A stretch of DNA of 64,000 nt from contig CAJIYR010000005.1 of the NCBI GenBank assembly GCA_905181735.1, forward strand, positions 60,434-124,433, given 5' to 3'. Shown here one piece after another: positions 1-64,000 of this stretch. The notes below the pieces were generated by a model. That model saw only the letters and a list, made by a program, of their open reading frames with translations. It made no database searches and had not been told where the DNA came from. This DNA is from an uncultured Hyphomicrobiales bacterium (GTDB taxonomy: Bacteria > Pseudomonadota > Alphaproteobacteria > Rhizobiales > TMED25). Positions within the stretch are counted from its first letter, which is position 1, and every line of letters begins with the position of its first letter. The translations under genes were made by a program, and so were the position numbers.

Positions 1-1066
1 ACCACGGTAGAATACCGTTATATACTAACTGAGATTCTGTTTCCTGTTGTGTAATTTTACCTAAATACACACCGTAATCATCAGATTTTTCTATACAGTC
101 CATCACTCTTTTTAAAAAATCTTTTTTTACAATAAGCGTCATTCCAATACCACAATTAAAAGTTTTAAGCATCTCTTCTTGTTGTATTGCTGCATTATTC
201 GAAATCCATTCAAATATAGGAATATTAGGAAACTTGTTAAGGTCTAAAGTGGCTGACATGCCTTTATCTATAACTCTAGGAAGATTTTCTGTTATTCCGC
301 CTCCGGTGATATGCGCTATGGCAGATATTCCATCACAATCATCCATTATCATTTTAATAGTGTTGACGTAAATCCTTGTAGGTTTCAGAATCATGTCAAT
401 GAGTCTATTATTTTTATCAAAGGCCTCGTTTGTATCTATTTGTTTTTTTTCAACAATGCTATTAACTAGTGAGTAGCCATTTGAGTGAATGCCCGATGAC
501 TTTAAGCCAACAATACAATCACCGTCCTTTATTTTTTTTGGTAATAATTTATTTCTTTCAACTGCACCAACAGAAAATCCTGCCAGATCGTAGTGCCCCG
601 GATGATACATCCCAGGTAGTTCGGCTGTTTCACCTCCAATAAGAGCACAATTTGCCTCTTTGCAACCATTTGCTATACCTATAATTACTTCTTCTGCAAT
701 TTTTGTATCAAGTTTTCCTGTTGCAAAATAGTCTAAAAAATATAAAGGTTCAGCTCCTTGAGCTATAATATCATTCACGCACATGGCAACAAGGTCAATT
801 CCGATAGTTTTGTGATTATTTGAAACGAAAGCAAACTTTAGCTTTGTTCCAACTCCATCTGTTGCTGATATTAATAAAGGATCTTTTAACCCAAGCTCTT
901 TAATATCAAATATTCCTGCAAAACCGCCTAATACAGGATTGCTTCCTGGTCTTTTTGTAGATGCGATGATAGGTGAAATATTTTTGACGAGTTGATTTCC
1001 TGCGTCGATATTTACGCCACTATTCTTGTATGTAAACCTAATATTTTTAGGCAGCGTTTTGGTCAT
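1..1066 (-). CDS. purM: Phosphoribosylformylglycinamidine cyclo-ligase (AIR synthetase), partial at C-terminus
   Basis: Step five of purine synthesis: ATP-dependent closure of FGAM to aminoimidazole ribonucleotide in the cytoplasm. The ORF track misses it because the stop lies left of the window. I translated the minus strand from ATG at 1066: MTKTLPKNIRFTYKNSGVNI, followed by the PurM signatures YKxSGVxIDAGN, RPGSNPVLGGFAG and ISATDGVGTKLK. The reading frame stays open for 355 codons to the edge, where it reads VYNGILPW, close to the usual C-terminus, so only a few residues are missing. The overlapping plus ORF 992-1222 is a shadow. It diverges from the hdaA-like gene, a neighbour it often has in alphaproteobacteria. 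Confidence 0.95.
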   Translation of the reverse strand, partial: MTKTLPKNIRFTYKNSGVNIDAGNQLVKNISPIIASTKRPGSNPVLGGFAGIFDIKELGLKDPLLISATDGVGTKLKFAFVSNNHKTIGIDLVAMCVNDIIAQGAEPLYFLDYFATGKLDTKIAEEVIIGIANGCKEANCALIGGETAELPGMYHPGHYDLAGFSVGAVERNKLLPKKIKDGDCIVGLKSSGIHSNGYSLVNSIVEKKQIDTNEAFDKNNRLIDMILKPTRIYVNTIKMIMDDCDGISAIAHITGGGITENLPRVIDKGMSATLDLNKFPNIPIFEWISNNAAIQQEEMLKTFNCGIGMTLIVKKDFLKRVMDCIEKSDDYGVYLGKITQQETESQLVYNGILPW

Positions 1067-1293
1067 TTTAGTTCATCGACTATAGAAATTTATAATATAG
1101 TATATTTATTATATTTAATTGTTTTATTCAAGCATTGGTTTTGTGTAGGTAGAATATTCTGTGCTTTATTTTTTTTAAATAAATTTAAATATGTCGTTAT
1201 AAATCATATAAGATTTTCTTAATATTTTTATATATTTTTTATTAAAAATCTCTATAGATGCTATAATAATCAATTCACATGGAGTTGTAAGGT

Positions 1294-1983
1294 ATGAAAA
1301 AATTAATATCAAATAATAATAAGCAATTATTTTTTGATTTAAACAACAATGCTTCGTTTACTATAGATGATTTTATTACATCGGCTTCAAATATTAATGC
1401 TTTTAACTATTTAAATAAATGGCCTGAATGGGATGATAACTTTATTGCCTTAATTGGTAAAATAGGTTCAGGAAAAAGTCATTTAGCAAAAATATGGGCA
1501 TTGCAGAATAACGCTTTTTATCTTGATAAAAATAGTACCCATATAAGCGAAGTGATAAAAAAAATAAAACTATGCGTTGTTGTTGAGGATATTGATAGAA
1601 TTGCTTATGATAATACTTTTATGTTTCATTTAATAAATCATATTAGAGAGATCAATGGCTATATTTTATATACCTCGAGAAGAAACCCAGCTAATTTAAA
1701 GTCAAGTTTAAAAGATCTTGATTCTAGATTAAGGTCAGCCATACCAATTGAAATACAAGATCCAGATGATTTTTTGTTAGAAGCTATTTTAATAAAATTA
1801 TTTGCAGATAAACAGATTGATTTACCTAAAAATTTAACTAGTTTTATTCTAAAAAGGTCAAATAGGTCTTGTGATTATATTAAAAAATTAGTTGATTCTG
1901 TTTATATCAAAATTATGGAAGAAAGAAGGTCTTTGACAATACCTTTGTTATCGGCTGTATTAGAAGAAATGGAAGAAAAATAA
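1294..1983 (+). CDS. hdaA: DnaA-related regulatory protein, HdaA-like AAA+ ATPase
   Basis: A 229-residue protein with the DnaA-like AAA+ core but no DnaA DNA-binding domain IV. Walker A is GKIGSGKS at about residues 55-62 and Walker B is VVVEDIDR at about 95-102, with a sensor-like YTSRRNP after it. The WPEW motif before the P-loop is typical of alphaproteobacterial HdaA. Family role: with the sliding clamp it stimulates ATP hydrolysis by DnaA and limits re-initiation. The start ATG at 1294 has GGAG about 10 bases upstream. The position beside purM supports HdaA rather than DnaC. In many relatives ppk and ppx follow; here rnd follows directly on the other strand. Confidence 0.82.
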   Translation: MKKLISNNNKQLFFDLNNNASFTIDDFITSASNINAFNYLNKWPEWDDNFIALIGKIGSGKSHLAKIWALQNNAFYLDKNSTHISEVIKKIKLCVVVEDIDRIAYDNTFMFHLINHIREINGYILYTSRRNPANLKSSLKDLDSRLRSAIPIEIQDPDDFLLEAILIKLFADKQIDLPKNLTSFILKRSNRSCDYIKKLVDSVYIKIMEERRSLTIPLLSAVLEEMEEK

Positions 1984-2068
1984 TATTTTAATAATTAATT
2001 AATATTCGATTATTGGTATTCTGGATGATATGCTTTTTAGAGTTTTTTTAGAATAAGATGATATTGAC

Positions 2069-3208
2069 TTAAGAAAGGCTTACTGTACCATTCTTTACCG
2101 AAATACTTATATCACCATTTTTTATTTTTTTTGCTATTTCACCAAATATTTCATACCTCCACCCATCTAACATAGCTATGGAAGATTTTTTTGATTTTGC
2201 TATGTTTTCTAGATCTTCAGATGTAGCTATAAGCCTCTGTACTATATTAAATTTTTTTGATTGTATTTTTAAGACAAGCTTTAAAACTTCGTAAATACCT
2301 TCTTGATCTTTTGTCAGCTCTTTCTTTTTGTCAATAAAGAACTCTCTTCTATCTTTGTCTGTCTCCAGCGCATTCACCACGGCAACTATTTCATCGATTG
2401 TATCGATTGGAAGGGGGTTTTTGCTAAAACTTCTAAGATTTTTTAACTCTAATTGATTTTTAGGCATATGATTTGCAATATCAATAATTGTATTGTCCCT
2501 AATTATTCTATTTTTAGGAATATTTTTAATCTGAGCTTTTTTCTCTCTCCACTCAGCTATGTCGGCAAGAACTTTTAATGACTTAATAGACTTAGGTTTG
2601 GATTTTATTTTTAACCAAGCATCTTTAGAATTATATTCGTAATTTTTAGGGTTTAAAAGATTATCCATTTCCTCGTCAATCCATTCTATTCTTCCGAGAT
2701 GCTCTAATTTTCTGATCATGGATTTATAGACATCTTTAAGGTAAATCGCGTCATTAAGTGCGTAAGTTAATTGCTTCTCTGATAAAGGCCTCTTGGACCA
2801 ATCTGTAAATTGAGAAGTTTTATCTAATTGTATACTTGTAATATCATATACAAGATTACCGTAAGAAATAGACTCGCCGTATCCGCAAAACATCGCGGCT
2901 ATCTGAGTATCAAATATTGGTTTTGGTAAAAAACCACCTTCGTTATTAAAAATTTCTATGTCCTGTCTTCCTGCATGAAATACTTTAATCATGCTGTTAT
3001 TTTTAATTACATTCCAGAAGGGAGTTAAATCTAGGTCTTCAATAGGATCTATAATTGCTTCAATTTTATCGTTGGCTATTTGTATTAAGCATAATTTTGG
3101 ATAGTATGTTTTGTCTCGAAGAAATTCTGTATCAATTGCCAGATATTCTGAATCTTCAATTTTCTTACATAATTGTTGAAGTGAATATAAATCACTGATA
3201 ATTTCCAT
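2069..3208 (-). CDS. rnd: Ribonuclease D
   Basis: A 3'-5' exoribonuclease of the DEDD family that trims tRNA precursors and other stable RNAs. Exo I is at residues 26-28 (DTE), Exo II lies in FHAGRQDIEIF, and Exo III lies in QLTYALNDAIYL with the Tyr/Asp pair. An HRDC-like helical region follows (about 210-290, including LADIAEWREKKAQ). Length 379 aa is normal. It is convergent with the hdaA-like gene and divergent from aspS, the common alphaproteobacterial neighbour. Confidence 0.93.
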   Translation of the reverse strand: MEIISDLYSLQQLCKKIEDSEYLAIDTEFLRDKTYYPKLCLIQIANDKIEAIIDPIEDLDLTPFWNVIKNNSMIKVFHAGRQDIEIFNNEGGFLPKPIFDTQIAAMFCGYGESISYGNLVYDITSIQLDKTSQFTDWSKRPLSEKQLTYALNDAIYLKDVYKSMIRKLEHLGRIEWIDEEMDNLLNPKNYEYNSKDAWLKIKSKPKSIKSLKVLADIAEWREKKAQIKNIPKNRIIRDNTIIDIANHMPKNQLELKNLRSFSKNPLPIDTIDEIVAVVNALETDKDRREFFIDKKKELTKDQEGIYEVLKLVLKIQSKKFNIVQRLIATSEDLENIAKSKKSSIAMLDGWRYEIFGEIAKKIKNGDISISVKNGTVSLS

Positions 3209-3372
3209 GGCTTATTTACTGTCAATGGTTTAGTAGTTTATAAAAAAAGTAAAATACTTTATAACATATTAAAATATTAACCTTTATTTTTATATTAATG
3301 AATAAGAATCTGTTTAAATGTACAGAAATATTATATTTTAATTAGTAGTTGTTTATTTTAGAGAGAAAAAGA

Positions 3373-5172
3373 ATGCATAGGTATAGAACACATAATTGTA
3401 GCGAGTTAAAAATAGAAGATGATGGTAATACGATAAAGCTATCAGGATGGGTTCATAGAGTACGTGACCATGGTGGTTTGCTTTTTATTGATCTGAGGGA
3501 TCATTTTGGTATTACTCAATGTGTTGTAGATCCAGATTCCAATGCATTTAAATTAGCTGAGAGCGTTCGATCAGAATGGGTTCTTTCAATTACTGGGAAG
3601 GTAAAGAAGAGAATTCCTGAAGCGGTAAATAAAAATATCCCAACTGGTAGTATCGAAATATTCATTGATGAGATTGAAATTCTATCTCAATCAGATGAAC
3701 TTCCCCTTCCAATATTTGGAGAGCCTGATTATCCTGAGGATATAAGGTTAAAGTACAGATTTTTGGACTTAAGGAGAGAGACGCTTCATAAAAATATTGT
3801 ATTAAGATCTAATATAATATCCTCTGTTCGAAAAAGGATGACCGAAAAAGGTTTTGTTGAATACCAAACACCTATACTAACAGCTTCTAGCCCAGAAGGA
3901 GCAAGAGATTTCTTGGTTCCATCTAGGACTCACCCAGGAAAATTTTATGCACTTCCTCAGGCTCCACAACAATTTAAACAATTAATTATGATAGCTGGTT
4001 TTGATAGATATTTTCAAATTGCTCCATGTTTTAGGGATGAAGATGCAAGAGCAGATAGATCTCCTGGTGAGTTTTACCAACTTGATATTGAAATGAGTTT
4101 TGTAACCCAAGAAGATGTTTTTTTGGCAGTAGAGCCTATATTATTAGATTTATTTGAAGAATTCTCTGTTAACAAGACCATTAATAGAGAAGTGAAAAGA
4201 ATACCATATTGGACGTCTTTAAGAAAATATGGAAGTGATAAACCTGATCTTAGGAATCCTATTGTCATAGAAGACGTTAGTGATATTTTCTATAATTCAG
4301 ATTTTAAAATTTTTGCTAAAATTTTAAACGATAATTTTAATGGAAAAGTCTGGACTGAAAAAGCTGAGGTCTGGGCAATACCGGCTCCTGGCGGTGGTAG
4401 TAGAGCTTTTTGTGATAGGATGAATTCATGGGCACAAGGTGAGGGGCAACCTGGTCTTGGTTATATATTCTTTAAAGATGGAGCCGGTGTAGGTCCGATA
4501 GCAAAGAATATAGGTGAAGAAAAAGTTAGCGAACTAAAATCAAAATTATCTTTGAAAGATGGAGATTCTGTATTTTTCGCTTGTGGCACTCCTTCAAAAT
4601 TCTATGACTTTGCTGGAAAAGCTAGAAATTTAATTGGCAATGAATTAAATTTAATATCAGACAAAGCCTTTGAATTCTGTTGGATTGTTGACTACCCAAT
4701 GTACGACTGGAATAATGAGACAAATTCTTATGAGTTTTCGCATAACCCTTTCTCTATGCCTCAAGGTGGGTTAAATACCTTAAACAATATGGACCCAATA
4801 AATATTCTTGCATATCAGTATGATATTGTTTGTAATGGTATTGAGTTGTCTTCTGGCGCAATTAGAAATCATAGCCCAGAAATTATGGAAAAAGCTTTTT
4901 CTATTGCCGGATATGGTAAAGAAATTCTTTTAGAAAAGTTTAGTGGAATGTATAATGCTTTAAAGTTTGGAGCCCCGCCGCATGGTGGTATAGCTCCTGG
5001 TATTGATAGAATCGTAATGTTACTTGCCAACGAAGAAAACTTAAGAGAAGTAACTATGTTTCCAATGAATCAACAAGCACAAGATTTATTAATGGGCGCT
5101 CCCTCTGAAGTTTCAAATAAACAATTAAAAGAATTGCATATTAAGAGTGATAAAAAAATCAATAACATTTAA
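3373..5172 (+). CDS. aspS: Aspartyl-tRNA synthetase (probably non-discriminating Asp/Asn type)
   Basis: Class II aminoacyl-tRNA synthetase charging tRNA-Asp. The track starts at a TTG (3349), but the ATG at 3373 ([12 protein letters not shown]) matches the family N-terminus and has a purine-rich RBS (GAGAGAAAAAG), so I use it; this gives 599 aa. Order: N-terminal OB fold ([20 protein letters not shown]), class II motif 2 ([19 protein letters not shown]), the bacterial GAD insert (about 290-410), and motif 3 ([14 protein letters not shown]). No gatCAB is visible here. The Asp/Asn dual specificity is inferred from the usual alphaproteobacterial situation, not from a residue I can point to. The DHFR-like gene follows after 12 bases, so the two are probably cotranscribed. 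Confidence 0.96.
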
Positions 5173-5184
5173 CTGCAATTAGCA

Positions 5185-5742
5185 ATGGATAATAAAAGTC
5201 ATTTATACACAATCGGTTATGTTATTATTTCAAACGATTGTTTTATTGCAAATTCTACTGGCGTAATGCCAAGCGGTCTTAAAAACGATTTAGATTGGCA
5301 ATATTTTCAGTCAGAGTTAAATAATTCAGATTTAATTCTTATTGGTAGAAAGAGTTATGTAAATTTTCATAAAAGCAAAAGAAATAGACTAATACCTACA
5401 TCAAAAATAAAGGATATAGAAGTAGAAAAAAGTGATTTATGTTTCTTTAATCCTAGGAAAATTTTAATTGAAGACGCTATAAAAATATTCTTACCTAAGG
5501 TGGAAAAAATTGCTGTTGTAGGAGGTAATAAGGTTTATGAATTAGTGTTTAATTCCATTGGTTTTAATGAATTCCATTTGACCGTAGCAAACTCTTTTTA
5601 CATGAACGAAGGTATTTTATTTAATGATAATACTAAATCATTAAATGATATATATCATTTAATGGATAAAAACGAATTAAAGCTTTCTGAAAAAAGAAAT
5701 TTGGATAAAAATGTAACGCTGTACATTTTTAAAAAATTATAA
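5185..5742 (+). CDS. Dihydrofolate reductase-like protein
   Basis: A 185-residue protein with a DHFR/RibD-C fold signature: the N-terminal strand IGYVIISNDCFIA, a NADPH-site GRKSY that parallels the GRxTW of FolA, and VVGGNKVYE paralleling IGGGxIYE, then FHLTVAN. The segment NDLDWQYF may carry the substrate-binding acid. Similarity to FolA is real but loose (the PLPGR part is not obvious), so it may be a divergent FolA or a reductase of another pterin or pyrimidine. It sits 12 bases after aspS and ends 14 bases before the convergent nrdJ stop, so it is placed among nucleotide-metabolism genes. Confidence 0.6.
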   Translation: MDNKSHLYTIGYVIISNDCFIANSTGVMPSGLKNDLDWQYFQSELNNSDLILIGRKSYVNFHKSKRNRLIPTSKIKDIEVEKSDLCFFNPRKILIEDAIKIFLPKVEKIAVVGGNKVYELVFNSIGFNEFHLTVANSFYMNEGILFNDNTKSLNDIYHLMDKNELKLSEKRNLDKNVTLYIFKKL

Positions 5743-5756
5743 TTTATTTTACAATG

Positions 5757-8700
5757 TTAGCTGCAACCACTAGTTGATCCACAGCTATCGCATTTTAAAC
5801 AGGTTCCATTCCTGACCATTGTAAAGTTTTGGCATTCATTACATGCGACGCCTTCGTATCCCTTAATTCTAGCTTCACTCAATAAATCATTCTTGGATTT
5901 GATGTTACCCTTTATTGTAGGAACGCTATTTGATTCGCTTATTTCAGTAGACTGTAGATTGATTGAAGTTGTGGTTGCTAATATATCGTTCGTTCCAGTA
6001 AGCTGAACGTCAGCAGATGGAAGCAGAAATAAATTATCATTTCTGCTTCGACCATAACCATTGCTTATATATTTTGCCGCAGGGATTGGAGCTTTTCCAT
6101 CACTTATCCCATTCCCTATAGAGTCTGGTGATATAGTTGAAGGATCAACGTGAGCTAAATCATTGCGTTCTAGATAAGATATTGCTAATTCTCTAAAAAT
6201 ATAATCTAAGATTGACGTAGCATTCTTAATAGTTTCGTTGCCTTGAACTAACCCAGCAGGTTCGAATCTTGTAAACGTAAAGCTATCAACAAATTCTTCG
6301 AGAGGAACGCCGTATTGTAATCCTAATGATATGGATATGGCAAAGTTATTCATTAGAGATCTAAATGCTGCCCCTTCTTTGTGCATATCAATAAAAATCT
6401 CACCTATACGGCCGTCATCATATTCGCCTGTACGCAAATAAACTTTATGCCCACCTACTACTGCTTTTTGTGTATAACCTTTCCTTCTGTCTGGTAATTT
6501 TTCTCTTTCTTGTGATGCTGCTATCTCCATAATTTTTTCAACTGTTTTCTCAATTTTATTGACCTGAGTATCGTTATTATCGTCTTCTATCGCATCGTCA
6601 AATGCTTGAGCATTTAATGGTTGAGATAGCTTTGATCCATCTCTATATAAGGCATTTGCTTTAAGGCCTAATCTCCAAGACTGAAGATAGGCGTCTTTAC
6701 AATCTTCAACGGTCGAAGTATTTGGCATATTAATTGTTTTTGATATAGCTCCGGATATGAAAGGTTGAGATACAGCTAACATATTAATATGGCTATCAAC
6801 AGATAAAGATCTTTTACCTGTTCTTCCACATGGACTAGCGCAATCGAAAACCTTTAAATCTTCATCATTAAGACCGGGAGCACCTTCCAAGGTCATAGCG
6901 CCACAGCAAAATATATTAGCCCCTAGAATGTCTTCTTGATTAAAGCCTATTTTAGTTAACAAATCAAAATTAGGATCATTTAACTCGTTTTGTGTTATTT
7001 TTAATATATTTAAGCAAAATTCTTCACCTAGCGTCCATTTGTTAAATACAAATTTTATATCAAACGCTGTTTTTAAAGAATCCTCTATAATTTCTAATTG
7101 TTCTTTTTTGAAACCTTTTTCCGCAAGCGATTCATGGTTGATTATCGGGCTTCCTTTTAATGTAATGTTACCAACAGCATAATCAACGATGCTTTTTATT
7201 GAATTTGAATTGTACCCCAATGATTTTAACGCATTAGGAACGGCCCTGTTAATTATTTTAAAATATCCCCCGCCTGCTAATTTTTTAAATTTAACAAGTG
7301 CAAAATCTGGCTCTATCCCTGTAGTATCACAGTCCATAACAAGTCCAATGGTTCCTGTGGGCGCTATTACGCTAACTTGAGCATTTCTGTAACCATATTT
7401 TTTTCCTAAATCTAAAGCTTCATCCCAAACATTAGTGGCGGCATGAATTATTTTTTGATCAGGGTTGTTTTCATGGTCCAAGGGTACGGGGTTTGTTGAC
7501 AACATCTTGTAGCCATCAGCATTTCCATACGACGCATTCCTATGATTTTCAATGACTCTTAGCATATGAGTACTATTTCTTTCGTAATCTGGAAATGAGC
7601 CTAATTCTTTTGCCATTTCAGCTGACGTTTTATAGGACATTCCTGTCATAAGAGCTGTAATAGAAGCGCAAATGGCTCTACCTTCTTTAGAATCGTAAGG
7701 TATCCCGCTTGTCATTAGATAACCGCCAATATTTGCATACCCTAATCCAAGGGTCCTGTAATCAAAAGAACGTTGAGCAATATTTTTAGATGGGAATTGG
7801 GCCATTGTGACAGAAATCTCTAACACCATAGTCCATAATTTTACGGTATGGGAAAACCTCTCAACCTCAAAGTCTCCATTCTCATTCCTAAATTTTATTA
7901 AATTTATAGATGCCAAGTTACACGCCGTATCATCTAAAAACATATATTCTGAACAAGGGTTTGAAGCTCTTATTTCACCGGCTTCTGGGCATGTGTGCCA
8001 GTCATTTATTGTTGTGTGATACTGAATACCTGGATCCGCTGAAGCCCAAGCTGCATGTCCAATCTGTTCCCATAAGTCTTTTGCTTTTAATATTTTTATT
8101 GGCTCACCAGTTCTTCGTGATTTTAGCTCCCAATCAGAATCTTTTTCTAGAGCTCTAATAAAATCATCGGTCACTCTAACTGTATTATTTGAGTTTTGAC
8201 CTGAAACAGTAAGATAAGCCTCAGAATCCCAATCTGTATCATATGTTTCAAATGCAAGGGAAGTGTATCCCTGTTCTGCAAACTGAATAGACCTCTTTAT
8301 GTAATTTTCTGGAACATACATTTTTCTAGCAAGTATAATTTCTTTTTTTAATGCTGGATTTTTAAGTGGGTTAAAACAATCTGATCCAGAACCCTCACAG
8401 TTTAAACAGGCTTTAAGTATAGCATTTAAGTGTTCTGCACATATTTTTGAACCTGTAACAAGTGCGGCTACTTTGGTTTCTTCCTTAACTTTCCAGTTGA
8501 TGAACTCTTCTATATCCGGATGATCTATGTCAACAACAACCATTTTTGCTGCCCGTCTAGTTGTTCCTCCTGACTTTATAGCACCAGCAGATCTGTCGCC
8601 GATTTTTAAGAAGCTCATTAATCCAGAAGATCTACCACCTCCAGATAACGATTCGCTGTCACCTCTTATTTTTGAAAAATTAGATCCTGTTCCAGATCCA

Positions 8701-9374
8701 TATTTGAACAACCTTGCTTCACGTGTCCATAGGTCCATTATTCCCCCCTCGTTAACAAGATCATCTTCTACAGATTGTATAAAGCATGCATGTGGTTGAG
8801 GGTGTTCATAGGATGATTTTGATTTGGTTAGTTTATGTGTTTTGTAATCTACATAATAATGGCCTTGACTTGGTCCATCTATCCCATAAGCCCAATGCAA
8901 CCCAGTATTAAACCATTGAGGACTATTAGGGGCACAAATCTGATTGGCAAGCATGTACCTTAATTCGTCGTAAAATGACTTTGCGTCTTCTTCTGTGTCA
9001 AAGTAGTTGCCTTTCCATCCCCAGTAAGTCCAAGTTCCAGCTAACCTGTTAAAAACTTCCTTAGAGCTAGTTTCGGAAGTAGTAGAGTTTTCAGGATTTG
9101 ATAAACTTTCTGTGTCTATTTCATGTCTCCATAACCAATTAGGCACGCCATTCTCTTTTATTTTCTTTAGTTTTTTTGGTACTCCTGCTTTTCTAAAATA
9201 TTTTTGAGCAATAATATCAGCCGCAACCTGACTCCAGTGTTCAGGTACTTCGAGATCTTTTAATTGAAAAACTATAGACCCGTCGGGATTCTTAATTTCA
9301 CTAGCGGTATTGCGAAATGGAATGTCTTTGTAAGGTGATTCATTTTTATGTGTAAAACATCTGTCGATCCGCAT
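5757..9374 (-). CDS. nrdJ: Adenosylcobalamin-dependent (class II) ribonucleoside-diphosphate reductase
   Basis: Makes deoxyribonucleotides with coenzyme B12 as radical source, independent of oxygen. The 1205-residue length is normal for the large alphaproteobacterial NrdJ. Visible marks: [14 protein letters not shown] near the N-terminus, PHACFIQSV with the first active-site Cys, the NPCSEYMF radical-site loop, [30 protein letters not shown], and a C-terminal cysteine-rich tail ([20 protein letters not shown]) that regenerates the active-site disulfide. The start has a good RBS (TAGGAG) 6 bases upstream. Two NrdR-like boxes lie 126-173 bases upstream. No B12-riboswitch motif was seen in the leader. 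The organism must make or import B12. Confidence 0.97.
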
Positions 9375-9722
9375 TTCTTGCTCCTAGTTTAAAATATAAT
9401 ACTCAACAATCACTATTGTGGTTATGTTTGAATTTATTGTCTATAGTTAATTTTAATCTTAATAAGTTATACTAATAAAATGTATTAAACTTATCTAAAC
9501 GTCAACAATTAGTGTCTTTTTTAATAGATGTACACAATATTTAGTATAAAATTTTTTTTCTTTAATAATTTTTTTCTTTTTTAACCGTTATTGCTATTCT
9601 TTAATAAGATGGTTATTATTATAGTTAAAATTATTATTATTTTCTATTTTTGTGTAGAAGAATATTAAAATTTCTATTATTATAATATTAATATTAAATA
9701 TTAATTTAAAAAATTGAGTTTT
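9375..9722. other. Intergenic region between nrdJ and the NDUFA12-like gene
   Basis: About 348 bases of very AT-rich divergent promoter region. It contains the paired NrdR-like boxes (listed separately) on the nrdJ side and long T tracts (about 9549-9585) toward the middle. I found no ORF, tRNA or B12-box there. Confidence 0.6.
9500..9547 (-). promoter_or_regulatory. Paired NrdR-box-like operator upstream of nrdJ
   Basis: Distal box ACACAATATTTAGTAT at 9532-9547 fits the NrdR consensus acaCwAtATaTwGtgt at nearly every position. Proximal box CGTCAACAATTAGTGT at 9500-9515 keeps five of the six most conserved positions. They are separated by 16 bases (32 bp centre to centre), the roughly three-turn spacing typical of paired NrdR boxes. 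NrdR represses RNR genes when dATP/ATP occupy it. nrdR itself is not in the window. Confidence 0.75.
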
Positions 9723-10100
9723 ATGATGAGTATCATGAATGAAGTATTTGTTTGGTGGGATGGGCAAACTTTGGGCACTCGTATGCAGACAATGTTAAGT
9801 GGTAAAAAAGTTGGTTCAGATGATATTGGTAATACCTATTATTTGTCCAAAAAAAATACAAAACGTTGGGTTGTTTATAAAGGAAGTAATGACGCTTCAA
9901 AAATACCCTCAGAATGGCACTCTTGGCTTCACTATAGTACCGACGAAATACCTGTTTTTAACTATTCGAAAAAATATATATGGCAGAAAAAACATAAAAA
10001 AAATATGACAGGAACAAGTGAATCATACCATCCAATTGGTAGCTTAAGAAACAAGAAATCTAATAATATTATTAAAAGCTACGAATCATGGAAGCCATAA
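9723..10100 (+). CDS. NADH:ubiquinone oxidoreductase accessory subunit, NDUFA12-like (17.2 kDa family)
   Basis: Small accessory protein of respiratory complex I shared by alphaproteobacteria and mitochondria. It keeps the family marks FVWWDGQTLGTRMQT, VGSDDIGNTYYL, RRWVVYKG-type (here KRWVVYKG) and PSEWHSWLHYSTDEIP. The track starts at TTG 9714; the next in-frame ATG at 9723 is a better start, and ATGs at 9726 and 9735 are also possible, so the N-terminus is uncertain by about four residues. It is followed by mlaD after 22 bases, then DUF2155, as in many alphaproteobacteria. Confidence 0.88.
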   Translation: MMSIMNEVFVWWDGQTLGTRMQTMLSGKKVGSDDIGNTYYLSKKNTKRWVVYKGSNDASKIPSEWHSWLHYSTDEIPVFNYSKKYIWQKKHKKNMTGTSESYHPIGSLRNKKSNNIIKSYESWKP

Positions 10101-10122
10101 TTAACTTACTAGAGGCAGATAA

Positions 10123-10566
10123 ATGAAAATAACAGCTATAGAAACAATTGTTGGTGCAATAGTTATATTTATTGCTGTAAGTTTTTTTTATTTTGCTTAT
10201 ACGATGCCAAGCGTTAAAAGTATAAACGGTTACAATGTATCTGCAACTTTTAACAAAGTATCTGGATTAGTGAATGGTGCTGAGGTTCGGTTGTCTGGTA
10301 TTAAAATAGGATCAGTATCTTCTCAAAATCTTGATTTAGAGACTTACGATGCCGTTGTGTTAATGGAAATAAGTGAAGATATAAGAATACCAGAAGACAG
10401 CAGTGCTAAAATTTCTTCACAAGGTCTTTTGGGTACAAATTACATTGAAATAGAACCGGGTGGATCCTACACTATGTTAGCAGACGGTGAGACAATTGAA
10501 TTGACCCAAGGATCTGTAGATATAATGGAATTATTAGGGAAAGCAGTTTTTGGTGCTGCAAAATAA
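10123..10566 (+). CDS. mlaD: Outer-membrane lipid asymmetry transport substrate-binding protein MlaD
   Basis: Periplasm-facing MCE-domain protein anchored in the inner membrane, part of the Mla phospholipid transport system. One N-terminal membrane helix (about 8-28, VGAIVIFIAVSFFYFAY) precedes a single MCE domain with YNVSATFNKVSGLVNGAEVRLSGIKIGSV and GLLGTNYIEIEPGG. Length 147 aa is normal for the single-domain form. RBS AGAGGCAG precedes ATG. The ABC partners mlaE/F are not in this window. Placement between NDUFA12-like and DUF2155 is a conserved arrangement. Confidence 0.93.
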   Translation: MKITAIETIVGAIVIFIAVSFFYFAYTMPSVKSINGYNVSATFNKVSGLVNGAEVRLSGIKIGSVSSQNLDLETYDAVVLMEISEDIRIPEDSSAKISSQGLLGTNYIEIEPGGSYTMLADGETIELTQGSVDIMELLGKAVFGAAK

Positions 10567-10574
10567 CTATTCAA

Positions 10575-11039
10575 ATGAATAATGTAATTAAAGGCTGCAA
10601 ATTTTATTTTATCGCTTTAATGTTTCTTATACTTCCCTTACTTGTATATTGTCAAAATTCTTATTCAAATTCTAATATTTCTCAAACTGATATAACAGAA
10701 GGAAATATCACATCAATTTCAATTTTAGATAAAATTACTGCAAAGGTTATTAAGTTGGATATTCCTATAAACACAGTTTTTTATTATAAAGAGATAGAAA
10801 TTAAACCAAAGAAATGTTTTATAAAGAATATTTTAAGCAATAATTTAAATGCTTTTTCTAATCTTGAGATTAACAAAAAAATTGCAGACAATAGTTATAT
10901 ATTTTTATTTGATGGTTGGTTTTTTAAATCGAGACCTGGTCTAAATAGTTTTGAGCATCCCATTTATGATATTTGGTTAAATTCATGCAAAAGATCACTT
11001 GATGTTATATCTGTTGGTAATTTAAAAAAAATACCATGA
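10575..11039 (+). CDS. DUF2155 family secreted protein
   Basis: A 154-residue protein with an N-terminal signal-like hydrophobic stretch (FYFIALMFLILPLLVYC). The cysteine at its end could be a lipoprotein site but the context is not a clean lipobox. The family core is present: ITAKVIKLDIPINTVFYYKEIEIKPKKCF, FDGWFFKSRPGLNSFEHPIYDIWLNSC, the last part matching the EHPVYDVWL hallmark of DUF2155. Function unknown. It starts 8 bases after mlaD, and its last 76 bases overlap the 3' end of aat on the other strand. Confidence 0.8.
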   Translation: MNNVIKGCKFYFIALMFLILPLLVYCQNSYSNSNISQTDITEGNITSISILDKITAKVIKLDIPINTVFYYKEIEIKPKKCFIKNILSNNLNAFSNLEINKKIADNSYIFLFDGWFFKSRPGLNSFEHPIYDIWLNSCKRSLDVISVGNLKKIP

Positions 11040-11641
11040 TTGTTTATCGATACATTTAATAATTTTAGATAATCTTTTTGTTCTATTTCTTTTGCGCCAA
11101 ATTGTGTTAAATGTTTTGTAATAAATTGAGTATCTATAAACTTAAAATTAGATTTTATTAGCATAATAGCAAGAGATACAAGCGCTATTTTACTTGCGTT
11201 ATCTGTAAATGAAAACATGCTTTCACCAAAAAAGACTCCACCTATTGCTAGCCCATACAATCCGCCAACAAGTTTTTCGTTGTCCCAGCATTCAATGCAA
11301 TGACAGATATTGTTTTCCCCTAATTCTGCGTAGCAATTAATTATATCTTTATTTATCCATGTGTTAGTTTTTCTATTGCCAGCAGAGGCGCAGGAATTGA
11401 TAACGGCCCTCAATGATGTATTTGCTTTTATTGTAAACTTATTCTTTCTCATTAGTGATTTAATTTTCTTTGGTATATGAAGCTCCTTTAAATCTATGAT
11501 CCCTCTTTGATTGGGTTCGATCCAATTTATAGTATTTGATGTGTAGGAATCGGCCATGGGAAATAATCCTATTTTGTATGCATTTAGGATTTTATTTGGA
11601 GATAATGGAGTATTTGTGCGAATAATGGGGGTATCAGGCAT
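10964..11641 (-). CDS. aat: Leucyl/phenylalanyl-tRNA--protein transferase
   Basis: Transfers Leu or Phe from tRNA to N-terminal Arg/Lys of proteins, marking them for ClpAP (N-degron pathway). Family motifs: YKIGLFPMADSY, INWIEPNQRGII, HCIECWDNEKLVGGLYGLAIGGVFFGESMFS, ALVSLAIMLIKSNFKFIDTQFITKHLTQFGA. Length 225 aa is standard. The start overlaps the accC stop by 8 bases, so it ends an aroQ-accB-accC-aat operon. The C-terminal 25 codons overlap the convergent DUF2155 gene. Confidence 0.94.
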   Translation of the reverse strand: MPDTPIIRTNTPLSPNKILNAYKIGLFPMADSYTSNTINWIEPNQRGIIDLKELHIPKKIKSLMRKNKFTIKANTSLRAVINSCASAGNRKTNTWINKDIINCYAELGENNICHCIECWDNEKLVGGLYGLAIGGVFFGESMFSFTDNASKIALVSLAIMLIKSNFKFIDTQFITKHLTQFGAKEIEQKDYLKLLNVSINNHGIFFKLPTDITSSDLLHEFNQIS

Positions 11642-12977
11642 CTTTTGATAAATATTTTTCTAACCAATGAATATCATAATCCCCATTAATAATGTCATTG
11701 TTTTGAATTAATTCACGAAACAAAGGTATTGTTGTTTCGATTCCCTCTATCACAAACTCATCAAGTGCTCTTTGAAGTCTAGACAGGCATTCTTCTCTAC
11801 TATCAGCGCTAATAATAAGTTTTCCAATAAGGCTATCATAGTAAGGAGGAATATTGTACCCAGCATAGACGGCACTATCAATACGGATACCAAGGCCACC
11901 GGGAGGGTGGTATGATTCTATCCTACCTGCTGATGGGATAAAAGTTCTTGGATTTTCTGAATTTATACGACATTCAATTGCGTGACCTTTATATTTAATA
12001 TTATCTTGTATAAACGAGAGATCTTCGCCGCTTGCAATTTTTATTTGTTCTTTAACTAAATCTAGCCCTGTTATCATCTCCGTTACAGGATGCTCAACCT
12101 GAAGTCTTGTGTTCATCTCAATGAAATAAAATTCATTGTTTTCGAATAGGAATTCAATAGTGCCTGCACCTTCGTACTTAAGATCTGATATAGCCTTGGC
12201 AGAAATGTTACCAATTTTTCTTCTTTGCTCTTCTGTGATAATAGGTGAGGGCGCCTCCTCAAGTATTTTTTGATTCCTTCTTTGAAGGGAACAGTCCCTC
12301 TCCCCTAAGTAAACGGCATTTCCTTTTGAATCTCCAAATACTTGTATCTCTATATGTCTAGGTTTCTGCAGATATTTTTCTATATATACAGTGTCATCTG
12401 AAAAAGCAGCTTTTGCCTCAGTTCTTGCCATACTAAAAGCTTCGCTAATTTCACCTTCGTTGTTTGCAATCTTCATGCCTCTTCCACCACCACCGGAAGC
12501 AGCTTTTATGAGTATGGGGTAGCCTATCTGCTTTGCAATTTTTTTTGCTTCATCGACATTTTTGACATCACCGTCTGATCCAGGAACAACTGGAATTCCT
12601 AATTTTTTAACGGTATCTTTGGCCGTTATCTTATCGCCCATTAAAGATATATGTTTAGAGCTTGGCCCGATGAAGGAAATGTTATGCGCTTCTAATATTT
12701 CTGCAAAATGAAAATTTTCTGATAGAAATCCATAACCAGGATGCACTGCATCTGCTCCAGTAATCTCACATGCCGCTACAATGGAAGGTATATTTAAGTA
12801 ACTTTCGCTAGCTTGAGGTGGACCAATACAAACACTTTCATCGGCTAGTCTAACGTGCATAGCATCTGTATCTGCAGTTGAGTGAATAGCAACTGTCATA
12901 ATGTTCATTTCTTTACATGCCCTGAGTACACGAAGTGCGATTTCTCCACGATTTGCTATAAGTAGTTTTTTAAACAT
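11634..12977 (-). CDS. accC: Acetyl-CoA carboxylase, biotin carboxylase subunit
   Basis: ATP- and bicarbonate-dependent carboxylation of biotin on AccB, the first step of fatty acid synthesis. Begins MFKKLLIANRGEIALRVLRACKE, has the ATP-grasp glycine loop KAASGGGGRGMKIA, the EKYLQKPRHIEIQVFGD segment, QRRNQKILEEAPSP and the catalytic EMNTRLQVEHPVTEMITG. 447 aa, full length. Four bases separate it from accB upstream. Confidence 0.97.
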   Translation of the reverse strand: MFKKLLIANRGEIALRVLRACKEMNIMTVAIHSTADTDAMHVRLADESVCIGPPQASESYLNIPSIVAACEITGADAVHPGYGFLSENFHFAEILEAHNISFIGPSSKHISLMGDKITAKDTVKKLGIPVVPGSDGDVKNVDEAKKIAKQIGYPILIKAASGGGGRGMKIANNEGEISEAFSMARTEAKAAFSDDTVYIEKYLQKPRHIEIQVFGDSKGNAVYLGERDCSLQRRNQKILEEAPSPIITEEQRRKIGNISAKAISDLKYEGAGTIEFLFENNEFYFIEMNTRLQVEHPVTEMITGLDLVKEQIKIASGEDLSFIQDNIKYKGHAIECRINSENPRTFIPSAGRIESYHPPGGLGIRIDSAVYAGYNIPPYYDSLIGKLIISADSREECLSRLQRALDEFVIEGIETTIPLFRELIQNNDIINGDYDIHWLEKYLSKDA

Positions 12978-12981
12978 ATAT

Positions 12982-13437
12982 TTATTCTATTGCAATGAGG
13001 TTTTCGCCAAATTCAACTGGCTGACCGTCTTCAACTAAAATTTTGATAATAGTTCCTGATTCTTTTGCAGCTATTGAATTAAATGTTTTCATAGCTTCGA
13101 TTACAATAACTGTATCTCCTATGTTTATTTTATCCCCAATGCTTACAAAAGAAGCTGTTCCAGGTTCAGGTGATAAATAACACGTTCCAACCATTGGTGA
13201 TTTTATATATTTTTTATTATCATTTATAATTGCATCTTTTTCTTCTATTGCTTGATTACTTCTAACAACTTGATTACTTCTAACAACTTCATTATCTGTA
13301 ACATTATAAGAAGGATTGTTTTGAACTCTAATTTTTAATCCGTCTTTTTCAAACTCTATCTCGGTTAATCCTTCTTCCTTTAGAGCCCTGGATAGATCAC
13401 GAACTATAATCAGCTCTTCGCTATTTTTTTTTGACAT
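12982..13437 (-). CDS. accB: Acetyl-CoA carboxylase biotin carboxyl carrier protein
   Basis: Carries biotin between AccC and the carboxyltransferase. The N-terminal helical segment (about 1-45) is followed by a flexible linker and a biotinyl domain (about 78-151) with the biotin-accepting Lys117 in EAMKTFN. The linker contains a perfect tandem duplication VVRSNQ-VVRSNQ. Start MSKKNSEELIIVRDLSRAL matches the family. Between aroQ and accC, in the common alphaproteobacterial order. Confidence 0.96.
   Translation of the reverse strand: MSKKNSEELIIVRDLSRALKEEGLTEIEFEKDGLKIRVQNNPSYNVTDNEVVRSNQVVRSNQAIEEKDAIINDNKKYIKSPMVGTCYLSPEPGTASFVSIGDKINIGDTVIVIEAMKTFNSIAAKESGTIIKILVEDGQPVEFGENLIAIE
13252..13287. 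repeat. 18-bp tandem duplication in the accB linker
   Basis: TTGATTACTTCTAACAAC occurs twice head to tail (13252-13269 and 13270-13287), duplicating six codons in frame in the linker of AccB. The copies are identical, pointing to recent slippage or duplication. Confidence 0.9.
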
Positions 13438-13450
13438 GGTATTACTTTTC

Positions 13451-13891
13451 TCATTTTGTTAATTTATTTATTGCCTCTATTGCCAAAACATAACCATGAG
13501 CTCCTAATCCAACAATGGAACCAGTAGCTACAGGAGCAACGTAAGATAAATGCCTATAATCTTCTCGTTTGAATATATTTGATATATGCACCTCTATTGC
13601 AGGACACTCTAATAATCTCATGGCATCTTGTATCGCTATCGATGTATGAGTATAAGCTCCTGCATTAATTATCAAACCATCATGATTTCTAGATTCCTGT
13701 ATCCAGTTAATAAGCTGGCCCTCGTCGTTTGATTGGACAAATTCAATAGCTATATCTAACTCTTCGCCTCTTTTTTTTGACATTTTTTCTATGTCTTTCA
13801 GAGTGAATTTTCCATATAGTTCAGGTTCACGTTTTCCTAGTAAATTTAAATTTGGACCATTTATTATAATTATTTTTTTTTTAATTTTCAT
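13451..13891 (-). CDS. aroQ: 3-dehydroquinate dehydratase, type II
   Basis: Third step of the shikimate pathway (dehydroquinate to dehydroshikimate). Motifs: INGPNLNLLGKREPELYG (catalytic Tyr), FVQSNDEGQLINWIQ, LIINAGAYTHTSIAIQDAM and EVHISNIFKREDYRHLSYV with the catalytic His. The track starts at TTG 13906; the ATG at 13891 (MKIKKKIIIINGPN) gives the normal 146 aa and is preferred. First gene of the aroQ-accB-accC-aat run. Confidence 0.95.
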   Translation of the reverse strand: MKIKKKIIIINGPNLNLLGKREPELYGKFTLKDIEKMSKKRGEELDIAIEFVQSNDEGQLINWIQESRNHDGLIINAGAYTHTSIAIQDAMRLLECPAIEVHISNIFKREDYRHLSYVAPVATGSIVGLGAHGYVLAIEAINKLTK

Positions 13892-13958
13892 TCTTTTATA
13901 ATACAAATAATTTATTAATAATAATATAATTAATCTTAAATTAATATTAGATTCTTCG

Positions 13959-15293
13959 TTAATTAATTAATTCAATGTCATCAGCTAACATCCAATTTGA
14001 TGACATATGTTCAAATTTACCTTTTGCTCTTTTTGCAAAAATTTTAGCTTGTTTTTTATTACCGGTCATAAGTTCTACATAAGCAGAATATAATTCAGCT
14101 AAGCCAATATTATTATCTTTATAATAAGCTATAGATATTTGCCTGTAAGCTTCAATATTGTCTGGACTGTTTTTAATTGAATCGTCTAATATTTTTATCG
14201 CTTTTTTTATATTTTCACTAACTTCTGTTGATATTAATATTTCCGCATATTTGTTTAGTATTAATTTTTCGTTTGGAGCTAAGTTAATTGCGTTTTCAAA
14301 GGCTTCTAAGGCTTCTTTGGGTTTTTTTAGTTGAAATAAGATCTCCCCCTTTAATTCACTGTAAAAAGGATTGTTATAATCCGATTGTAAAAGTATGTTT
14401 AATTTTTCTAAAGCTGGATTTAAATCTCCTCTTTCGAAGTCTCTTATTACATCGATATATTGAGTATATACATTATCTGCAATGAAATTCACGTTATTAT
14501 AATTTAAATATGCTATTAATTTTGCTCTAACTAGGTTGTGACGATGTAATAATTCCATACTATCGGTTTTATCGTAATACGGGCTTGAAATTGCTAGTGA
14601 CTTGATTAAATTTATTCTATCTTGAGAGGATGCATGAGTTAGCTCGTAAGGGTTCATATGCTTGGCAGAAAGCAAACGATTTTTCCCTAGAGATTCAAGT
14701 GTATTTATTAAACCTTTAGATGATTGACCTGTTTTAAGTAGTAGATTTACTGCAGCCACATCGGCCTCATATTCTTGGCTGCGTGTATAGCTTAATAAAT
14801 TTCTTTTGGCGCTATTTTTCATTCCCATTGTTAGGCCGAAGCCAGCTCGGCTTAAATCATGATTGTTAGAGTTTATTCCAATTGCCGTAGCGCTTAGGCC
14901 GGCAATAAGAGCTAGAGCATTATTTATGCTAGACTTTTCTATTTCAGACCTTCTTGTTATAGCGTGGCCATTTTTTATGTGGCCAATTTCATGAGCAAGA
15001 ATTCCAATAACTTCATTAGGTGTTTTGCTTTGGGCTAATAAGCCTGTGTTTACAAATATCCTGCCATTCATAGTGACAAATGCATTCATACTAGGATCAG
15101 AAATAATAACTATATCAATGTTTTTAACTGATAAATTAGATGATTTAAATAATGGTCTAGCGTAATCTTTTAATAATTTTTCAATCTCTGCATCTCTTAT
15201 CACCTCCAATGAAAAGGCAGGTTTTAGCAGTAATATAAAAAATATTATCTGCAAGAAGAATATTTTCTTATATTTTTTTCTGAATTTATTCAT
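13959..15293 (-). CDS. Periplasmic M48 metalloprotease with TPR repeats (BepA-like)
   Basis: Zinc protease likely involved in outer-membrane protein quality control, by analogy with BepA. N-terminal signal peptide (about 1-28, ending LKPAFS). Peptidase core has HEIGHIKNGH, the second-shell SQEYEADVAAVNLL, and AFVTMNGRIFVNTGLL before it. The C-terminal half (about 290-444) has TPR-like repeats (ALEKLNILLQSDYNNPFYSEL, ALEAFENAINLAPNEKLI). 444 aa. It starts 31 bases after the rne stop on the same strand, so it may be cotranscribed with rne. Confidence 0.9.
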   Translation of the reverse strand: MNKFRKKYKKIFFLQIIFFILLLKPAFSLEVIRDAEIEKLLKDYARPLFKSSNLSVKNIDIVIISDPSMNAFVTMNGRIFVNTGLLAQSKTPNEVIGILAHEIGHIKNGHAITRRSEIEKSSINNALALIAGLSATAIGINSNNHDLSRAGFGLTMGMKNSAKRNLLSYTRSQEYEADVAAVNLLLKTGQSSKGLINTLESLGKNRLLSAKHMNPYELTHASSQDRINLIKSLAISSPYYDKTDSMELLHRHNLVRAKLIAYLNYNNVNFIADNVYTQYIDVIRDFERGDLNPALEKLNILLQSDYNNPFYSELKGEILFQLKKPKEALEAFENAINLAPNEKLILNKYAEILISTEVSENIKKAIKILDDSIKNSPDNIEAYRQISIAYYKDNNIGLAELYSAYVELMTGNKKQAKIFAKRAKGKFEHMSSNWMLADDIELIN

Positions 15294-15324
15294 ATTTAAA
15301 ATATTTTACCATACGCACTAAAAT

Positions 15325-17481
15325 CTAGATATCCCACCAACCGGTCTTTTTAATCGTAGGCTCTTCTTTCTTTACCTTATTCTGAATAGGCTTTGTATCT
15401 TTTGGCTCTTCTTTCTTTACCTTATTCTGAATAGGCTTTGTATTATCTTGTTTTTTTTGTACATTATTATTTGTTATTTTTTGGTCTTCTTCATTGCTGT
15501 TTGTATTTATTTTATTTTCTATTTTTTTAGCATTTGATTTATAGTTTCTTTGAGTTCTTGTTCTGTTATTTTTTGTAACATTAGTCTCGATATCGTTTGA
15601 ATTTGATAGGTTCGCTTTATTGCTCTTTATTTCTTCTGGCAACTCTACCTCGTTAACTTCAGCGTTTGAAATTATTGCAGTATTATTTGCCTTCTGGTGA
15701 TTATTTTTTCTCTTATTTCCAGGCTTAGATCTCTTTTCTGGAGTTTTTTGGAGGGCTATCTTATTATCAGTATTTCTATTAATTTCAGGTGTTTTGCTTT
15801 TGTCGTATACTGTGTCCATACTAATTGCTGAGGCATTGCTTTTAACTAAATTGTCTTTTTTAGTACCCCTTGTTAATGTAAATATTTCCTCATTTATACT
15901 ATCATCAATTTCAATATTTATTGAAATTTTATTTCTACTTTCTATTTCTACTAGAGTAGATCGTTTATTGTTAAGGGTATAAAAGCCAATCTTAGAGTTT
16001 GTTTTTATGTTGATGTTTGCGGGCCCATCGGTCAATAGGCTTTCTTCTATCGAACGTACAATTTGTAATGACGACGAGCTAACTGAATTAACTCTTCCCG
16101 AACCCTTACAATGATCACATTGTATCATAGAGGATTCGATAACGGATGATCGCATTCTCTGCCTTGACATTTCAAGCAATCCAAACTGACTTATATGACC
16201 TACTTGTATTCTAGCCCGATCAATCTTCAAGGCGTCTTTCAGCCTTCTTTCTACAGATCTGTTGTTTCTTTTTTCTTCCATGTCAATGTAATCAATAACA
16301 ACTAGCCCCGCTAGGTCTCTTAGCCTTAATTGTCTGGCTATTTCATCTGAAGACTCTAAATTTGTCCTTAATGCCGTATCTTCAATGTTATGTTCGCGAG
16401 TTGATCTTCCTGAATTGACGTCAATAGCAACAAGAGCTTCAGTTTGATTTATTACAAGATAACCTCCAGATGGTAAGGTTACATTTGGTACAAACATCTC
16501 GTGGAGTTGTTTTTCTGCTTGGTAAAATGAAAATAATGGCACTTCGCCTTCATATTTTTTTATGAATTTTATATGACTTGGAATTAACATTTTCATAAAT
16601 GACTTGGCTTCATTGTAAGCCCCATCACCGGATATAAGTATTTCATCGACATCTTTATTATAAAGATCCCGAATGGATCTTTTAATTAAACTTCCTTCTT
16701 CGTATATAATTGCTGGTGCCGTCGAGCTAAGAGTTAACTCCCTTATAGTTTCCCACAATCTTAATAAATACTCAAAGTCTCTTTTTATTTCAGTCTTCGT
16801 TCTTTGAGATCCAGCTGTTCTAACTATTACACCAGTTCCTTTTGGAATTTTTAAGCTATCAACTATTTCCCTTAGCCTGCTTCTATCTGGCATCGATGTA
16901 ATTTTTCTTGATATCCCGCCACCCCTTGCGGTGTTAGGCATTAAAACGCAATATCTTCCAGCAAGAGATAAATAAGTTGTTAAAGCTGCTCCCTTGTTAC
17001 CCCTTTCTTCTTTTGTCACTTGAATTAATATTATTTGACGCTTTTTTATGACTTCTTGGATTTTGTAACGTTTTCTTTTTGGAAAATCTCTTTTTGGTAT
17101 TTCTTCTAAAATATCATCAATACTATCTTCATCTTCGGGATCTCTTGCCTCAATTAAATCGGCATCAATTATTTCAGGATTTGGATCTTCGTTTACTAAT
17201 CCTTCCTGTGCAGCAAGTTCTTCGCGGTCAGATATTGGAATTTGATAGTAATCAGGATGAATTTCACTAAACGCTAAAAAACCGTGTCTATTTCCACCAT
17301 ACTCTACAAATGCGGCTTGTAAAGACGGCTCAACTCTAGTAACTTTTGCGAGGTAAATATTACCTCGTATTTGATTTTTTCCTTGTGTTTCTAAATCAAA
17401 TTCTTCAATTCTTCCTTCTTTAAAGACAACAACGCGAGTTTCCTCTTCGTGGCTGGCATCGATAAGCATTTTATTAGACAT
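15325..17481 (-). CDS. rne: Ribonuclease E/G
   Basis: Endoribonuclease of mRNA decay and rRNA/tRNA maturation, core of the degradosome. N-terminal S1 domain (RGNIYLAKVTRVEPSLQAAFVEYG), then the DNase I-like catalytic part with LVAIDVNSGRSTRE and GLVVIDYIDME carrying the metal-binding Asp residues, and the zinc-link CDHCKGSG. From about residue 520 the protein is a charged, low-complexity C-terminal scaffold with two copies of TKPIQNKVKKEEP, ending GWWDI as in many alphaproteobacterial RNase E. At 718 aa it is shorter than many relatives, mainly in the disordered tail. RNase E commonly autoregulates through its 5' UTR; I cannot assign such a structure here. Confidence 0.95.
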   Translation of the reverse strand: MSNKMLIDASHEEETRVVVFKEGRIEEFDLETQGKNQIRGNIYLAKVTRVEPSLQAAFVEYGGNRHGFLAFSEIHPDYYQIPISDREELAAQEGLVNEDPNPEIIDADLIEARDPEDEDSIDDILEEIPKRDFPKRKRYKIQEVIKKRQIILIQVTKEERGNKGAALTTYLSLAGRYCVLMPNTARGGGISRKITSMPDRSRLREIVDSLKIPKGTGVIVRTAGSQRTKTEIKRDFEYLLRLWETIRELTLSSTAPAIIYEEGSLIKRSIRDLYNKDVDEILISGDGAYNEAKSFMKMLIPSHIKFIKKYEGEVPLFSFYQAEKQLHEMFVPNVTLPSGGYLVINQTEALVAIDVNSGRSTREHNIEDTALRTNLESSDEIARQLRLRDLAGLVVIDYIDMEEKRNNRSVERRLKDALKIDRARIQVGHISQFGLLEMSRQRMRSSVIESSMIQCDHCKGSGRVNSVSSSSLQIVRSIEESLLTDGPANINIKTNSKIGFYTLNNKRSTLVEIESRNKISINIEIDDSINEEIFTLTRGTKKDNLVKSNASAISMDTVYDKSKTPEINRNTDNKIALQKTPEKRSKPGNKRKNNHQKANNTAIISNAEVNEVELPEEIKSNKANLSNSNDIETNVTKNNRTRTQRNYKSNAKKIENKINTNSNEEDQKITNNNVQKKQDNTKPIQNKVKKEEPKDTKPIQNKVKKEEPTIKKTGWWDI
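15359..15443. repeat. 45-bp period tandem repeat in the 3' end of rne
   Basis: About 40 bases (GGCTCTTCTTTCTTTACCTT and onward) at 15359-15398 recur at 15404-15443 with a 45-base period, encoding two near-identical 15-residue units of the disordered tail. Identical copies suggest recent in-frame duplication. Confidence 0.88.
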
Positions 17482-17959
17482 TTTTTTTCCTTATAGCAGC
17501 TATCATTCTTATTATTTGTTAATATTTTACCCAACAAATGATAAGGGAATACTGTGTATGATTTATTTTTATGATCATTGTTTATGGCAGATCTATTATC
17601 TTTTTTGAATTTTATTTGCGACAGTGCCATAGTTATTTCTTTTATTTTATTTTATTTTATTTTATTTTATTTTATTTTATTTTATTTTATTTTATTTTTA
17701 AAATGAGTAAATAGTTATTATAAACCAAACGCTACATTTAAAATAAAAACCTATTTTATATATAATGTTTATATTATCTATTTAGCAAGCAAATTATATT
17801 ATTTAAACAAATCAGCTGATTAAATAAATATTATTAATTGTAACTACGTTTATTGTGTAACAGCATCTATTTAAAATTTTTTTAAATGATTCTATTTTAG
17901 ACTGTTTGACTTATTGCTGATATTATTGATTTATATACATTACATTAAGAGTCTAAATT
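17482..17959. other. Divergent intergenic region rne / mrcA
   Basis: About 478 bases holding the rne leader and promoter on one side and the mrcA promoter on the other, with the TTTTA microsatellite in between. The 79-codon minus ORF (17391-17630) reads into rne in another frame and looks spurious. No amidase gene is present here, although relatives often carry one between rne and mrcA. Confidence 0.55.
17641..17699. repeat. TTTTA pentanucleotide microsatellite
   Basis: About twelve uninterrupted copies of a 5-base unit (TTTAT/TTTTA), about 160 bases upstream of the rne start and 260 bases upstream of mrcA. Perfect pentanucleotide arrays of this length are uncommon in bacterial genomes and are prone to slippage. 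Confidence 0.95.
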
Positions 17960-20284
17960 ATGAATTCTAATATTTTTGGTTTTATATTTGCTACTTTGAG
18001 TTACGTTTTGTTAACACTGATTGCTTTAATATTTGTAGCTGTATTAATCATCTCTAGAGATCTTCCGGATTATAATAATTTTTCAAGCTATCAATCTCCA
18101 TCTATTACAAGGATATATACATCTGATGGTTATATTCTTGATGATTCTGTTGTAAAAAATAGGATATTTATTGAAATAGAGCATATTCCCGAGCTTATCA
18201 TAAATGCTTTTATCTCAGCCGAAGATAAAGATTTTTTTACGCATACGGGTATTGATTATAAGAGCTTGTTGAGTGCTATATATACTAATATAAAAAATAT
18301 AATAATACGAAATGATAGGTTAATTGGGGCATCTACGATAACCCAACAGGTAGCAAAAAACTTTTTTTTAAACAACGACCGTACTATTATTAGAAAATTT
18401 AGAGAATTTGTAATCGCCTATCAAATAGAGCAAAATTTATCAAAAAGAGAAATATTAGAACTATATTTGAATGAAATCTATTTTGGTATGGGATCTTATG
18501 GCATCGCAAGTGCTTCGATAAATTATTTTGATAAATCTTTGGATGAACTGAATCTTGAAGAAGTTGCATATCTAGCAGCTTTGCCTAAAGCTCCTAATAA
18601 TTATAACCCCATAGATAATAAAGAAAAAGCTATAATTAGACGTAATTGGGTTATCGATAGAATGTTTGATAACGGCTATATCTTAGAAACAGAAGCTAGT
18701 GAATTAAAAAATTTTCCATTAATAGTTAATGTAAACTCTGATAAAATTGAAAAATATAATGCAAATTATTTTTTAGATGAAGCGAAGCGGTCTCTAGTTA
18801 AAATTTTTGATAAAGAAATTCAATACAAAGACGGATTAACCATTAAGACGTCACTAGATTCTAATATACATAAAAAATCCGAAGTTTCCTTTAAGAGCAC
18901 GCTAATAAAATTTGATAGATCAATGGGGTGGTCTGGTCCTGTATTAAAAATTAATACCAACAAAATTGATTCTATAAATAGTTTCAATAATTTAATGTTA
19001 AAACCTATTGGTAGAGATTCTTTTCTTGCAATGGTTCAAGATATTGAGGGTGAAAAAATTACATTTATACTTCATAAAAATTATACTCAATATCCAGATA
19101 ATAATAAAATAATCTCAATACCAAAAGTAGACCTTGCCTGGATAAAAAAATCAAATAATAAAAACCTTCTTAAAAAGAAATATTTATCATTGGGTGATGT
19201 GGTTTATCTATCAAATTTTAATGATAATATCGGTTGGAATATATATCAAGTTCCTGAATTACAAGGATCTATGGTTGTTATGGATCCGAATACAGGTAGA
19301 GTTTTATCAATGATAGGTGGTTATGATTATAATTTGAATAAATCCAATGATGCTACAAAAGCATATAAAAAAATAGGATCAATGTTACAGCCATTCATAT
19401 ATCTCAACGCTTTAGAGCAGGGATATAAACCTAACTCTCTGATTCTAGATGCTCCTTTAGTAAAAAAATCAAATGATTTAGATAAGATTGTATATAAAAA
19501 TTATAATAATATATATAACGGTCCATCTACACTTAGATATGGCCTTGAATCCTCAAGCAATGTAATGGCAATAAGATTGCTGGAAAAGTTAGAGTACCAG
19601 ACTATATATAACAGTCTTATTAATTTTGGTGTTACAGAAGAATTGTCACTTACCTTCCCATTAGAATCAATTGAAACAACGCTTTTAAAGTTAACCAACG
19701 CTTTTTCGTCATTTGCAAATGGAGGAAAATTAGTAACGCCTTCATATATCGATAAAATACAAAATAAATACGGTAAAACTATTTACAAAGCCGATAAGTC
19801 TGATTGCCTTGGTTGTGTATTGAGTTTTCCCAGTAATCAGGATGTCCCTTTTGTTGTTGATAATAGAACTACTTTAATTGAAGAAGCAAGAGCTTACCAG
19901 ATAACGTCAATTTTGGAAGGCGCTTTAAAATTTAACGCTAATGAGAATATTGATTTATCAAAAAGTCTTTCAGTTGCAGGAAAAGGCGGTATGTCCAATA
20001 AATTCTCAGAATCGTGGTTTGTTGGCTATACGCCAGATATTATTGTTGGAATTTATCTTGATCACAATCACCTTAGTAAGGCTATTAACGGTTTTAATGA
20101 AAATAATAAAAAAAAATTAACAAAGTTAATATTTGAAGAATTTATTCAAAGTTATTTGGATGAAAATTTAATAAAAAAATTTTATATTCCCGATGGTATA
20201 GATTTAATTGAAACAAATAGAAAAACAGGTAAGCGATTTAATTTGATATCTGGGCAAACAATTTTAGAAGCTTTTGTAAAATAA
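17960..20284 (+). CDS. mrcA: Class A penicillin-binding protein 1A homologue with degenerate transpeptidase site
   Basis: Peptidoglycan synthase of the PBP1A family, 774 aa, anchored by an N-terminal membrane helix (about 6-30). The glycosyltransferase GT51 domain (about 50-240) is intact: AEDKDFFTHTGID with the catalytic Glu, GASTITQQVAKN, and REILELYLNEIYFG with the second Glu. In the transpeptidase domain (about 420-720) the motifs are altered. SxxK is S474-MLQ (Lys replaced by Gln477), SxN is kept as SSN at 532-534, and KTG reads KGG at 675-677. The surrounding fold (GPSTLRYGLES, ESWFVGYTPDIIVGIYLD) is well conserved, so this is not a decayed gene. Inference: glycosyltransferase-active, transpeptidase-impaired. 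prfB follows on the same strand, the usual neighbour. Confidence 0.9.
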   Translation: MNSNIFGFIFATLSYVLLTLIALIFVAVLIISRDLPDYNNFSSYQSPSITRIYTSDGYILDDSVVKNRIFIEIEHIPELIINAFISAEDKDFFTHTGIDYKSLLSAIYTNIKNIIIRNDRLIGASTITQQVAKNFFLNNDRTIIRKFREFVIAYQIEQNLSKREILELYLNEIYFGMGSYGIASASINYFDKSLDELNLEEVAYLAALPKAPNNYNPIDNKEKAIIRRNWVIDRMFDNGYILETEASELKNFPLIVNVNSDKIEKYNANYFLDEAKRSLVKIFDKEIQYKDGLTIKTSLDSNIHKKSEVSFKSTLIKFDRSMGWSGPVLKINTNKIDSINSFNNLMLKPIGRDSFLAMVQDIEGEKITFILHKNYTQYPDNNKIISIPKVDLAWIKKSNNKNLLKKKYLSLGDVVYLSNFNDNIGWNIYQVPELQGSMVVMDPNTGRVLSMIGGYDYNLNKSNDATKAYKKIGSMLQPFIYLNALEQGYKPNSLILDAPLVKKSNDLDKIVYKNYNNIYNGPSTLRYGLESSSNVMAIRLLEKLEYQTIYNSLINFGVTEELSLTFPLESIETTLLKLTNAFSSFANGGKLVTPSYIDKIQNKYGKTIYKADKSDCLGCVLSFPSNQDVPFVVDNRTTLIEEARAYQITSILEGALKFNANENIDLSKSLSVAGKGGMSNKFSESWFVGYTPDIIVGIYLDHNHLSKAINGFNENNKKKLTKLIFEEFIQSYLDENLIKKFYIPDGIDLIETNRKTGKRFNLISGQTILEAFVK

Positions 20285-20385
20285 ATTATTAAATTTGTAT
20301 TCAAAAGAATATAAATACTTAAAAAGTTTGTACTATTGATTTTTTTTAATATATCAATAGTAAATATTACAATTGTTGAGGTTAT

Positions 20386-21487
20386 ATGAAAGCTGAATTT
20401 CAAATTATTATAGATAGCGTTAAGAAGTCTCTAAGCTTAATTAGGAGGCATCTTTGACTGGGATAAATCTAACTCTAGGCTTCAAGAGCTCGATGAAATT
20501 TCAAAGGATCTAAATTTTTGGGACGACGTTCAAAATGCTCAGAAATTAATGCAAGAAAGGCAGAAATTAGAATATTCAATAGAAGGTTTTAACAAACTGT
20601 CTAATTCTCTAAGCGAATATGTTGAGATGTTAGAATTAGCAGATTCAGAAGAAGATAGTAGTCTTATTAACGAGATTGAACAGAGTTTAATCTCGTTAGA
20701 AAATGAATGTTCTTCTATCGAATTGGAATCTCTTTTATCAGGTGAAGCTGATCATAATGACGCTTTTCTCGAGATACATTCTGGTGCAGGTGGTACAGAG
20801 AGTCAAGATTGGACGGAGATGCTGTATAGAATGTACATGAGATGGGCTGACAGAAAAGGTTATAAAATAAAGACAATAAGTTATAGTCCAGGGGAAGAAG
20901 CTGGTATAAAAAGTGTCAACATACAAATAAGTGGCATAAATGTATACGGTTGGCTTAAGACAGAATCTGGTGTTCATAGATTGGTAAGAATTTCACCGTT
21001 TGACTCTAATGCAAGAAGGCATACTAGCTTTGCATCTGTCTGGGTTTACCCTGTAATTGATGATACAATTGTTATCGATGTAGCTGAATCTGATGTTAGA
21101 ATTGATACTTATAGGGCTAGCGGATCAGGTGGACAACATGTAAATACTACTGATAGTGCTGTCAGAATTACCCATATACCTTCAGGAATAGCTGTTCAAT
21201 GTCAAAACGAACGTTCGCAACATAGAAACAAGGACACAGCATGGTCTATGTTAAGAGCGAAGCTTTACGAACAGGAGATGAAGAAACGAGAAGAGGAAAG
21301 TACAGAAAAAAATATGCAAAAAACTGATATTGGATGGGGGCACCAAATACGATCTTACGTACTGCATCCATATCAGTTGGTAAAAGACTTAAGAACTAAT
21401 GTTGAGAGTACAAATCCAGATAATGTTTTAGACGGAAATATTGATAAATTTATTGAAGCTGCTTTGGCGAATAGAATAAATAATTAA
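20386..21487 (+). CDS. prfB: Peptide chain release factor 2, with programmed +1 frameshift
   Basis: RF2 reads UGA and UAA stop codons. The track shows only 20549-21487, but an upstream ATG at 20386 opens a 23-codon leader ending CTT TGA C at 20452-20458. Just before it is a Shine-Dalgarno-like AGGAGG, the exact layout of the E. coli prfB +1 frameshift (AGGGGG TAT CTT TGA C). The frame continues at +1 into the main ORF. Product is join(20386..20454,20456..21487), 366 aa, the normal RF2 length. The codon-recognition tripeptide SPF (VRISPFDS) and the catalytic GGQ (SGSGGQHVNT) are present. Autoregulated: low RF2 favours frameshifting. Confidence 0.96.
20444..20458 (+). promoter_or_regulatory. 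prfB programmed frameshift signal
   Basis: AGGAGG, a three-base spacer and CTTTGAC. The internal SD-like element and the slippery CTT before UGA C match the canonical RF2 recoding site. The in-frame stop is at 20455-20457 and the following frame is offset by +1, as I checked by coordinate arithmetic. Confidence 0.95.
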
Positions 21488-21510
21488 TAAAAATTTCTCT
21501 AATATTTTTA

Positions 21511-21987
21511 TTAATTTAAAGCAATGCATTCTTTTAGCACTTCATCAACATGACCAGGAACACTAACTTTTTTCCATACTTTTGATATTATTCTATCTCT
21601 GTTTATTAAAACTGTTGTTCGATCGATACCCATGTATTTTTTCCCATACATACTTTTTTCAACCCAGACTTCATAGCTCTCAACAACAGACTTATCTTCA
21701 TCTGATCCTAAAATTATATCCAAACTGTGCTTTTTCTTAAATTTTTCATGGTTCTTAATCGAGTCCGCGGAAACGCCAATAACAACTGTATTTGCCGATT
21801 CAAAATCTTTTTTATGTTGGGTAAAATCAATAGCTTCTTTCGTGCAACCTGGTGTATCGTCTTTTGGATAAAAATAAAGTACAATATTTTTGTCTTTGTG
21901 AGTATCTAAGGTAATTTTTTCATTATCATTAATAAACATATTGAAATCAATTGCTTGCATTCCTTCTTTTATCATTTTTTTCTCCAT
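21511..21987 (-). CDS. bcp: Thioredoxin-dependent peroxiredoxin (BCP/PrxQ family)
   Basis: Reduces hydrogen peroxide and organic peroxides in the cytoplasm. 158 aa with the peroxidatic site YFYPKDDTPGCTKEAIDF. The resolving Cys usually five residues later in E. coli Bcp is absent here (Ile), and the only other Cys visible is near the C-terminus (KECIALN), so it may be a 1-Cys enzyme or use an atypical resolving Cys. MEKKMIKEG offers a second Met at codon 5. Convergent with prfB; an A/T-only inverted repeat (21484-21514) spans their ends and may end transcription both ways. Confidence 0.92.
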   Translation of the reverse strand: MEKKMIKEGMQAIDFNMFINDNEKITLDTHKDKNIVLYFYPKDDTPGCTKEAIDFTQHKKDFESANTVVIGVSADSIKNHEKFKKKHSLDIILGSDEDKSVVESYEVWVEKSMYGKKYMGIDRTTVLINRDRIISKVWKKVSVPGHVDEVLKECIALN

Positions 21988-22163
21988 ATTTAATTTGCTT
22001 ACACATTATACATATATATATTGTAAATTAGCTAAAAATTCATAATTTATATATAGTAATATTTATAGTAATATTAAAGACGCGTATAGGATTATGTGTA
22101 TTTATATAGATAAATTACTATATAAATAAATTGAAAATCCAATAGAATGCAATAGAATTTGTT

Positions 22164-25100
22164 ATGAAATTTTTTTTAAATAATATAAAATATAAAAATA
22201 TACTCCTATCTTTGCTAGGAGTTCTATTGTTTCTCGCTCTAGTTGCGCTTCTAGCAAATACTTTTTTAAATAGGAAGCTAGATAAATCTAATATCTCTCT
22301 CAATAATTTCAGTGCATCTATTGGTGAGATAATATCAAATAATTTCAATGGATTAGATGTTGATATTGATAGCATTGAATTAACAAAGCTAAAAGATAAT
22401 AAGATTTATTTATCTATAAAAAACATCTCAATTAAAGATCAATTTGGAAGAGAAATTATAAATTCTCCAATTGCTTATATTGAAAACGGTTTAACATCAT
22501 ACTTGTTGGGATCTCTGTCTAAATTGTATTTAGAACAAATAACTCAAAGAAGTATAATTTTGATAAGACCTAATATATCGTTTTTTCAAGAGGAAAATGG
22601 GAAATTTGATATTTTAAAGAATGCAAAAAATGATGATGAAGATGTTTCTATAGATCAAAATACTAACTTTATTAATTCTTTTGAAGAAAATGCGAATTAT
22701 CATTTTTATCAGCCGTATTTACAACAATTGTATAGCTTAGTTTCTTCGAGTGAAAATTCCTTTTACAACAAATATCTAAAATCTATAAAAGCATTAGATA
22801 TAAGAGATGCTTCGATAGTTGTTATAGACAACAATCATGAGGAGATATTTAGAATAGATAACGCCGCTTTAAATTTTAACAAGAAAGATTCTGCGGTTTC
22901 AATTAATTTAAATATTAAGACTGAATTTACGAAAAATGATGATTGGTATGCTAATATTAACCTTTTAAATAATATTGATTTAAATCATGTGAATGTAGAT
23001 TTAACTTTTAAAAACATATCAAATAAAACTAAAGAATTTAATTACCTAAATTTTTTAAATTCTATTCAGGTACCTTTATCTGGTAGGGTAAATTTTGATA
23101 TAACGGAACTTGGAATGATTGGTTCCCTTAGATCTGATATTAATATTGGTTCTGGTGACCAACTTCTTGATAGCTCAAAACTTAAAGATTATAAATTTAA
23201 TGTAATTGATAAAATTTTTATAAAAGATGGTTACTTAAGTTTTGAGTACAATAGTAGCTCTAGTGAAATAAAAATAAGCGAGATAAGTATTGATTATGAT
23301 AAATTTATTATTAACGGGGCGGGTCAGTTAACTTTAGATTTTAATAGAAAAGGTTCGCTGGTAGCTTTAAATTTCTTACTTGATCGATTGCAAGTTGAGG
23401 ATAGTGAATTTGAAGAAATTAACTCGATTTTATTGTCTGAGGGAATCCTAAAAGGAAAAGTAAACTTTCAACCACTAATAGTAAATATCGAATCATTTGA
23501 TTCGTCTTTCTTTGACGGCTTGGTGTCATTAAGCGCTGACTATTACCATGAAAAAAAAGAGAAGTTAAGCCTATTTCTTGACATTAAAGACGGGGATATA
23601 TCTGATATCTATGATTTATGGCCAAAAAATTACAATAAAGAAGCTAGAAAATGGTTTATGCATAATGTGAAAAATGCCACTATAGTTAGTAGTAAACTAA
23701 GCTTAATTTCCAAAGATATGCAAGAATTTAATGTAGGATTAGAGCTCGATTTTATTGGTGCAAATATATCGTATTACAAAGATTTACCTAATTTATCCAA
23801 TTCATCTGGTAGATTGTCAATTAAAGAATCTCAACTTAATTTATCAATTAATAACGCTGATATTAAGATGTATGAAGGAGGTATCTTAAAAATAGAAGAC
23901 AGTAAATTTAATATCCTCAACCTATTTAAAGAAAAGGTAGGTAACTTTGATTTGAATATACATGGAGAGATTAAGGATTCGATCAATTATCTATCAAAAT
24001 TAGGGTTTGGTGCAGATAAATTTACCCCCTTAGTTGGAGATAATGTTAATGGTAAGTCTATGATAAGGGCTCAATTTGAAATACCTTTTGCTACAAGAGA
24101 ATCCTATGACGATATCAATATAAATGCAAAAATCAATATAAGGGATCTTATGGTGAAGGTTCCTGACAATGCACCTTTACCATTTTCTGTAGACTCCATT
24201 TCATCTCCAGACCTTGAAATAGAAATAAATAATAACAATCTATCTATGTCTTCTGATGCTTTTGTCAACGGAGTTTTAGCTAAAGTTGATGTTAATTTCA
24301 ATATTTATAATAATGATGGTCAAGGTAATTTTCTAATATATGCGGAATTAAGTCCAACAGATTTAGAAACATTTGGCATTAACACGGAGCCTTATCATTC
24401 TGGGTTTGGTCGTGCTCCTGTATGGTTACAAATAATAACAAAAGGTAATTCTTTAGAAGAAATAAAAATTACTTCAGATTTGTCTATGTTTGAACTTAGG
24501 TTCCCTGGCATAGATTGGGTTAAACATCCTGGAGATACAGCCAATCTAGAAGTCACATATGGTAAAGAAAGTTTTATTAACAATGAAAAAAAAGCCAGGA
24601 TTAGGTTCGCTACAGACAAAGAATCTATAGAGGCTTTTGTAAAACATGATATTAGTAAAATTAAAGAATTTAATATTCTTAATTTTGATAACAAAAATTT
24701 TAAGAATATTCAAGTAATTGGAAATTTTGATAGTGAAAGAATTTTATCTCTTGATGTGTCAGGGAAAAGTTTTGATCTAAGTTCTATAATTGACAAAACT
24801 CTCTTCAGTACTTCGGTCAGTAAATCAATTACAAGTTCACCCATCATTAATATAAATATAATTAACGTAGAAAATATAGTAGGAAAAAGATCAAGCGTAC
24901 AAAATGTAACAGGAAATATTATCTTGCAGAACGGAAAATTATTCCAAACAGATCTTAGTGGATATTTTAATGAAGATGATAAAATAGACTTTATATATAC
25001 CGATCAAGATGATGTTTTCCCTATTGATCTTGGTATAAATACAAATAATGCTGGAGAATTCTTTAAATTTATTGGCGTTTACACAAAGGCTTTATCTGGC

Positions 25101-25595
25101 AGCATGCAACTTCGCGCACAAGGTCCGGCAATAAACAATTTGACTGGAAAGCTTTTTATAAATGATTTTAACATCTCAGGAGACACTACGCTTTTATCGC
25201 TTTTTGCTGCCTCTGGACCAAGCCCAGAATTGTCATCTATAGAACAGGTTGGCTTTAAAAAATTAGATATTGATTTTTCTCTTACTAACGGATCAATTTT
25301 TGTTGATCAATCCTTGTTAGACGGCCCTAATGTTAGAATGTCTTTCAGTGGTCCGGTTAATCAGGAAACTGGTTTTTTCAAAATATCTGGTAACTATTGC
25401 CCTGCTTATGAAGTAAACGCATCCTTTGGTACAATTCCATTATTTGGACCTCTATTATCAGGGGGGGATGATCAGTGTTTATTCGCCGTACCATTTGTTA
25501 TTATGAGGGATAAATATGGCGAAGGGACTCTTGTAAAGCATAACGCTGCTGGTTTATTAGCACCGGGTGTTTTCCGTCAATTTTTCGCTTATTGA
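22164..25595 (+). CDS. Large AsmA-like/YhdP-type (DUF3971) envelope protein
   Basis: A 1143-residue protein with one N-terminal membrane helix (about 14-34, LLSLLGVLLFLALVALLANTF) and a long beta-rich periplasmic part typical of bridge-like lipid transfer proteins of the AsmA/YhdP group. Family-like stretches are LWPKNYNKEARKWFMHNV (DUF3971 region, about 490), the repeated beta segments, and a C-terminal AsmA-like block with KLFINDFNISGDTTLLSLFAASG and FGTIPLFGPLLSGG. Likely role (inference from family): phospholipid transport to the outer membrane. Together with mlaD it suggests envelope lipid traffic is well served. Its stop overlaps the convergent tyrS stop by 7 bases. Confidence 0.82.
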   Translation: MKFFLNNIKYKNILLSLLGVLLFLALVALLANTFLNRKLDKSNISLNNFSASIGEIISNNFNGLDVDIDSIELTKLKDNKIYLSIKNISIKDQFGREIINSPIAYIENGLTSYLLGSLSKLYLEQITQRSIILIRPNISFFQEENGKFDILKNAKNDDEDVSIDQNTNFINSFEENANYHFYQPYLQQLYSLVSSSENSFYNKYLKSIKALDIRDASIVVIDNNHEEIFRIDNAALNFNKKDSAVSINLNIKTEFTKNDDWYANINLLNNIDLNHVNVDLTFKNISNKTKEFNYLNFLNSIQVPLSGRVNFDITELGMIGSLRSDINIGSGDQLLDSSKLKDYKFNVIDKIFIKDGYLSFEYNSSSSEIKISEISIDYDKFIINGAGQLTLDFNRKGSLVALNFLLDRLQVEDSEFEEINSILLSEGILKGKVNFQPLIVNIESFDSSFFDGLVSLSADYYHEKKEKLSLFLDIKDGDISDIYDLWPKNYNKEARKWFMHNVKNATIVSSKLSLISKDMQEFNVGLELDFIGANISYYKDLPNLSNSSGRLSIKESQLNLSINNADIKMYEGGILKIEDSKFNILNLFKEKVGNFDLNIHGEIKDSINYLSKLGFGADKFTPLVGDNVNGKSMIRAQFEIPFATRESYDDININAKINIRDLMVKVPDNAPLPFSVDSISSPDLEIEINNNNLSMSSDAFVNGVLAKVDVNFNIYNNDGQGNFLIYAELSPTDLETFGINTEPYHSGFGRAPVWLQIITKGNSLEEIKITSDLSMFELRFPGIDWVKHPGDTANLEVTYGKESFINNEKKARIRFATDKESIEAFVKHDISKIKEFNILNFDNKNFKNIQVIGNFDSERILSLDVSGKSFDLSSIIDKTLFSTSVSKSITSSPIININIINVENIVGKRSSVQNVTGNIILQNGKLFQTDLSGYFNEDDKIDFIYTDQDDVFPIDLGINTNNAGEFFKFIGVYTKALSGSMQLRAQGPAINNLTGKLFINDFNISGDTTLLSLFAASGPSPELSSIEQVGFKKLDIDFSLTNGSIFVDQSLLDGPNVRMSFSGPVNQETGFFKISGNYCPAYEVNASFGTIPLFGPLLSGGDDQCLFAVPFVIMRDKYGEGTLVKHNAAGLLAPGVFRQFFAY

Positions 25596-26839
25596 TTGAT
25601 CTTTATTAAGATGTGTTTCTTTTTCCCCAGTGATAATTTTATTGAGCTGCCATTTTTGAAATTTGTAATTTTGATTATGGTCCTGGGATCTGTGACTGAA
25701 ACATCATTTATTTTCACTGCATTGCTTTCTATGTGTCTCCTGGAATCACTGTTAGTTTTAGTAAGATTTGCAAGAACAAGCAGATTAAGAAGCCCGATTC
25801 CTTTGTCTAATTCAATTTTATTGATTTTAACTGTAGGTAAGGTTTCCGAAGCAACCCCTTCTTCGAAGGTTTGTTTTGCTGTTTCTGACGCTTTTGTTGC
25901 CGCCTCTCTCCCATGAGTCATAGAAGTTACTTCTGTTGCTAATATCTTTTTAGCTTCATTTAATTCTTTTTCTTTTAAGTTTTCTAACTTTTTAATTTCA
26001 TGTAATGGAAGCTCTGTGAAGAATCTCAAGAACCTTCCAACATCACTGTCCTCAGTATTTCTCCAAAATTGCCAATAATCATAAGGGCTGTATAAATCTT
26101 CATCAAGCCACACGGCTCCATTAACACTTTTTCCCATCTTGGTTCCCGACGATGTTGTTATTAACGGGGTTGTTAAGGCGAACAATTCCTTCGAATCTAC
26201 TCTTCTTCCAAGTTCTATTCCATTAACCATATTACCCCATTGGTCAGAGCCACCCATTTGCAATTTGCAATCAAACATTCTATTTAATTGAACGAAATCG
26301 TATGCCTGAAGGATCATATAATTAAATTCAATAAATGTAAGTGGTTGCTCTCTCTCAAGCCTCAATCTAACTGAGTCGAAAGCCATCATTCTGTTTATAG
26401 TAAAATGTTTGCCAAAATCCCTAAGAAAATCGATATAATTAATATTATTTAACCACTGTTTATTGTCAGCAATAATTGCTTTTCCTTGGCTTGTATCAAT
26501 ATATTTATTGAAAACTTTTAGGATGCCTTTTTTATTTTTAGCAATATCTTTTTCTGATAGAATTTTTCGAGTATCGTCTTTTCCAGACGGATCTCCAATC
26601 ATTGTTGTGCCGCTACCTAACAGAATTAAAGGTTTGTTTCCATACTTCTGAAACCATCTTAATAACATTATTTGCAATAAAGACCCTACATGCAAACTGG
26701 GAGCAGTTAGATCAAACCCAATATAACCGGTTACTTGATTGTTTTTAATCAAATTATCTAGACTATCTGGATCAGAAACTTGTTTCAAAAATCCTCTGCT
26801 CTGAAGTTCAACCAATAATTCTGATTTGAAATTTTTCAT
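25589..26839 (-). CDS. tyrS: Tyrosyl-tRNA synthetase
   Basis: Class I synthetase charging tRNA-Tyr. HIGH-type motif APSLHVGSLLQ (about 47-57), tyrosine-binding YMILQAYDFVQL and GGSDQWGNMVNGIEL, and a KMSKS-type TKMGKSV (about 235). The C-terminal S4-like domain (ESNAVKINDVSVTDPRTIIK) binds tRNA. 416 aa, full length. Convergent with the AsmA-like gene and divergent from anmK, an arrangement seen in other alphaproteobacteria. Confidence 0.97.
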   Translation of the reverse strand: MKNFKSELLVELQSRGFLKQVSDPDSLDNLIKNNQVTGYIGFDLTAPSLHVGSLLQIMLLRWFQKYGNKPLILLGSGTTMIGDPSGKDDTRKILSEKDIAKNKKGILKVFNKYIDTSQGKAIIADNKQWLNNINYIDFLRDFGKHFTINRMMAFDSVRLRLEREQPLTFIEFNYMILQAYDFVQLNRMFDCKLQMGGSDQWGNMVNGIELGRRVDSKELFALTTPLITTSSGTKMGKSVNGAVWLDEDLYSPYDYWQFWRNTEDSDVGRFLRFFTELPLHEIKKLENLKEKELNEAKKILATEVTSMTHGREAATKASETAKQTFEEGVASETLPTVKINKIELDKGIGLLNLLVLANLTKTNSDSRRHIESNAVKINDVSVTDPRTIIKITNFKNGSSIKLSLGKKKHILIKINQ

Positions 26840-26912
26840 GTATAAACTCTTTAAAAATTAAATATCTTATTATATTAAAATAAATTTAAATCTTTTGTAT
26901 CATTTTATAACA

Positions 26913-28022
26913 ATGAATGAAAATATAAACTTAAAAAAATTTGTATCTATCGGTTTAATGAGCGGTACATCAATGGACGGAATTGATGCAGCGTTAATCG
27001 TAACAGATGGATTGAAAATTATAGAATTTGGGCCAACAAAATCAATAGAATATTCAGACAAATTAAAATACGATCTTAAATCAATTTCTAATGAATACAA
27101 ATCAACCAATGGAAAACATATACAATCAGAAGTAAATGCTATGGGTAATCATTTAGGGGAAATTAATGCTAAATTAATTCTTGATTTACTTAAAGAAGCT
27201 AATTTTAATACGAGTAAGGTTGATGTAATAGGGTACCATGGTCAAACTGTTATTCATAAGCCACATCAACGTGTTAGTATTCAATTGGGTAATCCATATA
27301 TTATAAAAGAGGCTGTAGGCTCCAAGGTAGTTTATAATTTTAGAAACAATGATATTATTAACGGAGGAGAGGGTGCTCCACTAACGCCAATTTACCATAA
27401 GGCTCTTAGTAATTTATCTGCAATTTATCCTAAGGTGTTTTTAAATATTGGAGGTGTATGCAACGTTACTTATATTGATGAAGCTATGGATCCAATTGCC
27501 TTCGACACAGGACCAGGCAATGCACTTATAGATGACAATATGATAAAGTTATATGCAAAAGATTACGATAAATCTGGTGAAGTTGCGGCTATTGGTATTG
27601 TAAATAATAGCTTTGTTAAAAAATTCTTATCAAACAACTACTTCAGATCACCGCCGCCAAAGTCTCTTGATAGGAATCATTTTGATATGGATATTGATTT
27701 TCCAGTTAAAAATGCGGATTTAATTGCTTCTTTAACTCAAGTAACCATTGAATCTATATGTTTATCTAAAGCTTATTTTCCAAAAAATCCAAAACTTTGG
27801 ATCGTTTGTGGTGGGGGTAGGAATAATAAAACGATAATTAAAGGTCTTCAAAAAAACATTTACGAACAAGTAGTGCTGGCCGAAGAAGTTAACCTAAGGG
27901 GGCAGTATATTGAAGCCGAAGCCTTTGCTTTTTTAGCGGTTAGAAGTCTTTTAGGATATAATATAAGCTATCCAAGTACAACAGGTGTAAATCAACCGAC
28001 TACAGGTGGAGAAATTATTTAA
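26913..28022 (+). CDS. anmK: Anhydro-N-acetylmuramic acid kinase
   Basis: Phosphorylates and opens 1,6-anhydro-MurNAc during peptidoglycan recycling. Marked by GLMSGTSMDGIDAAL (ATP-binding start), GYHGQTVIHKP, NIGGVCNVTYI, FDTGPGNALIDD and CGGGRNNKTIIKGL. The track starts at TTG 26895; the ATG at 26913 (MNENINLKKFVSIGLMSGTS) fits the family better and gives 369 aa. Its stop overlaps the convergent hydrolase stop by 8 bases. Confidence 0.95.
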   Translation: MNENINLKKFVSIGLMSGTSMDGIDAALIVTDGLKIIEFGPTKSIEYSDKLKYDLKSISNEYKSTNGKHIQSEVNAMGNHLGEINAKLILDLLKEANFNTSKVDVIGYHGQTVIHKPHQRVSIQLGNPYIIKEAVGSKVVYNFRNNDIINGGEGAPLTPIYHKALSNLSAIYPKVFLNIGGVCNVTYIDEAMDPIAFDTGPGNALIDDNMIKLYAKDYDKSGEVAAIGIVNNSFVKKFLSNNYFRSPPPKSLDRNHFDMDIDFPVKNADLIASLTQVTIESICLSKAYFPKNPKLWIVCGGGRNNKTIIKGLQKNIYEQVVLAEEVNLRGQYIEAEAFAFLAVRSLLGYNISYPSTTGVNQPTTGGEII

Positions 28023-28665
28023 CACCAAGGGATATTCTGTAATCTAAATACGAGTCTATACCTTCGATCAAATTGTCAATTTTATTGTCAAAAAAGTGGT
28101 TAGCGCCTTGAACAACCTTATGTTCTATTTCAATTCCTTTTTGCTTCTTTAATTTTTCAACTAATTTTTGTATATCAAGTTTTGGAGCCACTATATCTTG
28201 GCTTCCATTGATTATTAACCCAGAAGAAGGGCAGGGAGCTAAAAAGCTAAAGTCATATAGATTGGCTGGAGGGGATATTGAAATAAACCCTTCTATCTCA
28301 GGTCTTCTCATTAAAAGTTGCATAGATATCCAAGATCCAAATGAAAAACCAAGAACCCAACACCCCATTGAGTCGGGATTATGAGACTGTGCCCAGTCAA
28401 GAGCAGCAGCAGCATCAGAAAGCTCTCCAAATCCTGTGTCAAAAGTGCCTTGACTTTTTCCAACTCCTCTAAAATTAAACCTAAGAACAGAGAATTTTTT
28501 TTCTATAAATTTATAAAAAGAATGGTATACAATAGGATTATTCATTGTTCCCCCAAACTCAGGATGAGGATGAAGTATAATTACTAATTTCGATTCTGGG
28601 TCTGGATTATGGTGATATCTACCTTCCAGACGACCAGCTGGACCGTTAAAGATTATTTCAGGCAT
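28015..28665 (-). CDS. Alpha/beta hydrolase, serine-esterase-like
   Basis: A 216-residue alpha/beta hydrolase of a small family common in alphaproteobacteria. Oxyanion part HPHPEFGGTMNN (about 32-43), LRFNFRGVGKSQG, nucleophile elbow GFSFGSW (Ser at the centre), acid in IINGSQDIVAP and His in QGANHFFDNKI, giving a complete catalytic triad. No signal peptide, so cytoplasmic. Substrate unknown. It lies upstream of and divergent from the Fe-S cluster genes. Confidence 0.82.
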   Translation of the reverse strand: MPEIIFNGPAGRLEGRYHHNPDPESKLVIILHPHPEFGGTMNNPIVYHSFYKFIEKKFSVLRFNFRGVGKSQGTFDTGFGELSDAAAALDWAQSHNPDSMGCWVLGFSFGSWISMQLLMRRPEIEGFISISPPANLYDFSFLAPCPSSGLIINGSQDIVAPKLDIQKLVEKLKKQKGIEIEHKVVQGANHFFDNKIDNLIEGIDSYLDYRISLGVK

Positions 28666-28792
28666 TTATTTTCCTTGATTAAACAACAGTTATTCAACTG
28701 TATATATTATAATAGTAAATATATTAATAAGTTTATGAAATGAATTTAATATAAACATTATACAATATACCGCAAAGGATTGACATATTAAA

Positions 28793-29920
28793 ATGAGAGT
28801 TTATCTAGATAATGCTGCAACAACACCCCTGAGACCAGAGGTATGTAAATTTATGAGAGAACAACTTGAGTTTTCTGCAAATGCATCCTCCATCCATCAA
28901 GAAGGCCAATACTCTAGAGCAAGGATAGAAGAATCAAGAGCATTAATTTCAGATAAAATAAATTGTAATCAAAGTTCTATTCTTTTTACTTCCAGTGGCA
29001 CAGAGTCTTGTAATTATGTAATTAACTTTGCAAAGAACAAATTGAATGTTGGAAGTATTGTTTATTTGCCAACCGAACACACTGCTGTGTTGAGTCCAAT
29101 AGAAAACAGTAATTTGAATTCTGCTGTATGCCCTATCCAACCCGATGGGCTGATAGACCTATTTCAACTTGAGAATATCTTAAAAAAGCCCTCTGAATTA
29201 AAAAAATTAGTTTGCGCTATGGCGGTTAATAATGAAACTGGCGTGATCCAACCGATTGAGGAAATTTCAAATCTATGTAAAAAATACGAGGCATATTTCT
29301 TCTGTGACTGCATTCAGGCTTTAGGAAAGATTCCATTGGATATAAAAAGTTTAGGTATAGATTTTTCAACATTTGCATCTCATAAAATAGGCGGTCCTCA
29401 TGGTGTTGGAGTTGTTTGTATGGAGACTGATTTGGATAATTACTCTGATATTGTTGGAGGTGGTCAAGAGCTTGGAAGAAGAGGAGGAACAGAAAATGTG
29501 TTGGCCATATCTTCTTTTGGAAAGGCGTTAGAGGTAACTTTCAATAATCTCTTAATTGAAAGCAATTATATTAAAAAGTTAAATAAAATATTACTAAAGG
29601 GAATAGAAAATATATCCACTGATATAATTATAGTCGCTAATGATACAAATAAGTTGGATTCAATAATATCTGTAATCATACCAAATATTAAATCAGAAAC
29701 AATGGTTATTGCAATGGATATTGAAGGATTCTCTGTAAGTGCGGGCGCTGCCTGTTCTTCAGGTAAGCTTAATTCGTCTCATGTATTAAAAGCCATGGGT
29801 TATGATGATATTTTGTCTAATTCGGTAATAAGAATTAGTATGGGGTGGAATAATACTGAAGAAGATATATTAAATTTTATAAATATCTTAAATAAATTAT
29901 CAAAAACGATGAATTTTTAA
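28793..29920 (+). CDS. Cysteine desulfurase, IscS/NifS group
   Basis: PLP enzyme that takes sulfur from cysteine for Fe-S assembly or tRNA thiolation. Begins MRVYLDNAATTPLRPEV; PLP lysine in TFASHKIGGPHGVG (about residue 198), persulfide Cys in the flexible loop SAGAACSSGKLNSSHV (about 320). 375 aa. A second desulfurase, SufS, lies in the same cluster, so this one may feed other acceptors or be an alternative donor. The next gene, sufB, starts 63 bases downstream. Relatives often have an iscR-type regulator upstream; none is here. Confidence 0.92.
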   Translation: MRVYLDNAATTPLRPEVCKFMREQLEFSANASSIHQEGQYSRARIEESRALISDKINCNQSSILFTSSGTESCNYVINFAKNKLNVGSIVYLPTEHTAVLSPIENSNLNSAVCPIQPDGLIDLFQLENILKKPSELKKLVCAMAVNNETGVIQPIEEISNLCKKYEAYFFCDCIQALGKIPLDIKSLGIDFSTFASHKIGGPHGVGVVCMETDLDNYSDIVGGGQELGRRGGTENVLAISSFGKALEVTFNNLLIESNYIKKLNKILLKGIENISTDIIIVANDTNKLDSIISVIIPNIKSETMVIAMDIEGFSVSAGAACSSGKLNSSHVLKAMGYDDILSNSVIRISMGWNNTEEDILNFINILNKLSKTMNF

Positions 29921-29983
29921 ATAAACATATTATATAAACTATAGTATAGGTATTTAAATGAAAAAGATAAATAAGGAACAACA

Positions 29984-31450
29984 ATGCCTGCCATAAAAGA
30001 AACTGTAGAACAAGTTTTAGATATAGATGTTGATAATTATAAATACGGTTGGTCAACTGATCTTGAAAGCGAAAGAGCCCCAAAGGGTTTAAGTAAAGAT
30101 GTAATAAAATTCATTTCTAATAAAAAAGAAGAACCCGAATGGATGCTTGAGTGGAGATACGATGCTTACGAAAGGTTTTTAACAATGAAAGAACCTGATT
30201 GGGCTAAGGTTTCGTACCCTCGTATGGATTTAAATGATATTTATTACTATTCGGCGCCAAAAAACACCGAAGGGCCAGAATCGTTGGATGAAATTGATCC
30301 TGAAATACTAAAAACTTATGAAAAGCTTGGTATACCTTTAAAAGAACAAGAATTTTTGGCAGGAATAAAAAATAACATTGCAGTTGATGCTGTATTTGAT
30401 TCGGTTTCTGTTGTAACAACTTTCAAAGATAAGCTTGCAGAAGTTGGAATTATATTTTGTCCTATTTCAGAAGCCATAAAAGAACACCCTGATTTAGTAA
30501 AAAAATACATTAGTTCAGTTGTTCCTAAATCAGACAACTACTACGCAGCTTTAAATTCTGCAGTCTTTACTGATGGTTCATTCGTTTATATTCCACCAAA
30601 TGTAAGATGCCCTATGGAATTATCAACGTATTTTAGAATAAACGATGTTAACACAGGTCAGTTTGAAAGAACCTTAATAATTGCCGACAAAGGATCTTAC
30701 GTAAGTTATTTAGAAGGTTGTACGGCCCCTAAAAGGGATGAGAATCAACTTCATGCTGCGGTCGTTGAATTGGTTGCGTTGGAGGATGCTGAGATTAAGT
30801 ACTCTACTGTTCAAAATTGGTACCCTGGAAATTCAGAAGGAATTGGTGGAATATATAATTTTGTTACAAAAAGAGGTGACTGCAGAGGAGATAGGTCAAA
30901 AATTTCATGGACTCAGGTAGAAACTGGTTCTGCTATTACATGGAAGTATCCTTCATGTATTTTACGCGGTGACGGTTCAAGTGGTGAATTTTATTCAATA
31001 GCAATTTCAAATGCATTTCAGCAAATAGATTCTGGTACAAAGATGGTTCATTTAGGTAAAAATACTAAAAGCAAGATCATCTCAAAAGGTATTTCTGCTG
31101 GCAAGTCATCTAATGCTTATAGGGGGCTAGTGTCTTCTCATAAGAAGGCCGAAAATGCTAGAAACTTTACACAATGTGATTCTTTGTTAATAGGCAATAA
31201 TTGCTCTGCACATACCGTTCCTTATATTGAGTCAAAAAATAAATCATCGATATTTGAGCATGAAGCAACTACATCAAAAATATCTGATGATCAGATATTT
31301 TATTGTTGTCAAAGAGGTATCGGAAAAGAAGATGCTATTGCATTAATAGTAAATGGGTTTTGCAAAGAGGTTTTGCAAAAGTTACCTATGGAATTTGCTG
31401 TTGAAGCGCAAAAGTTAGTTGGAATATCACTTGAAGGTAGTGTCGGTTAA
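29984..31450 (+). CDS. sufB: Fe-S cluster assembly scaffold protein SufB
   Basis: Core scaffold of the SUF system, working as SufBC2D. 488 aa. Typical segments: [61 protein letters not shown], and near the end [31 protein letters not shown] with the conserved Cys and His ligands. Start ATG has AAGGAACAAC upstream. First gene of sufB-C-D-S-T-A. Confidence 0.97.
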
Positions 31451-31482
31451 GTTTCTTAACCTGCTAAAATATAGGAAAAATA

Positions 31483-32232
31483 ATGTTTGAAATAAAGAAT
31501 TTAAATGCAAGTATTCAAGATAAACAAATATTAAAGGATTTTAACCTAAAGGTTAATCCGGGCGAAGTACATGCAATAATGGGTCCAAATGGATCAGGAA
31601 AATCAACGCTAGCACATGTTTGCGCTGGTAGGGAAGAGTACGAAATATCAAGTGGCTCTGTTAGACTCGACGGTGTTAATTTACTCGATCTTGAGCCTGA
31701 GGAAAGGGCAGTCAGAGGGCTTTTCTTGGCATTTCAGTATCCTGTTGAAATACCTGGTGTAGCGTCCATGACATTTTTAAAGAGTGCGCTTTCAGCACAC
31801 TATAAGTTTAATGGTAAGAAAGAGCTAACTATACCGGAATTTATGAAATTAATTAAAGAAAAATCAAACAGTCTCAATATAAGCGATGACATGATAAAAA
31901 GACCCTTAAATGTCGGTTTTTCTGGTGGTGAAAAGAAGAGAAATGAAGTTCTGCAAATGACATTATTGGAGCCTAAAATATGTATCTTAGATGAAACCGA
32001 TTCTGGTTTAGATATTGATGCTTTAAGGTTAGTAGCAAATGGCGTTAATTTATTAAGATCTAAGGAGAGGTCTTTTGTTGTAATAACCCATTATCAAAGA
32101 TTATTAGATTATATAGAGCCAGATTTTGTGCATATTATGGCTGATGGTAAAATCATTGAAACTGGTGATAAAAATCTAGCCCTAGATCTAGAAAAAACAG
32201 GTTATAATGATTATATCGAAAAAGATATTTAA
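31483..32232 (+). CDS. sufC: SUF system ATPase SufC
   Basis: ABC-type ATPase of the cytosolic SufBC2D complex. Walker A GPNGSGKST, SufC-type FLAFQYPVEIPGVASMTFL, signature GFSGGEKKRNE, Walker B CILDETDSGLDID, and H-loop VVITHYQRLL. 249 aa. Lies 32 bases after sufB and 5 bases before sufD, so translation is likely coupled. Confidence 0.97.
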   Translation: MFEIKNLNASIQDKQILKDFNLKVNPGEVHAIMGPNGSGKSTLAHVCAGREEYEISSGSVRLDGVNLLDLEPEERAVRGLFLAFQYPVEIPGVASMTFLKSALSAHYKFNGKKELTIPEFMKLIKEKSNSLNISDDMIKRPLNVGFSGGEKKRNEVLQMTLLEPKICILDETDSGLDIDALRLVANGVNLLRSKERSFVVITHYQRLLDYIEPDFVHIMADGKIIETGDKNLALDLEKTGYNDYIEKDI

Positions 32233-32237
32233 AGATT

Positions 32238-33593
32238 ATGACAGTTAAACCATCAAATAAAACAAGCCAAATAGATCAAGAAATCTTAAAGTTATGCAAT
32301 GATAAGATTGATTCTTTTTTAGATTACAATGATGACATCTCTGTTATAAAAAGAGAAGCGTTCAAACGGTATAGCAAAAAAGGCCTTCCAAATAGATTTG
32401 AAGAAAGCTGGAAATATACAAATATTCATAAAAAATTACAGAATATTCCTGTATCCGATAAAAATTATCCAATTCCTCTCAATGTAGATAATTTTATAAA
32501 TAGCTTCGATATAATGAGCAAAATAAAGAGTGACAATGATACTCTGATAGTTTTTATGGATGGCAAATTTATACCAGAGCTGTCTATGTTAGAATATAGT
32601 AAAAATGGAATGGAAATAAATTTCTTATCCCATGGTGATGTCCCGAGATGGGCGATTGAATTGATGATAAATAAGCATAATGTAAATGAGGATCCGTTAT
32701 TTGATTTGAATACAATATTAATGCAAGAAGGTGTTCTTATCAACGTTAGCGCTAACGTTAAAATTGATTCAAATGTTTATATTATTCACATTGGAAATAA
32801 TGATGGTTTTTTCAATTATCGTCACGTAATAAATGTTGGAAAAGATAGCCATATAAATGTAACTGAATTAAAAGTATCAAATCGAGTTAACGATGCTTTG
32901 TATACATCTTCTGTTCTGTGGAATGTAGAAGATAATGCTATTGTTAATAACGTTAAATATCAAGCCCATAATCAATCAACAGTTGGTTTTAATCAACAGT
33001 ATGCGGATGTTGGCAGCGGATCTATTTTTAACAGTTTTACTATCTCATCTGGATCAAAATTATTACGAGAATCGCGTAATATAAGCTGTAATGGAGAAAA
33101 TAGCGAAGTATCTATATCCGGTGTCAACTTATTAGATGGCGAAAGCCATATTGATACAACATTAGTAGTAACACATAAAGCTCCTAACTCATTAAGTAAG
33201 GAAAAGTATAAGTCAATACTTAGCGACCGTTCTAGAAGTGTTTTTCAAGGCAATATAGTTGTCGACCAAATCGCACAGAAAACTATAGCTAAACAATCCA
33301 TAGACGCATTAATTTTATCGAACGACGCAGAACATGACTCTAAACCTGAATTAGAAATTTATGCCGATGATGTGCAGTGTGGTCATGGCGCTACGACTGG
33401 TCAATTAAGTGCCGATTCTTTATTTTATTTAAGAGCAAGAGGTATTGGTGAGGATGAAGCGAGAAGATTGTTGGTACATGCTTTTATAAGTGATGTAATG
33501 GAAGAAATACAGGATACAAATTTAAGAAATGTATTAAGAGATGTCATGAATAATATGCTAAACAGAGTTTCAAAGGGTAGATTAAATGTCTAA
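32238..33593 (+). CDS. sufD: Fe-S cluster assembly protein SufD
   Basis: Partner of SufB and SufC, needed for iron entry and scaffold stability. 451 aa with N-terminal ESWKYTNIHK and a C-terminal beta-helix region with SISGVNLLDGESHIDTTLVVTHKAP, HDSKPELEIYADDVQCGHGATTGQL and FYLRARGIGEDEARRLLVHAFI, the SufD hallmark. Overlaps the sufS start by 8 bases. Confidence 0.96.
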   Translation: MTVKPSNKTSQIDQEILKLCNDKIDSFLDYNDDISVIKREAFKRYSKKGLPNRFEESWKYTNIHKKLQNIPVSDKNYPIPLNVDNFINSFDIMSKIKSDNDTLIVFMDGKFIPELSMLEYSKNGMEINFLSHGDVPRWAIELMINKHNVNEDPLFDLNTILMQEGVLINVSANVKIDSNVYIIHIGNNDGFFNYRHVINVGKDSHINVTELKVSNRVNDALYTSSVLWNVEDNAIVNNVKYQAHNQSTVGFNQQYADVGSGSIFNSFTISSGSKLLRESRNISCNGENSEVSISGVNLLDGESHIDTTLVVTHKAPNSLSKEKYKSILSDRSRSVFQGNIVVDQIAQKTIAKQSIDALILSNDAEHDSKPELEIYADDVQCGHGATTGQLSADSLFYLRARGIGEDEARRLLVHAFISDVMEEIQDTNLRNVLRDVMNNMLNRVSKGRLNV

Positions 33594-34818
33594 TTCCAGA
33601 GAATATGATGTCAGTTTAATAAAATCAGAATTTCCTGTTTTCTCAAAAAATATATATGGAAAACAATTAGTCTATTTAGACAATGCAGCGTCTTCCCAAA
33701 AACCAAATATCGTTATTGATAAAATGGCAAATGCATATAGATATGAGTATGCAAATGTTCATCGCGGTTTGCATTATTTGTCAAATAAAGCTACGGAAAA
33801 TTATGAAGATGCAAGAAAAACTGTTGCTGAATTCATTAATTCAAATCATGTAAATGAGATTGTTTTTACAAAAAATGCTACTGAGGCTCTTAATTTAGTT
33901 GCCCATTCTTATGGCGGAGAAATGTTAACCGAAGGTGATGAAATTATACTTACGATAATGGAGCATCACTCTAATATTGTTCCGTGGCATTTTTTAAGAG
34001 AAAAAAATAAAATTAAAATAAAATGGCTATCAGTCAATGATGACGGTGACATTGACCTTGATGAATTTAGGTCTTTGATAACAGATAAAACTAAACTTAT
34101 CTCATTAACCCATATGTCAAATGTATTGGGAACAGTTTTGCCAATTAAAGAGATGATAGCGATAGCCCATGATAAAAACATTCCTGTAGTAGTAGACGGT
34201 ACCCAGGCTATTGTTCATCACAAAGTTGACGTTCAGGATTTGGATGTAGATTTTTATGTTTTTACAGGTCATAAATTGTACGGTCCTTCCGGTATTGGGG
34301 TTCTTTATGGTAAGTCTGATTATTTAGAAAAGATGGTACCTTACCAAGGTGGAGGAGAGATGATTGAAGAAGTATATACCGATAGAGTGGTATATGGTAA
34401 GCCTCCGCAGAGGTTTGAGGCAGGAACACCAGCAATTATTCAGTCTCTTGGTTTAAAGGTGGCCATAGACTATATCAATACAATTGGTCAGGAAAAAATC
34501 TTACAACACGAAAATTTATTAAAAGATTACGCGGAAAATAAACTAAAAGATATTGATGGACTCAAGATAATAGGTAACAGCAAAACTAAGGGTGCAATTT
34601 TTTCTTTTATATTAGAAGGTATACATCCTCATGATGTTAGTACTATAATAGATCGATCAGGAGTCGCAGTAAGGGCGGGGATGCATTGTGCAGAACCACT
34701 TTTAGCAAGATATAATGTGCAGTCTACCTGCAGAGCATCCTTTGCCATGTACAATACAATAGAAGATGTTGATATTTTGTGTAACTCTTTGCTTGAGTGT
34801 AAAAAATTTTTTAGGTAA
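33586..34818 (+). CDS. sufS: Cysteine desulfurase SufS
   Basis: Group II cysteine desulfurase giving persulfide to the SUF scaffold. PLP Lys in FTGHKLYGPSGIGVLYG (about 228), active-site Cys in VRAGMHCAEPLLARY (about 366). 410 aa. The first desulfurase in the cluster (28793) is of the IscS type, so the locus has two. No sufE is present in the window. Confidence 0.95.
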   Translation: MSNSREYDVSLIKSEFPVFSKNIYGKQLVYLDNAASSQKPNIVIDKMANAYRYEYANVHRGLHYLSNKATENYEDARKTVAEFINSNHVNEIVFTKNATEALNLVAHSYGGEMLTEGDEIILTIMEHHSNIVPWHFLREKNKIKIKWLSVNDDGDIDLDEFRSLITDKTKLISLTHMSNVLGTVLPIKEMIAIAHDKNIPVVVDGTQAIVHHKVDVQDLDVDFYVFTGHKLYGPSGIGVLYGKSDYLEKMVPYQGGGEMIEEVYTDRVVYGKPPQRFEAGTPAIIQSLGLKVAIDYINTIGQEKILQHENLLKDYAENKLKDIDGLKIIGNSKTKGAIFSFILEGIHPHDVSTIIDRSGVAVRAGMHCAEPLLARYNVQSTCRASFAMYNTIEDVDILCNSLLECKKFFR

Positions 34819-34828
34819 AATATATAAA

Positions 34829-35185
34829 ATGAACGAAAATAATATATCAAACAACGATAAAACTATAGACAACGAGGCTATTGAAAAGCTTACTGAAGAT
34901 ATAATAGCTTCATTAAAAACTGTATATGATCCTGAAATTCCTGTTGATATATATGAATTAGGTCTCATTTATAAAGTTGACTTAGATGACAATAGCCACG
35001 TTAATATAGATATGACACTAACAGCGCCCGGATGCCCGGTAGCCGGAGAGATGCCAAAGTGGGTTGAAGATGCTGTTAGTAATGTTATTGGTGTATCAGG
35101 GGCAACCGTTACTATGGTATTTGATCCACCGTGGGATATGGTAATGATGTCTGAAGAAGCAAAAGTAGCTTTAAATATGTTATAG
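34829..35185 (+). CDS. sufT: SUF-associated MIP18/DUF59 protein SufT
   Basis: Accessory Fe-S maturation protein of the DUF59 family. The track starts at 34766 inside sufS; the ATG at 34829 (MNENNISNNDKTIDNEAIEK) avoids the overlap and is preferred, giving 118 aa. Core: LKTVYDPEIPVDIYELGLIYKVDL, MTLTAPGCPVAGEMPKWVEDAV (conserved Cys) and VFDPPWDMVMMSEEAK. Sits between sufS and sufA, as in other alphaproteobacterial SUF operons. Confidence 0.92.
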   Translation: MNENNISNNDKTIDNEAIEKLTEDIIASLKTVYDPEIPVDIYELGLIYKVDLDDNSHVNIDMTLTAPGCPVAGEMPKWVEDAVSNVIGVSGATVTMVFDPPWDMVMMSEEAKVALNML

Positions 35186-35197
35186 GAGAGGTGTATT

Positions 35198-35566
35198 ATG
35201 TTAAGACAATTAAATAGCGTTATAACACTGACTGATGCTGCTGCTGCTAGGATTAAGTTGTTATTAGAAAAATGTAACGATCCAAAAATAAAGACTTTAA
35301 AAATAGGAATTAAAGAGGGTGGTTGTGCTGGTATGACGTATACATTAGATTATGCTGTAGCTGCTGAAAAATTAGATGAAATTATTAACGACAAAGGTGT
35401 TACAGTTCTTATTGAACCTAAAGCAGTGATGTACTTATTAGGGACTGAGATGGATTATAAAGTTGAAAAGTTAGGTTCTGGTTTTATCTTTAACAATCCT
35501 AACGAAGAGTCAGCATGTGGTTGCGGTGAATCTGTTAACATCAAGCCAGTCGAAAATATTAATTAA
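35198..35566 (+). CDS. sufA: A-type Fe-S carrier, SufA/HesB-like
   Basis: Carries Fe-S clusters from the SUF scaffold to client proteins. 122 aa with the three conserved cysteines in GGCAGMTY and SACGCGESVN. RBS AGGAGAGG. Last gene of the cluster; its stop overlaps the convergent phoB stop by 8 bases. Confidence 0.94.
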   Translation: MLRQLNSVITLTDAAAARIKLLLEKCNDPKIKTLKIGIKEGGCAGMTYTLDYAVAAEKLDEIINDKGVTVLIEPKAVMYLLGTEMDYKVEKLGSGFIFNNPNEESACGCGESVNIKPVENIN

Positions 35567-36251
35567 TTTCATCTGTTATAGAATACCCAAAACCATGAAT
35601 GGTTTTAATTAGTTTATGGTTGCTATTTATTTTCTTTATTGATCTTCTTAGTCTACTGACATGCACATCAACCGTTCTGTCTTCAATTAATGAATTATTA
35701 TCCCAAACGGATTCTATTAGCTGTTCCCTTGAAAATACATATTTTGGCCTAGAGAGTAAAATAGATAAGATTTTATATTCTATTTTGCCAATCTTAATGA
35801 GAGAACCTCCAACGGTTACCTCTTTTGTGTTGTGGTTTATATTAATACCGCCATAAGATAGCTCGGATTCACTTTTTATATTTCTTGAACGCCTAATTAG
35901 GGATCTAACTCTAGCCATGAGCTCTAGTGGGGAGAAGGGTTTTGCCATATAATCATCAGCTCCAGCATTAAGCCCATGTGAGGTATCTATATCTTCGCCG
36001 CGAGCGCTCAATATAATTATTGGAATATTCTTTATATCTTTATTAGATCTAATTTTTCTGGTTAAGCTGATGCCAGATAATCCTGGCATCATCCAATCAA
36101 TTATAATGATATCCGGTTTATTTTCCTGAATTAACTCAAATGCGTCTTCGCCGTTTAAGGCGGTTAAAGTTTTAAAGCCTTCTTTTTGTAGATGGTATGA
36201 AATCAATTCCAATTGATTGGGTTCGTCATCTGCTAATACAGCTAAATACAT
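35559..36251 (-). CDS. phoB: Phosphate regulon response regulator PhoB
   Basis: OmpR-class response regulator. Receiver domain with acidic pocket ADDE (residues 7-10), phosphoacceptor Asp52 in IIIIDWMMPG, and Lys in DDYMAKPFSP. The winged-helix DNA-binding domain (about 130-230) ends FSREQLIESVW, DRTVDVHVSRLRRSI and IKTIHGFGYSI. 230 aa. Last gene of the pst-pho run; its target boxes are visible upstream of pstS. Confidence 0.95.
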   Translation of the reverse strand: MYLAVLADDEPNQLELISYHLQKEGFKTLTALNGEDAFELIQENKPDIIIIDWMMPGLSGISLTRKIRSNKDIKNIPIIILSARGEDIDTSHGLNAGADDYMAKPFSPLELMARVRSLIRRSRNIKSESELSYGGININHNTKEVTVGGSLIKIGKIEYKILSILLSRPKYVFSREQLIESVWDNNSLIEDRTVDVHVSRLRRSIKKINSNHKLIKTIHGFGYSITDEIN

Positions 36252-36260
36252 ATTGCACTC

Positions 36261-36959
36261 TTAATCTATATTAAAATCTGCCTTCGGTCTGTGGTCAGGG
36301 GGCATGGATCCGTTAACAAGGAAATAAATTTGTTTTGCAATCGCGGTGGCATGATCACCTATCCTCTCAAGGTTTTTGGAAATAAAAACCATATGAGTTA
36401 GATCTTTTATCTCTTCTGGATTATCATGCATTATTGTTGTAAGTTCTTTGAAAAGACTTAAATATAAACGGTCAATATCGATGTCTTGACTCCATATCTC
36501 CATAGCTAAATCAACATCTCTTTCCATATAAGCATCTAATACATTGTGAAGTAGTTTTTGCACATGTTCACCTAGTCCAATTATATTAACGGGAAGTGTT
36601 GAAAAGTTATTATCTTCAATAATAATTAAACTTCTTCTAGATATATTCTTGGAATAATCACCAATTCTTTCCAGAATAGATGATATTTTGTGTGCAACAA
36701 GAACATTTCTTAAATCACTTGCAATTGGTGACCAGATTGCTAAAAATTCTACAACTTTTTTATTAATCTCATCTTCCAATGCATCTAATTTTTTGTCTCT
36801 ATTAATAATTTTATTGAATTTATAGACATTTTTATCTGCTAATGATTGCATTGTTTCATAAAGCTGTGTTTCAGCTAAGCCACCTAGTTTCGCTATGTTG
36901 TTATTCAATGACTTTAGATCCTCATCAAAGCCAGTGTTAATATGATTATTTGTTTTCAT
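36261..36959 (-). CDS. phoU: Phosphate transport system regulator PhoU
   Basis: Negative regulator linking PstSCAB to PhoR. Two PhoU helical repeats with the conserved acidic metal-binding helices: ISSILERIGDYSKNISRRS and VFISKNLERIGDHATAIAKQIYF. 232 aa. Lies 10 bases before phoB and 10 bases after pstB. Confidence 0.95.
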   Translation of the reverse strand: MKTNNHINTGFDEDLKSLNNNIAKLGGLAETQLYETMQSLADKNVYKFNKIINRDKKLDALEDEINKKVVEFLAIWSPIASDLRNVLVAHKISSILERIGDYSKNISRRSLIIIEDNNFSTLPVNIIGLGEHVQKLLHNVLDAYMERDVDLAMEIWSQDIDIDRLYLSLFKELTTIMHDNPEEIKDLTHMVFISKNLERIGDHATAIAKQIYFLVNGSMPPDHRPKADFNID

Positions 36960-36969
36960 TTTTCTCTCC

Positions 36970-37752
36970 TTAACCTATCTTACCTGATATGTAAGCTTCG
37001 GTCATCTCATGTTTTGGATTTGTAAATATGCTGCTAGTATCACCAAACTCTATCATTTCACCGAGGTGGAAATAAGCGGTTTTTTGAGAGAGCCTTGCTG
37101 CTTGTTGCATTGAGTGAGTTACTATCATTATTGTATACCTCTCTTTTAATTCATTTATAAGCTCTTCAATGACTGCAGTCGCTATTGGATCTAAAGCCGA
37201 ACAAGGTTCGTCCATAAGTAAGATATCAGGATTAACTGCTATAGCCCTAGCAATGCATAGCCTTTGCTGTTGCCCTCCTGATAAAGATAAACCTGAAGCA
37301 TCTAATCGGTCGTGAACTTCATTCCACAAGCCTGCCCTCTTAAGACTTTTCCTAACCATGTTTTCTAATTCTTCTTTATTCTTTACAGTGCCATGTATTC
37401 TAGGGCCATAGGCTACATTATCAAATATTGATTTTGGAAAAGGGTTTGGCTTTTGAAAGACCATGCCAACTTTGGCTCTTAACTCCACAACATCCATGTT
37501 TTGATTATTAATATCCTCGTTATCTATTAATATTTTTCCATTAACTTTGCATCCGTCAATCAAGTCATTCATTCTATTTATACATCTTATAAATGTTGAT
37601 TTACCGCATCCAGACGGACCTATAAGTGACGTCACTTCATTAGAAGATATATTTAAATTTATACCATGAAGTGCTCTTTTTTCTCCATAATCGACTGTAA
37701 TATTTTCTGTTTTCACTTTATAATCGTTTTTCATTTTACCATTTTCTCTCAT
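36970..37752 (-). CDS. pstB: Phosphate ABC transporter ATP-binding protein PstB
   Basis: ATPase energising high-affinity phosphate uptake. Walker [10 protein letters not shown], PstB-type [20 protein letters not shown], signature [16 protein letters not shown], Walker [14 protein letters not shown]-loop VTHSMQQA. 260 aa from ATG 37752, which overlaps pstA by 17 bases; the Met at codon 7 (37734, MKNDYKV) is an equally plausible start. Confidence 0.96.
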
Positions 37753-39010
37753 ATTTTTTTCTTAAATAAATAGCCAATGCATTCATCGTTATTAGAATGA
37801 TAAGCAGAATTAAAATAGCGGCACTTGTTAGGGATTCAAAAGATCTTTCTGGATTATTAGCCCACATATATATTTGCGCTGGCATAACAGTTGCTTTGTC
37901 TGTAATTTTATGCGGTGTATCAACAATGAAGGCCATCATTCCTATCATTAACAAGGGAGCCGTTTCGCCTGCCGCTCTTGCTATTCCAATTATAGTTCCT
38001 GTTAGGATTCCGGGTATTGCTAAAGGTAATACGTGATGGTTAATAACTTGCAATTGCGATGCACCAACTCCATAAGCTGCTTCTCGAATAGAAGGTGGGA
38101 TAGACGCAAGTGAAGCTCTTGTTGCTATTATTATTACTGGTAGCGTCATTAATGCGAGTACAATCCCACCAACCAATGGTGCCGAACGTGGCATACCAAA
38201 ATATCCGATAAAAACAGCCAGTCCCAGTAACCCAAAAACGATAGAAGGAACAGCTGCAAGATTATTAATGTTGACTTCTATAAAGTCAGTCATCCTATTT
38301 TTAGGTGCAATTTCTTCTAAATATACGGCTGTCATAACTCCTATAGGAAAGCTGATAATCAATGTAACAAACATTGTTAATAGAGTCCCAGCTATCGCAC
38401 CTTTTAAACCAGCAACTTCCGCTTCCCTGCTGTCGCCGTGATTAAATAGCTTCCATGCAAAGCGCTTGCTAACTCTTTTCTCATATATAAATTGATCGAG
38501 CCATTTTAACTGAAGGTTGCTAACAGTTCTGTTTTCTTCTGGTAAATTCCTGTCAATCAAACCTTTTGTTAACAGGTCAATATCATCTGAACTGGGTATG
38601 TTTATTTGTACTTTCTTCCCAATATCATTAGGGTTTTCTTTTACGTAATACTTTATAGAATCACCTGCAATTACAGATACAAGCCCGTATAGCTCTCTTT
38701 TTTCTTTTCTATCATTTACACCGGGTACCATTTCTCTTAATGAAGATTTTGCAAGAGATCTCCATGGTCCTTCTCTTAATATAGCTTCAAGGTCATTTGT
38801 GTTGTTAGGGTCTAGCAAATTTTTATCCAGATAGACATCTGTTGTTATGTGCGTTTGCGTAAAAGCAGGCAGTGAATTTAATGTAATAGATGATAATAGT
38901 GTAAATAATATTGCCATAGCTAAAGCTAACGCTGCAATACAATAAGCTTTAAATCTTTTTTCAGAGCTATATCGTTTTTTTGTTAAAGCGCTTATTTTTT
39001 TATTAGTCAT
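37736..39010 (-). CDS. pstA: Phosphate ABC transporter permease PstA (with DUF3333-type N-terminus)
   Basis: Inner-membrane permease subunit. Residues about 25-45 form a membrane helix, followed by a roughly 130-residue periplasmic insert (DUF3333 region, typical of alphaproteobacteria), then the six-helix core with [44 protein letters not shown] containing the EAA loop. 424 aa. Overlaps the pstC stop by 8 bases. Confidence 0.95.
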
Positions 39011-40388
39011 ACTGCTCTCTATATTTTCTTATTATGTATATTGATAAGATATTTAATCCTAAGGTAATAATAAATAGCGTAAACCCTAATGCAAAAGCTG
39101 CCAATGTTTTGGCGCTATCAAACTCTTGATCCCCTACAAGCAAAACAACTATTTGAACTGTGACTGCAGTTACAGATTCAAACGGGTTGGCGGTTAGATT
39201 TGCAGCCACACCTGCCGCCATAACAACAATCATAGTTTCTCCTATAGCTCTTGATACAGCTAATAATATAGCGCTAACGATTCCCGGTAGAGCTGCAGGT
39301 AATATAACCTTCTTAACAGTCTCTGATTTTGTTGAGCCTAATGCAGCCGAGCCTTCTCGTAGACTTTGGGGAACTGCGTTAATAACATCATCTGATAGGG
39401 ATGATATTAACGGTATAATCATTATCCCCATAACAAGGCCAGCTGCTAACGCAGATTCGGATGATAATGTTAGACCGATATCAGCGCCTTTATCCCTTAG
39501 GAATGGAGCAACAGTTAGAGCTGCAAAAAAACCGTAAACTACCGTCGGAATTCCAGCTAATATTTCTAATGCAGGCTTTGCTATCGAACGTAAAGTATTT
39601 GATGCATATTCTGAAAGATAGACAGCAGTCATGAGACCAATTGGGACCGCTACAACCATTGCTATAACGGTGATCATGAGAGTACCAGCAAATAATGGAA
39701 CGGCGCCAAATAAACCTTCGTTAGCTACTTGATCTGCTCTTAAAGCTATCTGTGGGCTCCATTTTAATCCGAATAAAAAGTCTGCTATATTTATAATTTC
39801 AAAAAACCGTATTGTTTCCACTACAAGAGATAAAATAATTCCAACTGTTGTTAGAATGGCGATTAAGGAAGCAAGTATCATTATTGATTTAACTATGACT
39901 TCAACATTAAACCTTGCATTAAATCTTATCGTTATTTTTTTTCTTGCATATAAGAAAGCTGCTGCTGATCCTAGGCATGATAATATAATATATATTTTTT
40001 TTGAAACAGTTTGGATATATAAATAATAGTCAGATATATAGTTAACCTCTTCACTTAAGTTACCTGCGATTAAAACGCCATTTGAGAGAGCTATAACTTG
40101 AGATTTTAATATTTTTAACTCATCAATACCTAATTGACCAAAAATATAAATTATTTTAATTGTTAGAAGTTCATCAATAATATTTGGTGAAATAACAATC
40201 CAAAGAGATAAAAAAATTATCGATGGTAGGATTAGGTATAAAGATATAAAAGCACCGTGATAGGTGTCTTTTGAATGTTGTTTTTCTGTTGATGTGGATG
40301 TTTTGTTTTTTATAAAATTTCTTCCATAGAAATACGAAGAAATCGAAAGAAGCATAATTATAATCATGTATATGTTTATTATGCTCAT
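39003..40388 (-). CDS. pstC: Phosphate ABC transporter permease PstC (long form)
   Basis: Partner permease of PstA. 461 aa with an extended N-terminal membrane part (two or three helices before residue 170) and a C-terminal core with GLMTAVYLSEYA, PALEILAGIPTVVYGFFA, EGSAALGSTKSETVKKVILPAALPGIVSAILLAVSRAIGETMIV (EAA loop). The gap to pstS (40389-40474) holds a hairpin terminator, so pstC is probably expressed below pstS. Confidence 0.95.
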   Translation of the reverse strand: MSIINIYMIIIMLLSISSYFYGRNFIKNKTSTSTEKQHSKDTYHGAFISLYLILPSIIFLSLWIVISPNIIDELLTIKIIYIFGQLGIDELKILKSQVIALSNGVLIAGNLSEEVNYISDYYLYIQTVSKKIYIILSCLGSAAAFLYARKKITIRFNARFNVEVIVKSIMILASLIAILTTVGIILSLVVETIRFFEIINIADFLFGLKWSPQIALRADQVANEGLFGAVPLFAGTLMITVIAMVVAVPIGLMTAVYLSEYASNTLRSIAKPALEILAGIPTVVYGFFAALTVAPFLRDKGADIGLTLSSESALAAGLVMGIMIIPLISSLSDDVINAVPQSLREGSAALGSTKSETVKKVILPAALPGIVSAILLAVSRAIGETMIVVMAAGVAANLTANPFESVTAVTVQIVVLLVGDQEFDSAKTLAAFALGFTLFIITLGLNILSIYIIRKYREQYD

Positions 40389-40419
40389 CTATAAAACCTA
40401 TAATTAATTTATTATAAAA

Positions 40420-40454
40420 ATATTCTCCTGTTTAATATTTAAACAGGAGAATAT
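40420..40454 (-). terminator. Hairpin attenuator between pstS and pstC
   Basis: A perfect 16-bp inverted repeat (ATATTCTCCTGTTTAA and its complement) with a 3-base loop lies 20 bases past the pstS stop, followed on the minus strand by TTTTAT. It resembles an intrinsic terminator or a 3'-end-protecting stem that makes pstS mRNA more abundant than pstCAB. Confidence 0.85.
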
Positions 40455-40474
40455 ATCAAGATGAAAAAAAGCTA

Positions 40475-41530
40475 TTACATCTCTAATTTAGGCATATTTT
40501 TTGCAGCTGAACTATATTTAGCTCGGTCTGCAGCAGGAAGAGGGATTAGGCCTTTGTCAACCAAATAACCTTCTTCTCCATACGCATCTTCACTTGTAAA
40601 TTCTTGTGCAAAGCCTTTTAGACCTGGCACAACACCAATATGCGCTTTCTTAACATAGAAGAACAATGAACGCGATATTGTGTATTCACCGGCAGCAATA
40701 TTTTCAAAAGTTGGTTCAACGTCATCAACGATAGCTCCCTTAATTTTATCGGAGTTTTGGTCAAGGAAACTGTAACCAAAAATACCAATTGCATCTGGAT
40801 TTGCATCGAGTTTTGATACCATTAGATTGTCATTTTCGCCTGCATCTATCCACCCACCATCTTCACGAAGACCGTGAACCGTAGCTTTCCAAGCACTGCT
40901 GTCTGTTATCTTAAGTGCACCAAGGCATTTGAATGATTTTGACCCACCTTCCATTGCTAACTCTGCGAACGCATCTCTAGTACCAGAAGTTGGTGGAGGG
41001 CCTAATACTTCAATTTTAACCGCTGGAAGCGATGACCTGATGTCACTCCATTTAATGTTTGGGTTAGAAATTAAATCGCATGAATCATCTGTTGATTTAG
41101 GACCTGGAACAACAGCCGCTACAGCAGAAAAAATTTCACCTAGTGTTAGATTAAGCTGTGGAGCAGAGTTTGCATTAGCTATCACGATGCCATCATAGCC
41201 AATAACAAATTCAGTCATATCAATACCATTTCCTTGGCATTTTTCGAATTCTGAAGATTTGATTCTTCTTGATGCATTTGTTATATCTGGATGCTCAAGT
41301 CCAATACCAGCACAAAATAATTTCAACCCACCTCCGGTACCAGTTGATTCTACGACAGGTGTTCTAATACCGTAAGCTCTTCCAAACTCTTCTGCAACAG
41401 ATGCAGAAAAAGGAAAAACGGTTGATGAACCAACTATTGAGATTTGCTCTCTAGCTTCTGTATTCATCCCAGATGACAAAAGCATAGATAATGCTATCGC
41501 ACCGAATGTTAATTTATTAAGGTGTTTCAT
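40475..41530 (-). CDS. pstS: Phosphate ABC transporter substrate-binding protein PstS
   Basis: Periplasmic phosphate-binding protein. Signal peptide MKHLNKLTFGAIALSMLLSSGMNTEA; the mature part has ISIVGSSTVFPFSASVAEEF, VVESTGTGGGLKLFCAG, and GPPPTSGTRDAFAELAME with phosphate-binding Ser/Thr/Arg residues. 351 aa. RBS GGAGA. Preceded by a three-unit PhoB box. Confidence 0.97.
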   Translation of the reverse strand: MKHLNKLTFGAIALSMLLSSGMNTEAREQISIVGSSTVFPFSASVAEEFGRAYGIRTPVVESTGTGGGLKLFCAGIGLEHPDITNASRRIKSSEFEKCQGNGIDMTEFVIGYDGIVIANANSAPQLNLTLGEIFSAVAAVVPGPKSTDDSCDLISNPNIKWSDIRSSLPAVKIEVLGPPPTSGTRDAFAELAMEGGSKSFKCLGALKITDSSAWKATVHGLREDGGWIDAGENDNLMVSKLDANPDAIGIFGYSFLDQNSDKIKGAIVDDVEPTFENIAAGEYTISRSLFFYVKKAHIGVVPGLKGFAQEFTSEDAYGEEGYLVDKGLIPLPAADRAKYSSAAKNMPKLEM

Positions 41531-41624
41531 TTACGTCTCCATTGTTAATATTAAACTTCGCACTGATACCGACCTTCACTATCAATTGCTTGGTTAACAT
41601 ATGCATCGGATATTTTAAGAATGT

Positions 41625-41653
41625 GTGACAAAAATGTGACAAAAATGTGACAA
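41625..41653 (-). promoter_or_regulatory. PhoB box, three direct repeats upstream of pstS
   Basis: On the minus strand TTGTCAC occurs three times at an exact 11-base period (plus-strand GTGACAA at 41625-41631, 41636-41642, 41647-41653), separated by CATT/ATTT-type AT spacers. This is the Pho-box layout (7-bp repeats, 4-bp spacers). The array lies 95 bases upstream of the pstS start and just after phoR. Confidence 0.92.
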
Positions 41654-41665
41654 GTTATTTTGCAG

Positions 41666-42691
41666 TCAACTTATACACGGAAGATTTATAGAGAAAGTTG
41701 TTTTTTTATTAGGTGTACTTTCTATAAATAGCTCACCGTCATGCCTATACATTATATGCTTTACTATCGCAAGCCCTAGACCTGTCCCTCCAACTGTTCT
41801 GGAGCGATCTTTATCAACTCGATAAAATCTTTCAGTTAATCTCGGTAAGTGTTCTTCTGAAACACCTGTTCCTTCGTTTGAAATGCTTATTGTTATTGTA
41901 TTAAGTTTGTTATCATTTTTTTTATAACTAACATCTATAGAAATCGTCTTATTCTCAGGGGAGTATTTGATTGCATTGTCTATTAAATTATTAAATACCT
42001 GTGTTATCTCATCGAAGTCACCTCTGATTTTATATTTAAAGGTATTTTTTGATTCTGTATTCAATTTAACTTCTATCCTTTTCTCTTTAAGTCTTATCTC
42101 CATAGTTGATAGAACTATATTTAAATTTTCTAGAATATCTATCTCATCTACCGGTTTTATATAAGCGTTAATTTCAAGTTTAGATAATGACAGTAGGTCA
42201 TCTAATATGCGAGACATCCGATTAGCTTCGTCTTGCATAATCTTTAAAAAATGATTGGATTTATCTTTTGGAACTTCTTGTGTTTGTAGTGTCTCTATGA
42301 ATCCGATAATGCTTGTTAACGGAGATCTTAATTCATGGCTAACATTAGCAATAAACTCTTTCCTCACGTTTTCAAAAGCTTCTCTTTGACTGTAATCAGC
42401 AATTTTTAATGCGGTAGCTTTTTCCGTTAAAGGGATAATGGTAATTACGTATGTTTGTATGGTATTGCCTTGATGGATGTACTCGAATATTTTTGGTTTT
42501 TTTTCAATATTTATTAAATCAATTAGCTGGGGTGCTCTTATAAAATTATATATAGGATTGGATAATATCCTTTCACCAAAATAAGATAGAGCCTTTGGGT
42601 TTGCGTACATTACATTAGCATCTAAATCTAATAAAATAAGACCTTCATCTAATTCTTTTGATATTATCTCAATGTCAACAGGACTCGTCAA
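41666..42691 (-). CDS. phoR: Phosphate regulon sensor histidine kinase, PhoR-like, without membrane segments
   Basis: Sensor kinase partner of PhoB. 341 aa: N-terminal PAS-like domain (about 8-100, GLILLDLDANVMYANPKAL), HisKA with phosphoacceptor His119 in NVSHELRSPLTSI, and a HATPase_c domain with QVFNNLIDNAIKYSPEN (N box), ISNEGTGVSEEHL (G1) and RTVGGTGLGLAIVKHI (G2). No transmembrane helix is present, unlike E. coli PhoR. The start is a TTG with AAAGGA about 8 bases before it; stop codons upstream and parE ending 40 bases away leave no room for a longer N-terminus. Confidence 0.9.
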   Translation of the reverse strand: MTSPVDIEIISKELDEGLILLDLDANVMYANPKALSYFGERILSNPIYNFIRAPQLIDLINIEKKPKIFEYIHQGNTIQTYVITIIPLTEKATALKIADYSQREAFENVRKEFIANVSHELRSPLTSIIGFIETLQTQEVPKDKSNHFLKIMQDEANRMSRILDDLLSLSKLEINAYIKPVDEIDILENLNIVLSTMEIRLKEKRIEVKLNTESKNTFKYKIRGDFDEITQVFNNLIDNAIKYSPENKTISIDVSYKKNDNKLNTITISISNEGTGVSEEHLPRLTERFYRVDKDRSRTVGGTGLGLAIVKHIMYRHDGELFIESTPNKKTTFSINLPCIS

Positions 42692-42731
42692 CTGAATGAT
42701 CCTTTTATAATTTTTTATTGCACTCTAAATA

Positions 42732-44765
42732 CTAAAGATTTTTAAAGTTAGCATACTTTTGAATAAAATTAAATCTTGCTTCGGGTTTATTTCCCATTAA
42801 TTCTTCAACAGCCTGTATATTATCCTCGTCTTCGTACATGTTAATATCAATTAACAGCAGTTCTCTTTTTTCAGGGTCCATTGTAGTTTCTTTTAATTGA
42901 GCCGGCATCATCTCTCCTAACCCTTTAAACCTAGAGACGTCAATTTTTGATTTATTGTTGAATTGTTTTTTTATAATTTCTTCCCTATCTATCTCATCTT
43001 TTGCATATATTACTTTACCTCCTTGTGATAATTTAAATAGAGGTGGAACAGCAAGATAAAGATGTTTGTTTTCAATTAGTTGTTTCATTTCTTTGAAAAA
43101 AAATGTCATAAGTAATGCTGAAATATGAGCGCCATCTACATCTGCATCTGTCATAATAATAATCTTTTCATACCTTAGATTATCTTCAATGTAATACTCA
43201 CCGCTTCCGCATCCCAATGCTAAAACTAGGTCTGATAATTGTTGATTTTGGTTGTATTTTTGTGAAGAAGCATTTGCAACATTCAATATTTTTCCTCTTA
43301 GAGGCAAGATAGCTTGATTTTTTCTATTTCTTGCTTGCTTTGCTGATCCTCCTGCAGAATCTCCTTCTACTATAAACAGCTCTGTCCCTTCCGGAGAATT
43401 GTTTGAACAATCTGATAATTTTCCTGGAAGTCTTAATTTTTTAGTAGCTGATTTTCTGCTTATTTCACGTTCATTTTTTCTTTTTATACGCTCCTCTGCT
43501 ATATTGGTCAGCCATTCTAGGAGCCTCAAAGAGTCCTTAGGTGACTGAACAAGCCAGTGATCTATATGATCACCAACAATTTTATCTACAAGCTTATAAG
43601 CGTCTTGGGATGCAAGTTTTTCTTTTGTTTGCCCTTGAAATTCTGGCTCGTTTATAAATATGGATAGTATCCCTGAAGTTGAGCTAACAATATCATCTAG
43701 GGTCAGTAGCTGAGATCTTTTGTAGCTTATAAGGTCGCCGTATTTTTTAAGACCCTTTAAAAGAACATTTTTTAATGAATTTTCATGTGTTCCGCCATTT
43801 ATTGTAGGTATTGTGTTGCAAAAAGATTTAATTGTACCTGATTGCCTTTCAAGCCATACTATTGACCATTCAACACTATATTGACTTTCATTTTTATGCT
43901 TGCCGTGGAATATGCTGTTTATTATTTTTTCATCATTAGCGTATGTTTTTTCGATATAATCATTTAGCCCATTGGGAAAATGAATAATTTCTTCTTTTGG
44001 AATGCTGTCATCAATTGAATCGGATTTGTTTTTCCAATTTATTTTAATTCCAGCAAAAAGATAAGCTTTGGATTTGGTTGCTTCGTATATTACAGAAGGA
44101 TCAAAGACTGTGGTTTCTTTGAAAATTTCTTTATCTGGGACAAACCTAATGGTAGTTCCTCTTTTTTTAGATGCCTTTCCTATGCAAACAAGTTTTGATA
44201 AAGGAATTCCTTTTGAATATTCTTGATAATATGTTTTTCCATCTCGAGTTACCGTTACTTCTAAGTGCTCAGATAAAGCATTAACAACTGATATTCCTAC
44301 TCCATGAAGGCCACCGGATGTTTGATAACTGTTTGAATTAAATTTTCCGCCGGCATGTAAAGTAGTAAATATAACCTCAAGTGCCGTTTGGTCTGGTTTT
44401 TTTGGATGAGGGTCTATCGGTATGCCTCTTCCGTTATCTGATACTGAAACGCTGTTATCTTTTTCAATAGTTATTTCAATTAAATCGGCGTGGCCAGACA
44501 CAACCTCATCCATGCAATTATCAATAACTTCGGAGAACAAGTGGTGAAGAGATTTTTTATCTGTTCCGCCAATATACATACCTGGACGCATACGTACAGG
44601 CTCTAGCCCTTCAAGTATTTCGATACTCGTTGCATTATATTCATTTTTTTTATTATTTTTTATATTTTTTATTGATTTTGTTTTATTTTGAGGAACTACT
44701 AGGTCTTTCCGATCTGTAATGGATTGTTCATCAGTGTTTAAAATATCAAAAAGATCACTTGTCAT
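42732..44765 (-). CDS. parE: DNA topoisomerase IV subunit B
   Basis: ATPase subunit that with ParC decatenates chromosomes. 677 aa. GHKL ATPase part with EVIDNCMDEVVSGHAD, VSDNGRGIPIDPHPK, HAGGKFNSNSYQTSGGLHGVG; TOPRIM part with ELFIVEGDSAGGSAKQARNRKNQAILPLRGKILNV and IIMTDADVDGAHI. The N-terminus has a charged extension of about 45 residues before EGLEPVRMRPGMYIG. Upstream is an AT-rich inverted repeat (44819-44848). Confidence 0.95.
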   Translation of the reverse strand: MTSDLFDILNTDEQSITDRKDLVVPQNKTKSIKNIKNNKKNEYNATSIEILEGLEPVRMRPGMYIGGTDKKSLHHLFSEVIDNCMDEVVSGHADLIEITIEKDNSVSVSDNGRGIPIDPHPKKPDQTALEVIFTTLHAGGKFNSNSYQTSGGLHGVGISVVNALSEHLEVTVTRDGKTYYQEYSKGIPLSKLVCIGKASKKRGTTIRFVPDKEIFKETTVFDPSVIYEATKSKAYLFAGIKINWKNKSDSIDDSIPKEEIIHFPNGLNDYIEKTYANDEKIINSIFHGKHKNESQYSVEWSIVWLERQSGTIKSFCNTIPTINGGTHENSLKNVLLKGLKKYGDLISYKRSQLLTLDDIVSSTSGILSIFINEPEFQGQTKEKLASQDAYKLVDKIVGDHIDHWLVQSPKDSLRLLEWLTNIAEERIKRKNEREISRKSATKKLRLPGKLSDCSNNSPEGTELFIVEGDSAGGSAKQARNRKNQAILPLRGKILNVANASSQKYNQNQQLSDLVLALGCGSGEYYIEDNLRYEKIIIMTDADVDGAHISALLMTFFFKEMKQLIENKHLYLAVPPLFKLSQGGKVIYAKDEIDREEIIKKQFNNKSKIDVSRFKGLGEMMPAQLKETTMDPEKRELLLIDINMYEDEDNIQAVEELMGNKPEARFNFIQKYANFKNL

Positions 44766-44818
44766 ACTAATATCTTTACTTAAATTTTCGAATCAAAATA
44801 AATTCTTATTATAATATG

Positions 44819-44848
44819 AATTATCTAATAATTAGATAATTAGATAAT
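44819..44848. repeat. AT-rich inverted and direct repeats upstream of parE
   Basis: AATTATCTAA-TAA-TTAGATAATT is a perfect 10-bp inverted repeat with a 3-base loop, followed by another ATTAGATAAT copy. It lies about 55 bases upstream of the parE start. It could be an operator or a mRNA hairpin. Confidence 0.6.
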
Positions 44849-44894
44849 ATTTTTTTAGTTAAGTAAAAATTTTTAGATATTTAATTTAGTTAAA

Positions 44895-44926
44895 AATAAA
44901 GGGGGCTTAGACTAACCCCCTTTATT
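44895..44926 (-). terminator. Intrinsic terminator of glnA
   Basis: AATAAAGGGGG pairs with CCCCCTTTATT around a TTAG/CTAA inner stem; the minus-strand reading continues TTTTTAAC. It lies 24 bases past the glnA stop, ending the glnB-glnA unit. Confidence 0.9.
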
Positions 44927-44949
44927 ATGCGTTTTTAATATAATTTAAA

Positions 44950-46359
44950 TCAAACACTATAATACATATCAAACTCAACTGGGTGAGGGGTGTGTTCGTA
45001 TCTAATAACGTCTTCCATCTTTAATTGAATGTATGCATCAATTTGGTCTTTTGAAAAGACTCCACCCTTTAACAGATAGTCATGGTCAGCCGACAAGCTT
45101 GACAAGGCTTCTCTTAAATTCGCGCATACTGTTGGTATTTTTTTCAACTCTACTTCTGGTAATTCATATAAATCCATATCCATTGGTGATCCTGGATCTA
45201 TCTTGTTTGCTATCCCATCAAGGCCAGCCATTAACATAGCTGAGAAAGCAAGATAAGGATTTGCAGTAGGATCAGGAAAGCGTATTTCTACACGTTTTGA
45301 ACTTGGAGAGCTGCCGAATGGTATGCGACATGATGCTGATCTGTTTCGTGCAGAATAAGCCAACAATACAGGGGCTTCAAATCCTGGTACTAATCTTTTG
45401 TAAGAGTTAGTCGATGGGTTTGTGAATGCATTTAATGATTTTGCGTGTTTTATTATACCACCAATATAATATAACGCTATATCAGAAAGTCCAGCATACT
45501 TGTCTCCAGCAAAAATTGGTTTTCCATCTTTCCAGATAGATTGATGCACATGCATTCCGCTGCCATTGTCTCCGTAGACAGGCTTAGGCATGAATGTTGC
45601 TGTTTTTCCATAAGCATTTGCCACCTGATGAACTACATATTTATATATCTGTTGTCCATCCGCTATCTTCGTAAGATCGTCAAATTTAATTCCAAGTTCA
45701 TGCTGAGCTGCACCAACTTCGTGATGGTGTTTTTCAGTTGTAACACCCATATCAGATAAAACACTTAACATTTCAGACCGTATATCTTGTGCCGAATCAA
45801 TTGGTGGTACAGGGAAGTATCCCCCTTTAGTTCTTGGTCTATGACCAAGATTACCCATTTCATACTCTGTTGCGCTGTTGGTAGGCAATTCTGTACAATC
45901 AACTTCAAAACCTGTTTGATAAGGGTCTGTTGCAAATTTTACGTCGTCAAAGATAAAAAATTCTGCTTCAGGGCCGAATGATGCAGTGTCACCAATACCG
46001 GTAGACTTTAGGTAACTTTCAGCTCTTTTTGCAGTCATTCTTGGGTCACGTTCGTAGCCTTCGCCACTTACAGGATCAAGTATGTCACAAAAAATCGCTA
46101 ATGTTGATTGGGCAAAAAATGGGTCAATATGCGATGTATCTGGTTCTGGCATTAACGTCATATCCGATTCATTTATTGCTTTCCAGCCTGCTATAGATGA
46201 TCCGTCAAACATAACCCCATCTGCAAATGCATCTTCATCCATTAATTTAGAATCCATTGTTAGATGTTGCATTTTTCCTCTTGTGTCAGTAAACCTTAAG
46301 TCAACAAACTTGATGTCTTCGTCTTTAATTTTTTTAATTAATTCACTTACTTTAGTCAT
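44950..46359 (-). CDS. glnA: Glutamine synthetase type I
   Basis: ATP-dependent synthesis of glutamine from glutamate and ammonia. 469 aa. Marks: [92 protein letters not shown] and [17 protein letters not shown]. Near the C-terminus it has MDLYEL, corresponding to the adenylylation loop (Tyr) of the GSI-beta group. 42 bases after glnB; the pair is the classic alphaproteobacterial glnBA operon. Confidence 0.97.
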
Positions 46360-46401
46360 TTATTCACAACTCCTTATTGTTAATTAGTGATCTTAGATTT
46401 T

Positions 46402-47143
<742 letters not shown>

Positions 47144-47228
47144 GCGGGCGTGGCGGAATTGGTAGACGCGCTAGATTTAGGTTCTAGTTTCTAACGGAGT
47201 GGGGGTTCGAGTCCCTTCGCCCGCACCA
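47144..47228 (+). tRNA. tRNA-Leu (UAG)
   Basis: 85 bases with encoded CCA. Acceptor GCGGGCG pairs with CGCCCGC; D-arm TGGCGGAATTGGTAGAC is typical of Leu; anticodon loop TTTAGGT carries TAG; long variable arm (TTTCTAACGGAGT), T-arm GGGGGTTCGAGTCCC. Just upstream of tig, plus strand. Confidence 0.97.
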
Positions 47229-47260
47229 AATAATAAATACAAACAATTGGATGTCACAAT

Positions 47261-48736
47261 ATGAATGTCACAGAAATAACCTCAAAAGGTCTATCTAGAG
47301 AGCTTAAAATTGAAATTAAAAAAGATATTATTCATAATAAGTTAATGGATCGATTAGAAGAATTAAAAAAGACGATCCAATTAAAAGGCTTTAGACCAGG
47401 TAAAGTTCCTATCTCACACTTAAAAAAAACATTTACAAACCGAATAATGCCAGAGGTTGTGGAAGAAATTGTTAGAGAATCATCAACTAAAGCTGTTGAT
47501 GATAGAAAAGAAAAAGTTGCAATGCAACCAGAAATTATTTTTGGCAAAGGTGATGATAAAGAGGGAAATAATGAAGAGATAGCTCTAGTAATTAAAGGAG
47601 AGAGCGATCTCATCTATAGTCTTAAATACGAGATATTACCTGAAATAAAAAGTCCTAACTTCACTGATATTTCCATAGAAAAGCTAGTTGCATCTGTAAC
47701 AAAAAAAGACATAGATGAATCTTTAGAAAACATCAGAAAAGAACAAAAAACATTTTCTTCAAAGAAACCTACAGAAAAAGCTTCTAACGGAGATCAAGTT
47801 TCCATTGACTTTATTGGTAAGATCGATGGCGAACCTTTTGAGGGAGGTTCCGCTACTGATGCTCCACTTGTTTTAGGGAGTGGTACATTTATTCCTGGAT
47901 TCGAGGAACAACTTGTCGGAACAAAAATAGGTCAGGATGTTAAAATTGATATCAAGTTTCCGGATGATTATCAGGCTAAACATTTAGCTGGTAAGCAAGC
48001 AATATTCGAATCTGTGGTTAAAAAGATAGAACAGCCATCGGAAACTAAATTAGACGATGAATTTGCAAAGAACATTGGATTCGAGAATCTTGAAAAACTA
48101 AAAGAAGCTGTTAGTTCTCAGATTGAAAGAGATTTTGAAGAAGCTTCTAAGTCAAAATTAAAGAAATCTCTATTAGATGAGCTTGATGAAATTCTCGATT
48201 TTCCTCTTCCTACAACCATGCAAGAGTCGGAGTTCAAGAACTTATGGGCATCTTTTAAGGGTGATATAGAACAATCTGGTAAGAAATTTGAAGATGTTGT
48301 CAAAGATGAAGAGAAAACTGAAAAAGAATATAGGGCAATTTCAGACAGAAGAGTTAGACTCGGGTTATTTTTAAGTCAAGTGGCGGAAGAAAATAAGATT
48401 ACTGTATCTGATGATGAGGTTAATAAGGTGGTGTTGGAGAAAACTAGAGAATTTCCAGGTCAAGAATCGGAAGTTTTAAAGTATTATCAAGAAAATCCAA
48501 ATGCAATGAATCAAATTAGAGGTCCTATTGCTGAAGATAAAGTGATAAATTTTATAATAGAGCTTGTAAAGATTAAAGAAAAGAAGGTTACGAGAGACGT
48601 GCTCTTTGAGCATGACCACGATCACGATCACGATCATTCCAAGGAACAAAGCCCTAAAACAAAAAAAGCAACAAAAGTAACAAAAGAAAAAGTAGTTGCA
48701 AAAAAAACTTCTGCTAAAAAAGAAGAAAAGAAATAA
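47261..48736 (+). CDS. tig: Trigger factor (ribosome-associated chaperone) with His-Asp-rich tail
   Basis: Nascent-chain chaperone and peptidyl-prolyl isomerase. Ribosome-binding N-terminal domain has the signature KGFRPGKVPISHLKK; FKBP-like PPIase domain (about 170-260) has GDQVSIDFIGKIDGEPFEGG; the rest is the helical substrate cradle. 491 aa, longer than E. coli Tig (432) because of a C-terminal tail HDHDHDHDH followed by a Lys/Ala-rich stretch. The tail could bind metal; function unknown. First gene of tig-clpP-clpX-lon-hup. Confidence 0.96.
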   Translation: MNVTEITSKGLSRELKIEIKKDIIHNKLMDRLEELKKTIQLKGFRPGKVPISHLKKTFTNRIMPEVVEEIVRESSTKAVDDRKEKVAMQPEIIFGKGDDKEGNNEEIALVIKGESDLIYSLKYEILPEIKSPNFTDISIEKLVASVTKKDIDESLENIRKEQKTFSSKKPTEKASNGDQVSIDFIGKIDGEPFEGGSATDAPLVLGSGTFIPGFEEQLVGTKIGQDVKIDIKFPDDYQAKHLAGKQAIFESVVKKIEQPSETKLDDEFAKNIGFENLEKLKEAVSSQIERDFEEASKSKLKKSLLDELDEILDFPLPTTMQESEFKNLWASFKGDIEQSGKKFEDVVKDEEKTEKEYRAISDRRVRLGLFLSQVAEENKITVSDDEVNKVVLEKTREFPGQESEVLKYYQENPNAMNQIRGPIAEDKVINFIIELVKIKEKKVTRDVLFEHDHDHDHDHSKEQSPKTKKATKVTKEKVVAKKTSAKKEEKK

Positions 48737-48792
48737 GTTGTTAACTTAAAGTTGTATAATTGGATATAAATTGATTTTAAAAGGATATTGTT

Positions 48793-49431
48793 ATGGTTAA
48801 TGGTGAAAATTTAAATATGAATTTAGTTCCTATGGTTGTGGAGCAATCTAATAGAGGTGAACGTGCCTATGATATATTTTCTAGATTACTGAAGGAGAGA
48901 ATTATTTTTATTACCGGTGCAATTGATGATAATATTTCTACATTAGTTACAGCGCAACTTCTTTTTTTAGAAGCTGAGAATCCAAAAAAAGAGATTTCCA
49001 TATACATTAATTCACCTGGAGGTGTTGTGACTTCTGGTCTAGCTATATATGACACAATACAATTTATTCGTCCGCCAGTTTCAACTTTATGTATTGGGCA
49101 AGCTGCTTCAATGGGGTCATTATTACTGGCTGCCGGAAAAAAAGGTTTAAGATTTTCACTTCCGCATTCAAGGATTATGGTTCACCAACCATCTGGAGGT
49201 TTTTCAGGCCAAGCAAGTGATATAGAGAGACATGCTCTTGATATAATTAAGATTAAAAAAAGATTGAATGAACTGTATGTCAAACATACAGGCCAAGAAT
49301 ACAAAACTATAGAATCAACGCTAGATAGAGACCATTTTATGGATGCTGTAGAGGCTAAAGCATTCGGTTTAATTGATGAGGTTATTGAAACTAGGCCTGC
49401 TGATGAAATCAAGGTCACTGGTAAGGATTGA
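48793..49431 (+). CDS. clpP: ATP-dependent Clp protease proteolytic subunit
   Basis: Serine protease chamber used with ClpX. 212 aa. Catalytic Ser106 in [11 protein letters not shown], His131 in [11 protein letters not shown], and Asp in the ERDHFMDA-type region (here [19 protein letters not shown]). RBS AAGGATAT. Followed 115 bases on by clpX. Confidence 0.97.
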
Positions 49432-49457
49432 AAAATAATCAAATTTAATTAAGGTTG

Positions 49458-49506
49458 TTATCTTGTTATTAATAATTATTGGTTTTATATAAGTTTAACA
49501 AGATAA
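49458..49506. repeat. 11-bp inverted repeat between clpP and clpX
   Basis: TTATCTTGTTA (49458-49468) and TAACAAGATAA (49496-49506) are perfect complements separated by 27 bases. No U-run follows, so it is not a clear terminator; it may be an mRNA stem or an operator in front of clpX. Confidence 0.6.
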
Positions 49507-49546
49507 TATAAATTAGTAAGATCAAGTTTTAGACGGAGATTATCAA

Positions 49547-50818
49547 ATGAGTAAAGTTGGCGCTGGTACAGGTGAGACAAACAATACGCTTTACTGTTCT
49601 TTTTGTGGAAAAAGTCAACACGAAGTTAGAAAGTTGATAGCTGGACCCAGTGTCTTTATCTGCGACGAATGTGTTGATCTTTGTACTGATATAATCAAAG
49701 AAGAAAACAAGTCATCATTAGTTAAAAAGACAGAAGGAGTTCCCACTCCTACTGAAATATTTGATGTTCTTAACGACTATGTAATTGGGCAAGATTACGC
49801 AAAGAAGGTTCTTTCGGTTGCTGTTCACAATCATTATAAAAGATTATCGGAAAGCGATAAAAATAGTGATATAGAATTGGCAAAATCAAATATTTTAATA
49901 TTAGGGCCAACAGGAAGCGGAAAGACGTTATTGGCACAAACTTTAGCCAGAATATTAGATGTGCCTTTTACTATGGCAGACGCAACAACTTTAACAGAAG
50001 CGGGTTATGTTGGTGAGGATGTTGAAAATATTATCCTAAAATTACTACAAGCAGCAGATTATAATGTCGAAAAAGCTCAAAAAGGGATAGTTTACATCGA
50101 TGAGGTTGATAAAATAAGCCGAAAATCTGAAAATCCATCTATAACAAGAGATGTTTCAGGTGAGGGAGTTCAGCAGGCATTGTTAAAGATTATGGAAGGT
50201 ACTATTGCAAGTGTTCCTCCGCAAGGCGGAAGAAAACATCCACAACAGGAATTTCTTCAAATTGACACAACAAATATTCTATTTATTTGTGGTGGAGCTT
50301 TTGCTGGCTTAGAAAAGATTATCAGCCAAAGAAGCAGGGATACCTCAATCGGCTTTGGAGCCAAGGTTGATGTAGAAGATCAGAAATCTATGGGTGAATT
50401 ATTAAAGAAAATAGAGCCTGAAGATTTATTAAAGTTTGGCTTAATACCAGAATTTGTCGGAAGATTACCAATTCTTGCTACATTAGAAGATTTAGACGAA
50501 ACTGCTCTAATTAAAATTCTTAAAGAACCAAAAAATGCCCTCATTAAACAATATAGCAAACTTTTTGATATGGAGAACGTTAATCTAACCTTCTCTGAAG
50601 ATGCAATGCAAGCTATAGCAAAAAAAGCAATAGAACGTAAAACAGGCGCAAGAGGACTAAGGTCTATTCTAGAATCTATTCTGTTAGATACAATGTTTGA
50701 TCTTCCTGGCTTAGATGGGGTAGAAGAAGTTGTTGTTTCTAATGAGGTTGTTGAAGGTAAAGCACGTCCTCTTTATATATATTCAGAGAGATCTGATGAC
50801 GTTGGAAGTTCTGCATAG
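49547..50818 (+). CDS. clpX: ATP-dependent Clp protease ATP-binding subunit ClpX
   Basis: AAA+ unfoldase for ClpP. N-terminal zinc domain [30 protein letters not shown], Walker A GPTGSGKT, Walker [11 protein letters not shown], the pore-loop GYVGEDVE, sensor region RGLRSILE. 423 aa. RBS GACGGAG about 9 bases upstream. Confidence 0.97.
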
Positions 50819-50860
50819 TTAGATAATAATAAAAAATACAGTTCATTTCTTATATTAGCC

Positions 50861-50891
50861 CTTGAAACTAAATCAATTACACTCCAATTTA
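50861..50891 (+). promoter_or_regulatory. Sigma-32 (heat-shock) promoter-like element for lon
   Basis: CCCTTGAAA (core CTTGAA at 50861-50866) followed after 17 bases by CCAATTTA (50884-50891). This is close to the RpoH consensus CTTGAA-N(13-17)-CCCCATnTA, about 60 bases upstream of the lon start. It fits the known heat-shock control of lon. Confidence 0.6.
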
Positions 50892-50951
50892 TATATATAC
50901 TTAAATATAATCATTATACTTGATTGTAATAAATTTTATTAGGATAAACAG

Positions 50952-53384
50952 ATGAATACAAATGAAGATAAAGATCTAGAAAATATCGATGATATTTACC
51001 CTCTGCTACCATTAAGAGATATTGTCGTTTATCCAAATATGATTGTTCCGCTTTTTGTAGGTAGGGAAAAGTCTATATTAGCACTTGAAGAGGTCATGAA
51101 AGAGGATAAGTGTCTTATTCTCGTTGCACAAAAAGATTCTGCAAATGAAAATCCAACAAAAGACGATATCTACGAAATAGGAACTATAGCAACCGTATTG
51201 CAACTGTTAAAACTTCCAGACAATACTGTTAAGGTATTGGTAGAAGGGTCAAGTAGAGCTAAGATCAAAAGATATTTAGACACGGATAATTTTTATCAAG
51301 TTGAAGCCGAGTTAATAGACGATGACACCATTGATTCTAAAGAACTGACCGCATTGGCTCGTACAACTCTATCTCAATTTGAATCTTATGTTAAATTAAA
51401 CAGAAAAATACCTTCAGAAACATATAAAACCGTATCTAAAATTGAAGATTATTCTAAGTTAGCTGATACAATAGCATCAAATTTAGAAATAAACTTGTCA
51501 GATAAACAAAAGATATTAGAGACCCATTCTATTAAAGAAAGGTTGGAGCTAGTTTATGCATTTATTGATGGTGAAATAGATGTATTGCAAACTGAAAAAA
51601 GAATAAGAGGGCGCGTTAAGCGTCAAATGGAAAAGACTCAACGTGAGTATTACCTAAACGAGCAAATGAAGGCCATACAAAAAGAATTAGGAAAAGATAC
51701 TGAAGATGCATCCGATGAATTGGATGAATTGGAAACAAAATTACTAAAATTAAAGCTCTCTAAAGAAGCAAGAGAGAAAACTAATTCAGAATTAAAAAAA
51801 TTACGTCAAATGAGTCCAATGTCTGCAGAAGCAGCTGTTGTTAGAAATTATCTGGATTGGATTACTTCAATACCGTGGAGCACTAAAGGAAAATTTAAAA
51901 AAGAAATATCTTATTCAGAAAAAGTGCTTGATGAAGACCATTATGGGCTTGAGAAGGTTAAAGAGAGAATTATTGAATATATAGCCGTCCAAAAAAGGAC
52001 AAATAAATTAAAAGGGCCAATATTATGCCTTGTTGGACCTCCTGGGGTTGGTAAAACATCTCTTGGAAAGTCAATTGCCCAAGCAACCGGCAGAGAGTTT
52101 GTGAGGGTTAGTTTAGGCGGTGTGAGAGATGAAGCTGAAATAAGGGGGCACAGAAGAACTTATATTGGTTCAATGCCAGGTAGAATAATACAATCTATGA
52201 AAAAAGTTAAATCGAATAATCCGCTTTTTTTGCTTGATGAAATAGATAAGATGGGTTCAGACTCAAGGGGTGATCCTTCTTCAGCCCTATTAGAAGTCTT
52301 AGATCCAGAGCAAAATAATTCTTTTAATGATCATTACTTAGAATTAGATTATGACCTTTCTGACGTAATGTTCGTAACCACTGCAAATACACTTAATATT
52401 CCACCAGCATTAATGGATAGAATGGAAATTATTAGGATTGCCGGTTACACCGAGGATGAAAAATTACAGATATCAAAAAAACATCTAATGCCAAAGGTTA
52501 TGAATCAGCATGGTTTAAAGGCATCTGAATTGTCAATAAGCGATGATGCTGTTTTAGAAATTATAAGACGCTATACAAAGGAAGCTGGTGTGAGAAGTCT
52601 TGAAAGAGAATTATCAAAATTAGCCAGAAAAACAATTAAAGAGATACTTTCTAAAAAATTTAGCAAATTAAAAGTTACTACTGAAAATCTAGCTGATTAC
52701 CTTGGTGTCTTTAAGTACAGGTATGGAGAAGCTGAAGGTGCAGATCAAATTGGAATAGTTACGGGTTTAGCTTGGACTGAATATGGTGGTGAATTACTTA
52801 CCATTGAAGGTGCAATGATGGTTGGCAAGGGAAAGATGACCATAACAGGAAATTTAAGAGACGTTATGAAAGAATCAATTTCAGCCGCCGCATCATATGT
52901 AAAATCTAACGCTGTAAAATATGGAATAAAGCCTCCTTTATTTGACAAAAGAGATATTCATGTTCATGTGCCAGAGGGAGCTACCCCAAAAGACGGTCCA
53001 TCTGCTGGTGTTGCAATGGCTACAGCTATTATATCAGTCATGACACAGATTCCTGTAAGAAAAGACATAGCAATGACAGGAGAGATAACTTTACGTGGAC
53101 GCGTGCTTCCGATAGGTGGGTTAAAGGAAAAGTTACTGGCTGCGCTTAGAGGTGGAATTAAAACAGTATTTATTCCTCAAGACAATGTGAAGGATCTTAC
53201 GGATATACCAGATGTCGTCAAATTAGGTTTAGAGATTATTCCTGTTTCAATGGTTGATGAAGTCTTAGCAAAAGCATTAGTTGCAGAACCTAAGGCAATT
53301 GAATGGAATCAAGAAGATATTGAAGCTCATGACGCATCAATGCAAGGGCCTTCTACTAAGCCTTCTCCAACAATTGCACATTAG
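50952..53384 (+). CDS. lon: ATP-dependent Lon protease
   Basis: Degrades misfolded and regulatory proteins. 810 aa: N-terminal LON domain starting YPLLPLRDIVVYPNMIVPLFVGR, AAA+ module with Walker A VGPPGVGKTS and Walker B LFLLDEIDKMG, and protease domain with catalytic Ser in KDGPSAGVAMATA and Lys in PIGGLKEKLLAAL. Preceded by a heat-shock-like promoter; hup follows. Confidence 0.97.
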   Translation: MNTNEDKDLENIDDIYPLLPLRDIVVYPNMIVPLFVGREKSILALEEVMKEDKCLILVAQKDSANENPTKDDIYEIGTIATVLQLLKLPDNTVKVLVEGSSRAKIKRYLDTDNFYQVEAELIDDDTIDSKELTALARTTLSQFESYVKLNRKIPSETYKTVSKIEDYSKLADTIASNLEINLSDKQKILETHSIKERLELVYAFIDGEIDVLQTEKRIRGRVKRQMEKTQREYYLNEQMKAIQKELGKDTEDASDELDELETKLLKLKLSKEAREKTNSELKKLRQMSPMSAEAAVVRNYLDWITSIPWSTKGKFKKEISYSEKVLDEDHYGLEKVKERIIEYIAVQKRTNKLKGPILCLVGPPGVGKTSLGKSIAQATGREFVRVSLGGVRDEAEIRGHRRTYIGSMPGRIIQSMKKVKSNNPLFLLDEIDKMGSDSRGDPSSALLEVLDPEQNNSFNDHYLELDYDLSDVMFVTTANTLNIPPALMDRMEIIRIAGYTEDEKLQISKKHLMPKVMNQHGLKASELSISDDAVLEIIRRYTKEAGVRSLERELSKLARKTIKEILSKKFSKLKVTTENLADYLGVFKYRYGEAEGADQIGIVTGLAWTEYGGELLTIEGAMMVGKGKMTITGNLRDVMKESISAAASYVKSNAVKYGIKPPLFDKRDIHVHVPEGATPKDGPSAGVAMATAIISVMTQIPVRKDIAMTGEITLRGRVLPIGGLKEKLLAALRGGIKTVFIPQDNVKDLTDIPDVVKLGLEIIPVSMVDEVLAKALVAEPKAIEWNQEDIEAHDASMQGPSTKPSPTIAH

Positions 53385-53611
53385 TAAGATAAAAAATTGA
53401 TTCTAAATTTATGGCAATTAGGCTGCTGATTGCATAGGTTTTTTAGTAATTTTAGCTGTTTTACATCTAATTTAACGTTTATTTGATAAAATATGCTGAT
53501 TTTGTTTGTTTTTTTTGATTAGTTCTGTAGGAATCGTTATTATAACTTAATTGAAAAACTCTTTTATTAATTCACACTATTAGGTGTGCATTAAAAACGA
53601 AAGGATAAAAG

Positions 53612-53884
53612 ATGAATAAAAACGATCTAATAGCAAGTGTAGCAACAGCAGCAGGAATATCAAAGACCGATGCTTCTAACGCAGTAGACGGAGTTCTAAG
53701 TTCTATCAGCTCAGCTTTGAGTGGCGGAGATGACGTACGTCTTGTTGGTTTCGGAACATTTTCAGTTGCAAGTCGTGCAGCAACAACTGGAAGAAATCCT
53801 CGTACAGGTGAAGCAATTCAAATTAAAGCTTCAAAGAACCCTAAATTTAAAGCTGGTAAAGCTCTAAAAGAAGCTGTTAATTAA
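53612..53884 (+). CDS. hupB: DNA-binding protein HU
   Basis: Nucleoid histone-like protein of 90 aa with the HU/IHF signature GFGTFSVASRAATTGRNPRTGEAIQIKASKNPKFKAGKALKEAV. The RNPRTG arm tip is intact. RBS AAAGGATAAAAG. Standard position after lon. A strong terminator follows. Confidence 0.96.
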   Translation: MNKNDLIASVATAAGISKTDASNAVDGVLSSISSALSGGDDVRLVGFGTFSVASRAATTGRNPRTGEAIQIKASKNPKFKAGKALKEAVN

Positions 53885-53933
53885 TCTTATTAGATTAAAT
53901 TAATATGTTTTTTTTAGATTTTTTTTAGTTTAT

Positions 53934-53975
53934 TTACGTGCGTTAAATTAAATGTTTAACGCACGTAATTTTTTT
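53934..53975 (+). terminator. Intrinsic terminator of hup
   Basis: TTACGTGCGTTAAA pairs with TTTAACGCACGTAA around a 7-base loop, followed by a run of eight T. Confidence 0.93.
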
Positions 53976-54024
53976 AGTGTATTTTTTTTATTTTGTTGTT
54001 ATAAAACATTACCTTTATTTATGA

Positions 54025-54100
54025 GGGCGGTTAGCTCAGTTGGGAGAGCATCTCGTTTACACCGAGAGGGTCGGCAGTTCGAGCCTGTCACCGCCTACCA
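54025..54100 (+). tRNA. tRNA-Val (UAC)
   Basis: 76 bases with encoded CCA. Acceptor GGGCGGT pairs with ACCGCCT (first pair is G-U); D-arm GCTCAGTTGGGAGAGC; anticodon loop TTTACAC with TAC; T-arm GGCAGTTCGAGCCTGTC. Paired with tRNA-Asp as in many alphaproteobacteria. Confidence 0.96.
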
Positions 54101-54104
54101 TTAT

Positions 54105-54181
<77 letters not shown>

Positions 54182-54284
54182 CTTAAAAAGTGGCATAAAC
54201 ATCGAGTTTCTAACGAAAATAAGGTTTTATTTCAAACAATTAGTTTTAGTGATTTTATGTCTATTTTGGCAAATCTTCCGTTTT

Positions 54285-54551
54285 TTAAGGAAAATTCTTC
54301 TGTTTTTTGCTTTTTTTATTATATTGAGGAAAGTCCCCTATTTTATAATTCATATTCTTTGATATTGCATAAGGTTTTTGTATACAATTGCCTATATATT
54401 TAAAGTTTTTAGATACGATTGATGGTGTGACATGGTCGTACTCTGTTTTAATCTTAGTATAATTTTGCTTGCAATAGGTTGCTACTTCTTTAGCATTGCC
54501 ATACACTAATTCTTCATTTTCTAATTTAACTAACTTTTGTTTTTCTTGCAT
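54285..54551 (-). CDS. Small hypothetical protein
   Basis: An 88-codon ORF, MQEKQKLVKLENEELVYGNAKEVATYCKQNY, unrecognised. Support for coding: a well-placed GAGG 6 bases before the ATG, a mixed soluble composition in the first 60 residues, and the absence of another gene here. Against: the last 25 residues are Lys/Asn-rich and low in information, and no family is recognised. It lies downstream of tRNA-Asp on the other strand, divergent from the sulfatase gene. Confidence 0.45.
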   Translation of the reverse strand: MQEKQKLVKLENEELVYGNAKEVATYCKQNYTKIKTEYDHVTPSIVSKNFKYIGNCIQKPYAISKNMNYKIGDFPQYNKKSKKQKNFP

Positions 54552-54693
54552 ATTAACCTCACATAATCTGACGTTACTTTTATTAAATACTGATTGTACA
54601 TATTATTAATTAATAACCAATAAGAATTTATTTCGTGTCCTTTATTTTAATCATTTGATAAAAATTAGTCATCTATCTGAACACTCTATTATC

Positions 54694-54727
54694 TATAGAC
54701 AGCTAGAATAATTATGGTAACATTCTC
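54694..54727 (+). promoter_or_regulatory. Shared upstream element, copy 1 (sulfatase gene)
   Basis: A 34-base stretch TATAGACAGCTA...TGGTAAcATTCTC that recurs upstream of yaaA at 56336-56369 with 29 identical positions. It can be read as a promoter: -35 TAGACA, 16-base spacer, -10 TAACAT. It ends 64 bases before the sulfatase ATG. Confidence 0.6.
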
Positions 54728-54791
54728 CCTATGAGAAAACTATTAGCTATTATAATACTAAACAGTTTCTAGATTTTGAAAGGATAGAGAA

Positions 54792-56228
54792 ATGGAGCCA
54801 AAAAATCTAATATTTATCATGGCTGATGAACACAATAGTAATTTTTTGGGTGTTGCTGGAAATAAGTATATAAAAACTCCTAATTTAGATAGTTTGGCGA
54901 GAGATGGGGTATTATTTAATAATGCTTACACACCTTCTCCACTATGTGTTCCTGCAAGAGCTGCTATGGCAACTGGGAAACACGTACACAATATATCTTA
55001 TTGGGATGGAGCGCATGCATATGATGGAAAAATAAAAGGTTGGGCTCATGAATTGAGAGATAAAAACTATAATGTGACTTCAATTGGTAAATTACATTAT
55101 AAGAATTGGGATATTGACACGGGATTTACAGAGACAATTGAACCAATGCATTTAAAAGATGGTTTAGGTGATTTATTTGGACTGTTAAGAGAAGAAATGC
55201 CGCCAAAGTTAGCTTGTAAAAGGCTTTCAGAAGAGTTAGGAAGAGGAGATTGTGAGTATTTAGAATATGACAGAACAATTACAAAAAAAGCCTGTAGTTG
55301 GTTAGATAATATTGTAAAAAATCCAACAGAGAAACCTTGGGTTTTATTTATCTCATATGTTTCTCCTCACTATCCATTGATTGCTCCACCAGAATTTTAT
55401 GATCTATATGATGATATTGATCTACCCATGCCAGAATATGTTGATAAGAATAGTGATAAATTACATTCTTGGATTAAGGGCATCAGAAAAGGGTGGCCTT
55501 ATGATGATTATATGGATGACGATAAAAGAAAGGTTGCGATACAAGCCTATTACGGTATGTGTAGTTTTATGGACTCAAATGTTGGTAAGGTTTTAGGTAA
55601 ATTAAAAAACTTAGGATTGTACGAAGATACAATGAAAATTTATGCAAGTGACCATGGAGAGTGTCTTGGTAATAGAGGGTTGTGGGGTAAAATGACTATG
55701 TATCAAGATGCATCATCGATACCGATGATTATTGCAGGCCCAGAGATTAATGGTAATGAGATATGCGAAACTCCAACAACATTATTAGATATATATCCGA
55801 CTATTTTTGATTGTCTTGATATTAATTTAAATAATGAAAAATCTAATTTACCAGGTAAGTCTTTAATAGAGATATCTCAAAATGATTATGATAATAAAAG
55901 ATGGGTTCTTAGTGAATATCATGGAGCTGGATCTGTTGGTGGAGCTTATATGTTAAGAGAAGGTGATTATAAATATATATATTATGTAGAACATAGATGT
56001 GAATTATATAATATTAAAAATGATCCTGATGAGCATAATAATATTGCCTTAAATGAAGAAAATAAAGCTTTGGTAGAAGAGTATGATTCAAGATTGAGAT
56101 CAATTCTTAATCCAGAAGAAGTTGACTTGAGGGCTAGGGCGGATCAAAGAGCTATGCTCGATAGTGTTGGTGGATTAGATTTTGTATTAAATAGGGGTAG
56201 CTATGCTGGTACTCCAGTCGGTTCGTGA
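54792..56228 (+). CDS. Type I sulfatase (alkaline phosphatase superfamily)
   Basis: A 478-residue sulfatase. Metal ligands in IMADEHNSN at the N-terminus, formylglycine site C-V-P-A-R in PSPLCVPARAAMATGKH (about 55-60, Cys type needing an FGE or anSME maturase), SIGKLHY, YVSPHYPLIAPPEFYD, and a second metal site in IYASDHGECLGNRGLWGK. No signal peptide, so it acts in the cytoplasm, unlike many periplasmic sulfatases. Choline-sulfatase-like use is possible, but the substrate cannot be told from the sequence. RBS AAAGGATAGAG. No maturase lies nearby. Confidence 0.85.
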   Translation: MEPKNLIFIMADEHNSNFLGVAGNKYIKTPNLDSLARDGVLFNNAYTPSPLCVPARAAMATGKHVHNISYWDGAHAYDGKIKGWAHELRDKNYNVTSIGKLHYKNWDIDTGFTETIEPMHLKDGLGDLFGLLREEMPPKLACKRLSEELGRGDCEYLEYDRTITKKACSWLDNIVKNPTEKPWVLFISYVSPHYPLIAPPEFYDLYDDIDLPMPEYVDKNSDKLHSWIKGIRKGWPYDDYMDDDKRKVAIQAYYGMCSFMDSNVGKVLGKLKNLGLYEDTMKIYASDHGECLGNRGLWGKMTMYQDASSIPMIIAGPEINGNEICETPTTLLDIYPTIFDCLDINLNNEKSNLPGKSLIEISQNDYDNKRWVLSEYHGAGSVGGAYMLREGDYKYIYYVEHRCELYNIKNDPDEHNNIALNEENKALVEEYDSRLRSILNPEEVDLRARADQRAMLDSVGGLDFVLNRGSYAGTPVGS

Positions 56229-56335
56229 TAAATAAGGAAAAGTATAAATACCTATAAAATTAATAATCGACAACTTTAATGCTTAAATTGAATCGCATAC
56301 CGAATAATGGCAGATTTCTAGATTTCACCAGTAAA

Positions 56336-56369
56336 TATAGACAGCTACCATATTTGTGGTAATATTCTC
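56336..56369 (+). promoter_or_regulatory. Shared upstream element, copy 2 (yaaA)
   Basis: TATAGACAGCTACCATATTT through GGTAATATTCTC, the second copy of the element at 54694-54727. The candidate -10 here is TAATAT, nearer consensus. It ends 42 bases before the yaaA ATG. Confidence 0.6.
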
Positions 56370-56411
56370 TTAAAGGAAAAGATATTATTGTTACGTTATT
56401 AAGGAAAAAAA

Positions 56412-57176
56412 ATGCTTGTTGTTGTTTCGCCTGCAAAAAAACTGAACATGAATCCCGTCGAAGGAATCAACGTAACCGAACCAGACTTTTCTACAAATGT
56501 TAAAGAGCTAATTGATATAACTCGTACTTTGAATATTAACGAGATAAAAAATCTTATGGGTATTAGCACAAACTTGGCTCAACTAAATATGGAACGTTTT
56601 AGTTTATTTGGTAAGCAAGAAAAAAAACCTGCTGCATTAGCTTTTGCTGGAGATACGTATAAAGGATTAGATGCTGAATCAATGACTTCGGATGATCTAG
56701 AATGGGCTCAAAAACATTTGCGAATCTTATCGGGTCTTTATGGAATTTTACGTCCTTTGGATTCTATAGAACCTTATCGTTTAGAGATGGGCAGTAAGCT
56801 GAAGGGTTCCCATGGAGCTTCACTTTATGACTATTGGGGTAAAAAAATATCAGAAAAACTGAATGAACAAGCTAAAGAAATTGATTCTCAAGTTCTGGTA
56901 AATTGTGCATCTAATGAATATTTTAGCGCTATTGATTCCGCTAGCTTATCTCTTAAAGTCATCACACCTGTTTTTATGGAACGCAAAGATGGAAAGCAGA
57001 AAATTGTCAGTTTCTATGCTAAGAAGGCTCGTGGCTCAATGGCAAGATTTATGATTCAAAACCGTTTGACTGAGATTGATAAGCTGAAATCTTTTGATAC
57101 CGGTGGTTATACTTACCAGTCTGATCAATCAGACGATGAAAAATTAGTATACGCAAGAGATCATCCAGAGAGTTAA
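56412..57176 (+). CDS. yaaA: Peroxide stress protein YaaA (UPF0246)
   Basis: DNA-binding protein that lowers free iron and protects from peroxide in E. coli. 254 aa with MLVVVSPAKKLNM, ALAFAGDTYKGLDAESM, LRILSGLYGILRPLDSIEPYRLEMG, LVNCASNEYF and SFYAKKARGSMARFMI. RBS AAGGAAAAAAA. Shares an upstream element with the sulfatase gene. Confidence 0.94.
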   Translation: MLVVVSPAKKLNMNPVEGINVTEPDFSTNVKELIDITRTLNINEIKNLMGISTNLAQLNMERFSLFGKQEKKPAALAFAGDTYKGLDAESMTSDDLEWAQKHLRILSGLYGILRPLDSIEPYRLEMGSKLKGSHGASLYDYWGKKISEKLNEQAKEIDSQVLVNCASNEYFSAIDSASLSLKVITPVFMERKDGKQKIVSFYAKKARGSMARFMIQNRLTEIDKLKSFDTGGYTYQSDQSDDEKLVYARDHPES

Positions 57177-57288
57177 AATATGTACTCCAATACCAAGAGC
57201 TTCCATACCCCCCAAGACAAAGATTAATGTGTACCTGCATCATACAATTGGATTTTAGTCCTTCTCTTTAAAATAACTCTCTATCTCT

Positions 57289-57322
57289 TAAAAAAGCTTA
57301 CATTGTTTAAGCAATGTAAGCT
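57289..57322 (-). terminator. Intrinsic terminator of znuA
   Basis: AGCTTACATTG pairs with CAATGTAAGCT around a 6-base loop; on the minus strand a TTTTTT run follows. It lies 17 bases past the znuA stop. On the plus strand there is no T-run, so yaaA has no clear terminator there. Confidence 0.88.
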
Positions 57323-57338
57323 GATCTATAAATGATAA

Positions 57339-58292
57339 TTAGTGTGTTAAACACTTTTTAAAATTATCGGCAAGTTCTCTCATTAATGTAAAATAAAGAC
57401 CTTTATCATTTTGTAAGCTTGCTCCAAGTGGATCAAGAGTTCCAACTTTAATATCAGCTTTCTCTGCAATAGTATTTATTAGACGATCTGAAAATTGAGG
57501 TTCTCTAAAAACACATTCTGCATTAGTTTTTTTAATTTTATCTTTAATCTCTTTTATGCGGTTTGGTGATACAGAGTGAATGTCATCACGCAAACTAATC
57601 GAACCAACTGCATTGAGATTAAAAGCGCGCTCAAAATATTGATAGGCGTCATGGAATACAATAAATGGTTTATCTTGAAGACCGCTGAGTGATATTTTTA
57701 ATTCGGCATCTAGGTTGTTAAGTTTTTCAATATACCTCTTTCCATTTTCTTCATAAATTTCATGATTTTTAGGATTAATAAAGGTTAATTCCTTAACTAC
57801 ATAATTAACAATACTCTTAGCGTTTTCTGGATCAAGCCACACATGTAAATTTACATCGTCATCATGCTCGTCTTTATGTGCGTCATGATCGTCATGTCCG
57901 TCATCACCCTCGTGGAGATGCTTGTCCCATGCGCCACTTTCACGATATTGAAGAAGGTTTAAATTTGCTTTCTCTATGATTGATGATTTTCTTACTTTAG
58001 GAGGCAGTATATCAAAAGCAGAACTCATGAAAGTTTCAAAATTATCATCAAAATAGAAAATTATATTTGCATTCTGCATAGCTTTTAATTGTGATGGCTT
58101 TAATTGGTAATCATGTGGAGATTGGTTAGTAGTAACAAGTAACTCAACCTGATCTGAATTAGTAGCAATCGCATCAACAATTGAATGTAATGGCTTAACG
58201 CTTGTGATAATACTAATTTTTTCTGAAGCAGATATAGAACTCGTAGAGAAAATTAATAAAGTTAGAACGAATATTAAATTTTTTATTTTCAT
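57339..58292 (-). CDS. znuA: Zinc ABC transporter substrate-binding protein ZnuA
   Basis: Periplasmic high-affinity zinc-binding protein. Signal peptide MKIKNLIFVLTLLIFSTSSISA; SPHDYQLKPSQ with the first zinc His, a charged His/Asp-rich loop (HLHEGDDGHDDHDAHKDEHDDD, about 125-147), LHVWLDPENAK, and FHDAYQYFERAF. 317 aa. Divergent from zur with a Zur-like box in between. Confidence 0.95.
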   Translation of the reverse strand: MKIKNLIFVLTLLIFSTSSISASEKISIITSVKPLHSIVDAIATNSDQVELLVTTNQSPHDYQLKPSQLKAMQNANIIFYFDDNFETFMSSAFDILPPKVRKSSIIEKANLNLLQYRESGAWDKHLHEGDDGHDDHDAHKDEHDDDVNLHVWLDPENAKSIVNYVVKELTFINPKNHEIYEENGKRYIEKLNNLDAELKISLSGLQDKPFIVFHDAYQYFERAFNLNAVGSISLRDDIHSVSPNRIKEIKDKIKKTNAECVFREPQFSDRLINTIAEKADIKVGTLDPLGASLQNDKGLYFTLMRELADNFKKCLTH

Positions 58293-58326
58293 AATTATTT
58301 CCTGTAATTTAACGTTTATGCATGTT

Positions 58327-58343
58327 ATGTTATATTATATCAT
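58327..58343 (-). promoter_or_regulatory. Zur-like box upstream of znuA
   Basis: ATGTTATATTATATCAT, a 17-base imperfect palindrome with one mismatch to the copy at 58390. It sits 35-51 bases upstream of the znuA start. Confidence 0.78.
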
Positions 58344-58389
58344 TTATTAAATAGTCAAGTAGTGAAATTATGCTTGCACAATTTTTATT

Positions 58390-58406
58390 ATGTTATAATA
58401 TAACAT
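58390..58406 (+). promoter_or_regulatory. Zur-like box upstream of zur-znuCB
   Basis: ATGTTATAATATAACAT, perfect 8-base arms around one central base. It sits 37-53 bases upstream of the zur start and contains TATAAT, so a repressor here would cover a -10. Confidence 0.8.
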
Positions 58407-58442
58407 TTAAAGTTTTACCAAATTTTTAAAGAAAATAAAGAT

Positions 58443-58913
58443 ATGTATAGTTGTTCAGATCATAAATCTTGCTTATCAGATGCCCTTTATGTTGCTGATA
58501 AAATTTGTCAGAAGAAGGGACTACGCTTTACACCTTTGAGAAAAATAATCTTAGAGATGATTTGGTCAAATCATGAACCTTCAAAAGCCTACGATATCCT
58601 AGATAAATTAAAAGATGTGAATTTATCTGCAAAACCACCAACAGTATATCGCACACTAGACTTTTTATTAGAAAATGGTCTTATTCATAAACTTAATAGT
58701 CTGAACGCCTACATAGGGTGTTCGCATCCATTAGAACATAGTGAATGTTTTTTTTTATTCTGCCAAGAATGCAAAGAAATTAAAGAATGTTGCAATAAAG
58801 AATTAGCAAAAGCTATTAATCAAACGGCATCTAATAATAAATTTCAGCCTATGAATGTCACCCTAGAGATTCAAGGAGAATGCCAAGAATGCACGGACAA
58901 GGCTAGATTATGA
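58443..58913 (+). CDS. zur: Zinc uptake regulator Zur (Fur family)
   Basis: Zinc-responsive repressor of 156 aa. Winged helix (LRFTPLRKIILEMIW, PPTVYRTLDFLLENGLIHKL), then the Zn-binding CQECKEIKEC and a C-terminal CQECTDKARL. Position in a zinc uptake operon and the boxes on both sides argue for Zur over Fur or PerR. Stop overlaps the znuC start (ATGA). Confidence 0.92.
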   Translation: MYSCSDHKSCLSDALYVADKICQKKGLRFTPLRKIILEMIWSNHEPSKAYDILDKLKDVNLSAKPPTVYRTLDFLLENGLIHKLNSLNAYIGCSHPLEHSECFFLFCQECKEIKECCNKELAKAINQTASNNKFQPMNVTLEIQGECQECTDKARL

Positions 58914-59650
58914 CAGCGTTAATAAATGCAAATAATATTAGCGTTATTAGGCAAGATAAGCATATCCTTAAAGATGTCTCTATCAATATTGATGATAAAG
59001 ATTTTATTACTATCATTGGACCCAATGGAGCAGGTAAATCCATGTTATTAAAATGCCTCATGGGACTTTACCAGCCTGAAAAAGGAAGCGTTACAAAAAG
59101 AAAAAATTTAAAAATTGGTTATATTCCTCAGCGTATGACAAGTAATAATTCTATGCCAATCACTGTTCATGGTTTTTTGCGGTTAAGAAAGAAAAATAAT
59201 GAGAATAGCCTTCAAAATACAGTTAATGAAATTGGTATCGAAAAAATTTTAAATAAACCATTGTCGGTTCTATCTGGTGGGGAGTTACAGCGTGTTTTAT
59301 TGGCTCGTAGTCTATTGAACGATCCGGAGTTGCTTGTTTTAGATGAGCCAGCACAAAATCTTGATATTTCGGGTCAATTGAGTTTTTATAGATTATTAGA
59401 ACGTATTTATAAAGAGCGTAATCTAAGCATCTTAATGGTATCGCATGATTTACATATGGTTATGGCCTCTACAATGCAAGTGATCTGCCTATTCAATCAT
59501 ATCTGCTGCTCTGGAAAACCAAGTGTTATTACAAAAGATCCTGAATTTATTTCATTATTTGGTAATGATATGGCTAATATGATGTCTGTATATCAACATG
59601 AACATGACCATGATCATGACCATCAGAACACTGGTAATGAACATGCTTGA
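58910..59650 (+). CDS. znuC: Zinc ABC transporter ATP-binding protein ZnuC
   Basis: ATPase for zinc import. Walker A GPNGAGKS, signature LSGGELQRVLLARSL, Walker B LLVLDEPAQNLD, H-loop VSHDLHMVM. 246 aa, with a C-terminal tail HEHDHDHDHQNTGNEH rich in His/Asp. Overlaps zur by 4 bases and znuB by 8. Confidence 0.95.
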   Translation: MTALINANNISVIRQDKHILKDVSINIDDKDFITIIGPNGAGKSMLLKCLMGLYQPEKGSVTKRKNLKIGYIPQRMTSNNSMPITVHGFLRLRKKNNENSLQNTVNEIGIEKILNKPLSVLSGGELQRVLLARSLLNDPELLVLDEPAQNLDISGQLSFYRLLERIYKERNLSILMVSHDLHMVMASTMQVICLFNHICCSGKPSVITKDPEFISLFGNDMANMMSVYQHEHDHDHDHQNTGNEHA

Positions 59651-60437
59651 CCCCTTTATTTTACGTGCTATTGCTGCTGGTTTGGGCGTCGCAATTATTG
59701 CTGGTACAATTGGCTGTTTTGTTGTTTGGAGAAAGATGGCATACTTTGGAGATTCATTGGCTCACAGTGCTTTACTTGGTATTGCATTGGGGCTTGCAAT
59801 CGGTATAAGCACATATCTATCTACAATAATTGCTTGTTTAGCATTTGCTTTAATTCTTTTGTGGTTGCAACAAAAAAATCTTTTAGCTACCGACACATTA
59901 CTAGGAATTTTAGCCCATGCAGCTTTGTCTATCGGCATGATTGCAATTAGTGTGTTAGAGCTTCGGGTTAACTTACATTCTTATTTATTTGGTGACATAC
60001 TTACAGTAACATCAGTAGAATTATGGTGGATTTATTTGGGGGGGGTTTTTGTATTATTAATGATCATCCTAAACTGGCCATCGTTAGTATTAATGACAAT
60101 TCATGAAGAGTTAGCAAAAGCAGAAAATGTTAACGTTTACTTTCAGAATCTATTATTAATGCTTCTGATGACAATTGTTGTAGCTGTTTCTATACGAACT
60201 GTTGGAATTTTGCTTATTAGTTCTATGTTAATTATTCCAGCAGCTACCGCTCGACATTTAGTAAATTCTCCGGTTGCAATGGCAATAACAGCGTCAATTT
60301 TGGGTGCAATTGCTGTTCTAGGTGGCATATTCTTATCAATGGAACTAGATACTCCGTCTGGTCCGTCTATTGTAGTTACTGCAGCGTTACTATTTGTGAT
60401 ACTATTTACTTTTTCTAGTTTAATATTAAAAAAATAA
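59643..60437 (+). CDS. znuB: Zinc ABC transporter permease ZnuB
   Basis: Inner-membrane permease. The track start at 59598 reads through the His-rich part of znuC in another frame; the ATG at 59643 (MLDPFILRAIAAGLGVAI) is the likely start, overlapping znuC by 8 bases and giving 264 aa with about eight hydrophobic helices. Family marks: GCFVVWRKMAYFGDSLAHSALLGIALG and SIRTVGILLISSMLIIPAATARHL. Confidence 0.94.
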   Translation: MLDPFILRAIAAGLGVAIIAGTIGCFVVWRKMAYFGDSLAHSALLGIALGLAIGISTYLSTIIACLAFALILLWLQQKNLLATDTLLGILAHAALSIGMIAISVLELRVNLHSYLFGDILTVTSVELWWIYLGGVFVLLMIILNWPSLVLMTIHEELAKAENVNVYFQNLLLMLLMTIVVAVSIRTVGILLISSMLIIPAATARHLVNSPVAMAITASILGAIAVLGGIFLSMELDTPSGPSIVVTAALLFVILFTFSSLILKK

Positions 60438-60551
60438 TTAATTAAATTGGATTATTTCAGTGAGATCTTATTGTAACTTAAATTAGTTATTCATGGATCA
60501 GGGCACCCAACTGGTTTTAAAAAGACGGTTGAGAAAGATTAAATAAAATAT

Positions 60552-61244
60552 ATGAATATAATAACCAATGATAATTTAACAATTGAAGTTATTAAAACAA
60601 AAAGAAGAAAAACTATCTCAATTAAGATAGCCAACGGTTCTGCTAGGATAATTGCACCTGAAAAGATATCTAATTTTAGATTAGAAGAAATTATTAAAGA
60701 TAGAACAGTATGGATAAGAAAAAAACTTGAAAAATCTAAACTAATTATTTCCAAGCCAAAGAAATATATAAATGGAGAAGTTTTTTCCTATCTTGGTCAT
60801 GACTATAAATTAAAAATACTTCCAGGTATAAAATCTCATGTAAAAATTAACGATGGATTTATAGAGGTTAGCTCCTCCAAAAGATTTCAAAAAGACAGTG
60901 TAAAAAATGTATTAGTAGAATGGTACAAGGATAAAGCTATTGAGGTATTAGTTGAAAAAACGAATAAATTTGCAGAAATTATTGGAGTTCAGCCAAATGC
61001 AATTACTGTGCGTTATTATAAATCTCGATGGGGTCAGTGTTCGAGTATTGGAAAGATTTCTTATAATTGGAGAATTATGATTGCTCCTGATCATATTGTG
61101 GATTACGTTGTTGTTCACGAGCTCTGTCATCTACTTGAACTTAATCATTCAAAAGATTATTGGAATCATGTTTTGTCTAATTACCCTGACTATAAGGAGT
61201 GTCATAATTGGTTAAAAGCGAATGGTCATACTTTAATTCTGTAA
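60552..61244 (+). CDS. YgjP-like zinc metallopeptidase (DUF45 family)
   Basis: A 230-residue protein of the YgjP/DUF45 group. Catalytic HExxH in VVHELCHLLELNHSKDYW (about 192-209), with the upstream RWGQCSSIGKISYNWRIMIAP typical of the family. No signal peptide. Function unknown. It stands alone between znuB and the convergent recQ. Confidence 0.88.
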   Translation: MNIITNDNLTIEVIKTKRRKTISIKIANGSARIIAPEKISNFRLEEIIKDRTVWIRKKLEKSKLIISKPKKYINGEVFSYLGHDYKLKILPGIKSHVKINDGFIEVSSSKRFQKDSVKNVLVEWYKDKAIEVLVEKTNKFAEIIGVQPNAITVRYYKSRWGQCSSIGKISYNWRIMIAPDHIVDYVVVHELCHLLELNHSKDYWNHVLSNYPDYKECHNWLKANGHTLIL

Positions 61245-61300
61245 ATAAAAATTCTATTTACTGTCTTGCTTTTTGTATAATTCTTGAGAGTTAATGTAAC

Positions 61301-63097
61301 CTAAGAACTCATTGCATCTAAGAAAATTTTTCCATATTTTTCTAGTTTATGGGGTCCTATCCCTATTATCTGTTTCATTTCATCCAGTGTTTGCGGTTTT
61401 GTTTCGACTATATGCATAAGAGTTTGATCTGCAAAAACTACAAAAGCTGGTACATTTTGTTTTTTAGCTAACTCTAATCTCAATTCTTTAAGTCTTTGTA
61501 ATAGCGGAAGCTCCTCGTCTTTTATGTTTATTTCATCGTCTTTTTTGTATTTTTTCTTAGACGAATTTTCTGTTATAACGATCGATTTGTATTTAAATTC
61601 TCGTTCACTCTTTAGCAACTGAAACCCAGTCTTTGTAATTTCATATATTCCATATTTTTTTATGTTAATTATTATATGATTAGACGAAATAAGCTGTCTC
61701 ATAAAGCTTTGCCAGAATTTTTTTTTATATTCCTTACCTCGTCCAAAAGTTTTTATCTTATCATGATGATTATTAATTATTTTTTCTGATTTAACACCCA
61801 TTAAAACATCAATAATATAATTAGAGCCAAATGATTGACCTACTCTGTATATGGCGGATAATACTATTTGCGCAAGTTCTGTCCCATCTTCTAACAGAGG
61901 TGGGTTTAGGCAATTATCACAGACACCACAGTTTTCAATTTTCTCACTAAAATATCCAAGTAAGGAAACTTGTCTACAAGCGGCTGTTTCGCAAAATGCT
62001 AAAAGGGCGTCCAATCTTCTGTGATCCATGCGTTTATGATCCTCGTTGCTGCTGCCTTCCTCTATAAACCTTCTTCTTTGATACAAGTCATCCAGCCCAT
62101 ATATCATCATGGTGTCGGAAGACTTTCCATCTCTGCCTGCTCTGCCAATTTCTTGATAATATTCTTCTATATTTGTAGGTAAGCTAATATGTGCAACAAA
62201 TCTTACATCCGGTTTATCAATGCCCATGCCAAAAGCTATGGTTGCTGCCATTACAATTCCAGTTTCTGTCATGAAGATATTTTGATTCCTCTCTCTTATA
62301 TTGCTGTTTTGTCCCGCATGGTAAGCTATTGATTTAAATCCATTGCTATTAAGAAATTCAGCAACTGTCTCAGTATTCTTTCTAGATAGACAATATACTA
62401 TCCCAGATTGTTTTTTCTTATCTGTTAGGAATTTTAGTAACTGGTCTTTCCAGCTAAATTTTTGGTGCACACTTAAACTTAAATTAGGTCTTTTAAGACT
62501 TTGAAGAAATAGCTCACAGTTGCCTCCTGTTAATTTTTCTACAATATCTTCTCTAGTATCTTTGTCTGCAGTGGCTGTAAAAGCGCATATATTAGAGTTT
62601 GGAAAAAAATCTTTTAACTTGGAAAGGTTTTCATAATCTTTTCTGAAACCGTGACCCCATTTAGAGATGCAATGAGCTTCGTCAATAACAAAAAGACCGA
62701 TATTTAGACCTTGAATGATTTTAAGTTTACTCTCACGCATTAACGCTTCAGGAGACATGTAGAGAATTTTAATATCTCCTTTGCAAAAGTTTTTCCATAT
62801 TTCGTTATTTTCCTCTTCTTTCATATGGGAATGCAATCTTTCTGCAGAGACTCTATTCTGTTTTAAGGCATTCACTTGATCGTCCATAAGAGCAATTAAA
62901 GGAGAGATCACTATAGTTTTAAGTTCATTAATAATAGCTGGTATTTGATAGCATAATGATTTTCCAGCACCGGTTGGCATTATGGCGAGAATATTTTTTT
63001 TAAGTAATATTGCATTTATTATATCGGATTGACCTGATCTAAAATCTTTGTATCCAAAAGTATTGTTTAATACTTCTATTGCGCTTTCTGATAACAT
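61301..63097 (-). CDS. recQ: ATP-dependent DNA helicase RecQ
   Basis: 3'-5' helicase of recombination and repair. Walker A MPTGAGKSLCYQIP, Walker B with DEAH (VIDEAHCISKWGHGFRKDY), motif VI EIGRAGRDG, RecQ-Ct zinc cysteines (CETAACRQ, CGVCDNC), winged helix and a C-terminal HRDC domain (about 525-598, LLQRLKELRLELAKKQNVPAFVVF). 598 aa, full length. Confidence 0.95.
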   Translation of the reverse strand: MLSESAIEVLNNTFGYKDFRSGQSDIINAILLKKNILAIMPTGAGKSLCYQIPAIINELKTIVISPLIALMDDQVNALKQNRVSAERLHSHMKEEENNEIWKNFCKGDIKILYMSPEALMRESKLKIIQGLNIGLFVIDEAHCISKWGHGFRKDYENLSKLKDFFPNSNICAFTATADKDTREDIVEKLTGGNCELFLQSLKRPNLSLSVHQKFSWKDQLLKFLTDKKKQSGIVYCLSRKNTETVAEFLNSNGFKSIAYHAGQNSNIRERNQNIFMTETGIVMAATIAFGMGIDKPDVRFVAHISLPTNIEEYYQEIGRAGRDGKSSDTMMIYGLDDLYQRRRFIEEGSSNEDHKRMDHRRLDALLAFCETAACRQVSLLGYFSEKIENCGVCDNCLNPPLLEDGTELAQIVLSAIYRVGQSFGSNYIIDVLMGVKSEKIINNHHDKIKTFGRGKEYKKKFWQSFMRQLISSNHIIINIKKYGIYEITKTGFQLLKSEREFKYKSIVITENSSKKKYKKDDEINIKDEELPLLQRLKELRLELAKKQNVPAFVVFADQTLMHIVETKPQTLDEMKQIIGIGPHKLEKYGKIFLDAMSS

Positions 63098-63242
63098 TCT
63101 ATTACGATAACATTTTTTGTTAAAAGGTTACAATCTGATTGGTGTTAGGTCCCAATATTATACAATAAATATTCACATAAAAATTCAATCATTTTATTCA
63201 AAATAAATAGACAGAAAGCATTATTAATGTAGAATAATATCC

Positions 63243-63737
63243 ATGTTATATAAAAAATTTTTAATTTATAGGTATCATACAATAAAGTTTTTCTTTACGC
63301 TTTCTATAATTTTTACACTTATATCCATTGAAAAAAGTTATGCAGCAGAGTACGATTGGGTTCCATTTAATGATTCTGATGAAAATATAACATCTTATAT
63401 TGATATGAATAATATTGAACGTATAGATGATATTATATATTATTGGCTTTTATTAGATTACAAAGAGCCTCAGCCTCTAGAATCCAAACCAAACAAAACT
63501 GTTCTATCAGCAATTGCTTACCGTCAATTTTTCTGTAACTCTAAGGGAAGAAGAAGTGTTAGAAGTGAATTCTATTCAGGAAAAATGGCAAGTGGTGATT
63601 TGTTAGATGAATATGACTATCCGTTAGATTATCCTGTGAATAAACTTAAGCCCTCAGAAGAGGGGTACAACTATTGGTCGAATGTTTGTGACAATTCGAA
63701 GAAAATAATTGCACCTCAAAATGCAATTGACATCTAA
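63243..63737 (+). CDS. Secreted protein, surface-adhesin E-like
   Basis: A 164-residue protein with an N-terminal signal peptide (about 1-32, ending SYAAEYDW). The mature part, YDWVPFNDSDENITSYIDMNNI, YWLLLDYKEPQ, YRQFFCNSKGRRSVRSEFYSGKMASGDLL and YNYWSNVCD, resembles the Adhesin_E (PF16747) pattern, including the two cysteines. Probably periplasmic or outer-membrane associated; function unknown. Confidence 0.65.
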   Translation: MLYKKFLIYRYHTIKFFFTLSIIFTLISIEKSYAAEYDWVPFNDSDENITSYIDMNNIERIDDIIYYWLLLDYKEPQPLESKPNKTVLSAIAYRQFFCNSKGRRSVRSEFYSGKMASGDLLDEYDYPLDYPVNKLKPSEEGYNYWSNVCDNSKKIIAPQNAIDI

Positions 63738-63916
63738 GCAAAGTCTTTAGAAATGCACTGTTAGGCAAAATCTATTATTATTAGTATAATTTTAATAACA
63801 ATGTTTAAAATATTTAGATTTTTTTATAATTAGCCGTTGTGTTATGCGTCGTCTTGTTATTTTTAATTAAAAGAATTATAAAAGAGGTTTTCATTTTAAT
63901 TTCCCATACCAACGAC

Positions 63917-64000
63917 TCAACAAAATTCATGATAAAGAATATCCATTATTTTTAAAATTGCTTCATTATTTATTGAATAATAAAGGGTACGATGATCACG
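63917..64000 (-). CDS. C-terminal end of an ArsR-family-like regulator, cut by the window edge
   Basis: The minus strand from the edge reads RDHRTLYYSINNEAILKIMDILYHEFC then TGA (63917-63919). The pattern, a charged wing followed by YYSIN and a C-terminal helix, looks like the end of an ArsR/SmtB winged helix. Only 27 residues are visible, so it is tentative. Too short for the ORF track. Confidence 0.45.
   Translation of the reverse strand, partial: RDHRTLYYSINNEAILKIMDILYHEFC

Follow-up and report, generated by a model that had tools for sequence, protein, structure and literature searches.

A PBP1A-type class A penicillin-binding protein with a degenerate transpeptidase domain, probably a glycosyltransferase-only enzyme, in a family of alphaproteobacteria

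Class A penicillin-binding proteins (PBPs) normally couple the polymerisation and the cross-linking of peptidoglycan in one enzyme. In the transpeptidase (TP) domain the lysine of the SxxK box is the general base for acylation, and its loss should abolish both DD-transpeptidation and acylation by penicillin, while the glycosyltransferase (GT51) domain is able to work without it. LD-transpeptidases of the YcbB type are of the cross-linking kind. In E. coli, PBP1b carrying the S510A mutation still polymerises and, when the DD-transpeptidases are blocked, the glycosyltransferase of PBP1b together with DacA and YcbB suffices for wall growth (PMC5089857). In Agrobacterium, without RodA and PBP2, polar elongation is driven by PBP1a (PMC8546619), and LD-transpeptidation appears to be essential in this organism (PMC11527210). 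The case of C. difficile PBP1, whose TP activity is needed for growth and not for division (PMC12539705), calls for caution, as it shows that TP loss carries a cost. In the open-access literature that we searched, we found no description of a natural class A PBP working as a glycosyltransferase only.

The window (the whole stretch of DNA analysed here, 64,000 nucleotides) encodes a 774-aa class A PBP of the PBP1A type. Its features, and its two conserved neighbours, are as follows.

15325..17481, minus strand: rne (RNase E/G type), divergent neighbour; synteny in the congener and the sister genus
17960..20284, plus strand: class A PBP (PBP1A type), 774 aa, TP predicted from sequence to be catalytically dead; ORF, Pfam and motifs
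18152..18664, plus strand: GT51 domain, residues 65-235, catalytic motifs intact; PF00912 Transgly, E 1.9e-60
18929..19258, plus strand: OB-like domain, residues 324-433; weak Pfam match (8.5e-5), below cut-off
19265..20089, plus strand: degenerate transpeptidase domain, residues 436-710; PF00905 Transpeptidase, E 4.4e-23
19379..19390, plus strand: SxxK box, present as SMLQ (S474-Q477), acyl serine retained and lysine gone; motif and codons
19556..19564, plus strand: SxN box, retained as SSN (S533-S534-N535); motif alignment
19982..19990, plus strand: KTG box, present as KGG (K675-G676-G677); motif and codons
20549..21487, plus strand: prfB (release factor 2), conserved downstream neighbour; ORF and synteny

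The initial annotation had claimed that SxxK was changed to SMLQ and KTG to KGG, and both changes can be read in the codons: GGA TCA ATG TTA CAG (S474-M-L-Q477 after a glycine) and GGA AAA GGC GGT (K675-G676-G677, also after a glycine). The interval 19379-19990 spans codons 474-677 of the ORF exactly. The initial annotation's description of the GT site as intact also holds, with the signatures SAEDKDFFTHTG, GASTITQQ and EILELYLNEIYFG all present. Having both GT51 and PF00905 domains and lacking the full SxxK/SxN/KTG set, the protein reads as a class A PBP by descent that is not bifunctional. Against TIGR02074 (PBP_1a_fam) it reaches 480 bits, slightly short of the cut-off of 508.75, and against the monofunctional glycosyltransferase model TIGR02070 it reaches 135.8 bits, below the cut-off of 182.65. 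An AlphaFold2 model (mean pLDDT 83, pTM 0.73, 40-row alignment) predicts a helix that begins at residue 473 and strands in the region of residues 673-701, like those of active PBPs. The PDB entries that match this fold best are PBP1A structures; the input alignment was made of active relatives, and the preservation of the fold may be overstated.

Comparison with close relatives, which the initial annotation had proposed as a check, revealed no normal motifs. In a congener (G001, locus L004; 73% identical) the SxxK position reads SIIQ and the KTG position KRG, and Ser474, S533/N535 and K675 are retained in both congeners. The loss is further advanced in the sister genus. Its PBP1A proteins, read at 10 loci in different genomes, measure 609-656 aa; their GT domain is intact and their TP half has shrunk. 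At the SxxK position these have SILR, SILK, NILK or DLLR, and SxN and KTG are gone, also in the two proteins (L007 and L013) that still carry S-I-L-K. A PF00905 match was absent in all five sister-genus proteins scanned, even at E 0.1. Since their C-terminal part aligns to residues 437-774 of a profile led by the window protein (hhalign 96.4%, E 1.2e-9, 18% identity), it is an eroded TP and not a replacement domain. Decay is visible in stages, the catalytic residues being lost with the domain kept and the domain being eroded afterwards. TP loss runs through the whole family, whose members have small genomes, a larger extent than was first stated, and judging from the motifs it is near certain that TP function has been lost in the family PBP1A. 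The window protein resembles bifunctional PBP1A (TIGR02074; Agrobacterium PBP1a) in its TM-GT51-OB-TP order, GT motifs, rne/prfB synteny and predicted fold, but it lacks the SxxK lysine and the KTG threonine and, in the sister genus, the TP is progressively eroded.

SxxK, SxN and KTG are present in every one of the 108 other PBP1A relatives examined from the Alphaproteobacteria, streamlined SAR11 included; 80 of these are named loci and 28 came from a search of the assigned order. None of these relatives has lost SxxK or KTG. Streamlining as a sufficient cause of TP loss was rejected, since the TP boxes are retained in SAR11, in Bartonella and in an order-mate with a 1.4-Mb genome (L140). The only intact class A PBP found in the family, an 816-aa protein, 33% identical, with SSFK and KTG (G004:C1, L015:182-2629), is probably foreign: its contig measures 15 kb, and the genome, which is 7% contaminated, has the usual degenerate copy on another contig (C8 of G004).

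The two halves of the protein have changed very differently. The window PBP1A keeps 46 of 48 near-invariant GT columns, while near-invariant TP columns are kept at 40 of 66 positions in this protein, 45 of 66 in the congener and 9-16 of 66 in the sister genus. The contrast in changed columns (TP 26/66 versus GT 2/48) gives a Fisher p of 7e-6 for the window protein, and the same comparison in the congener gives 2.5e-4. In a leave-one-out analysis the worst reference retains 94% of the TP columns, and nine SAR11 proteins retain 65-66 of the 66. The congener pair is 83% identical in GT and 71% in TP; across 58 reference pairs with like GT identity, TP identity is 82 ± 6%, with a minimum of 72%. 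Values of dN/dS (NG86) are 0.084 for GT and 0.206 for TP within the genus, while within the sister genus the GT ranges over 0.07-0.16 and the remainder of the protein over 0.23-0.39, each single value being rough because dS is near 1. From these contrasts in column retention, identity and dN/dS we conclude that the GT is under strong purifying selection and that the TP is relaxed yet still selected, not neutral. A TP dN/dS well below 1 reflects some remaining constraint on this domain.

The genome to which the window belongs (1.39 Mb, 97.7% complete) was searched for other PBPs and LD-transpeptidases, as the initial annotation had advised. The search returned one other TP domain, two YkuD-type genes and no second GT51, and the presence of a second, normal class A PBP was consequently rejected. 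The other TP domain is that of a class B PBP with STFK, SSN and KTG, read as FtsI, and the sole SEDS gene, ~6 kb away from it, is read as FtsW. One match each for GT51, SEDS and Peptidase_S11 was obtained in 7 of 7 well-completed family genomes (completeness of 90% or more, contamination of 5% or less), and all seven also gave matches for FtsI and for a YkuD protein some 430-480 aa long. The DacA-like carboxypeptidase (PF00768, Peptidase_S11) has PASLTK and KTG in those read. The large YkuD protein of the window's genome (L117) combines YkuD and PG_binding_1 domains with an HDTP...SSGCVR catalytic region, and its closest PDB structure is YcbB (7aj9, E 1.9e-50). LD-transpeptidase genes number two, both of YkuD type, in the window's genus and one in the sister genus. 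Most genomes across the wider order carry some 6-24 YkuD genes, the lowest counts outside the family being 4 and 2. The second, small YkuD protein, found in the window's genus only (L126:1339-1935 and L125:858-1493; frames of 199-212 aa, HINN...SLGCI), had no PDB or NCBIfam match. By sequence, then, the family appears to hold a GT-competent PBP without TP, a DacA-type carboxypeptidase and a YcbB-type enzyme with its catalytic Cys and His.

RodA and PBP2 are absent from the family according to SEDS and TP-domain profile searches. The MreB model did match in 14 of 14 genomes, but weakly and in frames of ~635 and ~436 aa, the size of DnaK and FtsA, and we take these matches to be DnaK/FtsA-like proteins and not MreB. 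MreB, RodA and PBP2 are thus all missing, as in Rhizobiales-type polar growth, and this absence, together with the assigned order, suggests that the family may grow from the pole. In a tree of GT and prfB the genus, which is AT-rich and drew a composition warning, sits on a long branch outside the Hyphomicrobiales, and its assigned order-mates fall inside.

We propose that PBP1A is a functional peptidoglycan glycosyltransferase that would turn lipid II into uncross-linked glycan, with a TP domain devoid of acylation chemistry surviving as a structural or regulatory appendage. Because it is the sole GT51 enzyme and RodA, PBP2 and MreB are lacking, it probably acts as the polymerase of elongation, the role that PBP1a has in polar-growing Rhizobiales. 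The DacA-like carboxypeptidase would trim to tetrapeptides, from which the single YcbB-type LD-transpeptidase most likely makes 3-3 links in trans, and DD-transpeptidation would be left to FtsW-FtsI alone and serve the septum. Retention of the E. coli set and the Agrobacterium precedents argue for such a polymerase in elongation, its glycan being cross-linked in trans by an LD-transpeptidase, and it is the same inventory and precedent that point to a partnership between PBP1A and the LD-transpeptidase. We consider it reasonably probable that PBP1A acts as a glycosyltransferase only, that its glycan is mainly cross-linked by the LD-transpeptidase and that FtsI serves the septum. The idea of a glycosyltransferase-only synthase, with cross-links supplied by other PBPs or LD-transpeptidases, was already in the initial annotation and gains support from the family-wide loss and the gene inventory. 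A stronger form, in which the elongation glycan is wholly cross-linked by one YcbB-type enzyme and the cell depends on FtsI alone, at the septum, as a natural counterpart of the E. coli bypass, is one that we entertain but are slightly inclined to doubt.

The polymerase could also be glycosyltransferase-only with FtsI, perhaps as a shared partner, doing the cross-linking, and with the LD-transpeptidase only remodelling or tethering outer-membrane proteins. Such a division of labour fits poorly with an FtsI that has its own SEDS partner, FtsW, ~6 kb away, and with the family-wide retention of a YcbB-type LD-transpeptidase, the cross-linking kind, where order relatives mostly have 6-24 YkuD genes. 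It is favoured by FtsI being the sole intact DD-transpeptidase, conserved in all family genomes where it was found, and by the tethering roles of LD-transpeptidases in Agrobacterium (PMC11527210), and we hold it to be unlikely, if far from negligible. Retention of Ser474, S533/N535 and K675 in both congeners might speak for residual or altered acyl transfer by the TP through Ser474, the SxN box and Lys675. However, the general-base lysine and the KTG threonine are replaced, 21-26 of the 66 near-invariant TP columns are changed and both the SxN and KTG boxes are wholly lost in the sister genus, which makes this chemistry very unlikely.

Neutral decay to a pseudogene under genome reduction, with the GT included, would agree with the small genome (1.39 Mb) and with the relaxed evolution of the TP, but it is extremely unlikely in view of the 46 of 48 near-invariant GT columns, the GT dN/dS of ~0.08, the open frames in every genome with a match and the TP boxes kept by SAR11, Bartonella and L140. 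A sequencing or assembly artefact has in its favour that the window comes from a draft genome, and nothing more; an independent congener assembly carries a different variant (SIIQ/KRG), the sister genus goes beyond it, and we regard this explanation as refuted to the point of deserving practically no credit. The initial annotation had said that a sequencing error or recent pseudogene would overturn its claim. Both were rejected on the strength of the congener with the same loss and of dN/dS, the frame being open and under purifying selection.

Our preferred reading, a glycosyltransferase-only PBP1A served mainly by an LD-transpeptidase, resembles the E. coli YcbB bypass (PMC5089857) in that the same three activities are retained, including a YcbB-type LD-transpeptidase. 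The bypass was, however, selected in the laboratory and needs raised (p)ppGpp (PMC5089857), whereas here the set has become fixed in an entire family, which additionally retains FtsI and has a GT partner of PBP1A type, not PBP1b. Like MtgA/MGT (TIGR02070), the family PBP1A would be expected from its sequence to carry out lipid II polymerisation only, but it is far longer, descends from class A PBPs and still has a TP remnant attached. Bacteria without aPBPs (PMC8406291) likewise have a reduced wall machinery that contains a single bPBP/SEDS set; they lose the whole aPBP, whereas this family keeps the GT half and loses the TP half only. By uncoupling polymerisation from cross-linking in its only class A enzyme, the family offers a test case for two questions: whether LD-transpeptidases can, in nature, be the chief cross-linking enzymes of a Gram-negative wall during elongation, and of what use a dead TP domain still is to its GT domain. 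Unusual beta-lactam behaviour can also be predicted: covalent binding by the window PBP1A is not expected, and FtsI would be the only high-molecular-weight target.

Out of 387 genomes of Alphaproteobacteria with a completeness of 90% or more, only 17 others have at most two PF00905 matches; 8 of these are wholly without GT51, and in the remaining 9 the SxxK, SxN and K[TS]G boxes of the class A PBPs are intact. A convergent TP-dead class A PBP was thus not found in these 17, in a survey that covers low-TP genomes and that a GT-only class A PBP among several PBPs would escape. Another family of small-genome alphaproteobacteria (f91: G291, G396, G543, G476 and G604), which has 1-2 TP domains and lacks GT51 entirely, is a case of complete aPBP loss.

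Some further observations concern the neighbourhood of the gene. Just 3' of the PBP1A-prfB block, positions 22164-25595 encode a 1143-aa protein that is AsmA/YhdP-like by eye only and that gave no match in a Pfam scan. The interval 17482-17959 is without the AmiC-type amidase gene (Amidase_3 and AMIN) that is present between rne and PBP1A in relatives such as L018 and L065, and a SAR11 locus (L067) is likewise without a separate amidase-size ORF at this place. The divergent rne/PBP1A intergenic region contains a tandem array of TTTAT x 12.6 at 17636-17698, not found as a pentamer array in the congener or sister-genus loci checked, which could be a slippage-variable promoter element.
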